From: Chitinophaga pinensis
GTDB lineage: Bacteria > Bacteroidota > Bacteroidia > 2-12-FULL-35-15
Reading direction: 5' to 3'
DNA length: 64,000 bases
Assembly (NCBI GenBank): GCA_945885475.1
Contig: CAMCYR010000005.1
Coordinates: 1-64,000, forward strand
Shown: piece after piece, positions 1-64,000 of the stretch
Position numbering within the stretch: the stretch's first letter is position 1
Layout of the letters: every line of letters begins with the position of its first letter
Position numbers and translations under genes: made by a program
The notes under the pieces: model-generated
The model's database searches: none
The model's input: the letters and a program-made list of their open reading frames with translations, nothing else
Told to the model about the DNA's origin: nothing

Positions 1-612
1 CCCGCTGGCACCGTAAATTGTGCAGGTGCAACTGCAGTGGTAAATGTAACCAACCCAACAACAGGAAAAATATGGATGGATAGAAATTTGGGTGCATCAC
101 AAGCAGCAACAAGTTCAACAGATGCAGCTTCCTACGGGGATTTATACCAATGGGGTAGACGAGCAGACGGGCACCAGTGCCGCACTTCAGCTACCACAAC
201 TACCTTAAGCAGTATTGACCAACCCACAAATGGAAACTTTATACTAGCACCAAGTGCTCCAAACGATTGGCGCAGCCCACAGAATATAAATTTATGGCAA
301 GGCGTGAGTGGGCTGAACAACCCATGCCCAAGTGGCTACCGTTTACCTACGGACACAGAACTTGATGCAGAACGTGTAAGCTGGGTCAGCAACAATAGCG
401 CGGGTGCTTTTGCCTCTCCGCTTAAGTGGCCTATGGCTGGCACCCGTTTCTACAGCAATGGTTTACTCTACGATGTCGATACCTACGGCTACTATTGGAG
501 CAGTCCGGTTAGTGGCCCCAATTCTAGCTACCTCCTCTTCAACAGCAGCGTTGCCAACATGTACCCCAACGTCAGAGCTTTCGGATTCTCTGTGCGTTGT
601 ATTAAGGATTAA
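1..612 (+). CDS. FISUMP/C-type-lectin-like domain surface protein, 5'-truncated by window edge; putative DGR-type variable protein
   Basis: Reading frame open from base 1 ([16 protein letters not shown]...), [13 protein letters not shown]...[15 protein letters not shown]...[11 protein letters not shown]...YYWSS...FSVRCIKD; homologous to the C-termini of the 2532 and 3982 ORFs. Confidence 0.85.
   Translation, partial: PAGTVNCAGATAVVNVTNPTTGKIWMDRNLGASQAATSSTDAASYGDLYQWGRRADGHQCRTSATTTTLSSIDQPTNGNFILAPSAPNDWRSPQNINLWQGVSGLNNPCPSGYRLPTDTELDAERVSWVSNNSAGAFASPLKWPMAGTRFYSNGLLYDVDTYGYYWSSPVSGPNSSYLLFNSSVANMYPNVRAFGFSVRCIKD
421..612 (+). repeat. Putative DGR variable region VR1 (C-terminal, A-site hypervariable)
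   Basis: Aligned with 3768-3959 and 5137-5325: constant framework (CTC, TAT TGG AGC AGT, TTC TCT GTG CG) interspersed with NNC/NNT codons differing at positions 1 and 2. Confidence 0.65.
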
Positions 613-683
613 TAGAATATTAAAAAAAACAACCTTAAATTTTTATCATACAGTAAAGCAATTCAAAAAGAAAATCAAAACAA

Positions 684-2264
684 ATGAAAAAAACACTCCT
701 ACTCCTTACCCTAATAAGCTTTTCAAGCAGTATTACTGCCCAAGTAAAAGTAAATCAAAATGCAGCGAACTCGGCCATCAACACCAGCTCTGCCTTTATG
801 GATGCCTCCAGTAGTCCCTTATGGAATGGCACTACCAACCAAGGAAAAGGAATGCTCTACCCGCGCGTCGATCTTGTGAATTACACGACTATGTCGCATG
901 CAGGTCCTTTTAATGCCAGTAATAACCCCAATTATTTTGATGGACTCTTGGTTTTTAATACTGCTACCGGTATAGCAGGCATTGGCGCCGACAGTGTATT
1001 CCCGGGTTATTATTATTACAGAAATACCACCACTACTGCGAATGGCGGACATTGGGTGTCATTAAGAGGAATAAATGGTGCAACGGGAGCAACAGGTTTC
1101 TTAAGCAGTGGAACAGCAGCGGGCAATACACCTTATTGGAATGGAACAAATTGGATTTTAAATGGCACTAATTTTTATAATAACGGCAGCAACATTGGTG
1201 TAGGTACAACAACACCCAATGCTTCCGCAAAATTAGAAGTGAATTCGACAGTACAAGGTTTTTTGCCTCCAAGAATGACGACTACGCAGCGGGATGCCAT
1301 TCTTTCACCCGCAGCTGGTTTAACCATTTATAACACGACGGTAAATTGCTTGCAATGGTGGAATGGTACTAGTTGGTACGATGGATGTGGAAATAATATA
1401 CCTGCTGCAGTCCTCAGCACTTTAAACTGTGTTGGCGCAACTACCACCGGAACGTTAACTAGCGGCACAACCGCAAGTGGTGCAAGTACTTCTGTTCCTT
1501 ATACAGGCGGAAATGGTGGTACGTATGCAGCACAAGCTGTTTCATCTACTGGTGTTCTTGGTTTAACAGCCAATTTATCAGCAGGCACCTTAGCTGTGGG
1601 CGCAGGAAATTTAGTTTATACAATTACAGGTACTCCAACTTCTAATGGCACGGCAAGTTTTGCCATTACGGTAGGTGGACAAAGCTGCACGTTTACAATA
1701 AATGTGGGGGTGTCAGGATTTGCCTTTGGGTCTGGAACGGGTACTACCAATTGGCCCACAGAAAACTGGGGGGGCGCCAACCGATGCAACAGAAGTGCCA
1801 CCATTTATCCTAAAGTGGTATTGAATCAACCAGGTGGTTTTCCCCTGCTGGGAAGTCAACTTATTACCACCCTTAAGTGGCAGGCATCCGTTGCGGGCTT
1901 GTCCGATGGCAACATCAAAATTTATATGGAGAATACCGCTGCAACAACCACTACGACCAGCCAAGATTGGTCCACCACGATCATTAATACTGCGACACTC
2001 GTTTATAGTGGGCCAATTTCTTTCAATAAGGTGGTGGGTTCTTGGTATGGAGTAACGTTAACTAGCCCTTTTACTTGGAATAATGTAGACAATTTGAGAA
2101 TTAGTGTGGAATATACCAGCGGTGCGAACTTTAATAATCGTTCATGGTACAGAACTACAGGAGCAGGAAATACGGCAGAATCAGTGAGTTTCTCGAGTAC
2201 CTGTCCTAGTCCGCTTGCCAATGGCTCGAATTCATGGTATCCGAATGTGCTGTTCAATAATTAA
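684..2264 (+). CDS. Secreted paralog: shared N-terminus and short collagen-like linker with a different C-terminal head (Ig-like plus unknown module)
   Basis: N-terminal ~240 aa nearly identical to ORFs 2532 and 3982; C-terminus diverges after NCLQWWNGTSWYDGCGNNIPAA. Confidence 0.85.
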   Translation: MKKTLLLLTLISFSSSITAQVKVNQNAANSAINTSSAFMDASSSPLWNGTTNQGKGMLYPRVDLVNYTTMSHAGPFNASNNPNYFDGLLVFNTATGIAGIGADSVFPGYYYYRNTTTTANGGHWVSLRGINGATGATGFLSSGTAAGNTPYWNGTNWILNGTNFYNNGSNIGVGTTTPNASAKLEVNSTVQGFLPPRMTTTQRDAILSPAAGLTIYNTTVNCLQWWNGTSWYDGCGNNIPAAVLSTLNCVGATTTGTLTSGTTASGASTSVPYTGGNGGTYAAQAVSSTGVLGLTANLSAGTLAVGAGNLVYTITGTPTSNGTASFAITVGGQSCTFTINVGVSGFAFGSGTGTTNWPTENWGGANRCNRSATIYPKVVLNQPGGFPLLGSQLITTLKWQASVAGLSDGNIKIYMENTAATTTTTSQDWSTTIINTATLVYSGPISFNKVVGSWYGVTLTSPFTWNNVDNLRISVEYTSGANFNNRSWYRTTGAGNTAESVSFSSTCPSPLANGSNSWYPNVLFNN

Positions 2265-2531
2265 ACGATTTCCTCCACTCTTTTTCGATCGCTTTTACGC
2301 TAAAAGGTGACCTAACTTGTGGCTAAAGAAGCTGAAGATACGATGTATTATAGGTGACTAGTACTTAATTTTATTTTATTACTAGGCGGTGTTTCGAAAA
2401 GTGTATATTTATACCTTGCTCTCTCCATCGTTATTTTTTAAAGTTATTTATTCTAAGATAGAATTTCTATCGATAGCATTTTAAATTTTTTATCATCCAG
2501 TAAAGCAATTCAAAAAGAAAAAACAATACAA

Positions 2532-3959
2532 ATGAAAAAAATACTCTTTACTCTAGCAATTATTTCCTTTTACACTGTAGCAAATGCCCAAGTAAAAGTC
2601 AATCAAAATGCAGCGAACTCGGCTATCAATACCAGCTCTGCTTTTATGGATGCTTCCAGTAGTCCTTTGTGGAACGGCACCGCTAACCAAGGAAAAGGCA
2701 TGCTCTACCCACGTGTCGATCTTGTAGCATTTACCAGCATGTCACATGCAGGGCCTTTTAATGCAAGTAACAACCCCAATTATTTTGATGGACTCTTGGT
2801 TTTTAATACCGCTACAGGTATAGCTGGTATTGGCGCAGACAGTGTATTTCCGGGATATTATTATTACAGAAATACCACTACTACCGCTAATGGCGGACAT
2901 TGGGTTTCCTTAAAAGGAATTAAAGGAGATGATGGCAGCAATGGACCTATTGGTCCGCAGGGGCTGCAGGGTGTTGCAGGAAATGATGGTGCTGCGGGCG
3001 CAACAGGTTTAACAGGTGCAACCGGCCCAAGTGGTTTATTAAGTGCTGGAACAGCAGCAGGCAACACACCCTATTGGAATGGAACAAATTGGATTTTAAA
3101 TGGTACTAATTTTTATAATAACGGCAGCAACATCGGAATAGGTACAACAACACCAAATGCCTCTGCTATTGCAGAAATGAATTCGACAGTACAAGGTTTT
3201 TTACCACCAAGAATGACGACTACACAACGCAATGCAATTGTTAGTCCTGCAAGTGGTCTTCAAATATATAATAGTACAACGGGATGCCTTAATTTTTATA
3301 GCGGCAGTGCTTGGTATGAAGTCTGCGGAACAATTATTTTAGGTACTTTCCCCGCTGGCACCGTAAATTGTGCAGGAGTAACTGCAGTTGTAGATGTAAC
3401 CAGTCCTACCGGAAAAATTTTGATGGATCGTAATTTAGGAGCATCACAAGTAGCCACATCCAGCACCGATGCTGCAGCATATGGCGATTTGTATCAATGG
3501 GGTAGAAGGGCTGACGGGCACCAGTGCCGTACTTCAGCTACCACAGCTACCTTAAGCAGCATTGACCAACCTGCAAATGGAAACTTTATTTTAATAGCAA
3601 GTGCTCCATACGATTGGCGCAGCCCACAAAACGTAAATTTATGGCAAGGCGTGAATGGTGTGAACAACCCTTGCCCAAGTGGCTATAGAATACCTACGGA
3701 ACCAGAGTTAGAAGCAGAACGTTTAAGTTGGAGTGCAAATACATCGGTGGGGGCTTTTGCCTCCCCGCTTAAATTGCCTATGGCGGGCGCCCGCAACAAC
3801 AGCAGTGGTTCGCTCAGCGCTGCCGGTACCGACGGCTACTATTGGAGCAGTGCGGTTAGTGGCGCCAATTCACGCTACCTCTACTTCGATAGCAGCGGTG
3901 CCGTCGTGTACACTAGCACCCGATCATTCGGACTCTCTGTGCGCTGCCTTAAGGATTAA
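2532..3959 (+). CDS. Secreted FISUMP-domain protein with collagen-like Gly-X-Y stalk; putative DGR-type variable protein
   Basis: Signal peptide [57 protein letters not shown] stalk; FISUMP-like C-terminus. Confidence 0.88.
3768..3959 (+). repeat. Putative DGR variable region VR2
   Basis: See VR1; adenine-rich NNC codons (AAC AAC AGC AGT ...) against GAC GGC AGC GGT in VR3. Confidence 0.65.
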
Positions 3960-3981
3960 TAGAATATTAAGAAAAAAACAA

Positions 3982-5325
3982 ATGAAAAAAATACTACTAC
4001 TCCTTACCCTAATAAGTTTTTCAAACCTTCTTACGGCACAGGTAAAAGTTAACCAAAATGCAGCCAACTCGGCTATCAACACTAGTTCTGCTTTTATGGA
4101 TGCTTCCAGCAGTCCTTTGTGGAACGGGACTACCAACCAAGGAAAAGGAATGCTCTACCCACGTGTAGATCTTGTGAATTATACCGCTATGTCCCATGCA
4201 GGGCCTTTTAATGCAAGTAATAACCCTAATTATTTTGATGGACTCTTAGTTTTTAATACCGCTACAGGTATTGCAGGCATTGGTGCCGACAGTGTATTTC
4301 CGGGATATTATTATTACAGAAACACCACTACTACTGCGAATGGGGGACATTGGTTGTCATTAAGAGGAATAAATGGTGCAACGGGCCCAACAGGTTTATT
4401 AAGCAGTGGAACAGCAGCGGGCAATACACCTTATTGGGATGGAACAAATTGGATTTTAAATGGCACTAATTTTTACAACAACGGCAGCAACATTGGTGTA
4501 GGAACGGTTACACCCAATGCTTCCGCAAAATTAGAAGTGAATTCGACAGTACAAGGTTTTTTACCTCCAAGAATGACGACTTTACAGCGCGATGCCATTC
4601 TTTCACCCGCAGCTGGTTTAACCATTTATAACACGACGGTAAATTGCTTGCAATGGTGGAATGGTACTAGTTGGTACGATGGATGTGGAAATAATATACC
4701 TGCTGCAGGTATATTCCCCGCGGGCACTGTAAATTGTGCGGGTGCAACGGCAGTAGTAAATGTAACCAACCCTACCACAGGAAAAATTTGGATGGACAGA
4801 AATTTAGGAGCATCACAAGTTGCTACATCCAGCACCGATGCAGCTTCTTATGGAGATTTATACCAGTGGGGAAGAAGGGCCGATGGACACCAGTGCCGTA
4901 CTTCAGCTACCACTGCTACCTTAAGCAGTGTTGACCAACCGGCAAATAGTAATTTTATTTTAGCACCAAGTGCTCCATACGATTGGCGCAGCCCACAGAA
5001 CGTAAATTTATGGCAAGGAGTAAACGGAGTAAATAACCCTTGCCCAAGTGGATATAGAATACCTACGGAACCAGAGTTAGAGGCAGAACGTTTAAGTTGG
5101 AGTGTAAATACATCGGTAGGGGCTTTTGCCTCCCCGCTTAAGTTGCCCGTGGCGGGCGGCCGCGACGGCAGCGGTGGTACGCTCGGCGGTGTCGGGGCTC
5201 ATGGCAGCTATTGGAGCAGTGCGGTGAGTGGTACCGATTCACGCGGCCTCGGCTTCGACAGCATTGCCGGCATTACAGATGACGACCGAACTGGTGGGTT
5301 CTCTGTGCGCTGCCTTAAGGATTGA
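3982..5325 (+). CDS. Secreted FISUMP-domain protein with short collagen-like linker; putative DGR-type variable protein
   Basis: ATG at 3982 (MKKILLLLTLISFSNLLTAQ); the ORF call from 3733 includes an out-of-frame overlap with the upstream gene. Confidence 0.87.
   Translation: MKKILLLLTLISFSNLLTAQVKVNQNAANSAINTSSAFMDASSSPLWNGTTNQGKGMLYPRVDLVNYTAMSHAGPFNASNNPNYFDGLLVFNTATGIAGIGADSVFPGYYYYRNTTTTANGGHWLSLRGINGATGPTGLLSSGTAAGNTPYWDGTNWILNGTNFYNNGSNIGVGTVTPNASAKLEVNSTVQGFLPPRMTTLQRDAILSPAAGLTIYNTTVNCLQWWNGTSWYDGCGNNIPAAGIFPAGTVNCAGATAVVNVTNPTTGKIWMDRNLGASQVATSSTDAASYGDLYQWGRRADGHQCRTSATTATLSSVDQPANSNFILAPSAPYDWRSPQNVNLWQGVNGVNNPCPSGYRIPTEPELEAERLSWSVNTSVGAFASPLKLPVAGGRDGSGGTLGGVGAHGSYWSSAVSGTDSRGLGFDSIAGITDDDRTGGFSVRCLKD
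5137..5325 (+). repeat. Putative DGR variable region VR3
   Basis: See VR1 and VR2. Confidence 0.65.
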
Positions 5326-5393
5326 CACGTTGATTAGCGCAGCGATTTGATTTATTTTTACACTGAGCGCAGCGCAGTCGAAGTGTGACAGTT

Positions 5394-5432
5394 AACCATA
5401 CCATTCCGCTTTTTCGGCGGATGGTATGGTTT
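5394..5432. terminator. Strong stem-loop ~70 bp downstream of VR3 (aaccataccattccgc / gcggatggtatggtt); likely terminator of the paralog cluster
   Basis: Near-perfect inverted repeat with tttttc loop, followed by a T-rich tail. Confidence 0.65.
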
Positions 5433-5500
5433 TAATAACCGCGAAAGCGCTGGTAAAATCTATAAATAACATATTTTGCATGAATTTTTAATTAAAATAC

Positions 5501-5530
5501 TTGCATTACATTGATATTTTCCTATCTTTG
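5501..5530 (+). promoter_or_regulatory. Bacteroidota-type promoter (TTG-N19-TATCTTTG) upstream of the AbiE pair
   Basis: TTG at 5501-5503, TATCTTTG at 5523-5530, AGGAGG-like RBS and ATG at 5549. Confidence 0.65.
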
Positions 5531-5548
5531 TATAGGAGGAATAATAAC

Positions 5549-6145
5549 ATGACAACTTTGAACAAGCTTAAAAAGCATTTAAAAAAAGGAAGAGTTTATC
5601 GAAGGAATGAATTAGCCGAGTGGTCAAAATCCGTTGATAGACATCTTGATGAATTACTGAAGGAAGGAGTTTTAGAAAAACTCTCTCAAGGATTGTATTA
5701 CGTTCCTCAGGCTTCCGTATTTGGAAAAGTTCCACCGGATGAAGATGTTTTGGTGCGCAGCTTTTTAAAAGACGACAGGTTTCTTCTTGTTTCACCGAAT
5801 TTTTATAATAGCCTTGGCGTTGGCACAACACAGCTTTATAATAAAAAAGTTGTTTATAATCATAAACGTCATGGCACGTTTAAATTAGGAAACAGAGATT
5901 TCGAATTTCAATTGAAACATCATTTTCCTTCAAAGATGACAGAAGAATTCCTGTTGGTAGATCTTGCAAATAATTTAGATAACTTAGCCGAAGATCGCGA
6001 TAAGGTATTGAATAAACTTCTTACTAAAGCAGCTCAAATGCCTTCTCAAAAACTGAAACATGTTGTTATGGAATATGGAAGCGCTAAGACTAAGAAAATG
6101 CTAAAGCCACTTATGACTAATACTACCGCACTCGCAAATGCCTAA
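5549..6145 (+). CDS. AbiEi-like antitoxin / DUF6088 wHTH protein (type IV TA)
   Basis: MTTLNKLKKHLKKGRVYRRNELAEWSKSVDRHLDELLKEGVLEKLSQGLYYVP; 8-nt overlap with the downstream AbiEii gene. Confidence 0.82.
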   Translation: MTTLNKLKKHLKKGRVYRRNELAEWSKSVDRHLDELLKEGVLEKLSQGLYYVPQASVFGKVPPDEDVLVRSFLKDDRFLLVSPNFYNSLGVGTTQLYNKKVVYNHKRHGTFKLGNRDFEFQLKHHFPSKMTEEFLLVDLANNLDNLAEDRDKVLNKLLTKAAQMPSQKLKHVVMEYGSAKTKKMLKPLMTNTTALANA

Positions 6146-7088
6146 ATACTTGCACGATCATAAAGAGTTCGCTTCTCTAATTAATATTCTTGCAAATGAA
6201 AAGAATATTGAACCCGGATTAATTGAAAAGGATTATTGGATCATGCATGTTTTGTATGGATTAAAAAAACAAGCATTTCAATTTGAGTTAAAAGGCGGAA
6301 CTTCTTTGTCTAAAGGATACAAACTAATTAACAGATTTTCCGAAGACATTGATATCCACATTAAACCAGATGCAAAGTTTGAAATCAATGAAAATCCTAA
6401 GAATACCAATAAAAATAATGCCGCGAAACGCAAAGCATTTTATGATTCGCTTGCAACTGAAATAAAAATACCGGGTATAACTTCAGTAGTTAGAGATGCG
6501 GCTTTTGATGAGGAAATCACTTATCGTAGTGGAGGTATTCGATTGAATTACCAAAACAAAGTTGATAAAGTTGGGGCAATGAAAGAGGGCATCCTTTTGG
6601 AAGCCGGCTTTGATGATGTTACACCAAATAAAACGATCACCATAAGTTCTTGGGCATATGATAGAGCAATCGAATCGAAAGTAGAAATTATTGACAATAG
6701 AGCATTGGATAGTATATGCTATGATCCCGGATATACATTGGTAGAAAAATTACAAACGATTGCTACTAAATTTAGAAATGAACAAGGCAAAGGAGTTAAA
6801 GGTGTAAATTTTATGCGTCAGTATTACGATGTGTATTGTTTACTGGGTTCTCCTGAAGTTATTGAATTTATAGGATCAGAGGACTACCTAGCGCATAAAG
6901 AAAAGAGGTTCCCGACAGTCGATTTTGAAATTCCGATCTCAAAAAACGAAGCCTTCTTATTATCCTCGCCCGAAATACGTGCCGATTTTACAGTAAGATA
7001 TAAAACAACAGCCGCTTTGTATTATCAGGGACAGCCTCCTTTTGACGAATTAATTGAGCGGATTGCGAAGCATATTAAAAAAATGTAA
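6138..7088 (+). CDS. AbiEii/AbiGii-family nucleotidyltransferase toxin
   Basis: LIEKDYWIMHVLYGL...FELKGGTSLSKGYKLINRFSEDIDIHI motif typical of the AbiEii NTase family. Confidence 0.88.
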   Translation: MPKYLHDHKEFASLINILANEKNIEPGLIEKDYWIMHVLYGLKKQAFQFELKGGTSLSKGYKLINRFSEDIDIHIKPDAKFEINENPKNTNKNNAAKRKAFYDSLATEIKIPGITSVVRDAAFDEEITYRSGGIRLNYQNKVDKVGAMKEGILLEAGFDDVTPNKTITISSWAYDRAIESKVEIIDNRALDSICYDPGYTLVEKLQTIATKFRNEQGKGVKGVNFMRQYYDVYCLLGSPEVIEFIGSEDYLAHKEKRFPTVDFEIPISKNEAFLLSSPEIRADFTVRYKTTAALYYQGQPPFDELIERIAKHIKKM

Positions 7089-7208
7089 GCGCAGTATGAT
7101 TTCGGAGAAGATTCGGAAACAATAAAAATTAAGTATTTTTCATTTGGAAATAGATAGATGCCTCAATCTAGCGCGTATTTAAGACGAAGAATTGAACCGG
7201 AAATTTGC

Positions 7209-7238
7209 GCCCTTGTTGGTGAAAACACCAACAAGGGC
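7209..7238. repeat. Palindromic hairpin GCCCTTGTTGGTG-AAAA-CACCAACAAGGGC
   Basis: Perfect 13-bp stem, 4-nt loop. Confidence 0.9.
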
Positions 7239-7261
7239 AAAAATAACTGATTAAAAAATAG

Positions 7262-7283
7262 CTGTTGGTGAAAACACCAACAG
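7262..7283. repeat. Palindromic hairpin CTGTTGGTG-AAAA-CACCAACAG
   Basis: Perfect 9-bp stem, 4-nt loop, same family as 7209-7238. Confidence 0.88.
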
Positions 7284-7321
7284 TGGCGATGATTTTATAC
7301 CATTGTAGTTGGTGTAAGTAT

Positions 7322-7834
7322 TTATTTTGTTTTATATCCAATTTGCTTTCGTTCTTTTTGGCTTGTTTCCTGTTTATCTTTTTGCAGTAAATAATTAATG
7401 GCTTCGTATACATCTTTAAATTGTTTATTGTATGTTTTTTCAAGTTCCTTGAGTTTATTATTTAACTCAGTGTTTGTTAAAGCAAATTGTTTTAAAGCGA
7501 TAAAGGCTCTTACAATTGCAATGCTTGTTTGTCTGGCTTTTTTACTCTTTAATATATTTGCCAACATCGTTACTCCATGTTCTGTAAACACCAATGGTAA
7601 TGCCGTTTTTGGTCTTTTGTTTACAGATGTCATCACAATTTGTGATGACATGTCTTGCCATTCCTTTGAGGTGATTTGAAACATAAAATCTTGTGGGAAA
7701 ATATCTATATTTCTTTTAACAGCTTGATTAAGAATTCTTGTTTCAACTTCATATAGCTCAGCTATATCATAATCAAGCATAACTTTTTGCCCTCTTACTT
7801 CATAAATTTTTGTTTGAATCACTTGTAATTGCAT
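7322..7834 (-). CDS. ORF6N domain-containing protein
   Basis: IYEVRGQKVMLDYDIAELYEVETRILNQAVKRNIDIFPQDFMFQ...VFTEHGVTMLANIL is the ORF6N signature. Confidence 0.9.
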   Translation of the reverse strand: MQLQVIQTKIYEVRGQKVMLDYDIAELYEVETRILNQAVKRNIDIFPQDFMFQITSKEWQDMSSQIVMTSVNKRPKTALPLVFTEHGVTMLANILKSKKARQTSIAIVRAFIALKQFALTNTELNNKLKELEKTYNKQFKDVYEAINYLLQKDKQETSQKERKQIGYKTK

Positions 7835-8064
7835 CTTTCTATAAATTAATTATTTCTCTAAAAACAAAAGTAATTTAATTTATAGTTGCCTTCTGCTACA
7901 AATTGTAGCATTTGTAAAATGTTTAATTTTTAACCATTGTGTTGTTATCAATAACAAGTTACTATTTGTAATTTAAAGAATGGAACACAGATAACACAGA
8001 TTAATAGGATTAGAAATGATTTTAAATCTTGTTAATATTATTTAAACAATAATAAATTTCGCCC

Positions 8065-8086
8065 TTGTTGGTGTTAGCACCAACAA
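8065..8086. repeat. Palindromic hairpin TTGTTGGTG-TTAG-CACCAACAA
   Basis: Same GTTGGTG/CACCAAC family on the other side of the ORF6N gene. Confidence 0.85.
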
Positions 8087-8186
8087 TAATAAATGCTGTA
8101 GATATCACGCAATTTTTTATACAATGCCTTTTTATTCAAAATAAATACTATTTCTGTGTAAAATATCACATAATGAACACTTATAA

Positions 8187-8348
8187 ATGGAAATAGCATT
8201 ACAATTGCACTACAATTTGGAAAAACAAGCCGAAATTACACCCAATTTGGTGTTCAGAGATTCTTGTTTTCTCGATTTTTTATGACTAGAAGACACCTAT
8301 TCTGAAAAAGACTTAGAACCGGCTATTGTGTTGAATATAAACTTGTAA
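8187..8348 (+). pseudogene. Decayed fragment of DUF1016/YhcG-like PDDEXK nuclease
   Basis: Translation MEIALQLHYNLEKQAEITPNLVFRDSCFLDFL*LEDTYSEKDLEPAIVLNINL* resembles DUF1016 (FRDPYVLDFLGL.DTYSEKDLE), with an in-frame stop and truncation. Confidence 0.6.
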
Positions 8349-8595
8349 TTTGAAAACTAAACTTTCAATTTACAAGTTTAGTTGTATGTTTGTATAAATA
8401 TAAAGTGATGTTTAATCCATCATAATAATTCTAGCGTATAAAATAAACAAGTCATAGCGTCAATCCACCTTTATCCCCACTGCCGAAGTTGTGCTCATCA
8501 GCGCAGGGCTTAGCGTGGTGCACCAATCTCAACCGACGGATCGATGTGTTATAAATCAGTATTTCAAAATAGGTAAAGTAAAAAAATAAAGAGTA

Positions 8596-9993
8596 ATGAA
8601 ATTTAAGATTATAAGCATATTAATATGCGTCTTTTTTAGCTATGAATTAAATGCGCAGTCCATCACCGGTCGTTTTACGCAACTTGCCATGCAAGAAATT
8701 AAACTAGAAGGCTTCAATGGCTTGAAAACCTATGTTATTTCAAACGCTACTGCTGATGAAAAAGGAAATTTTAAACTATCTTATACGAAGGAAGATTACG
8801 GTGTTGCCTACCTGATATCCGCCGATAAAAAACCTCTGTTAGTATTATTAACTGGGGAGGATGTAGAAATTACTGGCGAAGCATTCAGCGCTGTGGAAAC
8901 GATTCACATAAAAAAAGGAAAAGAAAACCTGTTGTTTGAAAACTATGCCAAGCAACATCCCCGCAGAGAGCAGTCTTTGAGTGCTTGGATTTATTTGGAG
9001 AAAATATATGCCATGGATTCTTTATTTTCTGTGCAAAAAACGGCAGTCAAAAATATTCAATTAGAAAAACAACGCATCAAGGCGGAAGATGCCGCATTCT
9101 TAGCAAATCTACCCAAAGGAACGTATGTCAGTTGGTTCTTGCCCACCCGAAAATTAGTTAGTGATGTTTCTACCGTTGCGCAATACCGACCAGAGGAAAT
9201 ACCTGCAACGATTGCTGCTTTCAGAAAAATGGATTATACCGATCAACGTCTTTATAAAAGTGGCTTGTTCAAAGATGCCATTGAAAGTCATTTCTGGTTG
9301 CTAGAGAATTGCGGTAAACCAATCGATTCGGTATTCATTGAAATGAAGTTTTCCATTGATGCGATGATGGTTTATCTGATCAAAGACGAGAAAAAATTAA
9401 ACGAAATAACCGATTACCTTTTTGATTTATTAGAGCGACACAGTTTATTTCAAGCTTCCGAGTATTTGGCAATAAAAGTATTGAATGAAACAAGTTGCAC
9501 CATCAACAGCGACCTTGCCAAGCAGTTGGAAACGTACCGCACGATGAAAAAAGGAAACCTTGCTCCCGATATTCTTTTTAACAGCGATAAGTTCGCTCCC
9601 ACGTATGATTCTGTATCTTTTCCGAAAAAACTTTCTGAGCTAAAGAGCAAGTATACATTGCTTGTTTTTGGAGCGAGCTGGTGTCCTAAATGCTTGGAGG
9701 AGCTTCCTGCAATTGCAAAACAATATTACAAATGGAAGGCACTAGATGTTGAAGTGGTATTTGTTTCGCTCGATGAAAGTAAAGCGCTTTTTACAAATTT
9801 TGTAAAAATATTTCCCTTTATTTCAGTCTGCGATTATCAAAAATGGAATAGCGATATTGTAAAGAATTATTATGTATTTGCTACACCAACCATGTTTCTG
9901 TTAGATCATAAACGAGAAATTATTCTTCGTCCCAATTCTGCAGAACAGATGGATGCATGGGTAAATTGGAACCTGGAAGCTGGAAAAAAATAA
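8596..9993 (+). CDS. Thioredoxin-like (TlpA/AhpC-TSA family) secreted disulfide reductase
   Basis: Signal peptide; LLVFGASWCPKCLEELPAIAKQYY (WCxxC). Confidence 0.82.
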   Translation: MKFKIISILICVFFSYELNAQSITGRFTQLAMQEIKLEGFNGLKTYVISNATADEKGNFKLSYTKEDYGVAYLISADKKPLLVLLTGEDVEITGEAFSAVETIHIKKGKENLLFENYAKQHPRREQSLSAWIYLEKIYAMDSLFSVQKTAVKNIQLEKQRIKAEDAAFLANLPKGTYVSWFLPTRKLVSDVSTVAQYRPEEIPATIAAFRKMDYTDQRLYKSGLFKDAIESHFWLLENCGKPIDSVFIEMKFSIDAMMVYLIKDEKKLNEITDYLFDLLERHSLFQASEYLAIKVLNETSCTINSDLAKQLETYRTMKKGNLAPDILFNSDKFAPTYDSVSFPKKLSELKSKYTLLVFGASWCPKCLEELPAIAKQYYKWKALDVEVVFVSLDESKALFTNFVKIFPFISVCDYQKWNSDIVKNYYVFATPTMFLLDHKREIILRPNSAEQMDAWVNWNLEAGKK

Positions 9994-10170
9994 ACGTTTG
10001 TCATCTTTGCACCAGTAAATAAAAATAGTGCTGGTAACAAAGTACTGCGCTTTTCTGCACAAGGTATCTGAATAATTTCCTTGCGCTACATGTTCCAGAA
10101 AATGAAAAATAATTTATTCTGAAAAATCTTCTTTATATTTGATTTTTAAACGGTAGTGGTTCATACTTGA

Positions 10171-11706
10171 ATGATGCAATTGTACAAAAATAAAAATTTC
10201 TATTTTCTCCTTTCATTTATTGAAGGCGCTTCCGTAATGGCTGCCGAATTATTAGGTGCAAAAATGCTTGCTCCCTATTTTGGTTCTTCCTTATATGTGT
10301 GGGCGAGTGTATTAGCAATTACGCTGGGAGGTTTGGCGGTTGGCTATTATGTTGGCGGAATTCTTTCTTATAAAAGTAAAAATCCCCTGACCTTATATTA
10401 TGTCATCATCGCTGCAGCGGCATTTACCGTGCTGATGCCTTTTTCTTCTAAAATAATTTTGTGGCTTGTTGGATCACACAGCCTTATTCCTTCGGTGATT
10501 GTTTCGGCATCCTGCATTTTATTTCCACCCGTGTTTATGATGGGAATGGTTTCGCCCTTAATCATCCGGGCAATCACAACAGATGTTGACCAGTCGGGGA
10601 AAGCGGCTGGTGCCATATACGCCATTTCAACGGTTGGTGGAATTCTCGCAACGTTTATGTTTGGTTTTTACATCATTCCTAATTTCGGTTTAACAAAACC
10701 GGCAATCATTACCGGCATCGTTTTAGGATTGATTCCCCTCATCGTTATTATTAAGCAGCAGCAATTAGGAAAAGCAGCAGGTTTTTTTTTGCTTTGTTGT
10801 TGGGCACTTTTTTCTGTCAATTATAATTTCTCCAGCAATATAAAACGCTTGTATACCGCCGAGGGTCTCCTCGGACAAATCATTGTGTTAGATTATCCTC
10901 ACTATAATAAAGATACCGTAATGGATGGGCACAGTCGTTGGTTGTTTGTAAACCGTGTTTCTCAAACCATGTACGATTCGTTGGCCGATGAAACAAAAGG
11001 TGAAGAAAAATATTTCACCTACGTTTACCGTATTTCTGATTACGTAGATTCTTTTCCGAAAACATCCAAAGCATTATTGATCGGATTGGGTGGAGGTAGT
11101 ATCGCAAAAAAACTTTCTGAAAAAGGCTTCGACGTGGAGGTGTGTGAATTGGATCAACGCATCGCAGATGTGGCCCGTAATTATTTTTATCTGAGTGATA
11201 AGGTGAAGATAAATGTGGATGATGGACGACATTTTATCCGGAATTGTAAAAAGAAATACGATGTGATTGTGATGGATATGTTCAGAGGAGAAGATCCACC
11301 CAATCATGTTTTTACCGAAGAGTCGCTCAGCGAATTAAAAGGAATGTTAAATCCGGGCGGAATTGTATTCGTGAATAGTTTAGGTTATTTTGAAGGTAGT
11401 ATCGGTAAATCCATGCGCTCCGTATATAAAACATTTCAGTCGGCCGGTTTTAATGTGGAAGCATTATCAACAGATCCGAACCCTGATCAACGGAATATAT
11501 TATTTTATGCAGCATTGGGAAACATTAAACCGCATCCCGATTTTATCGACGTCAAAAATATAGATTTGAAGGACGCTGTTGTTCTGAAAGATGAATATCC
11601 TGTATTAGATATTTTAAATGCGGAAGCTGCAAAAAGATGGCGCGTGATGGCAATTAATAGTTTTAATACAGATCCGAATCAAAGAGGCTTACCGGTTTTC
11701 GAATAA
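10171..11706 (+). CDS. Membrane-fused spermidine synthase-like protein
   Basis: N-terminal TM segments, then LLIGLGGGSIAKKLSEKGFDVEVCELDQRIADVARNYF...VNVDDGRHFI SAM-binding fold. Confidence 0.8.
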   Translation: MMQLYKNKNFYFLLSFIEGASVMAAELLGAKMLAPYFGSSLYVWASVLAITLGGLAVGYYVGGILSYKSKNPLTLYYVIIAAAAFTVLMPFSSKIILWLVGSHSLIPSVIVSASCILFPPVFMMGMVSPLIIRAITTDVDQSGKAAGAIYAISTVGGILATFMFGFYIIPNFGLTKPAIITGIVLGLIPLIVIIKQQQLGKAAGFFLLCCWALFSVNYNFSSNIKRLYTAEGLLGQIIVLDYPHYNKDTVMDGHSRWLFVNRVSQTMYDSLADETKGEEKYFTYVYRISDYVDSFPKTSKALLIGLGGGSIAKKLSEKGFDVEVCELDQRIADVARNYFYLSDKVKINVDDGRHFIRNCKKKYDVIVMDMFRGEDPPNHVFTEESLSELKGMLNPGGIVFVNSLGYFEGSIGKSMRSVYKTFQSAGFNVEALSTDPNPDQRNILFYAALGNIKPHPDFIDVKNIDLKDAVVLKDEYPVLDILNAEAAKRWRVMAINSFNTDPNQRGLPVFE

Positions 11707-11710
11707 TTGC

Positions 11711-12256
11711 TTATAAACCAAAAACAATTCCAACTCTAAAAATTGGATTTTGATAGGGCGTATAAACCGACTCGGTAAAGTTGTACAATACCATCGCTAC
11801 AATGCCTGCACGGTCACCAATCCGTTGAATGTAACCCGCACCAGCCATTAAGCTGCCAACGTCCACTCTTCTGCGGTAAAAGTCAAAGGCTTCCAAATTA
11901 AGATATTCGTATTCCAGATGTCCGAATAAATAATCGGTAAAGTTATACCTTCCAAAAACTCTTCCTCCGTATACATTTGTTTCAAAATCGTAATATCTAT
12001 CTTTATAACGATAGTATTGATAGGTGACACCAATACCTGCCGATATTTTTTTTGTGAACCGATAACCAACTAATGGAGAGATGTCGGCAAAGGTGACCGT
12101 TCCAAATTGAAGACCTAGATTTCCACCGATAAAAACATTATCCATGAAATTTTTCTTTGGTGCTTGTCTGCGAATCATCGAACTATCCTGAGCAATAGAA
12201 TTCAACGCGCCTATGCTAAAGAGAATAATGCAGGTATTTAATATGACTTTGTTCAT
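11711..12256 (-). CDS. Outer-membrane beta-barrel-like secreted protein
   Basis: MNKVILNTCIILFSIGALNSIAQ signal; GxGVTYQYYRYKD... alternating beta pattern; the longer ORF call extends upstream of the likely start. Confidence 0.7.
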   Translation of the reverse strand: MNKVILNTCIILFSIGALNSIAQDSSMIRRQAPKKNFMDNVFIGGNLGLQFGTVTFADISPLVGYRFTKKISAGIGVTYQYYRYKDRYYDFETNVYGGRVFGRYNFTDYLFGHLEYEYLNLEAFDFYRRRVDVGSLMAGAGYIQRIGDRAGIVAMVLYNFTESVYTPYQNPIFRVGIVFGL

Positions 12257-12320
12257 TTGATGCATATGTAAAGTTAAGGAAAAAATGCTTTTCTTTGAGA
12301 AATATATAAAACGTTTGAAA

Positions 12321-13019
12321 ATGAAAATAGTTGTAACAGGAGCCAGCAGAGGAATCGGATTTGAGCTGGTAAAGCAATTTAGTGCAACTGCCAGCAATAC
12401 AGTTTTTGCTGTTTCACGCAATGTTTCAAAGCTGGAGCAGCTGAAAAAAGAATGTGTAAATGATAACGTGATCAGTATACCCTGCGACCTGAGTATCCCT
12501 GCCGAAGTGGACAGGCTCATCGCTACGCTGAAACAGAAAACTGAAACAATCGACGCTGTGGTAAACAATGCTGGTACACTTGTAAATAAGCCATTTTCAG
12601 AAATTACAACTGCTGATCTAGAGTATGTGTACAATGTCAATGTATTTTCTGTTGTCCGGATGATACAAGGTGTTCTGCCTTTGATGAATGAAAAGGAAAA
12701 GTCACACATCTTAAATATAAGCAGTGTCGGTGGGTTTCAGGGCAGCGCCAAGTTCGCGGGTTTGTCGGCTTACAGTTCAAGTAAAGCGGCATTGGTTTGC
12801 TTAACGGAGTGTTTGGCGGAAGAATTTAAGGATCGGAACATTGCCTTCAACTGCTTGGCTTTAGGAGCTGTTCAGACGGAGATGCTGGAGGAAGCATTTC
12901 CTGGTTATAAAGCACCTGTTTCTGCAAAGGAAATGGCCGTGTATGTCTCTGATTTTTTGCTAAATGCACACCGTGTCATGAATGGCAGAATCATTCCCGT
13001 ATCCTTGAGTACTCCTTAA
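12321..13019 (+). CDS. SDR-family NAD(P)-dependent oxidoreductase
   Basis: VVTGASRGIGFELVKQ ... VNNAGTL ... YSSSKAALVCLTE. Confidence 0.9.
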   Translation: MKIVVTGASRGIGFELVKQFSATASNTVFAVSRNVSKLEQLKKECVNDNVISIPCDLSIPAEVDRLIATLKQKTETIDAVVNNAGTLVNKPFSEITTADLEYVYNVNVFSVVRMIQGVLPLMNEKEKSHILNISSVGGFQGSAKFAGLSAYSSSKAALVCLTECLAEEFKDRNIAFNCLALGAVQTEMLEEAFPGYKAPVSAKEMAVYVSDFLLNAHRVMNGRIIPVSLSTP

Positions 13020-13234
13020 GCATTCAACTGAATTATTGGATTCTATTTAATTAATAAAAGGTGCTGTTTCAATTATGACATGCGCGATACGCTCCAGTTT
13101 AAATTTAATTAAAATAGACTGAATTTACAGCGCCTCATTGCAAGCTCTGCGATGGAGCAGACACCGCAGCAATCCATAAATGATGATCGTAAGAGAAACG
13201 TACGAGATTGCTACGCCAAGGACTTAAAAAAAAT

Positions 13235-15298
13235 TTATCTCGGATATTCCACTCTTACATGGTATACATTCATTAGCTTTTTCTTGAAGATTTTCTTCAG
13301 TCGGTTGATATCCTTAAATGTAATATCAGAATTCATAAATTGATTCTGCTCAATTTGAGTTGTAATTATATTTTCGACAAGCTGATCAATGCTTTCGTAA
13401 TCATATTTCTTTAAACTTCTTGAGGCGGCTTCAACCGAATCGGCCATCATTAAAACAGCAGTTTCTTTTGAAAAAGGAATCGGTCCGGGGTAGTGGAATT
13501 TCGATTCATCAATTTTTTCTTCTGGAAAAGCATTCTGAAAGGAGCGGTAAAAATATGCTGTAATACTTGTACCATGGTGTGTGCGAATAAAATCAATGAT
13601 CTGCTCCGGAAGGTTATTTCGTTTAGCGATCTCTATTCCTTTGATTACATGCGAAATAATAATGGCGGCACTTTCATCAAAACTCATTTCATCATGCGGG
13701 TTCATTCCATTTGCCTGATTTTCGATAAAATACATCGGCATCTCCATTTTTCCTATGTCGTGGTAGAGTGCGCCCGTTCTTACAAGCAGTGTATTTCCTC
13801 CAATGGCATAGATGGCTTCTTCAGCAAGATTGGCAACTTGCAACGAATGTTGAAATGTACCGGGTGCTCGTGAAGCCAATTCGCGTAATAGTTTTCCATT
13901 TGTATCGGATAATTCGAGAAGTGAAACATCAGAAATAAATCCGAAAAGTTTTTCAAAAACGAAAATCAAGGGATAAGAGAAGAGTGTCAGCAAGGCACTA
14001 ATTCCAAATCCTGCGAAATCCTGCCAGGTAATGGCATCGCTGCCGCCTTCCTGAATAATTGTTATGCCAACATAAGCGATGCTGTACGTTAGGAAAATGA
14101 GTCCGGAAGAAATGAAGATCTGTGAACGGTTGCGCATATTTACAATACTGAAAATAGCAACCATTCCACCCAAGAGTTGGATGAAGGTAAATTCAAAACG
14201 ATCGGGTGCAATAAATGAAACAATTAATACGGTTACCAAATGCACAAATAAGGCGATGCGTGTATCATAAAATGCACGGATAATAATGGGCAATACACAA
14301 AATGGTAAGAGGTAGATATTAAACGATTGTGAACCAGCAGAAAAATGTGCCATCAATACCTGCAAAATAATGAGAATTAAAATGAATGTAATTTTTGCAT
14401 TGTCAAGAAAAATATCTTTTCTGAAAAATCCTAAAAAGGCAATTAATACAAACAGACAAGAGGAAACAATAATTATTTGTCCAAGTAGAATAAATAAATA
14501 ATCACTCGAACTCCCCGATTGTCCTTCGTATTCTGATTTTAAGGACTCAAGTATTTGAAATTTTTTCGCGTCAATGATCTCCCCTTTTGAAATGATACTT
14601 TGTTCTTTTAAAATGATATCTCGTGATGGGGAAATGTCATCGATTGCCTGTTTAAGGATTTTATCGGAAGTCGCTTTGTCATAAAAGATGGTATGCGCGA
14701 TACAATTTTCTACAATCGGTAAAATGAATTTCGGATCAATCCCCGGGTTTTTAACCAGTTGTTGCTCCACATAAGCGTATGCGGAAGTGATGGTATGGAA
14801 GTCGCACAACTCATGTTCCTCCGCTACATTGTTCTCGATAAGATAAATCGAAAAATCGGCGCTTTTGTTTTCAGTTATCGCATTGGGTTCTATAATCCCT
14901 TTCCCATAAATTGAATCAAGAATAGTACGCGCAAAAGCCAGCGTATTTTCTTTCTGACTCTTATTTTTTTTACCGTCCCACCTTGCCTCTAACTCTGATT
15001 TTAATTGTGCCTTTTTTGCGCTTGAAATACCTTGTTCAAATTTAAAATACGGTTTTGAGTTACTGATGATCTCTGATTTTTCTTTCTGAAGCTCTTCCGT
15101 TGACTTTTTTATTGCAAAGTCGAATGGTGCGATTAGATCTTCATGCAGCCATGGTTTTCCTTTTAGATTTTGAAATTCGTATTTGAATTTACCTTGTTTC
15201 GGAAAAATATAAACGATCGTAGCAACCGCAATGCAAAAAAGAATGCCTTTATATATTTCGGGATAGCTGTGGCGAATGAAAGAGATGAATTTTTTCAT
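13235..15298 (-). CDS. 7TM-HD (HDIG) phosphohydrolase, PgpH-like
   Basis: Multiple TM segments; HSLQVANLAEEAIYAIGGNTLLVRTGALYHDIGKM ... FIRTHHGTS. Confidence 0.88.
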   Translation of the reverse strand: MKKFISFIRHSYPEIYKGILFCIAVATIVYIFPKQGKFKYEFQNLKGKPWLHEDLIAPFDFAIKKSTEELQKEKSEIISNSKPYFKFEQGISSAKKAQLKSELEARWDGKKNKSQKENTLAFARTILDSIYGKGIIEPNAITENKSADFSIYLIENNVAEEHELCDFHTITSAYAYVEQQLVKNPGIDPKFILPIVENCIAHTIFYDKATSDKILKQAIDDISPSRDIILKEQSIISKGEIIDAKKFQILESLKSEYEGQSGSSSDYLFILLGQIIIVSSCLFVLIAFLGFFRKDIFLDNAKITFILILIILQVLMAHFSAGSQSFNIYLLPFCVLPIIIRAFYDTRIALFVHLVTVLIVSFIAPDRFEFTFIQLLGGMVAIFSIVNMRNRSQIFISSGLIFLTYSIAYVGITIIQEGGSDAITWQDFAGFGISALLTLFSYPLIFVFEKLFGFISDVSLLELSDTNGKLLRELASRAPGTFQHSLQVANLAEEAIYAIGGNTLLVRTGALYHDIGKMEMPMYFIENQANGMNPHDEMSFDESAAIIISHVIKGIEIAKRNNLPEQIIDFIRTHHGTSITAYFYRSFQNAFPEEKIDESKFHYPGPIPFSKETAVLMMADSVEAASRSLKKYDYESIDQLVENIITTQIEQNQFMNSDITFKDINRLKKIFKKKLMNVYHVRVEYPR

Positions 15299-15548
15299 AA
15301 TACGATTTAGTACCACGAATTTAATGATTATTTAAGCAGTTAAAGAGCAGGGCGCTTGTGTTTGTTCACAGGTTTATTCACAATTGAAAATTTATTGAAG
15401 CAGCCCAATTTCATTTATGTATAGAAGACTTAAACCTTTTTTTTCTATTTTTTGCATCGCTGAACGGCAAAAAAGAAAAGGATCGCATCCAGCTAAATGC
15501 TGTATCTTTTTGGGCTGCAGCTACTCTTATTCAACCCTTTCAATAAAC

Positions 15549-15580
15549 TTTGTAAAAAGCACGAATAATGCTTAATTTTG
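15549..15580 (+). promoter_or_regulatory. Bacteroidota-type promoter upstream of the thiolase (TTTG...TAATTTTG)
   Basis: TTTG at 15549-15552 and TAATTTTG at 15573-15580. Confidence 0.5.
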
Positions 15581-15628
15581 TAAAATTATCATAAATAGCT
15601 CTAATCAAACAATTCAATATTTTTCAGT

Positions 15629-16807
15629 ATGAAAGAAGTATACATTATATCAGCAGTAAGAACACCCTTAGGAAGTTTTGGCGGAGCATTAGCGGGAATT
15701 TCAGCAACTAAATTGGGCGCAATTGCAATTAAAGGCGCACTTGCTAAAGCAGGTTTGGATGGAAAAGAAGTGCAGGAAGTATATATGGGGAGTGTGTTGC
15801 AGGCAAATTTAGGACAAGCTCCTGCCCGTCAGGCTGCCATGTTTGCCGGATTGCCAACTACCGTTCAATGCACAACAATCAATAAAGTATGTGCATCAGG
15901 TATGAAAGCGATTTCTATCGGAGCGCAAAGTATTATCTGTGGCGATGCAGATGTTGTTGTTGCAGGAGGAATGGAGAACATGAGTCAGGTTCCATTTTAT
16001 TCTGAAAACATGCGTTGGGGAAATAAATATGGAAATGTTACCCTGACAGATGGTTTAGCTAAAGACGGTTTGATAGATGTATACCACAATTATCCAATGG
16101 GTAATGCTTCTGATTTGTGTGCGAAGGAATGTAATATTTCCCGTGAAGAGCAGGATGCATTCGCAATCGAATCGTACAAGCGTTCTCAAGCGGCTTGGGC
16201 TGCAGGGAAATTCAATGATGAAATTGTTCCCGTTGAAATTCCTCAGCGTAAAGGTGATCCAATCATCATGAAAGAAGATGAAGAATATAAAAATGTACGT
16301 TTTGATAAGATCCCTGAATTAAAAGGTGCTTTTTCAAAAGATGGAACTGCAACAGCTGCAAACTCTTCTACCATGAATGACGGTGCTGCAGCGCTTGTTC
16401 TCATGAGCAAGGAAAAAGCGGAACAATTAGGATTGAAACCAATTGCTATATTAAAGGGGTATGCAGATGCTGAACACGCTCCTGAGTGGTTCACAACAGC
16501 GCCTTCTATTGCTGTTCCAAAAGCTGTTGCAAAAGCGGGATTGACATTGGCTGATATTAACTTTTTTGAATTAAACGAAGCGTTTTCTACCGTTGGTATC
16601 GTGAACATGCAAAAAATGAAATTGGATGCGACTAAAGTAAATGTGAATGGCGGAGCGGTTTCATTAGGTCATCCATTAGGTTGTTCCGGAGCGCGAATCG
16701 TTGTTACCTTGATCCATGTTCTGAAACAAAATAATGCAAAATACGGTGCAGCAGGAATTTGCAATGGTGGCGGTGGTGCTAGCGCGGTTGTTGTTGAATT
16801 AGTATAG
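15629..16807 (+). CDS. Acetyl-CoA C-acetyltransferase (thiolase)
   Basis: VYIISAVRTPLGSFGG...TINKVCASGMKA...GGMENMS...NGGAVSLGHPLGCSGAR. Confidence 0.93.
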   Translation: MKEVYIISAVRTPLGSFGGALAGISATKLGAIAIKGALAKAGLDGKEVQEVYMGSVLQANLGQAPARQAAMFAGLPTTVQCTTINKVCASGMKAISIGAQSIICGDADVVVAGGMENMSQVPFYSENMRWGNKYGNVTLTDGLAKDGLIDVYHNYPMGNASDLCAKECNISREEQDAFAIESYKRSQAAWAAGKFNDEIVPVEIPQRKGDPIIMKEDEEYKNVRFDKIPELKGAFSKDGTATAANSSTMNDGAAALVLMSKEKAEQLGLKPIAILKGYADAEHAPEWFTTAPSIAVPKAVAKAGLTLADINFFELNEAFSTVGIVNMQKMKLDATKVNVNGGAVSLGHPLGCSGARIVVTLIHVLKQNNAKYGAAGICNGGGGASAVVVELV

Positions 16808-16875
16808 ATACTAGATATGAGATTTGAGAAAGTTCTCATATCTCATATCTCAATTATCAATTCTCAAATCAAAAT

Positions 16876-17652
16876 ATGTTCGGAATCACAAATCTTAGTA
16901 TCATCCCTTGTCGGAAAGAACCTTCGGATCGTTCTGAAATGGTTACGCAGCTTTTGTTTGGCGACCATTTTGAAGTGCTGGAAGTGCAAGGTAGCTGGTG
17001 CCGAATAAAAATTGCTTACGATAATTATGAATGTTGGATTGATAAAAAACAATTCCTGCCCATTGCCCAACACACCTTTGATATTTTAAATTCTACCGAA
17101 TACTATTGTGTGAATGAACTGATTCAGATCGTTACCGACAATAGAATTGCTCAACTTTTTCCGATTTGTATTGGCAGCACATTGCCTGGTTTCGATAATG
17201 GTGAATGTGCGGTAGAAAATTCAACGTTCGCTTACGATGGTGCTTTTGTGAACGGGCATTTACCTTTTTCAAAAAATGGAATTATTGATACGGCAATGAT
17301 GTATCTGAACAGTCCCTATTTATGGGGCGGGAAATCGCCTTTTGGAATTGATTGTTCCGGTTTTACACAAATGGTTTATAAATTAAATGGAATAAAAATA
17401 AAACGTGATGCCTATCAGCAGGCGGAAGAAGGGGAGACCCTAAGTTTTGTGGAAGAGGCTGAGCCGGGTGATCTAGCATTTTTTGATAATGATGAAGGGC
17501 GGATTGTGCATGTTGGAATTGTAATGGATCTCAATAAAATTATTCATGCTTCCGGAAAAGTACGCATCGATGGTTTTGATCATCAAGGTATTTTTAATAC
17601 GGAAAAGAAAGAGTACTCCCACCGTTTACGATTGTTGAAACGAATCGTTTAG
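16876..17652 (+). CDS. C40 family (NlpC/P60) peptidase with SH3-like N-terminus
   Basis: YLWGGKSPFGIDCSGFTQMVYKLNGIKIKRDAYQQ...PGDLAFFDN...IVHVGIVMD. Confidence 0.92.
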   Translation: MFGITNLSIIPCRKEPSDRSEMVTQLLFGDHFEVLEVQGSWCRIKIAYDNYECWIDKKQFLPIAQHTFDILNSTEYYCVNELIQIVTDNRIAQLFPICIGSTLPGFDNGECAVENSTFAYDGAFVNGHLPFSKNGIIDTAMMYLNSPYLWGGKSPFGIDCSGFTQMVYKLNGIKIKRDAYQQAEEGETLSFVEEAEPGDLAFFDNDEGRIVHVGIVMDLNKIIHASGKVRIDGFDHQGIFNTEKKEYSHRLRLLKRIV

Positions 17653-18017
17653 AGTTTAAGTGCAACTTTATCTCCTTAAGAGGAATTGTACAATTGTAAA
17701 ACAACTTCGAACCAATATTTTAGCAGGATTTAGTCCCCCTTGGTGAAGGGGGTAAGGGGGATTGTTTTCATCTAATCCACAATCCTCTTAAGAATTTGGG
17801 TTGTTTGTGCTTTTGATAATCCAGTAATTGCTAATGACAATAAAAAACACAAGAATAGTTAAAAGAGCAATTGCCCAATAACTGTTTTTTTGAAAGGAAG
17901 AGATTTTAATTTTTTGAGCATTTTACCACAGATTTCTCAGATTATATTATTCTTCTTTTGTAAAAGTGAATTGTTTTTAAGTTTTTATCTGTGCTAATTT
18001 GTGTTATCTGCAGTGAA

Positions 18018-18887
18018 TCAAATGTACAAATCAATCAAAACAAACAGAGCAAAAACAACACTCGCAATACCATTGGTGGTAAAGAAAGCAAGATTTACTT
18101 TCGACAAATCATTCGGTTTTACGAGGGTATGCTGGTAAAATAAAAGTAAAGAATAAAATCCTGCACCGATCCAATACCAAACAGTTAAGGATGCGTAAAT
18201 TCCTGCATAAATTATAAAACCTGCGCTGATTATATGAAGGATGTTCGACAACATCAATGCACCTTTTCTTCCTAAAAGTACAGGAATTGATTTTAAATTT
18301 TTTGAACGGTCAAATTCTTCATCCTGCAAAGCATAGATGATATCAAATCCACTTACCCAAAATAAAACAGCAAACGAAAAAAATAAGGGTAACCAATCAA
18401 ATTTTCCTGTTACTGCCAGATAGGCGCCAATGGGTGCAAGTGATAATCCTAGTCCCAATACCAAGTGACATAAAGCAGTAAAGCGTTTTGTTAAGCTATA
18501 TCCTAGCACTACAACTAATGCAACCGGCGATAAATAAAAACAAAGTGTATTGATGAAGTACGTTGTTGTAACAAATAAAATACAATTGACAATCACAAAA
18601 ATGAAAGCGGATTGTGGTTTAACGATTCCAGCCGGAATTTCACGAATAGCCGTTCGTTGGTTCTGTTCGTCAATCGCTCTGTCGATATAGCGGTTGAAAG
18701 CCATGGCAGCACTTCTGGCGAATATCATACACAGAACGATCAAGCCGAAAAGTTGAATACTAAAGGTAGCTGCGGTGAACGTGATCGCTAAAAAATAACC
18801 GATGATCGCAAAGGGTAATGCAAATATGGTATGACTGAATTTTATGAGCGAAAGGTAATTGCTGAGAACGTTTGTTTTTGATTCCAT
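18018..18887 (-). CDS. UbiA-family prenyltransferase (4-hydroxybenzoate polyprenyltransferase-like, MqnP-like)
   Basis: FSHTIFALPFAIIGY...ARSAAMAFNRYIDRAIDEQNQRTAIREIPAG...DEEFDRSKNLKSIPVLLG. Confidence 0.88.
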   Translation of the reverse strand: MESKTNVLSNYLSLIKFSHTIFALPFAIIGYFLAITFTAATFSIQLFGLIVLCMIFARSAAMAFNRYIDRAIDEQNQRTAIREIPAGIVKPQSAFIFVIVNCILFVTTTYFINTLCFYLSPVALVVVLGYSLTKRFTALCHLVLGLGLSLAPIGAYLAVTGKFDWLPLFFSFAVLFWVSGFDIIYALQDEEFDRSKNLKSIPVLLGRKGALMLSNILHIISAGFIIYAGIYASLTVWYWIGAGFYSLLLFYQHTLVKPNDLSKVNLAFFTTNGIASVVFALFVLIDLYI

Positions 18888-18894
18888 TCTCCGT

Positions 18895-19158
18895 TTATTT
18901 AAAGCGACTCATAATAATAATTATCAGTACAATTATAATCGGGATAGAACTTAGAATAATACCAATAATTCCTGGTGTGATCTTTTTAGTAGTTAGTTCA
19001 TATTTTGTATCGATGTAGACATAAATAGTTGAAACAACCATTCCTAAAAAACCGATGGGTAAAGCCAGCATTAAGCCATAAGGCAACATCCAGATGATCG
19101 CAGAAAGAACTCCGAGTGTGAGAGAAGCAATTCCTAATAATTTGATTTGTTTTTGCAT
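18895..19158 (-). CDS. Small multi-TM hypothetical protein
   Basis: 87 aa with three hydrophobic segments, adjacent to and codirectional with the ubiA-like gene. Confidence 0.55.
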   Translation of the reverse strand: MQKQIKLLGIASLTLGVLSAIIWMLPYGLMLALPIGFLGMVVSTIYVYIDTKYELTTKKITPGIIGIILSSIPIIIVLIIIIMSRFK

Positions 19159-19171
19159 AATCGATTTTATC

Positions 19172-21295
19172 CTACAAAATTATCATTTTTTCTATAGCGA
19201 TGATTCGTCCCTCTTGAACTAATTTACAAAAATAGAGTCCGGCTGCAAGCCCTTTAATTTCAACAGATGAACCACTTACTTGTTCCTCTTTTATTAACGA
19301 ACCTACTGCATTGTAAATCAATAATGCTGTTTTAGTATTTTTTTGGAAACCCCGAATAGCGATGGTAATAGCACTGCCATCGATGGCCGGATTCGGATAT
19401 ACGAGAAGTGTCGTGTTAACTTCGTTTTTTGGTACTTCAGTTGTCAGGCATCCTGTTAATGCATTGAAAGCATTTGCTTTACCGAAACCATATTGATTGT
19501 TTGGAACAGCTCCTGTAAAGCCATCTGTTGTTGTACAATTGATGATTGCGTTTTTTACATCCATCGCAGTAGCGGATGGATTTTTTTGAAGATAGAGTGC
19601 GGCAATGCCCGCAACACATGGACTTGCAGCTGATGTTCCTCCACCAAGTGTATGAAATCCACCAGGATCAAAGGCGTCGGGATACAGGATGCCATCGCCA
19701 GGTAGCGTGGATAAAAGCGAGCAGGACATCACAAAATCTCCAGGCGCAGCAATGTCGGGTTTCGTTCTTCCATCACGGGTTGGTCCTGAACTTGAATTCG
19801 GGTGGCGCTGTCCCGGTGTTCGTGTCGGATCAGTATACAAAATACTGTTGTAATTTAACAGGCTTCGTCTGTTTGTATAGTTTCCTACGGTTATTACATT
19901 ATCCAAACATTGAAAACTAGATACCATCGTTTGATCCAAGTCTGGTAGTTTGTAATACATACTATCGGGCATCGTTGCAGATGACGGAAGTCCGGAGCTC
20001 TTCAGATTAAAGTTCCATACATCAAATTTACCGCTACCGGTAGAGATCAAGCGCCAATCGTAAGTGGTGGAATCGGGTATAATATTAAATTCTAATGAAT
20101 ATACACCTGCCGAAGAATCACCATAGGATTGTACGATTCCGATTCTGTTTGATCCATTATACACCGTATCGTTGATAATTACTCCCAAATGTGACGCGAT
20201 AGTATAAAAAGGTGTACGTCCTCTGAACACATGTACCGGACTCATTTGATCAACACCTATTGCGATAGAAACATTTTCGAAATTAGATGTATTGGAATAA
20301 AGTGTGAAGTTTTCTGATCCACTCGGACTAGAAAAAAATGTAAAATTCGTATCACTTGTAACGGTGTAACCTAAATGAAATGGAATGTCTCCTGCATTAC
20401 CTGCGGCAGCTACAAATGCTCTTCCAGGTTGCGCATCGATCATGTTTTTTATGAGCTGGGCTTGCAGATCCAATCCATCATGAGAGCCATAATAATCACC
20501 TAAGCTCGCATTTATTACACAGGGTTTTCCTAAACTGTTTGCCTTGTTGTAAATATAATCTACTGCATCGGTCATGAGTGTTGGATTGTAACTGTAAAAG
20601 TCAAACGCAACAAATACGATATCGGCTTTTGGAGCAACGCCTTTGTAATTACCATTTGCTAATCCGTTACCGGCAGCAATTCCCGCTACATGTGTTCCGT
20701 GTCCATACCAATCTATATCTGTAGATGCTGCAGCAATTCCGCCATCAATTCCCGTGTTGTCCCATTCTTGTCCGTATCCGTAAACGGGTGTGTTTGCAGC
20801 AAGAGGAAGTCGCTGATCCCATAAATATTTTATTCGTGTATTTCCTAAGCTATCTTGTAAATCAGGATGAGAAAAATCGATCCCCGAATCAATGATCCCC
20901 ACAACAATACCATTACCATTGTATCCTTGCGATAATGGAGAAGTACCCAAATGAACAGGAATCACATTGTTGTGAAGTAACATGGTGTCGTTCATTAGTT
21001 TGAATCGTGGAGGAAATGCTTCAATGCGTTGTATCTTTTTATGGGCCGCAAATGTTGCAAGTGCCGCTGCTGGAATTTTTATCGCTGCGATAGTTGAATA
21101 AGCGTATTTTATTTTTCCATTTACGGATGCCGTAATTTGTTCAATAGTGCTGATGTCACCTTTTACAAAAACATCAATCAGCTCGGTAGAACTAGAATTG
21201 TTTTTTAGCAACAGCGCTAAATTCATTTTGCTTTGAGCAAAAATTGCAGTCGAAAAGATCAATAAAGTAAAAAAGAGTAGGGGCCGTTTTTCCAT
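19172..21295 (-). CDS. S8 subtilisin-family serine peptidase with T9SS type A sorting domain
   Basis: GIVVGIIDSGIDFSHPDL ... GHGTHVAGIAAG ... GGGTSAASPCVAGIAALYLQ; C-terminal YPNPAIDGS...LAAGLYFCKLV. Confidence 0.93.
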   Translation of the reverse strand: MEKRPLLFFTLLIFSTAIFAQSKMNLALLLKNNSSSTELIDVFVKGDISTIEQITASVNGKIKYAYSTIAAIKIPAAALATFAAHKKIQRIEAFPPRFKLMNDTMLLHNNVIPVHLGTSPLSQGYNGNGIVVGIIDSGIDFSHPDLQDSLGNTRIKYLWDQRLPLAANTPVYGYGQEWDNTGIDGGIAAASTDIDWYGHGTHVAGIAAGNGLANGNYKGVAPKADIVFVAFDFYSYNPTLMTDAVDYIYNKANSLGKPCVINASLGDYYGSHDGLDLQAQLIKNMIDAQPGRAFVAAAGNAGDIPFHLGYTVTSDTNFTFFSSPSGSENFTLYSNTSNFENVSIAIGVDQMSPVHVFRGRTPFYTIASHLGVIINDTVYNGSNRIGIVQSYGDSSAGVYSLEFNIIPDSTTYDWRLISTGSGKFDVWNFNLKSSGLPSSATMPDSMYYKLPDLDQTMVSSFQCLDNVITVGNYTNRRSLLNYNSILYTDPTRTPGQRHPNSSSGPTRDGRTKPDIAAPGDFVMSCSLLSTLPGDGILYPDAFDPGGFHTLGGGTSAASPCVAGIAALYLQKNPSATAMDVKNAIINCTTTDGFTGAVPNNQYGFGKANAFNALTGCLTTEVPKNEVNTTLLVYPNPAIDGSAITIAIRGFQKNTKTALLIYNAVGSLIKEEQVSGSSVEIKGLAAGLYFCKLVQEGRIIAIEKMIIL

Positions 21296-21353
21296 TTCTA
21301 AGTAAATATTTACGAAATTTACGATTCTGAAATCAGAAAAACTAATTTTTATA

Positions 21354-21992
21354 ATGCATCGGATATTCGTTTTATTATTCTTATTTATTTTTTCCTTTGC
21401 TAAGGCTCAATTGTCTAAAAATGTTCCCTACTCAAGGGATTATGAATTTAAGGAAGGTATTTACCTTTCCATTTCTCAATTCAAAAATAATGCTCCGATT
21501 CTTAAATCGAACATTGAATCCATTTTGCCCAAAGATCAAATTGATTTTTTAACGCAGGTTTTGGAACAAAAGCTGATTACGTATACTGATAGTGTTGGGC
21601 AAAAGCAAAAAAGTCAGCCGGGAACGCTCTGGGGATATGCTCAAAATAGAGCCATCTATATCAATTTTAATAATGAGTTCAACCGCTTGAATGTCATCGG
21701 AACGCTGTGTTTGTTTTCTGCGATGATTGTTCAATCTTCCATGCGTAACGATCCGCTGGGAGATATGTATGCGATCCAGCCTTCGTTTCAGGAATTGCGT
21801 CAATATGTGTTGGATACGCAAACAAATAAAATCCTTGATTTTGATGCTAAGAATATGGAGATCTTATTGAAAAATGATGCGGTTTTATATGAAGGATTCA
21901 TGAAACTTAAAAAGAGGGCAAAAGCCGATTCGATCTTCATTTATCTGCGAAAATATAACGAAAATCATCCTTTGTATTTACCCTTGAAATAA
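21354..21992 (+). CDS. Hypothetical secreted protein
   Basis: 212-aa ORF with signal peptide. Confidence 0.65.
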   Translation: MHRIFVLLFLFIFSFAKAQLSKNVPYSRDYEFKEGIYLSISQFKNNAPILKSNIESILPKDQIDFLTQVLEQKLITYTDSVGQKQKSQPGTLWGYAQNRAIYINFNNEFNRLNVIGTLCLFSAMIVQSSMRNDPLGDMYAIQPSFQELRQYVLDTQTNKILDFDAKNMEILLKNDAVLYEGFMKLKKRAKADSIFIYLRKYNENHPLYLPLK

Positions 21993-22067
21993 GGCTCAAA
22001 ATTCCCAATTATTTCCGATATTTGCGTTCCTAAATAATCAATAAGTCACAATTTATAATTTCCAACG

Positions 22068-23744
22068 ATGTCAGAAGGCAGACAAATTATTTTTTCGATG
22101 GTGAACGTGAGTCGCACGTTACCTGCAGGTAAAACTATTCTAAAAGATATTTATTTATCATTCTATTACGGTGCAAAGATCGGTATCCTAGGTTTGAACG
22201 GCTCCGGTAAATCTACTTTAATGAAGATCATTGCAGGTGTTGAAAAAAATTATCAGGGAGATATTCATTTCTCTCCAGGTTATAAAATCGGAATGTTGGA
22301 GCAGGAGCCGCAGTTAGATGATAGCAAAACGGTTATCGAGATTGTGCGTGAAGGCGCACAGGAACATGTGAATATTCTGAATGAATATGAAGAGGTAAAT
22401 AATAAGTTCGCGGAAGAAATGACTGCGGAAGAAATGGATAAATTGATCAACCGTCAGGCACGTCTGCAGGATCTGATTGATCAGTATGATCTATGGAATT
22501 TGGATAATCGTTTGGAGCAGGCAATGGAAGCATTGCGCTGTCCTGAAAGCAATGCTTCTGTAAAGAATTTATCAGGTGGTGAACGCCGACGTGTTGCTTT
22601 ATGTCGTTTGTTGATTCAAGAACCAGAAATTTTATTGTTGGATGAGCCTACCAATCACTTGGATGCTGAATCGGTTGATTGGTTAGAGCAGCATTTACAA
22701 AATTATAAAGGAACTGTTATTGCAGTAACCCATGACCGTTATTTCCTTGATAATGTTGCAGGATGGATTCTGGAGTTGGACAGAGGTGAAGGTATTCCTT
22801 GGAAAGGAAATTATTCTGAATGGTTAGATCAGAAACAAAAACGTTTAGCTCAAGAGGAAAAAACTGAAAGTAAACGTCAGAAAACATTGCTTCGCGAGTT
22901 AGATTGGGTTCGTCAAGGTGCTAAAGGCCGTCAGTCCAAATCAAAGGCGCGTTTGGAAAACTATGAGAAAATGTTGGGCGTAGATGCTAAATCAACGGAA
23001 GAGAAATTAGAATTGTTCATTCCTAATGGTCCTCGTTTAGGTAACGAAGTTATTGAAGCCATTGATGTCTCAAAAGCCTTTGGAGATAAATTATTATACG
23101 AACATTTGAATTTTAAATTACCTCCTGCAGGAATCGTTGGTATCATCGGACCGAATGGTGCGGGTAAAACGACTTTGTTTCGCATGATCATGGGCGAAGA
23201 AACTCCTGGTAGCGGAGAATTTAAGGTGGGTTCAACGGTAAAAATTGCTTATGTCGATCAGTCACATACGGAAATTGATCCTGAGAAAACAATCTATGAA
23301 GTGCTGACCGGTGGAACAGAAAATATTGTGATTGGCGGACAAACATTAAACTCAAGGGCTTATGTTTCGAAGTTCAATTTCAATGGTTCGGATCAAGGGA
23401 AAAAATGTGGGATTCTTTCCGGTGGTGAAAGAAACCGTTTGCATTTGGCGATGACACTGAAAAAAGAAGCGAATGTTTTATTACTCGATGAGCCGACCAA
23501 TGACTTGGATGTGAATACACTCCGCGCTTTGGAAGAAGGTTTGGAGAATTATGCCGGATGTGCCGTAATTATTTCCCATGACCGTTGGTTCCTAGATAGA
23601 GTTTGTACACATATTCTCGCTTTTGAAGGTGATTCTACCGTTTATTATTTCGAAGGTGGGTATTCCGAATATGAAGATAATAAAAAGAAACGATTAGGAA
23701 ATGTTGAGCCGAAACGCGTTCGATATAAGAAGCTTACTGTTTAA
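22068..23744 (+). CDS. ettA: Energy-dependent translational throttle protein EttA (ABC-F)
   Basis: Two ABC domains (GLNGSGKST, LSGGERRRVALCRLL; GPNGAGKTT, LSGGERNRLHLAM), full-length EttA architecture. Confidence 0.94.
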   Translation: MSEGRQIIFSMVNVSRTLPAGKTILKDIYLSFYYGAKIGILGLNGSGKSTLMKIIAGVEKNYQGDIHFSPGYKIGMLEQEPQLDDSKTVIEIVREGAQEHVNILNEYEEVNNKFAEEMTAEEMDKLINRQARLQDLIDQYDLWNLDNRLEQAMEALRCPESNASVKNLSGGERRRVALCRLLIQEPEILLLDEPTNHLDAESVDWLEQHLQNYKGTVIAVTHDRYFLDNVAGWILELDRGEGIPWKGNYSEWLDQKQKRLAQEEKTESKRQKTLLRELDWVRQGAKGRQSKSKARLENYEKMLGVDAKSTEEKLELFIPNGPRLGNEVIEAIDVSKAFGDKLLYEHLNFKLPPAGIVGIIGPNGAGKTTLFRMIMGEETPGSGEFKVGSTVKIAYVDQSHTEIDPEKTIYEVLTGGTENIVIGGQTLNSRAYVSKFNFNGSDQGKKCGILSGGERNRLHLAMTLKKEANVLLLDEPTNDLDVNTLRALEEGLENYAGCAVIISHDRWFLDRVCTHILAFEGDSTVYYFEGGYSEYEDNKKKRLGNVEPKRVRYKKLTV

Positions 23745-23828
23745 TACTCTTTTTTTGTAACACTATTTTTCTGCCTGTCTCTTTCAGGAATTAAAAAGTG
23801 TATCGGTGCTGTAAAATAGACTAATTTT

Positions 23829-23862
23829 AATGAGGAATTCATGATTGAATTCCTCATTTTTA
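23829..23862 (+). terminator. Rho-independent-like hairpin (AATGAGGAATTCA-TGAT-TGAATTCCTCATT + T tract)
   Basis: 13-bp perfect stem plus T run downstream of ettA. Confidence 0.8.
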
Positions 23863-23999
23863 GTTTTAAAGCAAGATCAATAACTTAATAAGTACAGGAT
23901 TGAGTGCTTATTCAGGGTTTTATAGTGTAGAAGTAGAAAGGGATAAAGGTTTTGTCAAAAAGTAATGACTGAAAAAATAATAGCAATACGTTTAAATAT

Positions 24000-24812
24000 A
24001 TGAAAAGATTAATTTTTGGAATTGTAATCGGAGGCATTGTTGGTGCTGTTTTGATTCTCCTAGTATTGGCGCTGTTTAAAAGCAATACTTCCGGCAAGGG
24101 CGGACTGCGTTTGGTTACAAGTGATTCAACATCGGTAAACAACGATAAAAAAAATCAGCAGATTTTAGTTTATGGCGATTATATAGATCTGGATAGTACC
24201 GATTATTTACTGATTCCATTAGGAATGAAAACGATTGATGCGAAAGATGAAAAGGGCGGATTGCGCTCGAAATCAAGTACTGAATATCTTGAAACGGATG
24301 CGAGAGGCTTTAGTAGTTATAAATATAATTTTTATTCACTGAACTTTGGAAATTGTAACAATGTCATTTTCTACAATAAAAAAAATGATGAAACATATTT
24401 GATGCTGCAGCATCCTGCCATTGTTTCTCAATTTTATTTTCCATATTACGATAAGGATTATACTGCTGAGAAATTTTATTTTATCCTCTTAGGAATCCGC
24501 GAGGATGATACAAATTTGGATGGATACATAAATAGTGATGATGCCGAAAAGGTATATATTGCTGATCTTTCAGGAAAAAATATGATTCAGATATCTCCAA
24601 ACCAAACGCAATTGGTTGATTGGTTTATTGATGTGACCACCAATAATATTCTGATGAAGGTTCGTTTTGATTCCAACAAAGACAGGAAATTTGATTATTA
24701 CGATGAGATTGAGATCCTTAAAACATCAATCGATAGTCCTACACAAGGGAAAAAGATTATCGGAGCAGAAATAAAAGTGAATATTAAGAAAATATTGGAC
24801 CGGATAAAATAA
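24000..24812 (+). CDS. Hypothetical membrane-anchored protein
   Basis: N-terminal TM then soluble domain with DTNLDGYINSDDAEKVY (EF-hand/dockerin-like Asp-rich stretch). Confidence 0.7.
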   Translation: MKRLIFGIVIGGIVGAVLILLVLALFKSNTSGKGGLRLVTSDSTSVNNDKKNQQILVYGDYIDLDSTDYLLIPLGMKTIDAKDEKGGLRSKSSTEYLETDARGFSSYKYNFYSLNFGNCNNVIFYNKKNDETYLMLQHPAIVSQFYFPYYDKDYTAEKFYFILLGIREDDTNLDGYINSDDAEKVYIADLSGKNMIQISPNQTQLVDWFIDVTTNNILMKVRFDSNKDRKFDYYDEIEILKTSIDSPTQGKKIIGAEIKVNIKKILDRIK

Positions 24813-24824
24813 ACAATCGCACAT

Positions 24825-24862
24825 AAAAAAAGCCTTATCCTATTTTTGGATAAGGCTTTTTT
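24825..24862. terminator. Bidirectional terminator between convergent genes
   Basis: AAAAAAGCCTTATCC-TATTTTT-GGATAAGGCTTTTTT. Confidence 0.88.
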
Positions 24863-24899
24863 ACAAGTTGTACTTTCATTAATCGTTGAACGTCTTATC

Positions 24900-27053
24900 T
24901 TATTTAATAATGTTCATCTCATCAATCAGGTTTTGAGCATTACCATATTTGTCGATAAGGAATAACACATAACGGATATCATTACTGATCGTACGTTTAT
25001 ATTTACTATCGAAATAAATATCACCGCTCATCGCTTCCCAGTTGCCATCAAAAGCTAATCCCACTAGTTCGCCATTCGCATTTAAAACCGGACTTCCAGA
25101 GTTGCCACCAGTGATATCATTGTTGCTGATGAAAGCAACACGAATGTCTCCATTCTTGTCAGCATACATTCCATAATCTTTAGCTTTGTAGAGTTCCTTT
25201 AATTTAGAAGGTACATTAAAGCTGAAATCGTTCGGATTGTCTTTTTCCATGATTCCGTTCAATGTGGTGTAACAATTATAATTCACTCCATCTTTCGGCT
25301 CGTATGATTTTACACTACCATACGTTAAACGAAGTGTCCCATTTGCATCCGGATAGAAATTTCTTTGTGGTTGCATTTCCATCAATCCTTTGATGTATTT
25401 GCTTCCTTCAGCATTATTCACTGTATTAAAAGCGTCGATATGTGAGTTGATCGTGTTGTTGTAGTTTTCGTAACATGCAAAAGCAAAGGCGAATGCCGGA
25501 TCTTTCTGTAATTTTTTTAAATCTGCTTTGTCTAAAAATTTCCCAGCCGTTTGTGGTGTCGTCAAAAAACTTTTTTCAAAAACGGCTTTCGCAAATTTTT
25601 CAAATGTTGCCGCTGTCGTTTTACCTTTGTATTTCTTCAATATTTCAGCCATGTAAGCAGGCTGTTGCGCTACAGGGATATTTTCGTAATACATCTGAAT
25701 AATCTTCGCCAGGATCTTCTGCTCCGAAATTCTGTTGAACGATTTATAAAAATTATCGTTGAATGCTTTTATACGATTCGTGGCTTTTTTAATTTCTTCC
25801 GGATTTTGAGGGGAGGAGCTCAATGCTTTTTGTAATGAAATGTAATTCAAAGCAGCAGATAAAATTCCGCAGCCTGAAATTCCCTCTCTCATATACGTTG
25901 AATGCAACGCATAGTTATTAAAATCGATATATGCCTTTTCATAAGTTGGAAGAATGCTCGCGTATGCCGGTTTGTCTTTTGCCCAATTGATGAACGAATT
26001 TTCAGTTTGCTTTTTTTCTTCAAACACTTTCAATCGTTTCAATTGTTCTGTTTGTCCGATAAAATATTTCCAGTAATTTGAAATGCGGGCGTACTGCGCC
26101 GACATTAATAAACGGGTACTATCACTTTTATCCATCTGTTCTTTCCAGGAAGTCAGGCGGATATCGCGCAGGGCAACAATTGCCGGGTTTATTTTATCTG
26201 TCGCTAAAGCGATGCCGAACGATGTTTCGTAACGATTTGTTCTTCCAGGAAAACCATAGATCATTGTGTAATCCCCTTCATCAACACCTTTGATCGAAAT
26301 GTTCAGAAATTTTTTCGGATTAAAAGGAACATTGTCTTTCGAATAGTTAGCTGGCTTATTGTCCTTGTCGGCATAAATACGGAACATTGAAAAGTCGCCC
26401 GTGTGACGAGGCCACATCCAATTGTCTACCTCACCACCAAATTTACCAATTGCCTGCGGCGGAGCAGCAACTAAACGCACATCCGTAAATTTCTCAAATA
26501 CAAATAAGTAAAAAGCATTGTCTCTGAAGAATGATCTTACCAAGCCTTCATAGTGTGTATCTTTTGTAGCATCCGCAATAATGGATTTAAAAACTTCTTG
26601 TTTTTTTGCATCAGAAGCAGAAGCCGCTATTCCCTCTAAGGCTTTGTTTACTTTGTCGGAAACATCTTCCATCCGAACCAATATGGAAGCAAATAAATTC
26701 TCATTTACTTTTTCTTGATCAAATGATTTTGCCCAGAATCCATTATCTAATATATTGTCTGAAGCTGTGCTATGGTTCGCAATAGCCTCGTATCCGCAAT
26801 GGTGATTGGTTAATAATAATCCCCTTTCAGAAATGATCTCTGAAGTACAGCCACCGTTGAACCAAACAATTGCATCTTTTATACTTGCATTGTTAATATC
26901 GTATAGTTGCTCAGGCGTAAGCTTCAAGCCGGCCTTTTGCATTTGTTCAAAATTATTTTTTAAAAGCATAGGAAGCCACATGCCTTCGTCAGCCTTTACT
27001 AAGTTGAACGTTAATAGTTGAAAAGATAAAGTGAGTAGTGCTAATTTTTTCAT
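24900..27053 (-). CDS. S46 family dipeptidyl-peptidase (DPP7/DPP11-like)
   Basis: ADEGMWLP...GGCTSEIISERGLLLTNHHCGYEAI...NDITGGNSGSPVLNANGELVGLAFDGNWEAMSGD. Confidence 0.94.
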   Translation of the reverse strand: MKKLALLTLSFQLLTFNLVKADEGMWLPMLLKNNFEQMQKAGLKLTPEQLYDINNASIKDAIVWFNGGCTSEIISERGLLLTNHHCGYEAIANHSTASDNILDNGFWAKSFDQEKVNENLFASILVRMEDVSDKVNKALEGIAASASDAKKQEVFKSIIADATKDTHYEGLVRSFFRDNAFYLFVFEKFTDVRLVAAPPQAIGKFGGEVDNWMWPRHTGDFSMFRIYADKDNKPANYSKDNVPFNPKKFLNISIKGVDEGDYTMIYGFPGRTNRYETSFGIALATDKINPAIVALRDIRLTSWKEQMDKSDSTRLLMSAQYARISNYWKYFIGQTEQLKRLKVFEEKKQTENSFINWAKDKPAYASILPTYEKAYIDFNNYALHSTYMREGISGCGILSAALNYISLQKALSSSPQNPEEIKKATNRIKAFNDNFYKSFNRISEQKILAKIIQMYYENIPVAQQPAYMAEILKKYKGKTTAATFEKFAKAVFEKSFLTTPQTAGKFLDKADLKKLQKDPAFAFAFACYENYNNTINSHIDAFNTVNNAEGSKYIKGLMEMQPQRNFYPDANGTLRLTYGSVKSYEPKDGVNYNCYTTLNGIMEKDNPNDFSFNVPSKLKELYKAKDYGMYADKNGDIRVAFISNNDITGGNSGSPVLNANGELVGLAFDGNWEAMSGDIYFDSKYKRTISNDIRYVLFLIDKYGNAQNLIDEMNIIK

Positions 27054-27257
27054 AAAATATAGTTTCGTTTTCAATTTTAGATGTGCAAAATTATAAAATC
27101 TATCGAATTATCAATCAGAGAAAAGCCAAAGGGCTAAATATGTGATATAAACGGCCTGTTTTTTAGGATGAACGCGAAGGTGTTTATTAGGGGAAAATTC
27201 ACGATATTCGTGCTGAAAATTTAGGAATCAGGATTTTCAGATTAAGGATTATTAATT

Positions 27258-28601
27258 ATGGCACAAAAACCAAGCATACCAAAAGGAACCCGCGATTTTT
27301 CACCTCAGGAAATGGTGAGACGGAATTATATATTTGATACCATTAAAAAAGTGTTTCAGCGGTATGGCTATTTGCCTATTGAAACGCCTGCTATGGAAAA
27401 TCTGTCTACACTCATGGGTAAATACGGTGATGAGGGCGATAAATTAATCTTTAAAATATTGAATAGTGGGGATTTTAAAGAGGGGGTGGATATGAGCTTG
27501 GAGGCGAAACAATTGGTTAACAAGATTTCCGAAAAAGCACTCAAATACGATTTAACTGTTCCTTTTGCTCGTTATGTTGTTCAACACCAAAATGAAATTA
27601 CGTTTCCGTTCAAGCGCTATCAGATTCAACCGGTTTGGCGTGCTGATCGTCCACAAAAAGGCCGCTACAGAGAATTTTACCAATGTGATGCCGATGTGAT
27701 CGGAAGTAATGCACTGATCAACGAAGTGGAATTAACGCAGATGATCGATGAAGTATTCACTTCTTTGAATGTTCCCGTTTTAATTAAAATAAATAACCGT
27801 AAAATATTAAGTGGTATCGCTGAAGTGATCGGTGAAAAAGAAAAGATCGTAACCATTACGGTCGCCATTGACAAGCTGGATAAAATAGGTGTTGAAGGTG
27901 TGAACAAAGAGTTGAAAGAGAATGGCGTGAATGATAGTGCCATTAAAAAGTTGCAACCGCTCATTGAATTTTCAGGTTCAACGTTGGAAAAAGTAAATTT
28001 CTTAAAAACGCTTTTGGCTTCTTCAGAAATCGGTTTAAAAGGTATTGAAGAAATAGAATATATTTTCAAGGCGGCAGATAGCCTAAAATTAAATACCGCT
28101 AAAGTAGAACTGGACATAACACTGGCTCGCGGATTAAATTATTATACCGGAGCGATCTTCGAAGTGAAAGCAGCTGTGGGAACATTAACGAGCAGCATCT
28201 GTGGTGGCGGTCGTTATGATGATCTTACAGGAATATTTGGTTTGCCGAATATGAGCGGAGTTGGTATTTCATTTGGTGCAGATAGAATCTACGATGTATT
28301 GAATGAATTGAATTTATATCCGGATACTGTTTCTGCTTCTACAAAATTGTTATTTGTTGCATTTAACGAAAAAGATCAGCGTGATCTTCTTCCTTTATTA
28401 GCAATGGTTCGTAAGGCCGGAATTAATTCTGAAATTTATCCGGATGTGAAAGCAGATGTAAAAAAACAGTTTACCTATGGCGAGTCTAAAAAAATTCCTT
28501 TTGTCGTTTCTATAAAAGAAGGTGTGTTGACATTGAAGAATATTGTTACTGGAGAAAAAGAGGAAATTACGATTGAAAAAATTATAGAAAAATTAAAATA
28601 G
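27258..28601 (+). CDS. hisS: Histidine--tRNA ligase
   Basis: [21 protein letters not shown]...[28 protein letters not shown]...[14 protein letters not shown]. Confidence 0.95.
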
Positions 28602-28620
28602 AAAATTCACCACAAATAAC

Positions 28621-29097
28621 ACCAAGTATCACAGGAAAATCTGAGTAAATCTGAGTAATCTGTGGTAAAAAGAAAATAACACAACGTATCAAAGAAAAAT
28701 CTGAGTAAATCTGAGTAATCTGTGGTAAAAAGAAAATAACACAACGTATCACAGAAAAATCTGAGTAAACCTGAGTAATCTGTGGTAAAAAGAAAATAAC
28801 ACAACGTATCACAGAAAAATCTGAGTAAATCTGAGTAATCTGTGGTAAAAAGAAAATAACACAACGTATCACAGAAAAATCTGAGTAAATCTGAGTAATC
28901 TGTGGTAAAAAGAAAATAACACAACGTATCACAGAAAAATCTGAGTAAATCTGAAAAATCTGTGGTAAAAAGAAAATAACACAACGTATCACAGAAAAAT
29001 CTGAGTAAATCTGAGTAATCTGTGGTAAAAAGAAAATAATACAACGTATCAAAGAAAAATCTGAGTAAATCTGAGTAATCTGTGGTAAAAAGAAAAT
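28621..29097. repeat. Direct tandem array, 60-bp unit x 8, no spacers
   Basis: Unit acaacgtatcacagaaaaatctgagtaaatctgagtaatctgtggtaaaaagaaaataac repeats in exact 60-nt register with few substitutions. Confidence 0.97.
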
Positions 29098-30588
29098 ATG
29101 CACACAATAACAACAGCCCAATTATCCTTACAAACGATTTCTGAAATCATTTCAGGGAACAAAAAACTTGCTCTTTCCGAAGAAGCAAAAAAGAACATTT
29201 CATCTTGTCGCGATTACCTCGATAAAAAAATGCGTTCTCAGAAAGGCCCAATCTACGGTATCAACACAGGTTTCGGTTCTTTGTGCAATGTTGTGATTCC
29301 TGATAATGAACTGGAACAATTGCAAACCAATTTAGTGATGTCCCATGCCTGTGGAACCGGAGATGAAGTGCCGAATGAAGTAGTAAAGTTAATGTTGCTG
29401 CTTAAGATACAAGCACTTTGTTATGGCAAATCAGGGGTTCAATTACAAACCGTTGAACGCCTTGTTGATTTTTTTAATAACGATGTGCTACCTATCGTTT
29501 ACCAACAAGGATCCTTAGGTGCTTCCGGTGATTTATCTCCTTTAGCGCATATGTGTTTGCCTTTGCTTGGAATGGGTGAGGTGTTTTACAATGGAAAAAA
29601 ACAAGCAGCAGCAGCTGTTTTAAAGGAATTAAATTTTAAACCGATAGCGCTCAAATCAAAAGAAGGTTTAGCCTTGCTGAATGGAACACAATTTATGAGC
29701 GCATATGGTGTTTGGTGTTTACTGCAAACAAAAAAATTAAACATTGCTGCCGATGTGATCAGTGCTATTTCCTTGGATGCCTTCGATGGTCGTATCGATC
29801 CTTTTAAACCGCATATACATTCTATCCGGCCGCACAAAGGGCAAATACAAACTGCTGCGAATATGCGTAAGCTCTTAGAAGGAAGTGAAATTATTAAACG
29901 TGAAAAAGAACATGTTCAAGATCCCTATTCATTCCGTTGCATACCTCAAGTGCATGGTGCTTCAAAGGATGCGATTGAATATGTAGAAAATGTGTTCCTC
30001 ACAGAAATTAATTCTGTTACAGATAACCCTACCGTTTTTCCGGAGGAGGATGAAATTATTTCTGGTGGAAATTTTCATGGTCAACCCTTGGCCTTGGCGC
30101 TCGATTTTTTAGCGATTGCTTTGGCTGAATTAGGAAATATTTCTGAAAGAAGAACCTATCAGTTGATTGCAGGGCTGCGTGGTTTGCCTCCATTTTTAGT
30201 TGCGAAGCCTGGATTGAATTCCGGTTTTATGATTCCTCAATATACTGCTGCGAGTATCGTTAGTCAGAATAAACAGTTGTGTTCACCCGCTTCCGTTGAT
30301 TCCATTGTTAGTTCAAACGGACAAGAAGATCATGTTTCGATGGGTGCGAATGCGGCAACAAAATGTTTTAAAGTAGTGGAGAATTTACAGCGCATCTTAG
30401 CAATCGAATTGTTCAATGCCGCACAAGCGATCGAATTTAGAAAACCTCTGAAATCATCCAATGCAATTGAGCATGTGCTTGCCGATTTTAGAAAAAATGT
30501 ACCCTTTGTGGATCAAGATATCATTATGTATACGCAGATGGATGCATGTGTTCAATTTTTGAAAGAGCGTCAATTTTCTATAGGATGA
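29098..30588 (+). CDS. hutH: Histidine ammonia-lyase
   Basis: YGINTGFGSL...QGSLGASGDLSPLAHMCLPLLG (MIO ASG motif)...NGQEDHVSMG. Confidence 0.94.
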   Translation: MHTITTAQLSLQTISEIISGNKKLALSEEAKKNISSCRDYLDKKMRSQKGPIYGINTGFGSLCNVVIPDNELEQLQTNLVMSHACGTGDEVPNEVVKLMLLLKIQALCYGKSGVQLQTVERLVDFFNNDVLPIVYQQGSLGASGDLSPLAHMCLPLLGMGEVFYNGKKQAAAAVLKELNFKPIALKSKEGLALLNGTQFMSAYGVWCLLQTKKLNIAADVISAISLDAFDGRIDPFKPHIHSIRPHKGQIQTAANMRKLLEGSEIIKREKEHVQDPYSFRCIPQVHGASKDAIEYVENVFLTEINSVTDNPTVFPEEDEIISGGNFHGQPLALALDFLAIALAELGNISERRTYQLIAGLRGLPPFLVAKPGLNSGFMIPQYTAASIVSQNKQLCSPASVDSIVSSNGQEDHVSMGANAATKCFKVVENLQRILAIELFNAAQAIEFRKPLKSSNAIEHVLADFRKNVPFVDQDIIMYTQMDACVQFLKERQFSIG

Positions 30589-30662
30589 TAGCGTTTCATT
30601 TTATAGAACGTTATACATAGCGGACCCAAATTTAGTATTACAAAGAAAATAATCGGCTACGA

Positions 30663-31250
30663 ATGAAGAAATTACTTTTATCATATTTTCTCCTTACTGC
30701 TTGTCTGAGCTTTGCTTGCGAATGTCCGCCATTGGCTCCTGTTTCTTTGACAAACGTACAAGCGTATGATGTGATATTTTATGGTTCAGTTGATTCTGTT
30801 TCTGCCTGCGATCCGAAAGGCAAAGCAATAGCCTATTTTACAATCACCGAATTGTACAAAGGGAATGTAGTAAAACATGTACCGCTTAATTTTGATTGTG
30901 CTTCTGAATGTTTAATGAGTTTTGCAAAGGGTGAGCAATGGCTCGTTTACGCGAAGTATGAGAAATTTGATTTTTTAAAAGTGACCTTGTGTGATCACAG
31001 CCGGAAAAAATTTAGGGATGCAACACAAGATATATATCAGTTTGCTGCAGGTCGCACATTTGAAGACGAAAAATTGTTTTTAAATAAGTCATTCGGTTTG
31101 CAGCAATTTATTCAGGAAAATTCCCTGAACAAACAGCAGAATGAGCTGGGACCTAAAAATCAACAACCGACTGCATGGGGGAAAGTGATATTACTATTTG
31201 TTTCATTAACGGCTATGGGATTGGTTTATTTCTTTACACGAAAAAAATAA
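30663..31250 (+). CDS. Hypothetical secreted protein, NTR/TIMP-like Cys-rich, C-terminal TM
   Basis: CLSFACECPPLAPVSLTNVQAYDVIFYGSVDSV...; C-terminal TM segment. Confidence 0.65.
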   Translation: MKKLLLSYFLLTACLSFACECPPLAPVSLTNVQAYDVIFYGSVDSVSACDPKGKAIAYFTITELYKGNVVKHVPLNFDCASECLMSFAKGEQWLVYAKYEKFDFLKVTLCDHSRKKFRDATQDIYQFAAGRTFEDEKLFLNKSFGLQQFIQENSLNKQQNELGPKNQQPTAWGKVILLFVSLTAMGLVYFFTRKK

Positions 31251-31344
31251 GTATAGCGCTGTATGTGACACCTATCTTTCACAACACGATAAACATTATT
31301 ACGTTGCACTTAAATTACGATACGCACTCTCAAAAAATACAAAA

Positions 31345-31959
31345 ATGAATAAATTCAAATCACATCCATGGCATGGCATTTCTCCTGGCAACGAGGCCCC
31401 TACTGTTGTTACCGCCTTCATCGAGATCGTTCCTTCCGATACCGTCAAATATGAAGTAGATAAAGAAACGGGGCATTTGAAGATCGATCGTCCACAGAAA
31501 TTTTCAAATGTGCTTCCTTCCTTATATGGATTTATTCCGCAAACGTATTGCGATGTTAAAATTGCTGAATTTGCTGCGCTAAAGTCGGGTCGTCCCGTTA
31601 TGAAAGGTGATGGTGATCCGTTGGATATTTGTGTGCTGACGGAGAAAACGATTTCGCACGGTGATATTTTGTTGCAGGCTATTCCTATCGGTGGATTAAG
31701 GTTGATCGATAAAGGTGAAGCTGACGATAAAATTATTGCGGTGATGAAAGGCGATGAAGTGTTTGAAGAATGGAAAGATATCAGCGACTGCACCCAAGCA
31801 GTGATTGACCGGCTGAAACATTATTTTTTGACTTACAAAAATTTACCGGGTGCTGAAAATCCTACATGCGAGATCACACAGGTTTACGGTAGGGAAGAGG
31901 CATATGAAGTTATTAAAAGAAGTATGGAAGATTATAAAAATAAGTTTTTGACAAAGTAA
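31345..31959 (+). CDS. ppa: Inorganic pyrophosphatase
   Basis: FIEIVPSDTVKYEVDKETGHLKIDRP...LYGFIPQTYC...GDGDPLDICVLTE. Confidence 0.92.
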   Translation: MNKFKSHPWHGISPGNEAPTVVTAFIEIVPSDTVKYEVDKETGHLKIDRPQKFSNVLPSLYGFIPQTYCDVKIAEFAALKSGRPVMKGDGDPLDICVLTEKTISHGDILLQAIPIGGLRLIDKGEADDKIIAVMKGDEVFEEWKDISDCTQAVIDRLKHYFLTYKNLPGAENPTCEITQVYGREEAYEVIKRSMEDYKNKFLTK

Positions 31960-31973
31960 ATTTAGGAAAGAAA

Positions 31974-32093
31974 AATGCTTGTCGCCAGTCATTTCCAGCG
32001 GAATCGATTGTCAGTTCGAGCGGAGTCGAGAACGAGATTAATATAAGTAAGAAAAATGCCTGTCGCCAGTCAGTTCGAGCGGAGTCGAGAACC
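31974..32093. repeat. Two tandem copies of a Bacteroidota-type palindrome-containing repeat (TGTCGCCAGTCA...TTCGAGCGGAGTCGAGAAC)
   Basis: aaaatgc(t/c)tgtcgccagtca and cagttcgagcggagtcgagaac occur twice within 120 bp. Confidence 0.85.
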
Positions 32094-32121
32094 AATTAAA
32101 GTCAATTAAGAGCGATAACCA

Positions 32122-32556
32122 ATGTCAGAATCAAGATACTTATTTGTATACATCCTAAAGTGTTCAGATAACACTTATTACACTGGTTTCACTTATAATC
32201 CAGAAAGAAGAATTGAAGAACACAATTCAGGGGACAATAAAAATAGTTATACTTCACAACGATTACCTGTTGAAATGATTTTTTGTGAAAAATTTACTGA
32301 TTTTAATCTAGCAATCATTTGGGAGAAAAAGATTAAAGATTGGAGTCGAAAAAAGAAGGAAGCTCTGATTAAAGAAAACTGGGACCAATTAAAGATTGAG
32401 GCGGCTTGTAAGAATTATACTTCTCATAAGAACTTGTTTGGCCAGGCATCCTCGGTTCTCGACTCCGCTCGAACTGAAACTCAAGAATCCTTGTCTGCCC
32501 AAACAGTTGTAGTAAGAAGTCAATCACATTTTACTATTGTCGATACCAATGCTTAA
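32122..32556 (+). CDS. GIY-YIG nuclease family protein
   Basis: LFVYILKCSDNTYYTGFTYNPERRIEEHNSG...; C-terminus reads through an inverted repeat copy (SVLDSARTET). Confidence 0.88.
   Translation: MSESRYLFVYILKCSDNTYYTGFTYNPERRIEEHNSGDNKNSYTSQRLPVEMIFCEKFTDFNLAIIWEKKIKDWSRKKKEALIKENWDQLKIEAACKNYTSHKNLFGQASSVLDSARTETQESLSAQTVVVRSQSHFTIVDTNA
32454..32477. repeat. Inverted copy of 32070-32093 (perfect 24 nt), inside the GIY-YIG ORF
   Basis: ggttctcgactccgctcgaactga is the reverse complement of tcagttcgagcggagtcgagaacc. Confidence 0.92.
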
Positions 32557-33205
32557 TGTTTATTGTATACCTGGAATGGGGGTGAATGAAAGATTATTCA
32601 AAAATTTAAAGTTGAGTAATTGCAGCATTCGTTATATAAGGTGGGAAACACCATTCAGAAAAGAATCACTTGCAGATTATGCGATGCGTCTTTCCAAACA
32701 AATTGATACGACTCAGCCATTTGTCTTGATTGGCGTTTCTTTTGGAGGAATGTGTTGTGTAGAGATTTCAAAAAAGCTCAAACCTTTGAAAACCTTCATT
32801 ATTTCTAGTAGTAAATTTCATACGGAGTTGCCTTTCAAGATTACTTTTTGGAGGATGCTTCCTTTGTACAGACTTTTTAATGATGGATTTTTTAAAGATG
32901 CGGCAATGATTGCTAAAAAGCAATTTGGAGTATTTACAGATGAACAGAAAAAGAGTTTTAGAAGGATGTTGGATGAAGCTCCTCAAAATTATTTTAACGG
33001 AGCTGTTGATTGTATCGTCAAATGGAAAAATGAAATCCGTCCTGAAAATTTAATTCATCTCCATGGAACTGCTGACAGGGTGCTTCCGCACTCGAAAGTT
33101 GTAGCATGTGATTATTCTATCAAAGGTGGAACGCATTTCATGATCATCAATAAAGCGGAAGAGATCAGTGAAATTATAAATAAAGAAGTGGAAGGTTATT
33201 GTTGA
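32549..33205 (+). CDS. Alpha/beta hydrolase
   Basis: YCIPGMGVNERLF...FVLIGVSFGGMCCVEISKKL (GxSxGG)...HLHGTADRVLP. Confidence 0.8.
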   Translation: MLNVYCIPGMGVNERLFKNLKLSNCSIRYIRWETPFRKESLADYAMRLSKQIDTTQPFVLIGVSFGGMCCVEISKKLKPLKTFIISSSKFHTELPFKITFWRMLPLYRLFNDGFFKDAAMIAKKQFGVFTDEQKKSFRRMLDEAPQNYFNGAVDCIVKWKNEIRPENLIHLHGTADRVLPHSKVVACDYSIKGGTHFMIINKAEEISEIINKEVEGYC

Positions 33206-33209
33206 TGAT

Positions 33210-33890
33210 TTATTTCTTTACACTGTTCTCGCCACCCATCAATACAAATTGAATGATGTTCGCGCCCATTTTTAGCGCTTTCTGGCGCGCCTCAGGAGAA
33301 TCTTTATGTACTTCATAACTCTCCCAGCCATCTCCTAAATCGCATTCGAAATCATAAAAACAAACCAAACGTCCTTGGTAGATCAATCCGAATCCCTGCG
33401 GTGCTTTGCTCTCGTGTTCGTGGATCTTCGGCAGACCATTCGGGAAAGCATATTTCTGGTGGTAAATCGGATGGGAGAAAGGTAGTTCAACTAATTCCAA
33501 TTCCGGGAAGATCTTTTTTAATTGCGGACGAATGAATTTATCCATTCCATAATTGTCCGAGATATGCAAGAAACCACCTGCTATTAAATAATTACGTAAG
33601 TTCTCTGATTCCTGCGCATTGAATAAAACATTTCCGTGGCCGGTCATGTGAACGAGGGGGTAGTTAAAGATATCAGGGCTTCCAACTTCAACTGTTGCTT
33701 GCTCTTTGTTGATATTCGTTTTTAAATTTGTATTGCAAAATTCAATTAAATTGGGCAGCGACGTTTCTATGTTTGCATACCAGTCGCCGCCGCCACTATA
33801 TTTTAATAGCGCTATTTGGTAGGTTGGTGTCGGACTGAATGCTGAGAGAGCAAAAATAACTGCAAAAAACAGTATGCTTTTTTTTAACAT
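33210..33890 (-). CDS. DUF4159 domain-containing protein
   Basis: ALLKYSGGGDWYANIETSLPNLIEFCNTN...PLVHMTGHGNVLFNAQESENLRNYLIAGGFLHISDNYGMD. Confidence 0.83.
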   Translation of the reverse strand: MLKKSILFFAVIFALSAFSPTPTYQIALLKYSGGGDWYANIETSLPNLIEFCNTNLKTNINKEQATVEVGSPDIFNYPLVHMTGHGNVLFNAQESENLRNYLIAGGFLHISDNYGMDKFIRPQLKKIFPELELVELPFSHPIYHQKYAFPNGLPKIHEHESKAPQGFGLIYQGRLVCFYDFECDLGDGWESYEVHKDSPEARQKALKMGANIIQFVLMGGENSVKK

Positions 33891-33952
33891 GCTTTCGTAA
33901 ATTTCAATTTTTTTATAGTCAACACTTTTTATATTTTCATCGTATATTCATA

Positions 33953-34207
33953 CTAAGAGCCGATCGCAGCTTCCCTTATTTTCGCTTCTTTCAGCGACAA
34001 ATACATTTCATTAAACCGATCCAATACTTTTTGCAGGAACACATCATCTACTAATTTCTGAATTCCTTCGATGCCATTTACTTCGTTGTGTGCGATCTTG
34101 AACGTTTGTTCCATCGGTCCTGCTACAAATTGAATTTGGTATTTATCATTCATCGAAAAGATATTGATTGAAATTTTCGGATGTGGAATGTTGGCAATTA
34201 TTCTCAT
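33953..34207 (-). CDS. Hypothetical protein
   Basis: 84-aa ORF, packed between neighbours on the same strand. Confidence 0.55.
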   Translation of the reverse strand: MRIIANIPHPKISINIFSMNDKYQIQFVAGPMEQTFKIAHNEVNGIEGIQKLVDDVFLQKVLDRFNEMYLSLKEAKIREAAIGS

Positions 34208-34227
34208 GTATTCGTTCTTGAAATTTA

Positions 34228-34641
34228 TTAACCTTTATACGGTCCGCTTTTAAAGATATTCGTTCCTTCATCTCCTTCTCTGCGGATCTTCGCCTGAATC
34301 ACATGTGCCAACTGCGCATAATGTTCTAAATTGTTTTTCTTTAAAAATGCAGCTGCATTGTCGTCACCATTGATATAGTTTGCCATTGCCGCCCATTGAA
34401 ATGCTTTTTGCTCCATAAGAAGTTTGAATGCTTTTGAATCGTCCCAAACTGCATTTACAAACGCTGCAAGTGTGAGGTGTTTGTGAACGAGTAAGTATTC
34501 AAATGCTTTTGGGTATCTGCTTGCCGCGTCTTTCAATTGCACCAGTTCTTCGAACTGATTATCCTGAAGCCATTGTTTTGCTTTCAGGTCGCCTTCTACC
34601 CAGGCTCTTGTTTTTACTATCGCTTCTTTTGAGTAAATCAT
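34228..34641 (-). CDS. Hypothetical protein
   Basis: 137-aa ORF, same-strand cluster. Confidence 0.6.
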   Translation of the reverse strand: MIYSKEAIVKTRAWVEGDLKAKQWLQDNQFEELVQLKDAASRYPKAFEYLLVHKHLTLAAFVNAVWDDSKAFKLLMEQKAFQWAAMANYINGDDNAAAFLKKNNLEHYAQLAHVIQAKIRREGDEGTNIFKSGPYKG

Positions 34642-34733
34642 TCGTATTCAAATTTACAAATAATTGTAATAGGATGCTACACGCTTTTAAATTTCAAGGT
34701 TAGCTTACTCCCGTCAATTCAATTCGTCAAAAA

Positions 34734-35117
34734 TTATGTATCAATTATTTTTTTCTTTTTTAGTTTCGGAATCTTTCCGATCCGCGGATCATTCTGTACT
34801 ATAAATTCACATAAGCGATTGACACTCGTTTCAAAATCCTCCTCCTCTTTTTGAATCATTTGCCATCCGCTGATTCCTGGACCGAAGAGCCCGATCGACC
34901 GCATGCTTGGGAAGTCTTTTTTCAAACTCTGGTGATGTTCCTTACTTGTGCAGATCCAAACGCCGCTGTCATCATCGTTTTTGTCGCGCAAAGCGAGTAC
35001 GATCTTTCCCTCAATATAAATGGCGTGACAACCAAACATGTGACGGATAATTGGTTCACGTGAAAATAAATTTTCAATAGCGAAATTAAAAGGAATTGAT
35101 TTTTTTTCTTTTGCCAT
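34734..35117 (-). CDS. TfoX-N-like hypothetical protein
   Basis: FSREPIIRHMFGCHAIYIEGKIVLALRD...; likely start MAKEKK at 35117. Confidence 0.55.
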   Translation of the reverse strand: MAKEKKSIPFNFAIENLFSREPIIRHMFGCHAIYIEGKIVLALRDKNDDDSGVWICTSKEHHQSLKKDFPSMRSIGLFGPGISGWQMIQKEEEDFETSVNRLCEFIVQNDPRIGKIPKLKKKKIIDT

Positions 35118-35154
35118 GATCTTTTCAAGAGGATACAACCAACAGTATATGGTT

Positions 35155-37707
35155 TTAGAATTTCAGAATGATCCGTAAATTCAGTTGGCGCTGTGTTAAA
35201 TAATTTGGTACTGCATATTGCCTGTTTGTGACATCTTCCACCCAGATATACGAAACCGTATTATTTGTTCCCAATAAATTGAATACCTCTAAACTGATCC
35301 ACAATGATTTTATATATCGAATAACACTTTTTGATTTTACTGTTCTATTTTCTCTCAATGCCTGATAAGAAAAACCGATATCTACTCTTCGGTATGGAGG
35401 CATACGCAGCACCTGCTGATAGCGTTCTGTGCCCGGCGCTCCGAAAGGAACACCTGTTCCGAATAATAAATTCAAATGCATTTTCAAATCGGGCAGTTTA
35501 GGCATCTTATCCTGGAAAAATAATCCAAAACTTACACGTTGATCTGTCGGACGATAAATATAGCCTGGCTCATTTCTGATACTGTCCCTGCGGACACTGT
35601 TTGCTGTAAAACCCGGAACAATTTTTTCGCCATCGCTGTTGTAATAATCGAAATAAAAATCATCCTTGAGATCTTCTCTGGTTTCCATAATAGACAGTGA
35701 TGCCCACGATTCCAATCCTTTTACAAATTCTCCATTCACTTTCAGATCTATTCCTGTTGCATAACCTCTTGCGTTATTTTTAGCTGAATAGCGGATGCGC
35801 ACATTGTCAATTTCATAGGGAATTAAATTATCCAAATATTTATAATAGGCTTCAGCGATAAATTTAAATGGACGCTTCCAAGCTTTAAAATTATAATCAC
35901 TTGCTAAAACAAAATGAATGGATGTTTGCGCTTTAATATTTTGATTCACCACGCCATCTCTGCCCCTGAGCTCTCTGTAAAAAGCAGGTTGATAGTAATA
36001 TCCGGATGAAAATCGGAAAAGGAAATCTCGTTTCCAATTAGGCTTTATTCCGAATGTGCCACGTGGGCCAACCAATGCCTGGTTGTTGAAGTCCCAATAG
36101 TTTGCACGTAATCCCAAAGTTGCTGAAATGGTCGCTGTATCTTTTGTTTCCTTTGTTACCGAACCTTGTAAATATCCTGATATCCGGTTTGACGAGATGC
36201 GTATCTTTTGTTTTACAACATCCTGCAGCTCTATGTCGCCAGGATTTTCTACCGGTCCGTATGGTGTTGGCAAAGAGAAGCCTGCACTGTCAACATATTT
36301 CCATTCGCTTAGTTTATCTGTTATTTGTTCGTTGGAATATTTTACTCCCCACAGCAATTGTTTTTTGCCTTCGGTATACGTTCCTTTGTGATCACCGCTA
36401 AAAACGTATGCCTCTAAATTCGTTCGTCCATGGTTGATGAATGTGCCGATTCCTCTTTCTGTAACGACATCGCCAAAGTTTGGTTTTCCGAAATCGGTTT
36501 CCAATTCTCCAATAAAATATTGTCCCTGAATATCGAACGCTTCTTCTTCCTTACTCCGGAAAGCAGAGCCGATAAATTTCAAATTTAATTTTTGTGAATT
36601 GCTGTTGTAGATGGCTGACAATGCACCCATCATCGTGTTGAACTGGTCGATCTCTTGTCCGTCAAAATATATCTTCAAGCGCAATGCTTTATCCAATGTT
36701 CCGAAATCTGTTTCTCTGTTTTCAGGAACGAATTGGTATTTGTTGCTGGCGAAATTTCCTAAAAAATCCAATTCCCAGTTCGATGTAATGTCGTAGGTGG
36801 TATATACTTGAAGATCCGCAAAAAAAGGTTTATAATCCCCTTTTGAATCTGTTTTCCCCAACAGGTATTTATTGGTTTTGTAACGTGCACCCATCAGCCA
36901 GGTAAAACGATAATTTTTGGATGAGCCCTCCAAATGTAAATTACTTCCTAATAAACTTCCTGAAACTGTTCCTGCAAATTTTCTGGGTTTGCGATATTGA
37001 ACATCCAGTACACTCGACATTTTATCTCCGTATTTTGCTTCAAATCCACCTGCAGAAAATAAAATAGCTGCAACAAGATCCGGGTTAATAAAACTTAGCC
37101 CTTCTTGCTGACCTGAGCGTGTTAAGAATGGACGATAGACTTCTATTCCGTTTACATAGACTAAATTCTCATCAAAATTCCCTCCACGAACGGAATAAGA
37201 AGAACTCAATTCGTTTCTGTTCGAAACACCCGGCAACGTAAACAAGATGGCATTGAAATCCTGACTTGCTGTTGGGATGTGTGTAACGTTTATCGGATCC
37301 AGACTTGTAACATCTTTGAATCTGTTTTCAGATGTAATTTCAACAACTCCGATCGTTAATTCTTTTGAGGTTAACCGTTTACTGATATCAAGTTTTTCGC
37401 CGCTACTTAGTTTTACCGTGCGCTGTACTTGCGAAAAATTCAGGTGATAAAAAACAAGTGTCACATCCGTATTCGAAGGAATTGTATAATTGAATTCTCC
37501 TTTTGCATTTGTATAAACAGAGGATTGTGAAGAACCTAAAATAGAAATGCTGACATCTTCAATGGGTTCATTTTCATTGTCGGTTATTTTACCAAAAACC
37601 GTTGCTGTGTTTTGAGAATATGATTTTATACTGAGCACAACAAAGATCCAAAGAAATATACATTTCAATAGAAAATGGCTTTTTATATAATATAATGGGG
37701 ATCTCAC
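35155..37707 (-). CDS. TonB-dependent receptor with CarboxypepD_reg-like N-terminus
   Basis: VFGKITDNENEPIEDVSISILGS...; plug DPINVTHIPTASQDFNAILFTLPGVSNRNELSSSYSVRGGNFDENLVYVNGIEVYRPFL; beta-barrel C-terminus. Confidence 0.92.
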   Translation of the reverse strand: MRSPLYYIKSHFLLKCIFLWIFVVLSIKSYSQNTATVFGKITDNENEPIEDVSISILGSSQSSVYTNAKGEFNYTIPSNTDVTLVFYHLNFSQVQRTVKLSSGEKLDISKRLTSKELTIGVVEITSENRFKDVTSLDPINVTHIPTASQDFNAILFTLPGVSNRNELSSSYSVRGGNFDENLVYVNGIEVYRPFLTRSGQQEGLSFINPDLVAAILFSAGGFEAKYGDKMSSVLDVQYRKPRKFAGTVSGSLLGSNLHLEGSSKNYRFTWLMGARYKTNKYLLGKTDSKGDYKPFFADLQVYTTYDITSNWELDFLGNFASNKYQFVPENRETDFGTLDKALRLKIYFDGQEIDQFNTMMGALSAIYNSNSQKLNLKFIGSAFRSKEEEAFDIQGQYFIGELETDFGKPNFGDVVTERGIGTFINHGRTNLEAYVFSGDHKGTYTEGKKQLLWGVKYSNEQITDKLSEWKYVDSAGFSLPTPYGPVENPGDIELQDVVKQKIRISSNRISGYLQGSVTKETKDTATISATLGLRANYWDFNNQALVGPRGTFGIKPNWKRDFLFRFSSGYYYQPAFYRELRGRDGVVNQNIKAQTSIHFVLASDYNFKAWKRPFKFIAEAYYKYLDNLIPYEIDNVRIRYSAKNNARGYATGIDLKVNGEFVKGLESWASLSIMETREDLKDDFYFDYYNSDGEKIVPGFTANSVRRDSIRNEPGYIYRPTDQRVSFGLFFQDKMPKLPDLKMHLNLLFGTGVPFGAPGTERYQQVLRMPPYRRVDIGFSYQALRENRTVKSKSVIRYIKSLWISLEVFNLLGTNNTVSYIWVEDVTNRQYAVPNYLTQRQLNLRIILKF

Positions 37708-37728
37708 TTTAAAAATAAATTCCTGAAT

Positions 37729-38382
37729 TTAATTTTTCTTTTTAAAATCTCCATTCTTCCATGCCTTTATAAACTTTGCCCAAGCGATTGGATTCAATAA
37801 ATTATTTGGAGGAAGTTGTCCTGCATAATACAATTTACTCTGGTAGCGCTGCATATTGTATTTATAATTTAAGCTGGCATCCATCGCCATACCGGTCATT
37901 CTATCCTTTGCATCGGAACGTGCCATGTTTCTATCTGCTCTTGACATATCGTCATCAGGTAGCTCTAAGGCTAAAAATGCTTTCTTGAATTGTTCCTTTG
38001 TAGGCCATGGGTATACTTCTGTCAGCGCGAGATTAATCGTATCCATCCGCAGCACTTGGATCAGTGAATATTTATTGTTTGTTAAGGTATCAGGGATAAT
38101 AAAAAAAGCAGAATTGAAACCAATTGCAGAAAATTCGATGGTGTCGCCTTCCTGAGCCACAAAAGAGAAATAACCGAAATAATCACTTACCGTTCCTCTA
38201 TAACTGTTTTGAACAATAATACTTGCATATGGAATTGGTCTTAAACTATCACCTTCAACTACTACTCCCGAAAATTGCAGGAGGTCGCGTTTTCCATCTT
38301 GCCAGGCAACTTTTTTTTGTTGCGCTTCAGATAATAAGGGAAGGAAAATGGCCAAAATTAAAATGTAAATATTTTGTTTCAT
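37729..38382 (-). CDS. Carboxypeptidase-like regulatory domain protein
   Basis: FSGVVVEGDSLRPIPYASIIVQNSYRGTVSDYFGYFSFVAQEGDTIEFSAIGF. Confidence 0.8.
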   Translation of the reverse strand: MKQNIYILILAIFLPLLSEAQQKKVAWQDGKRDLLQFSGVVVEGDSLRPIPYASIIVQNSYRGTVSDYFGYFSFVAQEGDTIEFSAIGFNSAFFIIPDTLTNNKYSLIQVLRMDTINLALTEVYPWPTKEQFKKAFLALELPDDDMSRADRNMARSDAKDRMTGMAMDASLNYKYNMQRYQSKLYYAGQLPPNNLLNPIAWAKFIKAWKNGDFKKKN

Positions 38383-38703
38383 TTATATAAAATTTATAAG
38401 CAATCAAAAGTACACAAATATTGTACTGTTTTTGTACAATTTTTAATAACGCAAAAAAACGCTTTTTATTGCTGTATGGAGCAAAAAAGGCCGCTTTTTG
38501 TAAACAGGTAATAGGTCAAATTCTATCTTTTATAAATCAGTATCCGTATCATTGCATTTTGCTAATTTGATACCTATTTTTTGAAAGTTGTACTCTTCTT
38601 GCTTCATTTATCTGATTATTAATGTAATAAGATGTTAAAAAAGCGGCTTGCTTGTCTGAAATTTTATACATTTGATTCTAAATGTTTCATTTAAAATAAA
38701 ACC

Positions 38704-39807
38704 ATGAAAAAACTTTTATTACTTCATACTATCTTTTTTACTTCAGCCCTTAGCGCTCAAATCTCCATTACTTCAGCAGATATGCCCAATGCGGGGGATT
38801 CTGTTTTGATTAGCGTCACTACTGCTATTGATACAAATGATGTTACCCTCACAGGAGCAAATTACACCTGGGATTATTCTACCTTGGTTCCCGATTTTCA
38901 ACGCTTTGAAAAATTTGATTCTCCTTCAACTTTCCCCTTTCCTTTTAATTTGCTTTTCAATCCGCTTAATACTTCTTATGGTAATGAAAATAATATATTA
39001 ACAACGTTGCCTTTGCCTGGTGTATCATTAGATATGGCATACGATTTTTTAAAGGAGTCGTCCACAACATTCCGACAAATAGGTGCAGGATATACAATAA
39101 ACGGAATACCGCTTCCTTTTTTGTATTCGTCAGATGATGTTATCTATAATTTTCCTGTGGATTATTTAGATACAGATTCTTGTGATTACAAATTTGGTTT
39201 GCCTATTCCTTCAATCGGGTATTACGGACAAAAAGGTCATCGTGTAAATGTGGTTGACGGTTGGGGCACTGTGAAAACGCCATTTGGTACTTTTAATGCT
39301 TTGCGTGTTAAATCAACAATATCAGCCATCGATACCATTGCACTTGATGCTTTAGGTTTTGGAACCAATATTCCCCGCCCTTTGCGATATGAATATAAAT
39401 GGCTCGCAACGGCCAAACAAATCCCTGTTTTAAAAGTCGATGCGAATTTTGTTGGCGGAAACATCGTTGTTACAAATGTTGAATACATTGATAGCATTAT
39501 TCCGGGTGTGCCTTCTTTAGGTATTGCCGATTATCTGAACAATAATTTTAATGCGATCGTTTATCCGAATCCTTTTGTTGATGAAACAACTGTTCAATAC
39601 ACACTCGCTGCAAAATCACAGATGAAAATAAGTATCACGGATATCGTTGGTAAAACTATTACCATTGTTTCTGATGAGTTACAAAACATGGGAACATACC
39701 AGAAAAATCTGAATGTTGCGGAGCTGGATTTATCGCAAGGTGTTTACTTTGTTATTCTTCAAAGTCCATCTGCTAAATCGGTTCACCGGATCGTTATAAC
39801 AAAATAA
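38704..39807 (+). CDS. T9SS type A sorting domain-containing secreted protein
   Basis: Signal peptide; C-terminal IVYPNPFVDETTVQYTLAAKSQMKISITDIVGKTI...LDLSQGVYFVILQ. Confidence 0.85.
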   Translation: MKKLLLLHTIFFTSALSAQISITSADMPNAGDSVLISVTTAIDTNDVTLTGANYTWDYSTLVPDFQRFEKFDSPSTFPFPFNLLFNPLNTSYGNENNILTTLPLPGVSLDMAYDFLKESSTTFRQIGAGYTINGIPLPFLYSSDDVIYNFPVDYLDTDSCDYKFGLPIPSIGYYGQKGHRVNVVDGWGTVKTPFGTFNALRVKSTISAIDTIALDALGFGTNIPRPLRYEYKWLATAKQIPVLKVDANFVGGNIVVTNVEYIDSIIPGVPSLGIADYLNNNFNAIVYPNPFVDETTVQYTLAAKSQMKISITDIVGKTITIVSDELQNMGTYQKNLNVAELDLSQGVYFVILQSPSAKSVHRIVITK

Positions 39808-39827
39808 AGTAGAGAAAAGAAAATAGA

Positions 39828-39863
39828 AAGCCCTGTTCATTTATCATTGAATAGGGCTTTCTT
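39828..39863. terminator. Hairpin between convergent genes (GAAAGCCCT...AGGGCTTTC)
   Basis: gaaagccctgttcatttatcattgaatagggctttc. Confidence 0.75.
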
Positions 39864-39903
39864 ATGTCTTGGTTTATTGGGAATCGCTCTTAGGTCAGCT
39901 GGC

Positions 39904-41064
39904 TTATTCTTTTCTGATCAGACTATACTTATTTTTTAACTTCAGGAAAAATGATTCATAATAGTGATAACTCAATTCGGAAACGACTAAGGTTAAAAAG
40001 AAGGAGATTAGCAAAACAAAAAGAAAGGTGTATTTACTCATTCCATTCAAATTGATTCCCATAAAATGAAAGGCCAGTAAAACGATAAAAAATACGATCA
40101 TATGATAGCAATACATTCCATACGTATATTTTCCGAATGAAGAGATGATCCGCCAATTGCTGATTTTATAAAACGAATGTTTTGCATAATTCTGCTCCAT
40201 AATCACAAACGCAAAAAGGCTGGAGAATACAACCGGCATCAATGATGAAGCATGATTGTAGTGAATGCCGAATTTCCAAATGTAAAAACGCATCGGCACC
40301 AGAATAAACAGGATGAGGTATACGATCAAAATCATGTATTTGGGTATTTTTTCAAACCAGCTGATGACATTCTCTTTCAAAGCAAGATAAGCGATCACTG
40401 CTCCGCTTGCCAAATCTGAAACCGATGAGAGTGAATGGTATTTCATGATCATTGGATTGCCTTTGGCACAATAAAAACGAAATAAAATGGAGCCGATAAT
40501 AATAAGAATGAATGTTTTGAAAAGATGTTTTCTCGGGACAAGGGCGATGATCAGCGGCCAGAATAAATAAAATTGCTCTTCAACAGATACCGACCAAAGG
40601 ATCCCGATCATAAAATTATTGATGCCATTATATAAGTAATCAAAGTTTCCAGTAAACGTTATATAAAACCACTTGTTGATCTCCGCGGTGCTTACTCCGA
40701 TTGGAAACCATTTTGGTAAGATGTTCTCAAATATCGGAAATGCCAATAAGCATAGTGCCACAATCAAAAAGTACAAGGGCCAGATGCGTAAAATCCTTCT
40801 CAGATAAAAGTTTTTGATGTTAATCGTTCCAGTCAAATCTTTCTCTTTGAGCAGGAGGTAGGTGATCAGGAAACCACTCAGTACAAAAAAGAAACTGACT
40901 CCAAGATCTCCATTCCAGAAAAAGTGCGAACGGATGTAAGCAAATGTTTCAGAATGGTTGTTGTAGCCCAGTGAGCCGGTTGCGTGATTGATGAAAACTA
41001 CAAAAAATGCAAAAAAACGCAGTCCTTCGAGGTTTGGGAAAAATAGTTTAGTGGTATCCTGCAT
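39904..41064 (-). CDS. Acyltransferase 3 family protein
   Basis: FPNLEGLRFFAFFVVFINHATGS...GVSFFFVLSGFLITYLLL...SVSVEEQFYLFWPLI. Confidence 0.92.
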   Translation of the reverse strand: MQDTTKLFFPNLEGLRFFAFFVVFINHATGSLGYNNHSETFAYIRSHFFWNGDLGVSFFFVLSGFLITYLLLKEKDLTGTINIKNFYLRRILRIWPLYFLIVALCLLAFPIFENILPKWFPIGVSTAEINKWFYITFTGNFDYLYNGINNFMIGILWSVSVEEQFYLFWPLIIALVPRKHLFKTFILIIIGSILFRFYCAKGNPMIMKYHSLSSVSDLASGAVIAYLALKENVISWFEKIPKYMILIVYLILFILVPMRFYIWKFGIHYNHASSLMPVVFSSLFAFVIMEQNYAKHSFYKISNWRIISSFGKYTYGMYCYHMIVFFIVLLAFHFMGINLNGMSKYTFLFVLLISFFLTLVVSELSYHYYESFFLKLKNKYSLIRKE

Positions 41065-41209
41065 AGCAATCAATATTCGCCGCAATTTATAGTTTTTTAG
41101 TTTTGTTAATCAGGAAATTTCAAAAAAAATAGGTGCAACAGCATTCTTACTCTTAGTAGTAATGGATATAGTTCATAGCTGCTGTCTGCATACAAATACC
41201 GTTTAAACT

Positions 41210-41239
41210 TTGTCTGTTTCTATATTAATTGTAAATTTG
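41210..41239 (+). promoter_or_regulatory. Bacteroidota-type promoter upstream of paaE (TTTG...TAAATTTG)
   Basis: TAAATTTG at 41232-41239 with TTTG about 19 nt upstream. Confidence 0.5.
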
Positions 41240-41262
41240 CGCCCTATAATCAATCCAATAAT

Positions 41263-42333
41263 ATGTCAAGATTCCATTCATTAAAAGTTGTTGATGTTGT
41301 CCGCGAAACAGCGGATGCTGTCTCTGTAGCCTTTGAAGTACCCGCTGATTTAAAGCAGGATTTTAAATACAAACAAGGACAATACCTTACGTTAAGATTC
41401 AATGTAAAAGGGGAGGAGCTGAGACGTTCTTATTCTATCTGCAGCAGCCCGATGGATGAAAATGAATTGCGTGTTGCCATAAAAAAAGTGAAGGACGGAC
41501 GTGTTTCTACCTTTATTAACGATACCGTTAAAGTAGGTGACGCAATAGAGGTGATGGTACCGATGGGTAATTTCTTTACTGAAATGAACGCTGCTAACAG
41601 AAAAAACTATGTATTGTTCGGTGGTGGTAGCGGTATAACGCCAATGTTGTCGATCTTAAAAACAGTTTTGAAAGCGGAGCTGCAAAGCACTATCACGTTG
41701 TTTTATGGTAATAACGATGAAGCTTCTGTCATTTTTAAAAAACAAATAGATGGATTAGCGGCTTCTAATGCTGATCGTTTTAAAGTAGTTCACATTTTAA
41801 ATACTGCTCCTGCCGGACATCCTGCAAACTTGCAAGGTCTTATGACCAAGGAAAAAAACATGGAGTTGGTGAAAGAATATATAGATGAAGCTGCTGATAA
41901 CGAATATTTTATCTGCGGTCCTGGACCAATGATGGAAAATGTGGTGAATGCATTAAAAGAATTAAAAATCAACGAAACAAAAGTTCACATAGAGTATTTT
42001 ACCGCTCCTGTAAATGCGGATGATCTAAAACCCTCTGGAAACTCTACTGCTGATGCGTCTGCAACGATCATAATTGATGGAGACGAACACCTGGTTGTGC
42101 TAGAAAAAAACGAAACTATCCTAGAAGCTGCTATCCGTATAGGATTAGATGCTCCTTATGCTTGTCAAGGTGGTTCTTGCTGTACCTGCCGCGCTTTATT
42201 AGAAGACGGAAAAGTGGAAATGGCTGTGAATTATGCTTTATCAGCGTCTGAAGTAAAACAAGGATTTATCCTAACTTGTCAAAGTCGCCCCACTACTAAT
42301 AAAGTGGTGGTGAATTACGATAAGGGTTTATAG
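41263..42333 (+). CDS. paaE: 1,2-phenylacetyl-CoA epoxidase reductase subunit
   Basis: FAD/NAD-binding reductase plus C-terminal 2Fe-2S (CQGGSCCTCRALL), adjacent to paaABCD. Confidence 0.92.
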   Translation: MSRFHSLKVVDVVRETADAVSVAFEVPADLKQDFKYKQGQYLTLRFNVKGEELRRSYSICSSPMDENELRVAIKKVKDGRVSTFINDTVKVGDAIEVMVPMGNFFTEMNAANRKNYVLFGGGSGITPMLSILKTVLKAELQSTITLFYGNNDEASVIFKKQIDGLAASNADRFKVVHILNTAPAGHPANLQGLMTKEKNMELVKEYIDEAADNEYFICGPGPMMENVVNALKELKINETKVHIEYFTAPVNADDLKPSGNSTADASATIIIDGDEHLVVLEKNETILEAAIRIGLDAPYACQGGSCCTCRALLEDGKVEMAVNYALSASEVKQGFILTCQSRPTTNKVVVNYDKGL

Positions 42334-42556
42334 GTGTTATCCATTTAAAACAATGGTCGCAGCTTCATTCGTATGCAACTCTAAATAACATTTATTTCAG
42401 TAACCTCTGCACCCTCTCGAGGGCCTCAGCTGTTAATTTTCTTATTTTCCTAAACAATTCAGCCCTAAAACAGTTGTATTTATTGGAATTGTATGCTCAA
42501 TTTTGTAAAAACTGATTAATTCCGTATTTTTATAGCATAAAGAAACACCCAACACA

Positions 42557-43498
42557 ATGGATGACACAAAACAACTAGAAGCCTTTGAAGCAAAAATTGC
42601 TTCGGGCGCAAAAATAGAACCGAAGGATTGGATGCCGGAAGCGTACCGCAAACAATTGATTCGTATGATGAGCCAGCATGCGCATTCCGAAATTGTTGGC
42701 ATGTTGCCTGAAGGCAATTGGATTACACGTGCTCCCAACTTGCGCAGAAAAGCTATTTTATTAGCAAAGGTGCAAGATGAAGCTGGACACGGTTTGTACC
42801 TATACAGTGCTACAGAAACCTTAGGAATAGACCGCTCCGAATTATTATCACAACTGCACACAGGAAAAGCAAAATATTCCAGCATTTTCAATTATCCAAC
42901 ATTAACTTGGGCCGATATCGGAGCAATTGGTTGGTTAGTGGACGGTGCTGCAATTATGAATCAAACAGCTTTGGCTCGTGGTTCTTACGGACCATATTGT
43001 CGCGCAATGATTCGCATTTGCAAAGAAGAAAGTTTTCACAACCGTCAAGGATATGAAATTATGATGCACTTGGCGCAAGGTACTCCTGAGCAAAAAGCAT
43101 TGGCGCAAGATGCCTTGAATCGCTGGTGGTGGCCATCTATCATGATGTTAGGACCAAGTGATGACCAATCGCCAAACTCTGATCAATTGATGCGTTGGAA
43201 AGTGAAAATGGAAAGTAACGATGCAATACGTCAACGTTTTATTGATAGAACAGTTCCGCAAGCCGATTTTATTGGACTAACTATTCCTGATAAGGATATG
43301 AAACTGGATGCAGCAACAGGTCATTATTCACACGGACCAATTAACTGGGATGAATTTTTTGAAATCATAAAAGGAAACGGACCTTGTAATGCAAAACGTT
43401 TAAAAGCAAGAGTAGATGCTGATAAAAACGGAGCGTGGGTGCGTGAAGCAGCAACGGCTTACGCAGCAAAACAAACAAAAGAAAAACTAGTAGCTTAG
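42557..43498 (+). CDS. paaA: 1,2-phenylacetyl-CoA epoxidase subunit A
   Basis: [40 protein letters not shown]...[17 protein letters not shown]. Confidence 0.95.
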
Positions 43499-43541
43499 GC
43501 AATAGACAATAAAAAAGAGTAGACAGTAGACAATTAATACC

Positions 43542-43566
43542 TGTCAGTTCGAGCGGAGTCGAGAAC
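43542..43566. repeat. Dispersed copy of the TTCGAGCGGAGTCGAGAAC repeat in the paaA-paaB intergenic region
   Basis: tgtcagttcgagcggagtcgagaac. Confidence 0.9.
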
Positions 43567-43625
43567 AAGGGAGTTGAGAAGACGAATCATGATAGTAGAA
43601 AAAATAGACAAATAAAAAAAAGATT

Positions 43626-43913
43626 ATGACAGATTCACAATGGCCGGTATGGGAAGTATTTGTACAAGCAAATCCCGGCATATCACACAAGCATGTTGGT
43701 AATGTGCATGCAGCAGATGCTGAAATGGCAATTCAAAATGCACGTGATGTGTATACGCGCAGAAGCGAAGGAATCAGTATTTGGGTTGTTCCTGCCAATA
43801 CAATTTCTGCATCTAGTCCAGAAGATCAAGGAGCATTTTTTGAACCTTCAAACGATAAACCTTATCGTCATCCAACATTTTATAAAATTCCTGAAGGAGT
43901 GAAATATCTTTAA
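43626..43913 (+). CDS. paaB: 1,2-phenylacetyl-CoA epoxidase subunit B
   Basis: WPVWEVFVQANPGISHKHVGNVHAADAEMAIQNARDVYTRR. Confidence 0.95.
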   Translation: MTDSQWPVWEVFVQANPGISHKHVGNVHAADAEMAIQNARDVYTRRSEGISIWVVPANTISASSPEDQGAFFEPSNDKPYRHPTFYKIPEGVKYL

Positions 43914-44011
43914 GTTTAAAGTTAGAAAGTTCAAAGTTGGAAAGTTAATGCAGACCAATTAGAACCCTCAGAAAAACTTTAAACTTTTAAACTTTGAACT
44001 TTAAACTAACA

Positions 44012-44770
44012 ATGACAGTACAAGAAGCAAAATTTGAATACTTACTTCGCCTTGGCGATAGCAGTTTGATTATCGGACATCGTTTGTCGGAGTGGTGCGG
44101 ACATGGTCCAATTTTAGAAGAAGACATTGCATTGATTAATATCGCGTTGGATTTTGTTGGAAATGCAACTTCTATTTTAGGATATGCCGGACAAGTAGAA
44201 GGTAAGGGCAGAGATGAAGATGACTTGGCTTTTATGCGTGGTGAAAGAGAGTACAGAAACTTATTGATCACTGAACAACCAAACGGAGATTACGCAAACA
44301 CGATTGCTCGTCAGTTTTTATTTGATATGTATATGTATTTTTTATACGAAGAATTAAAAAGCAGTAAAGACGAAACCATTGCAGCTATTGCAGTGAAATC
44401 ACACAAGGAAATTACCTATCACTTGCGTCATACATCTGAATGGATGTTGCGTTTAGGGGATGGAACAGCAGAAAGTCACGAGCGTTTACAAAATGGTTTG
44501 AACGATTTGTGGATGTTTACTTCCGAAATGTTTGACATGGATGAGGTGGATGCCATTTTAATTAAAGAAGGAATTGCGCCAGATTTAACGAACGTAAAAG
44601 CAAGCTGGGAAAAACGAGTGCATGAAGTTTTAACTGAAGCAACTTTGCAAATTCCAACAACCACGTTCAAACAAAAAGGAAGCAAAGAAGGCAAACATTC
44701 TGAACACTTAGGATTCTTGTTAGCTGAAATGCAATACGTGCACAGAGCATATCCTGGCGCTAAGTGGTAA
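44012..44770 (+). CDS. paaC: 1,2-phenylacetyl-CoA epoxidase subunit C
   Basis: LRLGDSSLIIGHRLSEWCGHGPILEEDIALINIALDFVGNA. Confidence 0.94.
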   Translation: MTVQEAKFEYLLRLGDSSLIIGHRLSEWCGHGPILEEDIALINIALDFVGNATSILGYAGQVEGKGRDEDDLAFMRGEREYRNLLITEQPNGDYANTIARQFLFDMYMYFLYEELKSSKDETIAAIAVKSHKEITYHLRHTSEWMLRLGDGTAESHERLQNGLNDLWMFTSEMFDMDEVDAILIKEGIAPDLTNVKASWEKRVHEVLTEATLQIPTTTFKQKGSKEGKHSEHLGFLLAEMQYVHRAYPGAKW

Positions 44771-44845
44771 CTAAAAGAAAATCATTGTTAGAACAATTCC
44801 CCCTTTGGAAAAGGGGGCCAGGGGGATTCCGCCAATCATCATCGC

Positions 44846-45340
44846 ATGTCAAGAACTCATTCTCAAGAACAAATATTCAAACTCCTTTCAGAAATTCCTG
44901 ATCCTGAAATTCCTGTCATTAATATTATTGAACTCGGAATTTTACGTGAAGTAAAGTTTGAAAATGAGCTGTGTATCGTTGTGATTACTCCAACTTATAC
45001 CGGTTGTCCGGCAATGAAAGTAATTGAGGACGACATCCGCATTAAATTAAAAGAAATTGGAATTGATAAGGTGAAAGTAGAGTTGGTTTTGTCACCTGCT
45101 TGGACAACCGATTGGATTTCTGATGTTGCTAAAGAAAAGTTAAGAGCATACGGAATTGCGCCGCCAGATCATTCTTCAGTAGATAAAAAAGTACTACTTG
45201 GTAAAGCTCGTGATTTAAAATGCCCGCTTTGTGGCTCCATTCATACAGAAATGATTTCTCAATTTGGTTCAACAGCCTGTAAGGCTTTGTTTCGTTGCCT
45301 CGACTGCAAAGAACCTTTCGATTATTTTAAATGCTTGTAA
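44846..45340 (+). CDS. paaD: 1,2-phenylacetyl-CoA epoxidase assembly subunit PaaD
   Basis: IPDPEIPVINIIELGILREV...TPTYTGCPAMKVIEDDI...CPLCGSIHTEMISQFGSTACKALFRCLDCKEPFDYFKCL. Confidence 0.94.
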   Translation: MSRTHSQEQIFKLLSEIPDPEIPVINIIELGILREVKFENELCIVVITPTYTGCPAMKVIEDDIRIKLKEIGIDKVKVELVLSPAWTTDWISDVAKEKLRAYGIAPPDHSSVDKKVLLGKARDLKCPLCGSIHTEMISQFGSTACKALFRCLDCKEPFDYFKCL

Positions 45341-45370
45341 TTTTTTATCTTTACATAAATACAAATTTAT

Positions 45371-46147
45371 ATGACATTTATTAAATCAGAAACCGATGGC
45401 AATGTTTTAAAAATAACATTGAATCGGCCAGATAAATTCAATAGTTTTAATCGTGAAATGGCTTTGGCTCTGCAGGATGCGCTCGATAAAGCAGCTATTG
45501 ATAAATCGATTCGTGCAGTATTATTAACTGGAGAAGGAAAAGCATTTTGTGCGGGACAGGATTTGTCGGAAGCAATAGATGCAAATGGTCCTGGTATCGA
45601 AAAAATTGTTCGTGAACATTACAATCCAATTATTTTAAAGATAAGAAAACTTGAAAAACCAGTTGTTTGTGCAGTGAATGGTGTTGCAGCCGGAGCGGGG
45701 GCAAACATTGCCTTGGCTTGTGATGTTGTAATTGCTGCTGCGTCAGTTTCATTTATTCAAGCATTTAGTAAAATTGGATTGATTCCAGATAGTGGTGGAA
45801 CATTTTTTCTTCCTCGATTAATTGGTTTTGGAAAAGCATCTGCATTGATGATGTTAGGAGATAAAGTTTCTGCTACTGATGCAGAAAGAATGGGAATGAT
45901 TTATAAAGTTACTGAAGATACAAATTTGCAAAGTGATGCTATGACTATTTCAAAAACATTAGGCGACATGCCAACAAAGGCCATGGGTTTAACAAAAAGA
46001 TTACTGAATGAGTCCTTGGAAAATACAATTGAAAAACAATTGTCATATGAAGCAGATGTTCAAGTACAAGCTACTTTAACACATGATTATACTGAAGGTG
46101 TAAATGCATTTTTGGAAAAACGTAAACCAATATTCAAGGGAGAATAA
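45371..46147 (+). CDS. paaG: Enoyl-CoA hydratase/isomerase, PaaG-like
   Basis: Crotonase fold (GEGKAFCAGQDLSE...GVAAGAGANIALACDVVIAAASVSFIQAFSKIGLIPDSGGTFFLPRLIG) in paa context. Confidence 0.85.
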   Translation: MTFIKSETDGNVLKITLNRPDKFNSFNREMALALQDALDKAAIDKSIRAVLLTGEGKAFCAGQDLSEAIDANGPGIEKIVREHYNPIILKIRKLEKPVVCAVNGVAAGAGANIALACDVVIAAASVSFIQAFSKIGLIPDSGGTFFLPRLIGFGKASALMMLGDKVSATDAERMGMIYKVTEDTNLQSDAMTISKTLGDMPTKAMGLTKRLLNESLENTIEKQLSYEADVQVQATLTHDYTEGVNAFLEKRKPIFKGE

Positions 46148-46150
46148 TTT

Positions 46151-47311
46151 ATGATACAAATAGGAATAATTGGATCTGGTGCAATGGGCGCTGGAATTGC
46201 ACAAGTAGCTGCTACTGCTGGTCATAGTGTAATTGTATACGATAACAATCAAGCAGCTTTGGAAAAAGCAAAAGCAAATTTAGATTCTACTCTAAAAAAA
46301 TTGCTTGAGAAACATAAACTCACAGAGGAGAAGGCAAAATCTATTTTAGCAAACACTCAGTTTGTAAACGATTTAAATCAATTTACAAATTGTGGATTAA
46401 TTATTGAAGCGATCATCGAGAACATTGATGTAAAACAAAAATTATTTTCTGATTTAGAAGCAATTGTTTCTTCGGATTGTATTTTAGCTTCTAACACATC
46501 TTCTTTATCCATTGCATCCATTGCATCATCTTGTAAAAAAGCGGAACGTGTAATCGGAATTCATTTTTTTAATCCCGCTCCCTTAATGCCATTGGTGGAA
46601 ATTATTCCGGGAATTCTTACGGATGATACTGTTGTAAAAGAATGCAGAGCATTGATCGACAGCTGGGGGAAAATAACTGTACTTACAAAGGATACTCCCG
46701 GATTTATTGTCAATAGAGTGGCTCGTTCTTTTTATGGTGAGTCTATTCGTATCTATGAAGAAGGCATGGCTGATTTTGCTACCATCGATTGGGCTTTAAA
46801 AACTTACGGTGGATTTAAAATGGGTCCATTCGAACTGATGGATTTTATTGGTAACGATATTAATTTTAAAGTAACAGAAAGTGTATGGACACAATTCTTC
46901 TTTGAACAACGGTTCAAACCATCTCTCACTCAAAAACGATTGTTCGAAGCAAAATTATACGGAAGAAAATCGGGGAGAGGATATTATAATTATGCGGAAG
47001 GTGTTGAAATGCCTCAGCCGAAACAAGACGAAACGCTCGGGAAATATATTTTTAATCGTGTAATCTGCATGCTTATCAATGAGGCCATTGACTCGCTTTA
47101 TCTCCAGCTGGCAACTAAAGAAGATCTTGATCTGGCGATGACAAAAGGTGTAAATTATCCGAAAGGATTGTTGAAGTGGGCAGATGAAATCGGCTTGAAA
47201 AATGTGTATACTTCTTTGGATGTGTTGTATGAATTGTATAATGAAGACCGCTATCGTCCTTCAATATTGCTGAAGATGATGGTGCGTGATGAAAAGAAGT
47301 TCTATTTTTAA
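46151..47311 (+). CDS. paaH: 3-hydroxyacyl-CoA dehydrogenase, PaaH-like
   Basis: IGIIGSGAMGAGIAQVAATAGHSVIVYD...VIGIHFFNPAPLMPLVEII. Confidence 0.87.
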   Translation: MIQIGIIGSGAMGAGIAQVAATAGHSVIVYDNNQAALEKAKANLDSTLKKLLEKHKLTEEKAKSILANTQFVNDLNQFTNCGLIIEAIIENIDVKQKLFSDLEAIVSSDCILASNTSSLSIASIASSCKKAERVIGIHFFNPAPLMPLVEIIPGILTDDTVVKECRALIDSWGKITVLTKDTPGFIVNRVARSFYGESIRIYEEGMADFATIDWALKTYGGFKMGPFELMDFIGNDINFKVTESVWTQFFFEQRFKPSLTQKRLFEAKLYGRKSGRGYYNYAEGVEMPQPKQDETLGKYIFNRVICMLINEAIDSLYLQLATKEDLDLAMTKGVNYPKGLLKWADEIGLKNVYTSLDVLYELYNEDRYRPSILLKMMVRDEKKFYF

Positions 47312-47389
47312 ATAGCGTAAGCAAAGCATTAAATTAAGATGCTTTTTATATTTATTTTAAAATTAAACTGTCAAGTGAATTTAGCTGCA

Positions 47390-49216
47390 CTATAATTTAA
47401 TTCCCATAATTAGTATATCATCAATTTGTTCGTAATCTGATTTCCATGTGAGAATAGAATTTTCAATAATTTCTTTTTGATCTGCCATAGGTAGCGTTGA
47501 ACAAGATGATATTAATTGAATAAGGCGCTTTGTCATAAACTTTTTATTATTTGGTCCTCCAAATTGATCAACAATTCCATCTGAATAAAGATAAATTTGA
47601 ATGTCTTCCTCTAAATAAAATTCATTTAATGCAAACTCATAATTTTCGGAAATATTTCCACTGATGCCACACGAAGAAGATTTTATAGTATTTATGGTAC
47701 CTTGACTAGCTATAATAAGAGGCCTTCCAGCACCTGCATATTGCAGTTTTTTTTCTTTTTTATGATAGGTGCAAACAGCTAATTCTAAACCATCTTCAAT
47801 GGTAATATTTGAAAATTCATTTCTAAATGTTTTTCTGAATTCCATCACCATAGAAGTCAATATTAAATTTGGAGTCAATATTTTTTTTGTATCAATAATA
47901 TTATGAATAATATTCGAACTAATCATACTCATCATAGCTCCAGGAACACCATGGCCAGTGCAATCTCCACATATAATAATTATTTCATTTCCAAGTTCTT
48001 TAATAAAATAAAAATCTCCTCCAATGGATTCTTTCGGTCGAAAAATGACAAAGTTTTCTTTAAATAAGGCATTAATTACTTCTACTTTTGGCAAAATTGC
48101 ATGTTGTATATTTTGAGCGTAACGTAAGCTAGCCGAAAAATCGCTATTAACTTCTTTAAGCGAAGAATGTTCTTCTTTAATTGCTCTAATAGCTTTTTTA
48201 CTTTCTTTATGTTTTAAACTTAATTTTACACATAATTTCAGTTTTGCTTTTATAAGAGGAGGATCAACTGGTTTTGCTAAAAAATCTATGGCGCCCGTAT
48301 CCATTCCTTGTAAAACCTTTTCTTTATCTGATCCTAATGCCGAAAGAAAAATGATAGGAATATGTTTAGTAAAATCATTTTGACTCAGAATATGTGCCAC
48401 TTCAAAACCATCCATTTTTGGCATTTGAACATCAAGAACGATACAATCATACTGCTCTTTCATTGCCATCTCTATTGCTAGAGGGCCAGAATTTGCTTGG
48501 TGTATACTATAGCCTTCTAATTTTAATACAGCGTTTAAGGAAAATAGATTATCCTCCAAATCATCTACAATTAAAATTGTTGGCATACTAATATTTAGTT
48601 CTTCGCCATGCTTTATTTGACTAATATATTGCTTTATGGGATATTTTGCAGCTTCTAAGAGCATACCCATAATTTCGGGAATATCAGCAATTACATCCGG
48701 GCTAAATAAATTTATAGCAGACATTGGCATGATTGCAACAGTTGCAGATTCTGGCGATTGAACTATTGCTAAACCTCCTTTATCCTGTATTATTTTTAAA
48801 CTCTTAGCTCCGTCAGAATTTGCGCCTGAAAGCAAAATAGCAATACAACGATTACCAAAAGCATTTGCAAAGCATTCAAAAGTTAGATCAATACTTGGTC
48901 TTGAGAAATTTATTTTTTCAGAATAATCTAAAGTAAATAACCCAGTATCATCAACAAGCAAATGGTAATCGCCTGGCGCAATATAAATATGCCCCTGTTT
49001 AAGTTGCATTTTATCTTGTATTTCAACAACGGGAATATTTGTACTCTGATTTAAAACAGCTTCTAAATGATTCTCTGCGCTGTTTTTTCGATGGAGAACT
49101 AAGATAATTGCAAAAGGGTAATTTGCAGGGATAAATGGAAGTATATTCATAATTACTTCAATACTTCCTGCGGAACCACCCAATATGATTACACCTTCTT
49201 TTTCCATGTTTTCCAT
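47390..49216 (-). CDS. CheB-type methylesterase domain + receiver + SpoIIE/PP2C phosphatase fusion
   Basis: ILGGSAGSIEVI...; ILIVDDLEDNLFSL...DCIVLDVQMPKMDG; FRPKESIGGDFYFIKELGNEIIIICGDCTGHGVPGAMMSMI. Confidence 0.9.
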   Translation of the reverse strand: MENMEKEGVIILGGSAGSIEVIMNILPFIPANYPFAIILVLHRKNSAENHLEAVLNQSTNIPVVEIQDKMQLKQGHIYIAPGDYHLLVDDTGLFTLDYSEKINFSRPSIDLTFECFANAFGNRCIAILLSGANSDGAKSLKIIQDKGGLAIVQSPESATVAIMPMSAINLFSPDVIADIPEIMGMLLEAAKYPIKQYISQIKHGEELNISMPTILIVDDLEDNLFSLNAVLKLEGYSIHQANSGPLAIEMAMKEQYDCIVLDVQMPKMDGFEVAHILSQNDFTKHIPIIFLSALGSDKEKVLQGMDTGAIDFLAKPVDPPLIKAKLKLCVKLSLKHKESKKAIRAIKEEHSSLKEVNSDFSASLRYAQNIQHAILPKVEVINALFKENFVIFRPKESIGGDFYFIKELGNEIIIICGDCTGHGVPGAMMSMISSNIIHNIIDTKKILTPNLILTSMVMEFRKTFRNEFSNITIEDGLELAVCTYHKKEKKLQYAGAGRPLIIASQGTINTIKSSSCGISGNISENYEFALNEFYLEEDIQIYLYSDGIVDQFGGPNNKKFMTKRLIQLISSCSTLPMADQKEIIENSILTWKSDYEQIDDILIMGIKL

Positions 49217-50022
49217 TTGGCGTTTATAACTTGCATCTTACTTTCAATTGGTGAAAACAGCAATGTTTCTTTTGATCCGATTGCTAACATTCCTTTTTTA
49301 GTAAGGCTATTATAAAATAGTTGCAGTACTTTATCTTGCAGCGATTTATTAAAATATATTAATACATTTCTGCAGATTATTAGATCAAATTGGTTAAATG
49401 CGTTATCTGAAACTAAATTATGAGTGCTGAAGATGATTTTAGATTTTAATTCATCATTCATCAATACTTCACCATTTAATACTGTATAATAATCCGATAG
49501 GTTTTTATTCCCTCCACTTTCTCTATAATTATTCTCATTTTCCTTAAATGAGTCTAAATTATATTTGCCAGATTTAGCAACATCTAATACTGTTTGATTT
49601 ATATCTGTTGCATAAATAATACTTTTATCCAACAAATTATATTCTTTAAGTAATATGGCCATTGAGTAAACCTCTTCACCTGTAGAACATCCAGCATGCC
49701 AAATTTTAATTACTGGCAACTTATTTAATTGAGATACTAATTCATTTCTAATTGAAGCAAAAAAACTAGGATCTCTAAATATTTCAGTAACATTTACTGT
49801 CAACTCTTCGATTAAATTGTTAACCATCGCAGAGTCATTAATTAAATCTTGCAACAATTGCTTGAAGTCAGAAATTTTATTTACATCAATATAACGTTGA
49901 ACTCTTCTTTGCAAAGATTGCTTTGAATAATCAGAAAAATCATAGCCACTATAATCGTTGATGAGAATAATAATTTCATCTAACTCATTATCTCCAATTT
50001 TAATAATTGAGTTTGATGTCAT
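49189..50022 (-). CDS. CheR-type protein-glutamate methyltransferase
   Basis: SLQRRVQRYIDVNKI...VTEIFRDPSFFASIRNEL...IWHAGCSTGEEVYSMAILL...DLIICRNVLIYFNKSLQ. Confidence 0.93.
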   Translation of the reverse strand: MTSNSIIKIGDNELDEIIILINDYSGYDFSDYSKQSLQRRVQRYIDVNKISDFKQLLQDLINDSAMVNNLIEELTVNVTEIFRDPSFFASIRNELVSQLNKLPVIKIWHAGCSTGEEVYSMAILLKEYNLLDKSIIYATDINQTVLDVAKSGKYNLDSFKENENNYRESGGNKNLSDYYTVLNGEVLMNDELKSKIIFSTHNLVSDNAFNQFDLIICRNVLIYFNKSLQDKVLQLFYNSLTKKGMLAIGSKETLLFSPIESKMQVINAKWKTWKKKV

Positions 50023-50396
50023 CCTTTATTTATTAGGTATTTTATTTTATTAATTAACACATCAATATCAATGGGTTTCGTGCAATAATCATCAGCACCG
50101 GCCTCAATGCAGCGTTCCATGTCCCCCTTCATAGCTAATGCAGTTAATGCAATTACTTTATTATTTTTCAGCTGATCATCTTTTCGCAATATTCCTAAAG
50201 TTTCAAAACCATCCATCACAGGCATCATCATGTCTAATAAGACAACATCTACTTCTATTTGTCGTAATTTTTCAAGACACTCTTTTCCATCTGAAGCAGT
50301 TTCAACTATAATCTTTTTTGCTTTAAGATATGCTTTTAAGGCAAAAATATTGCGCTCATCATCATCAACCAACAGAACTTTTATTTGATCAGTCAT
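50019..50396 (-). CDS. Stand-alone response regulator receiver protein
   Basis: VLLVDDDERNIFALKAYL...VDVVLLDMMMPVMDGFETL...ALTALAMKGD...CTKPID. Confidence 0.93.
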   Translation of the reverse strand: MTDQIKVLLVDDDERNIFALKAYLKAKKIIVETASDGKECLEKLRQIEVDVVLLDMMMPVMDGFETLGILRKDDQLKNNKVIALTALAMKGDMERCIEAGADDYCTKPIDIDVLINKIKYLINKG

Positions 50397-50398
50397 AA

Positions 50399-53300
50399 TT
50401 ATTTATTTTTTTCACTATTTAAAATCCAAATTTTAATTAATGAAATTAGTAAATCAGCATCAATAGGTTTTGATGCATAATCCGAAGCGCCACTATTAAT
50501 GCATTTTTCTCGTTCATCAGCTTGTGTTTTTGCAGTTAAGGATACAATCGGAATGTTTTTTCCATTATCTAGTTTCCTTATTTTCTTAATTGCTTCGTAG
50601 CCATCCATTTCAGGCATCATCACATCCATTAAAATTAGCGCAATATCATGGTTTTTTGTCCATACATCAATTGCTTCTTTCCCATTAGTTGCGTGTATAA
50701 CCTCTGCCTTTTGAGCTTCTAAAATTTTACTAATCGAAAATCTATTTTCTGCATCGTCGTCCACCAATAAAATTTTCTTGTTCTCTAAAGTTTTCGCAGA
50801 AATAATTGCCGGTCGCATTTTAATCGTCTGATCTTTTTTAGTGATGTAATGCAGAAAAAGCGACATCTCCTCAATGATACTAGAATAGGTTTTTACTATT
50901 TTTAATATGAAAAAATCGCTAAATTGATTAATTTTTTTAACATCTAAAGTAGATAAGTAGGTGTTACTTAGTACTATTACCGGCATTAATGTAGTGGGTA
51001 CAACTTTTGTTAATTTTTCTAATAAATTTGGTATTTTTGATTTTCGAGAATCTATATCAATAATGATTGAATCGAATCCATTATCCCAAATAGATGGGTC
51101 AATTTCATGATCTGGTATAAATGAAATAATTTCGATTTGACGTTCTTTTAAAAAAGCTGTCATTGCCAAAGCGTGCTCTTTTTTATCGGAGAATAAAGCA
51201 ATTTTCCCGGTTTTTTTTGATGCAATTTCCTCGAGTGAGCGAAATACATTTTGTATATTGTCCTCAGAGAAAGGTTTGCTCGTAAAATCTATAGCGCCAG
51301 ATTCTCTGATAGTTTTTATATCTAAATCATTAGATGAAGTAATATGAACCGGAATGTGTTTAGTTTCGGCAAAGTCCTTTAATTCTTTTAACACTTCCCA
51401 ACCACTTTTTTTAGGAAGGTGCAAGTCTAAAATAATGCCAAGGGGAATATGTTTTTTAGCCAATTCAACAGCTTCGTTACCATTAACTGCTATCAGTACT
51501 TTATATCCTCGGCTTTTTGCAGAATTTTGTATGATTTTTACAAATAAAATATCATCCTCAACAATTAAAATAGTTTTATCTCCATTCTTTATGTCATGTC
51601 TATCATCTTCTACTAAAATAGCGTTCTCAGCTTGGTTTTCTGCAGATAAATCAGGTGCTATTGCATTATTTAAAGTAGAGCTATTTTTTTTAGTTTGTTT
51701 TTTTAAATGTTCAATCGAATAATTAGCTGGTATTATAATTGTAAAATTACTACCAACTCCGACCTCACTTTCCAAAGTAATTTCTCCACCTAATAAATGT
51801 GCAATTTCTTTGCTGATAGAAAGTCCTAAACCGGTTCCACCATATTTACGTTTTGTTGAACCATCAGCTTGCTGAAACGCTTCAAAAACCAAGGCTTGTT
51901 TATCTTTAGGAATACCAATTCCTGTATCAACCACCGAAAACGAAATCATATCCTGTTTTAAATTATATGAAATAGTAAGATCGACTTTTCCTTTTGCGCT
52001 AAATTTAAATGCGTTCGACAATAAATTTTTCACAACCTGATCAAGTCGCATTTTATCCGTGTACATACTTTCTGGACAATCTGCATTTACAAGCACCTTA
52101 AATTCAATTTGCTTATCTTTTGCAATTGGATTAAATAAAGATTGAATATCGCCTGCAAATTTATTTACATCCAAAGTTTCGGCATTAACGTCCATTTTTC
52201 CGGACTCAATTTTAGATAAATCTAAAATATCATTAATCAATTCTAATAAGCTATTTCCTGCTTTATTAATAACAGCTGAATATTCTATTTGATCTTCACT
52301 TAAATTATCCTCTAAATTATCTTTGAGTAATTTACTTAGCAATAGTATTGAATTAAGCGGGGTTCTTAATTCGTGACTCATATTAGCTAAAAACTCCGAC
52401 TTGTATTTACTGCTTAAAGATAGTTGATCTGCTTTTCGTTTCAAATCGGTTGTAGCAGCAACTAATAAGTTATTTTTTTCGTTAAAGGCATGATTTTTTT
52501 CCTCAACCAACTTTGTTTTTTCTTCTAATTCTTTATTGCTTTGCATCAACTCTTCCTGCTGTACGCGCAATTCTTCGTCAGACGCTTGTAATTTTTGTGT
52601 TTGTGCTTCTAATTCCGTGTTAGATTCTTCTAATTCTCTTTGCGAAGCAAGTAATAATTCTGTTTGTATTTTTAGAGCTTCACTTTCTTTTTGCTTTGTA
52701 ATATCAAACCGAATAGCTACATACTTTTCTATTTTTCCATCTTTATTTTTAAATGGCAAAATAGTGGTTTCTACCCAATAATACTTCCCAGTTTTACTAA
52801 TGTTTAATATTTCGCCTTGCCACATTAAACCCGTGCTAATGGCTTTCCACATGCCTTTGAATAAACCATCGGGTTGTTTGCCTGATTTTAAAATGCGGTG
52901 ATTTTTACCTATCAATTCTTCTCTGGAGTATTCGGAAATTGTACAGAAAAAATCATTCACAAAAGTGATATTTCCATCGGCATCGGCTTCAGAAACAATT
53001 GCTGCTTTATTAAGAGCCCCAACTTGTTGATTTAAATTGAGTGTTGTAACTTCAAGTTGCTTTTTTAACGCTTCACTTTCTTTTTGTTTAGTGATATCAA
53101 AACGAAGGGCTACATATTTTTCTATTTTGCCATCTTTATTTTTAAATGGCATAATGGTTGTTTGCACCCAATAGTATTTACCATTTTTACTTATATTAAG
53201 TATTTCTCCTTGCCACATTAAACCTGTACTAATAGCCTTCCACATCCCAACAAAAATACCATTGGGTTGCTTTCCCGATTTTAAAATACGATGGTTTTGA

Positions 53301-54415
53301 CCAATTAATTCTTCTCTTGAATACTCAGAAATTTCGCAGAAAAAATCATTAACAAAAATGATGTTTCCATCGGCATCTGCTTCGGAAACAATGGCTGTTT
53401 TATTTAAAACTTCAACTTGCTGATTTAAGTTAAGCGTCAGTTTGCCTAAATCAATCCTTTGTTGTTTTAATTCAGTGATATCGTAACCAATTTTAATTAT
53501 TTTGTAAACCTTACCATTTTGATCAAATACAGGATTGTAGCTTGCTTGCAACCAAACAACTTTATTATCTTTTGAAGTTCTACAAAATTCACCAGATTCG
53601 TTATTACCTTTATTTAAACTTTCCCAAAAACTTTTGTATTCTGCATCGTAATCAATATTTTTGGGTACTAATAGTTTGTGGTGTTTACCAATAATTTCTT
53701 CGCTATTAAATCCCATTATTTTTAAGAACAAGTCGTTTGCCTTTTGCACAATACCTTTTGTATCAAATTCAATAACTAAAGTAGCTTTGTTAATGGCTGT
53801 AATTTGATTTTGTAATTCTTGTTCTTTGCGATCTAATTCAACTACTAATTTTTCTAATTCAGTTTTAGCTAAAATAGTATTTATATATATGGCGATAGAT
53901 TCGGTAACTTCATCTAAAAACCGAAGTTCAACCGCCGTAAATGAATTTAGTTTGCCAATTTCGGCAAGCCCTACCATTTTATTAGAAACAAATAAGGGGA
54001 TAATTACTAATGATGCAGCTTTTGCAGAACCTAAAGAAGTGGAAACTTTAAAATAATCTTTATCAACATCATTTAAAACAACTACTTTTTTTTGCGTTAA
54101 TGCTTGGCCAATAAATGAATTATCTTTTTCAACCAATGCAGGCACTTGCCCCGTAGTTCCTGATGAATGAACCAATGATAAGGTACTTTCAGATTTTGAA
54201 ATATAAAACGTTCCAAGCTGACTACCCAAAAAATCGGAGAAAAAAGAAAGGATTTCATTACCGATAACATCTATATTTTTCTCACCTCTTAAAATATCAT
54301 TCAGGCGTTCTTTGCCATTTTGCATCCAGCTATTTTCGTTGTGTTGCTCTGTTAAATGAGCCAAATTTTCATGCATTTCATGAATGGCCTTTCCTACTGA
54401 ATTTGTTTTTGACAT
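50399..54415 (-). CDS. Hybrid histidine kinase: GAF, 3x PAS, HisKA/HATPase, multiple receiver-like domains
   Basis: FLANMSHELRTPLNSILLLSKLL; VVDTGIGIPKDKQALVFEAFQQADGSTKRKYGGTGLGLSIS; ILLVDDDAENRFSISKIL...ALILMDVMMPEMDGYEA. Confidence 0.93.
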   Translation of the reverse strand: MSKTNSVGKAIHEMHENLAHLTEQHNENSWMQNGKERLNDILRGEKNIDVIGNEILSFFSDFLGSQLGTFYISKSESTLSLVHSSGTTGQVPALVEKDNSFIGQALTQKKVVVLNDVDKDYFKVSTSLGSAKAASLVIIPLFVSNKMVGLAEIGKLNSFTAVELRFLDEVTESIAIYINTILAKTELEKLVVELDRKEQELQNQITAINKATLVIEFDTKGIVQKANDLFLKIMGFNSEEIIGKHHKLLVPKNIDYDAEYKSFWESLNKGNNESGEFCRTSKDNKVVWLQASYNPVFDQNGKVYKIIKIGYDITELKQQRIDLGKLTLNLNQQVEVLNKTAIVSEADADGNIIFVNDFFCEISEYSREELIGQNHRILKSGKQPNGIFVGMWKAISTGLMWQGEILNISKNGKYYWVQTTIMPFKNKDGKIEKYVALRFDITKQKESEALKKQLEVTTLNLNQQVGALNKAAIVSEADADGNITFVNDFFCTISEYSREELIGKNHRILKSGKQPDGLFKGMWKAISTGLMWQGEILNISKTGKYYWVETTILPFKNKDGKIEKYVAIRFDITKQKESEALKIQTELLLASQRELEESNTELEAQTQKLQASDEELRVQQEELMQSNKELEEKTKLVEEKNHAFNEKNNLLVAATTDLKRKADQLSLSSKYKSEFLANMSHELRTPLNSILLLSKLLKDNLEDNLSEDQIEYSAVINKAGNSLLELINDILDLSKIESGKMDVNAETLDVNKFAGDIQSLFNPIAKDKQIEFKVLVNADCPESMYTDKMRLDQVVKNLLSNAFKFSAKGKVDLTISYNLKQDMISFSVVDTGIGIPKDKQALVFEAFQQADGSTKRKYGGTGLGLSISKEIAHLLGGEITLESEVGVGSNFTIIIPANYSIEHLKKQTKKNSSTLNNAIAPDLSAENQAENAILVEDDRHDIKNGDKTILIVEDDILFVKIIQNSAKSRGYKVLIAVNGNEAVELAKKHIPLGIILDLHLPKKSGWEVLKELKDFAETKHIPVHITSSNDLDIKTIRESGAIDFTSKPFSEDNIQNVFRSLEEIASKKTGKIALFSDKKEHALAMTAFLKERQIEIISFIPDHEIDPSIWDNGFDSIIIDIDSRKSKIPNLLEKLTKVVPTTLMPVIVLSNTYLSTLDVKKINQFSDFFILKIVKTYSSIIEEMSLFLHYITKKDQTIKMRPAIISAKTLENKKILLVDDDAENRFSISKILEAQKAEVIHATNGKEAIDVWTKNHDIALILMDVMMPEMDGYEAIKKIRKLDNGKNIPIVSLTAKTQADEREKCINSGASDYASKPIDADLLISLIKIWILNSEKNK

Positions 54416-54831
54416 GATGATGATGTTTAACAATGTAAATCAAGTGTTAAAATACCAAAAAATAAGTTGTATTAAACAGCTATTATCCTAAATCTTTTTT
54501 TATAGTTGGTAATGAAGCTGTTAGACTTATTTTTTTAAGCCTATTGTCCCAAAATGGAGTGTAATTCCCAATTTGAGAATAAAATGATTTTGAAGAGTAT
54601 TCTTTTACCTTTAATTTCTTTGTATTTTTTTAGTAAATAGTAATCATTTTTATACGTTAATAAAATTAGGAGGCTATCCATATTTAAAAATTTATTTTCA
54701 GAAATGAGATTATTCAATAAAGCTGTTATGTGATTGTTATTCGGTAAACAGATTTATAATTTGCTATTAGCGATTGAATTAGGTCTTCCATAAGTACTAG
54801 AAAAAGTAAATACGATTCTCTAATATTTTGA

Positions 54832-54839
54832 TAACTTTG
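54832..54839 (+). promoter_or_regulatory. -7-like element TAACTTTG upstream of the paaI-like gene
   Basis: Matches TAnnTTTG, 20 nt before ATG at 54859. Confidence 0.45.
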
Positions 54840-54858
54840 TAAAGCTGAATCTGTTGAT

Positions 54859-55281
54859 ATGGAAAATAATTTATTAGCAAAAAAGATAGTCGATAAAATG
54901 TTGGTTGAAGATAAGTTCAGCCAATGGTTAGGTATCGAAATGGTCTTGCTTGAACAAGGACGCTGTATTCTAAAAATGAAGATCCGAGATGAAATGGTGA
55001 ATGGGTTTAAAATTGCTCATGGTGGAATTGCATTTTCGTTTGCAGACAGTGCGCTAGCATTTGCATCCAATGCGTATGGGCGCCTGAGTGTTGCGCTGGA
55101 GTGTTCGATCTCATTTGCAATTGCTGTAAATATCAATGATGTGCTTATTTGTGAAGCAAGAGAATTGAGCCTTACAAATAAAACAGGAACCTATCACATT
55201 GAAATATCAAATCAGAAAAACGAAAAAGTTGCATTCTTCAAAGGAACCGTTTATCGGACCGGGAAAGAGTGGGAGGTATAA
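54859..55281 (+). CDS. paaI: PaaI-type hydroxyphenylacetyl-CoA thioesterase
   Basis: MKIRDEMVNGFKIAHGGIAFSFADSALAFASNAYG hotdog fold. Confidence 0.88.
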   Translation: MENNLLAKKIVDKMLVEDKFSQWLGIEMVLLEQGRCILKMKIRDEMVNGFKIAHGGIAFSFADSALAFASNAYGRLSVALECSISFAIAVNINDVLICEARELSLTNKTGTYHIEISNQKNEKVAFFKGTVYRTGKEWEV

Positions 55282-55303
55282 ATAAAATTGAAATGTAGTA
55301 ACC

Positions 55304-56512
55304 ATGAAAAAAGCATTTATCATTGACGGAGTGCGAACTCCGATAGGAAGTTTTGGTGGAACCTTATCTGCTATTCGTACGGATGATCTGGGAGCAATTG
55401 TTCTTAAAGAATTGATGAAGCGGAATCCGAAGATTGATTCAAAACAAATTTCTGATGTATTGATGGGATGTGCTAACCAAGCAGGTGAAGACAATCGTAA
55501 CGTTGCTCGTATGTCCTTGCTCCTCGCCGGATTGCCTTTTCAGGTTCCCGGAGAAACAATTAATCGTTTGTGCGCATCTGGTTTATCTGCTTCTATGGCT
55601 GCCGCTAGGTATATTATGGTTGGTGAAGCTGAACTGATGATTGCTGGTGGCGTTGAAAATATGACCCGTGGTCCTTTAGTGATGTCAAAGGCTTCAGCTG
55701 CTTTTGGTCGTGATCAGCAATTATTTGATTCTAGTTTCGGTTGGAGATTTATTAATCCGAAAATGAAAGAAATATATGGCGTTGATGGGATGGGTGAAAC
55801 GGCGGAAAATCTTGCCGACAGAGATGGTATCAGCAGAGAAGATCAAGATAAATTTGCTTTGTGGAGCCAACAGAAAGCTGCAGCAGCGCAGGCGAAAGGC
55901 CGCTTTGCTAAAGAAATTGTTTCTGTTGAAATCCCGCAACGGAAAGGTGATCCAAAATTTTTTGATACAGATGAATTTATGCGCCCTGATACATCTCTTG
56001 AAGGTTTATCGAAATTAAAAGGTGCTTTTAAAAAAGATGGAGGGACCGTTACTGCAGGAAATGCATCTGGATTAAATGATGGTGCTGCTGCAATTTTATT
56101 AGCTTCCGAAGATGCAATTAAAAAATATGATCTTTTTCCGAAAGCAAGAATTCTTGCTAGTGGTGTTGCAGGTGTTGAGCCACGCATTATGGGAATCGGA
56201 CCGGTAGAAGCAACAAACATGGCTTTGAAACGTGCAGGATTAACAATGAAAGATATCGATATCATTGAGTTGAACGAGGCCTTCGCTGCTCAGGCATTAG
56301 CGTGCACACGTGCCTTAGGGATTGCTGACAATGATTCAAGAATTAATCCGAATGGCGGAGCGATCGCACTTGGGCATCCATTAGGAATGAGCGGTGCACG
56401 GATTCTAAATTCTGCTGCTATTGAATTGCAGGAACAAAATAAACGTTTTGCCTTGGTGACAATGTGTATTGGTGTTGGACAAGGTTATGCCGTGATTATT
56501 GAAAAGGCTTAA
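55304..56512 (+). CDS. 3-oxoadipyl-CoA/acetyl-CoA thiolase (PaaJ/PcaF-like)
   Basis: FIIDGVRTPIGSFGGTLSAIRTDDLGAIVLKELMKRNP...INRLCASGLSA...NPNGGAIALGHPLGMSGAR. Confidence 0.9.
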   Translation: MKKAFIIDGVRTPIGSFGGTLSAIRTDDLGAIVLKELMKRNPKIDSKQISDVLMGCANQAGEDNRNVARMSLLLAGLPFQVPGETINRLCASGLSASMAAARYIMVGEAELMIAGGVENMTRGPLVMSKASAAFGRDQQLFDSSFGWRFINPKMKEIYGVDGMGETAENLADRDGISREDQDKFALWSQQKAAAAQAKGRFAKEIVSVEIPQRKGDPKFFDTDEFMRPDTSLEGLSKLKGAFKKDGGTVTAGNASGLNDGAAAILLASEDAIKKYDLFPKARILASGVAGVEPRIMGIGPVEATNMALKRAGLTMKDIDIIELNEAFAAQALACTRALGIADNDSRINPNGGAIALGHPLGMSGARILNSAAIELQEQNKRFALVTMCIGVGQGYAVIIEKA

Positions 56513-56550
56513 AATAAACGTTACGATTCTGCATCTTAATTGATATAAAT

Positions 56551-57147
56551 ATGGCAAACATCTTCGAATTCAATGGGTATAAACCTGTCATTCACGAAAG
56601 CGCATTCATTCATCCGAATGCGACTGTAACCGGTAATGTAATTATTGGCAAACAGGTGTATATTGGTCCAGGTGCTGCTATCAGAGGTGATTGGGGACAA
56701 ATAATTATTGAAGACGGATGTAATGTTCAGGAGAATTGCACCATACATATGTTTCCAGGAACAACTGTTTTGTTGAAAGAAGCAGCACATATTGGTCATG
56801 GTGCAATTATTCATGGTGGTACGATCGGTAAAAATGTTTTGGTTGGAATGAATGCTGTAGTGATGGATGATGTTATTATTGGTGATAATTGTATTGTGGG
56901 TGCATTGTGTTTTGTGCCAGCTAATACGGTGATTCCGGAAAGGAAAGTAATAGTAGGAAATCCTGCAAAAATTGTGAAAGATGTGAGTGACGAAATGATT
57001 GAATGGAAAACCCAGGGTACAAAATTATATCAGCAATTGCCTGCTGATTGTAAAGCAACATTGAAAGCATGTGAGCCATTGTCTGAAATTGAAGCTGACA
57101 GACCAAAGCAACAGGATATTTATAAAACCTGGAAAGAAACTAAATAA
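56551..57147 (+). CDS. paaY: Left-handed beta-helix hexapeptide transferase, PaaY/gamma-carbonic anhydrase-like
   Basis: FEFNGYKPVIHESAFIHPNATVTGNVIIGKQVYIGPGAAIRGDWGQIIIEDGCNVQENCTIHMFPG. Confidence 0.85.
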   Translation: MANIFEFNGYKPVIHESAFIHPNATVTGNVIIGKQVYIGPGAAIRGDWGQIIIEDGCNVQENCTIHMFPGTTVLLKEAAHIGHGAIIHGGTIGKNVLVGMNAVVMDDVIIGDNCIVGALCFVPANTVIPERKVIVGNPAKIVKDVSDEMIEWKTQGTKLYQQLPADCKATLKACEPLSEIEADRPKQQDIYKTWKETK

Positions 57148-57193
57148 TCTAGTATCGAATAAATTTTCCTAACCATAAAACAAGAACTTCCGA

Positions 57194-57637
57194 ATGAATT
57201 TACATTTACATTTTATATTAGTTAATTCTGATTTCAATAAAGGTCTGGCTGATGATCTTTATGAAGGGGAAGAATCCGAAGATAATATCAAACACCTTTG
57301 GGAAGATGAATTTCAAGTATCGGAACCGGTAAAGGAATTCAAAATAAAAAATAATGCAATCTATACCCTTGCCGGATATTTCCCGGATGATACACCTTTT
57401 AGTTTCGAGATCTGGGATACGACAATTGTTGATTGTATCACTGAAGAAGGGAAAGCAATGCAGTTTGCCCTTTCGAAAAAGCTTTTAAAAAAGACAGAAA
57501 AAGTAGTGGATGAAAAAGCAAATGAAACACATCTGTATTTTTATCTGCGGGACGGTATTCCGATGGAAAATCCTATGAATGGTGTATATATTGTAAAAGC
57601 TGAATTTCCTAAAGAACTAAAAGTGAAGACTCAGTAA
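57194..57637 (+). CDS. Hypothetical protein
   Basis: 147-aa ORF with plausible codon usage. Confidence 0.6.
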   Translation: MNLHLHFILVNSDFNKGLADDLYEGEESEDNIKHLWEDEFQVSEPVKEFKIKNNAIYTLAGYFPDDTPFSFEIWDTTIVDCITEEGKAMQFALSKKLLKKTEKVVDEKANETHLYFYLRDGIPMENPMNGVYIVKAEFPKELKVKTQ

Positions 57638-57663
57638 GAAACTTTTTTTGTTTCTGCTCCAAG

Positions 57664-57724
57664 CGTTTCTCGACTTCGCTCGAAATGACATTGCGCTATA
57701 TCATTTCGAGCGGAGTCGAGAAAG
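57664..57724. repeat. Inverted pair of the TTCGAGCGGAGTCGAGAA repeat forming a long hairpin
   Basis: tttctcgacttcgctcgaaatga ... tcatttcgagcggagtcgagaaa, one mismatch in 23 bp. Confidence 0.92.
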
Positions 57725-57760
57725 TGTGAGAGATTTGAGGTGAAAATTTATATAATAACT

Positions 57761-58216
57761 ATGGACAAACTAAATTTTTTAAAAACAGAATTTCCAAAAT
57801 TACTTAGAACATTGAACCCCGATGCGAAAGGTGAATGGGGCGTTTTGAATGGACAGCAAATGGTAGAGCACATGACGGAGTCGGTTAGTTTTGCTACCGG
57901 AAAAAATAGTCAAGCGTTGCATTCGCCAATTGAATATGTCGCTAAATACAAAGAGTTTGCAATGAGTGAAAAGGAGTTTAAGCCCAATACGAAAAATGCC
58001 TTGATGTCGGACACGCCTGTCCCTGTTAAGAATAATAAAATGGAAAGTGCAGTAATTGAATTAGAAAAAGAACTTGTAGCTTTTGTCGACTATTTTGATA
58101 AAAACAAAGGTGCCGTACTTACAAATTCTTTTTTCGGTGATCTTAATTTTGAAGAGTGGCTGCATTTACTTCATAAACATGCGGTACATCATTCGAAGCA
58201 ATTCAGACTTCTATAA
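57761..58216 (+). CDS. DinB-like/DUF1569-type hypothetical protein
   Basis: MDKLNFLKTEFPKLLRTLNPDAKGEWGVLNGQQMVEHM...HAVHHSKQFRLL. Confidence 0.6.
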   Translation: MDKLNFLKTEFPKLLRTLNPDAKGEWGVLNGQQMVEHMTESVSFATGKNSQALHSPIEYVAKYKEFAMSEKEFKPNTKNALMSDTPVPVKNNKMESAVIELEKELVAFVDYFDKNKGAVLTNSFFGDLNFEEWLHLLHKHAVHHSKQFRLL

Positions 58217-58780
58217 TTACCATTTATAACAAACAGCATAATTCGGCCTTGCCTTTTTTATTCTGGAGTGTTTGAGTTTTGCTCTATTCAGTTTTTTGTA
58301 AAATCCAATTGTAGGTTTTTTCTTTTTTACGCTCGATCCAGCACCTCCCGAACCCATTGAGGGAAATTTGCTTTTAAAGAAGAAGTCACTATTTTCCGGA
58401 TTTGATTCATTCTCCTTATTAATAATTTGCTTAAAGCTATTGACATTTAACAAATGATGCTGACTGTTATTTTCTGACTGTTCCCAATTAGTCGTCTGCA
58501 TAGCAAATTGTCTCTGCTCATTGCCATTATTATCGTTCCGAATTCGTTGATATTCGTCATCGGCTAGTTTTTGTAATTTGTGGCAAGGACAATCTGGGTT
58601 TCTTGGATCGTTGATATCGTAGTGTTGCTGTTGAACGTTTTGCCCAAAAGCAGTGCTGCTGAAAAGGAAAAATAAAATGAATAATCGCAGAGCAGCGAAA
58701 AAATTCGTTAATAAGGATTTTGGAGCGCTACTTTCTCTACTCATCTTTACAATCACGCTATACGCTCTGCGATTATTCAT
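58217..58780 (-). CDS. Hypothetical secreted protein
   Basis: 187-aa ORF with hydrophobic segment LFILFFLFSSTAFGQ. Confidence 0.55.
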   Translation of the reverse strand: MNNRRAYSVIVKMSRESSAPKSLLTNFFAALRLFILFFLFSSTAFGQNVQQQHYDINDPRNPDCPCHKLQKLADDEYQRIRNDNNGNEQRQFAMQTTNWEQSENNSQHHLLNVNSFKQIINKENESNPENSDFFFKSKFPSMGSGGAGSSVKKKKPTIGFYKKLNRAKLKHSRIKKARPNYAVCYKW

Positions 58781-58879
58781 TTCTTTTTTGTATTAAACGA
58801 TTGATATTTTATTATTTTTTTAATAAATTTTTGCATCCTCGTCCCGAGAACGATCGTGACGAAAGATGAAAAATCGAAA

Positions 58880-61800
58880 TTATATTGCAGCTTTCTTAAT
58901 GGTTACTTTATCCATGCCGCTCCATGTTTTGAATTCATTTGTATAATATAGATACGCTGAGGAAGCCGGTGAATCGTATTCTCCAGGCATTTCTGCTTTG
59001 AGATCCAAGTTGATTTCTTTTACAGCTTTTGGCCCCATTCCTCGGTAGTATACTGCAATGTTGTTCCCAACGATTTCGTAATAGTCGAATACTTTTCTCT
59101 CTTGTAATTCTTTCAACTGCCAAGGTTGAACTGTAAATCCTGCAGGAATTCCAATGATTGCCATTGTACTCGGTACTTCTTCATTTTTTTTGTTTGTAAT
59201 TGTCGCAGTCATACGAACTGTTTCGCCAACACTTGCCGTTTTTGTTGCCAGTTTTGTTTTCAGATCTATAGCACATGTAGCATCACTCAAAGGAAGCGTA
59301 GTACTCCAGGATGCGGAAACGGAATAGGGTAGTGCTGTTTTAACTCCAATGTATTTTATTTTTACATCGTGCTTTCCTTCTCCTGTTATAAATTCTTCCA
59401 TTCCATCAATTACAATTGCTCCTTTTTCTCCTGCTTTGTACGATTTTTCTGCAACCTTTTTTCCATCAACATAAATCGCAACGGTTCCGTCTTCATTTGT
59501 TTTTTTGCTGAACTTCGCATACTCCGTTAATGCTTTCAAGGCAAGAATTGTTCCTTGTGTACTGCTGAAAACTCCTGAGCCATTTCTTGATCCGACAAGA
59601 TATTGAACAGCACTTTGTAAGGCGGTGACGTTTTTGCCCTGTGTTTTTAATAGTGCAAGAATACTTAAAGATGTTGTTTCGATTGTCAACGATTTTCCTT
59701 GTGAATAGGTAATAGAGTGTGTTGATCCGGTCCAGCTGCCATCTTTATCTTGTTTGGCAGTGAGTGCATCCATGGCTTCATTTCCTTTGTCTGTTTCCTT
59801 TAATTTAAAAGCGGTATTTGCCATCATCGCAAGCATATATGGATCTTTTGTTTCCATTGCCGTTTTGTACGATACTTCAAATTCTTTTTTAATATCGCTG
59901 ATTCCTGCTTCTGCTAAGGCGTAAACGGTATAGGCGTTTAAAATAGTGTTGCTGATCCTTCCGAAATCATGGTAGGCATGCGCTTCTCTCTGAAATCCAC
60001 CATTGCCATCCTTGTGACTCATTAACCATTCAGTGGTCCGGTCAATCATTTTTTGATCCACATCAGCACCTGCATTTTTCATGTCTGTGAATTCCATGAT
60101 ACCATAAGCTGTTAATCCTTCATGTGCAGGTGATGCTCCGAACCATTCGTATCCTTTGTCTTTTGCTTCGAATGTGGTTAATCGTTTGTAACCCCTATTC
60201 AATAAATCACTGGCATAAGAAATAGTTTTAGAATCTTTGCTATCTGTTGATTTTAAATAATCCAACACCATAGCATTGGGATATGCGGTACAAGATGTTT
60301 GTTCAAAACATCCGTAAGGCTCTGAAAGTATACCTTCCACTCCTTTCATCAGATCATTTACAACATTTGGAAATGCAGTGAAAGTCATTTTTACCGAACC
60401 ACTCACCACTTTATTCATATTGAACGAAAAATCTTTTTCCATCTCTTGGCCTGAAAAGCTTGCGTTCACGGGGAATCCTTTCGGAGCAATTTTTATTTTT
60501 TGTGTAAAGGCATCTCCTAATCCACATGCACGGAATGAGATTGTAAATTCTCCGTAACCAATTTTATCTAAAACGGTATAGTCCAGATAAATGGTTTTTG
60601 CTTTTCCCGGCATAATGATCTGTGCTGTTGGTACAATAACTGTCGCTTTTAATCCTTCAGGAGAAATGATTGTTAATGCTCCTCCTAATGGTTTGTCGGT
60701 ATTATTTTTTAAAGTAAGCGGAATAGAAACGTGATCTTCTGTTGCAACTTCAACGGGGATCTTCGTAGTCATTGCAAAAGGTAGCTGCGTGAAAAAGTTT
60801 TTTTCTGTTCTTCCAATCGTTCCGTCTGATGCAATGCCTTCAACTGTTGTTCGGAAGGAAGTGATGTCATCCGAAGCATAAAATTCAACTGTTTTTATTC
60901 CCGATTTATCAATTTCAATGTTGGGATTCCAATAAATAGTATTTCTGAAATCGCTTCGTGTCTCTACTGTTTCTTCTTTGTCGTAAATTGGTGCAGCAAA
61001 CTGACGGGCACGATAATACGTCATTGTGTTTTGCTGTTGTACTGGTTTTTTTGGTGCTTCCGCCATTCTAAATCTTCCTACACGATTATCCGCTGCCTTC
61101 CCTTGAACAATTTCTGCGAAACTTTGAATGTTCTCTCTTTCTATATTTTCATGTTTCGGACGGTCTTTTTTATTTGCTCCCTCGGCTTCGTTTTCCTTTT
61201 TACCTTTCTTTGACTTCTTCTCAATTGCGTTTACAAATTTCAGCGGTGAATTTTCTGCCATTTCCAATCTAATGTGCTCTCCCGCAGCTTCCATTGGCGC
61301 TTGATTTTGAATCACAACCATATCGGCCATATCGGCATCCTTGGTTATGGATGTAGATGATAGTTGAATATTGGCTATACGTCTTTGATAATTACTGTCG
61401 TACAGATACATTACAATTCCCTGATCATAATTTTGTATGTATTGTGATTGAGGTGAATAGCCAGATGCACTATACGATAATGTTACAGGATTAGAAAGAT
61501 CTAACTTATTGAAAATGAATTTTCCATTTTCATCTGTTTCATATTCTCCTCCATTGTTGATCTTGATTTTTGCATTTGTTATAATCTTACCTGTAGAGGC
61601 ATCAAGAACGGTACCTGCAATAATCGCTCTTTCACTTAAAAATGTAGCTGATTGTAGATTTTCATTCATTAGTTTTTCCCAGGTAAATCTTCTCCAACCA
61701 GCTGTCAATAATAGGTTATCCAATGCTTTATCTGCTTTTGCTTCTTTTGAATTGAAATAAAATGCAGGCTCATCCACTTTTTCTTTAATATCTTGTTGAA

Positions 61801-63529
61801 GTAAAAGTTGTGACAGAATTGTTCCTGATTTATCATCTGCAAATGAGATCAACTGATCGTTTACAACAGATAAAGAAAGATTTGCCGGCATTGGGATTCC
61901 TCGTTCATCTTTTACAGTCACCGTCATTTTTACTTTTTCTCTTGGGAGGTATTTATCCTTATCCGTTTCTACGGAGATCGATAATTGTTTGTCTTTATTC
62001 ACGAACGCTAATCGTTCGGAACGGGGAACTCCTTTTGAATCGAAAAGTGTAATTTGTGAAACTCCGATCGGGAAATTACTTGTGGGGAAAATAATTTTAT
62101 TACTTCCTTTTTTTGCTACGATTTCAGTAGAATAGTATATTTTACCTCTCACTTGAGCAATTAAGGATAATTCTTCTGTTTCGCTTGTGTTTATTGTAAC
62201 GCTTACTTCGCCAGAATTTGAATTGTCTACGTTCATTACATAGCCACGCGACAGTGCTTGAGGTAATGCAAATGTTTCGCTGATACCTTCTGGTTTGCTT
62301 ATTTTTATTGAATATTTTTCAGTGGATTGAGGCGTAATTTTAAATGTTCCCATACCCATATGAAAACTGCTGAAAGCGGCAACTTGTGTTCCTTTTTCGT
62401 TCAGTACGATTCCTTCTACGTCGGCAGGTTTATCAAATTCGTTTAATGCTCTAAATGCAATAGTGCTCTCTAGTCCGGAAACAAGATCTCCACCTTCAGG
62501 AAAGGCAGTAAATTTAATAGTGTTCAATAAGATCGGAATTGAACGGGAGATACTTTCCGTAAGTCCATTGTATTCGATCATTACATTCAGCAAGCCATCG
62601 TTTGTTTTTAATTCTTTCGGGAGATCGAATTTTAAATATTTTAAACCATTCTCATCTGTTTCATCTGCTTTAGCGATAATTTGTTTTCCGTTTAAATTGG
62701 CAACAAATTTTAATTTGTAATTGCTGAGCGGCTTATTTTCGTTTGTATTGAGTTCCAGTTTTGCAACCACCTCATCACCGGCTCCAAATGCTTTTTTCTC
62801 AAAATCTAATTTCATTTTTAAATGGGGAAGAACAATGTCCTGAACTTGAAGTTCTTTTTCAAATACGTTCTCTGTACCTTCATTTTTCATCCAATTTGTA
62901 TATGCTCTTACTTTGTAAATTCCTCCGAGAGCTTCATCATCTAATGAAAAGTCTCCTGCAGCAATACCGTTTTTAGCGATGATATGAATGCTTTTTTCAA
63001 TGGTCCCTTTGGGGTTTAAAAATTCGACATGTACGATATCGCTTTTTTGTGATGCTTTCATTGTTTGTCCGTCACGAACATAGGTTGTAAACCAGATATC
63101 ATCTCCCGGCTCATAAAAAGGCTTGTCAAATTGGACATACAATCTGTCTTCGGGAAGCTTTTGCTGGTAAGCTGTTAGTTTGGATTTTAGGGAGCGGATA
63201 AATTCGTTCTCCATTGCTAATTGGTAGTAATTGCTCGGGCTGATCCAAGCTACCAATGCCAGCATCACAAGACTGATTCCTGCGATCGGCATAATTCTGT
63301 TGATTTTTTTACTTTTCATTGCGCTAGATTTTGATTTCTTTTGCCAATAAGATGCAAGTAGTTTTAGGATTCCATAATGCAGCTGAGATTTTTTTTCGTC
63401 TATTTCGTTCCAAACCGGAGTTCTCTTGTTATACAAGCCTTTCAAAAAAATTAAACACATAGATACATAGCTTTTTATTGTTCCCGTTCTGTGTGTTTTT
63501 ATAGAAAAATAAATTTTTAACAGAGACAT
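58880..63529 (-). CDS. Alpha-2-macroglobulin family protein (MG2, CarboxypepD_reg-like insert, CxEQ thioester motif)
   Basis: QLPEDRLYVQFDKPFYEPGDDIWFTTYVRDG; GTVLDASTGKIITNAKIKI; EPYGCFEQTSCTAYPNAM; probable true start is the internal MKSKKINRIMPIAG near 63319. Confidence 0.9.
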   Translation of the reverse strand: MSLLKIYFSIKTHRTGTIKSYVSMCLIFLKGLYNKRTPVWNEIDEKKSQLHYGILKLLASYWQKKSKSSAMKSKKINRIMPIAGISLVMLALVAWISPSNYYQLAMENEFIRSLKSKLTAYQQKLPEDRLYVQFDKPFYEPGDDIWFTTYVRDGQTMKASQKSDIVHVEFLNPKGTIEKSIHIIAKNGIAAGDFSLDDEALGGIYKVRAYTNWMKNEGTENVFEKELQVQDIVLPHLKMKLDFEKKAFGAGDEVVAKLELNTNENKPLSNYKLKFVANLNGKQIIAKADETDENGLKYLKFDLPKELKTNDGLLNVMIEYNGLTESISRSIPILLNTIKFTAFPEGGDLVSGLESTIAFRALNEFDKPADVEGIVLNEKGTQVAAFSSFHMGMGTFKITPQSTEKYSIKISKPEGISETFALPQALSRGYVMNVDNSNSGEVSVTINTSETEELSLIAQVRGKIYYSTEIVAKKGSNKIIFPTSNFPIGVSQITLFDSKGVPRSERLAFVNKDKQLSISVETDKDKYLPREKVKMTVTVKDERGIPMPANLSLSVVNDQLISFADDKSGTILSQLLLQQDIKEKVDEPAFYFNSKEAKADKALDNLLLTAGWRRFTWEKLMNENLQSATFLSERAIIAGTVLDASTGKIITNAKIKINNGGEYETDENGKFIFNKLDLSNPVTLSYSASGYSPQSQYIQNYDQGIVMYLYDSNYQRRIANIQLSSTSITKDADMADMVVIQNQAPMEAAGEHIRLEMAENSPLKFVNAIEKKSKKGKKENEAEGANKKDRPKHENIERENIQSFAEIVQGKAADNRVGRFRMAEAPKKPVQQQNTMTYYRARQFAAPIYDKEETVETRSDFRNTIYWNPNIEIDKSGIKTVEFYASDDITSFRTTVEGIASDGTIGRTEKNFFTQLPFAMTTKIPVEVATEDHVSIPLTLKNNTDKPLGGALTIISPEGLKATVIVPTAQIIMPGKAKTIYLDYTVLDKIGYGEFTISFRACGLGDAFTQKIKIAPKGFPVNASFSGQEMEKDFSFNMNKVVSGSVKMTFTAFPNVVNDLMKGVEGILSEPYGCFEQTSCTAYPNAMVLDYLKSTDSKDSKTISYASDLLNRGYKRLTTFEAKDKGYEWFGASPAHEGLTAYGIMEFTDMKNAGADVDQKMIDRTTEWLMSHKDGNGGFQREAHAYHDFGRISNTILNAYTVYALAEAGISDIKKEFEVSYKTAMETKDPYMLAMMANTAFKLKETDKGNEAMDALTAKQDKDGSWTGSTHSITYSQGKSLTIETTSLSILALLKTQGKNVTALQSAVQYLVGSRNGSGVFSSTQGTILALKALTEYAKFSKKTNEDGTVAIYVDGKKVAEKSYKAGEKGAIVIDGMEEFITGEGKHDVKIKYIGVKTALPYSVSASWSTTLPLSDATCAIDLKTKLATKTASVGETVRMTATITNKKNEEVPSTMAIIGIPAGFTVQPWQLKELQERKVFDYYEIVGNNIAVYYRGMGPKAVKEINLDLKAEMPGEYDSPASSAYLYYTNEFKTWSGMDKVTIKKAAI

Positions 63530-63688
63530 TTCTCTATGTGAATGAAGCTTGCTTCATCTATGAAAAATTTGTAAAAAATCTATTTTTATTTAAAACGATT
63601 AGTCCAATACTGGAAATGATGACCAATCTAGAGAGTATTCTAAAAAACTATGTGTTTATGTGTTTAAAAGCGCTTAAGCCAATGAGAG

Positions 63689-63910
63689 TTATTTTTCGTG
63701 TATTTCTACAAAAAGATCTTCCACTTTTTTGCGTGCCCAAGGGGTGGCCCTAAGAAATTTCAAGCTGGATTTGATGCTGGGGTCTTTTTTAAAACAATTG
63801 ATATCAATATGATACGACAGGTTTTCCCATCCATAAAAAGCAAGCAAATGATTCAATATCATTTCTAATGTTTTGCCATGCAGCGGATTATTTTGCTGTT
63901 CGGAATGCAT
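63689..63910 (-). CDS. VF530 family (DUF2132) DNA-binding protein
   Basis: [63 protein letters not shown]. Confidence 0.88.
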
Positions 63911-64000
63911 CGAATTCTTTAATTTCTTCTGTAAGTTCTAATCTTAGCATCTTTTCCTTTCAGTTTTTCTTTTTGAGCAGGACCGCCAAGATTTACTTTT

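Follow-up and report, generated by a model that had tools for sequence, protein, structure and literature searches.

Bracketing by inverted copies of a GTCA- or CGTC-tagged palindromic repeat (REP) is confined to one branch of small GIY-YIG nucleases in two phyla, Bacteroidota and Pseudomonadota, and the bracketed gene is present or absent at orthologous sites, including insertions inside conserved operons. Together with its two inverted REPs, whose tags point outward, the nuclease gene likely forms a minimal mobile element of ~0.45 kb, in which cleavage of the REP is inferred without biochemistry. The solo repeats, 59-bp direct pairs and inverted pairs scattered elsewhere are probably the non-autonomous products of this element. 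Since the same arrangement surrounds one enzyme branch in two phyla, the nuclease probably spreads these palindromic repeats, which make up a large class in bacteria. The observation made at a single locus is confirmed and extends far beyond what was first noted.

The nuclease gene and its repeats in the window

The window, the 64,000-nt stretch of DNA analysed here, contains a GIY-YIG nuclease gene (32122-32556, plus strand, 144 aa; ORF with a Pfam match) bracketed by a perfect 24-nt inverted repeat, with TCAGTTCGAGCGGAGTCGAGAACC at 32070-32093 (plus strand) and its exact reverse complement at 32454-32477. Allowing up to three mismatches, TCAGTTCGAGCGGAGTCGAGAACC has six matches in the window versus none in 100 dinucleotide-preserving shuffles. 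The full unit, (T/A)GTCAGTTCGAGCGGAGTCGAGAAC, combines an imperfect palindrome with a GTCA tag that stays unpaired, and the tags face outward to the left and right of the gene. Sequence matching places REP copy 1 (one mismatch, GTCA tag outward) at 32010-32033 on the plus strand, followed after 59 bp by copy 2, the left terminal repeat, at 32069-32093 (plus strand, GTCA tag outward); copy 3, the right terminal repeat, is inverted and lies within the 3′ end of the ORF at 32454-32477 (minus strand).

The left flank is an ORF at 31345-31959 (plus strand), which we take to be the inorganic pyrophosphatase gene (ppa), the product name resting on sequence family knowledge. The right flank is an alpha/beta-hydrolase-like ORF at 32537-33205 (plus strand), and the ppa-hydrolase order is kept in sister species. 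A degenerate REP (GTCATTTCCAGCGGAATCGA, 31988-32007, plus strand) pre-existed at the site, as the sister genome G160 carries one REP-like sequence here without the nuclease. The proposed mobile element, composed of the REP direct pair, the nuclease gene and the inverted REP, spans 32008-32477 (plus strand) at a site that is empty in sisters, with its right boundary within or at the end of the 3′ REP (about 32477). A solo REP (43542-43567, plus strand) and an inverted REP pair with tags facing each other (57665-57724, no strand assigned) lie further along the window, and both are polymorphic in presence between sister species.

A first-pass annotation, made from sequence alone, had described the perfect 24-nt inverted repeat and the ORF tail VLDSARTE encoded by its 3′ copy, and both descriptions held. 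So did its solo copy at 43542-43566 and its inverted pair at 57664-57724, with coordinates corrected to 43544-43567 and 57665-57724. Its tandem diverged copy at 31974-32028 held in part, the diverged copy being 31988-32007, and it overlooked the nearest tandem copy, which has a single mismatch and lies at 32010-32033, 59 bp before 32069-32093. Calling the repeat a palindrome is also only partly right, a generous term for one imperfect, weakly folding unit. Elsewhere in the window, a 60-bp tandem array of 8.1 copies at 96% identity (AAATAACACAACGTATCACAGAAAAATCTGAG...) occupies 28614-29098, directly followed by a histidine ammonia-lyase look-alike gene (29098-30588). Rfam returned nothing in the window.

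The window protein matches Pfam GIY-YIG (PF01541; E = 2.7e-17) over residues 8-79, with no other Pfam match, and NCBIfam returned no family for it. In A1, residues Y20, G22, R30 and E68 (window numbering) do not vary, nor do the equivalent positions in A2. The wider clade has in common a C-terminal helix, KKEALI..(D/N)W..L or LIE..NP.W.DL, with catalytic Tyr, Arg and Glu invariant. The AlphaFold model is confident from residue 1 to ~95 and disordered beyond, and the last residues of the ORF are encoded by the REP and old intergenic DNA. The nearest solved structures are those of UPF0213 (1zg2 and 1ywl), then Slx1, then UvrC. Within the subfamily pN is ~0.13 and synonymous change is near-saturated (some values exceed 1, so that low pN alone was used); the low amino-acid change against this background places the nuclease under purifying selection.

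The 3.06-Mb source genome (84 contigs) holds 51 copies of the window-type repeat at up to two mismatches, and the pattern read backwards, as a control, has no copy genome-wide. Many copies are paired in direct orientation at a distance of 58-60 bp, the spacer being conserved; others form inverted pairs with tags facing. Folded as single-stranded DNA, one window unit is no more stable than its shuffles (z about +0.7), but the inverted pair at 57665 reaches -24 kcal/mol (z -7) and a CGTC-REP from Pseudomonadota forms a strong fold even as one unit (z -4.6). Hairpin recognition is thus unsupported in the window lineage, where the single unit is a weak hairpin; considered as a general signal it was rejected, fitting Pseudomonadota and not the weak Bacteroidota unit. 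The same genome carries three small GIY-YIG genes and one 630-aa gene of UvrC size. No bracket was detected around its second clade member (L031, G000:C3:71405-71626), possibly an old, decayed or domesticated copy. L031 adjoins ribosome-recycling-factor-like and uridylate-kinase-like ORFs.

Bracketing across the nuclease family

A scan of one genome per species provided 50 Bacteroidota relatives. At 31 loci of the window subfamily, the repeat core TCGAGAA often lies ~25 bp upstream of the start, with an inverse copy at the stop codon. Within 600 bp of these nuclease genes the core is 17 times denser than elsewhere at the same loci, with 142 copies in 35.7 kb (3.97/kb) near the gene versus 31 in 131 kb (0.24/kb). 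No core enrichment is found at 18 loci of other GIY-YIG subfamilies (2 copies in 21.6 kb, 0.09, versus 8 in 83.1 kb, 0.10). Random placement of the palindromes relative to GIY-YIG genes would have refuted the first-pass proposal; it was checked, and the 17-fold density near the nuclease gives no refutation.

The Pseudomonadota set comprises 60 non-UvrC GIY-YIG genes from 150 genomes, with at most 10 kb of flank per side. Exact inverted repeats of 12 bp or more span 21 of these 60 unselected genes (35%), and 76 of 2545 random intervals from the same loci (3.0%). Among the brackets are classical CGTC-REPs, for example CGTCATTCCCGCGAAGGCGGGAATCCAG (L137, L162 and other loci), which matches the CGTC-REP definition of a CGTC/TGTC tag, an 8-9 bp stem starting AT, a 4-5 nt loop and a CCA tail. 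Related tagged bracket repeats in this phylum are CGTCATGCCCGGGCTTGGCCCGGG, GTCATACCGACGCAAGTCGGTATCCAG and CCTTCATCCTGAGCTTGTCGAAGGACG. The window repeat TGTCAGTTCGAGCGGAGTCGAGAAC has a TGTC tag, but its stem is bulged and folds no better than shuffles. The TGA stop codon forms part of the tag (…AATGA followed by C) in 18/62 clade genes versus 1/31 others.

In a tree of 104 small GIY-YIG genes, a single clade of 58 (bootstrap/aLRT 94/86) contains every one of the 47 bracketed genes, and none of the 46 genes outside it is bracketed. The initial scoring missed the window gene, whose 3′ REP lies inside the ORF, and the search region was widened for later tests. With the threshold set at the 1% level of random intervals within the same loci, brackets surround 26 of 33 held-out Pseudomonadota clade genes (further genes from the same 150 genomes) and 18 of 28 testable held-out Bacteroidota clade genes (sample of 148 genomes). 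About one quarter of clade genes fail the bracketing test; some of the unbracketed held-out genes are explained by short contigs and by REPs that have diverged. Overall, the clade gene occurs in 34/150 sampled Pseudomonadota and 29/148 sampled Bacteroidota genomes.

An unannotated clade member, 67% identical to L137, is present in Neisseria gonorrhoeae (L322, NZ_CP119140.1, 1882275-1882553), among dRS3/CGTC-1-type copies. Such copies are so dense there that its bracket, scoring 26.5 where controls reach at most 25.5, does not clearly stand out. The NZ_CP119140.1 record is 2.17 Mb long and filed as a plasmid.

Repeat type follows nuclease subfamily. Clade genes occur in 14/26 genomes of the window's genus, one to three in each, and comprise five subfamilies, each with its own repeat: TGTCAGTTCGAGCGGAGTCGAGAAC, GGTCATTTCGAGTTTATCGAGAAA, CGTCAGTTCGAGT..GTATCGAGAAC, TGTCACTCTGAGCTTGTCGAAGAGTG and TGTCACCCTGAGCGGAGTCGAAGGG. 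Protein identity correlates with cross-repeat similarity (Mantel r 0.60, 0/5000 permutations), the p-value being somewhat generous because the set contains groups sharing a locus by descent. Among paralogues within one genome, repeats are common only to members of the same subfamily. In another family of the same class, the window REP type surrounds the nuclease at L362 (G278:C19; TTGTCAGTTCGAGCGGAGTCGAGAACC), and either wide conservation or horizontal transfer of the pair is possible.

Clade genes are enriched in repeat-rich genomes. One CGTC-REP type (at least 5 copies) is present in 11/150 genomes, 7 of which carry a clade gene, compared with 34/150 overall (Fisher p = 0.003); a second repeat type gives Fisher p = 0.002. 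A strict one-to-one relation between repeat abundance and nuclease presence was rejected, with G042, G058, G090 and the sister genome G161 as exceptions. No clade nuclease was found in G042 (L219), which has 69 CGTC-REPs that may be orphan repeats or reflect an incomplete assembly, and the clade gene is absent from G058, which has 15. In G090, which has the most CGTC-REPs (487), the sole clade nuclease is broken into two overlapping pieces (L217, G090:C87:1560-1872). Repeats in G042, G058 and G090 therefore outlive the nuclease or have other sources. For GTAG REPs, likewise, the presence of the enzyme gene and that of the repeat family are not strictly correlated (PMC3733652).

Empty sites and alternative positions

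Sister species served for the empty-site comparison that the first-pass annotation had put forward, and both the element and the solo REPs proved absent at orthologous sites. The window element is missing between ppa and the hydrolase gene in G160, G157, G165, G156, G172 and others. The ppa stop directly abuts the hydrolase start in G157 and G165, and G160 retains matching flanking DNA on both sides with one REP-like sequence and no nuclease. As G160 holds the lone old REP between the same flanks, the window insert begins at 32008, right after that REP. The solo REP at 43544 and the pair at 57665 are both shared by the window genome (G000) and G161, and both are lacking in G178, G157 and G165.

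Window-type nuclease copies in G172, G162 (two copies) and G173 occupy unrelated neighbourhoods, and homology of the window to the copies in G172 and G162 ends at 32477, at the REP tag. One REP-bounded GIY-YIG gene apparently lies between cas1-like and cas2-like ORFs (L247 2407-4450, G162:C41), and another window-type copy lies between emrA-like and emrB-like ORFs, neighbour names that come from our reading of the translations. On the Azospirillum lipoferum 4B plasmid AZO_p3, the order is sufB, REP pair, GIY-YIG gene (WP_014249537.1), REP pair, sufC, and sufB-sufC is free of the insert in A. ramasamyi, A. oryzae, A. sp. B510 and A. thermophilum at ~90-96% identity. No clear target-site duplication was found at the window site or in A. 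lipoferum, where the flanks have diverged. Loss may contribute to the presence/absence pattern. The first-pass claim of an autonomous element with non-autonomous derivatives is supported by the clade-specific brackets in two phyla and by these empty sites.

Proposed mechanism, related systems and rival explanations

In the proposed mechanism, which is inferred throughout, the nuclease would recognise its own REP type and cut at the GTCA tag or close to it. Host repair or replication would then join or copy the released piece, be it a REP, a REP pair or a REP-gene-REP segment, at another location, preferentially beside existing REPs. GIY-YIG enzymes hydrolyse DNA and release the product with no covalent intermediate, unlike RAYT, so joining would be left to the host through ligation, recombination or replication. 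According to the summary in PMC3733652, RAYT cleaves single-stranded REPs at GTAG, and the outward GTCA tags at both ends of the element suggest an equivalent role for GTCA. Given the weak hairpin of the window unit, recognition of duplex DNA or of inverted pairs may matter in Bacteroidota. The position of the window element next to an older REP suggests REP-directed insertion, nearer to homing than to classical transposition, and the REP may serve as both boundary and target, as for a homing nuclease. The degenerate REP that stands alone in G160 is compatible with homing without proving it.

The arrangement resembles RAYT/REP systems (REPtrons; TnpA-REP, IS200/IS605-related HUH transposases with GTAG-tagged REPs) in that one or a few enzyme genes per genome are flanked by REPs, many solo and paired REPs lie elsewhere, enzyme and repeat diversify together, and the repeats carry an unpaired tetranucleotide tag. 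The differences are that the window enzyme is GIY-YIG and lacks HUH/Y1 (PF01797), whereas RAYT is HUH/Y1; that the tag is GTCA (TGTCA, CGTCA) rather than GTAG; and that the GIY-YIG gene itself varies in presence between orthologous sites. The RAYT/REP analogy drawn in the first-pass annotation thus holds as a functional likeness and not as homology. MITEs and minimal insertion sequences also have terminal inverted repeats, empty sites and non-autonomous derivatives, but the window element has no DDE, HUH, serine or tyrosine transposase, measures ~0.45 kb and shows no target-site duplication that we could find. Free-standing GIY-YIG homing endonucleases of the I-TevI type and Penelope-like retroelements are likewise selfish elements using a GIY-YIG nuclease; the window element differs in having REP boundaries and no intron, intein, NUMOD, DNA-binding module or reverse transcriptase. 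UPF0213 proteins (YhbQ, COG2827; 1zg2, 1ywl) have the same domain and size and are the nearest solved structures, but the REP-linked branch is a separate clade with an extra C-terminal helix (W/F/Y..L after 'KKEALI' or 'LIE..NP'), and plain UPF0213-type relatives are unbracketed.

The Pseudomonadota bracket repeats fit the CGTC-REPs of Di Nocera et al. 2013 (PMC3733652), which include Neisseria dRS3 and Rickettsia RPE-4/RPE-6, and the repeats of many clade genes in this phylum have the CGTC tag, 8-bp stem, 4-nt loop and CCA tail. In Bacteroidota the tag is present but the stem of the unit is weak and bulged, and membership in CGTC-1 to -4 is not shown. According to the 2013 survey, CGTC-REPs 'apparently lack a dedicated transposase' (PMC3733652). 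A specific, testable enzyme candidate can now be named for these widespread repeats, enzyme-less since that survey (PMC3733652), and the origin of CGTC-tagged repeats, including copies inside genes, would become directly testable. A bolder reading, to which we give equal weight for and against, is that this GIY-YIG branch is the missing mobiliser of bacterial GTCA/CGTC-tagged REPs and represents a new class of mobile element, with hydrolytic cutting at REP tags, host-dependent joining and independence from known transposase classes. If true, it would be a non-homologous counterpart to RAYT/REP and an instance of REP-propagating enzymes evolving convergently, and many genes annotated as 'GIY-YIG nuclease family' or 'excinuclease ABC subunit C' would be re-annotated as parts of mobile elements.

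The first-pass annotation had offered no established name for the association, and we found no GIY-YIG/REP link in the literature searched, which mostly excluded subscription papers and preprints, so that an unseen report is possible. The link is absent from the searched parts of the papers on CGTC-REPs (PMC3733652), GIY-YIG phylogenomics (PMC1564403) and Caulobacter COG2827 (PMC1839093), and also from those of an HUH survey (PMC6006769) and a 2025 REP survey (PMC12306157).

Four rival explanations were considered. The one that survives best, though unlikely, is a housekeeping role, in which an Slx1-like structure-specific nuclease trims or resolves REP hairpins or cruciforms, the REPs at its gene being autoregulatory and spread by other means. 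In its favour, Slx1 is among the fold and profile relatives, and many members have a stop codon overlapped by the REP (the TGA-then-C configuration, 18/62 against 1/31). Against it, the gene is absent at orthologous sites and present at unrelated loci in sister species, its distribution is patchy (14/26 genomes of the genus), and several diverged nucleases coexist per genome, each with its own repeat.

A passenger role, in which RAYT/IS200 or another enzyme moves the GTCA-tagged REPs with the GIY-YIG gene as mere cargo, is highly improbable. Y1 transposase genes are indeed present in 13 of 18 genomes checked, but G130, G032, G160, G165 and G178 have none, and G032 nevertheless holds 118 CGTC-REPs. 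Where Y1 genes are present, some have flanking repeats, and these differ (e.g., GCTCCAGAGGAGCGA, TTGCCCCGGAGGGGCAAA); a few GTCA-REPs of known type lie 0.6-1.7 kb from Y1 genes, and no Y1 gene is bracketed by them. In the survey of Di Nocera et al. 2013, too, CGTC units flanked no RAYT (PMC3733652), and cargo would not consist of one GIY-YIG branch with matched repeats. On testing, the passenger idea found no support. The RAYT-type Y1 genes of the window's genus (L296, L297, L311, L318) have their own flanking palindromes, so two unrelated REP systems coexist.

A repair role, in which these small COG2827 proteins support nucleotide excision repair as back-up nucleases and have nothing to do with REPs, is harder still to sustain. 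The Caulobacter COG2827 genes have been read as repair back-ups, one of them with an SOS box (PMC1839093), and this SOS box and the catalytic domain common to UvrC speak for the idea, which leaves the REP brackets, matched repeat types and empty sites unexplained. It may apply to non-clade relatives. Coincidence, in which REPs gather at small horizontally acquired genes of every kind and the brackets lack specificity, draws on the abundance and mostly intergenic position of REPs in the genomes examined and is made very improbable by the absence of brackets at 46 other GIY-YIG genes, by their presence at 3% of random same-locus intervals versus 35% of unselected GIY-YIG genes, and by the match of repeat type to nuclease subfamily.
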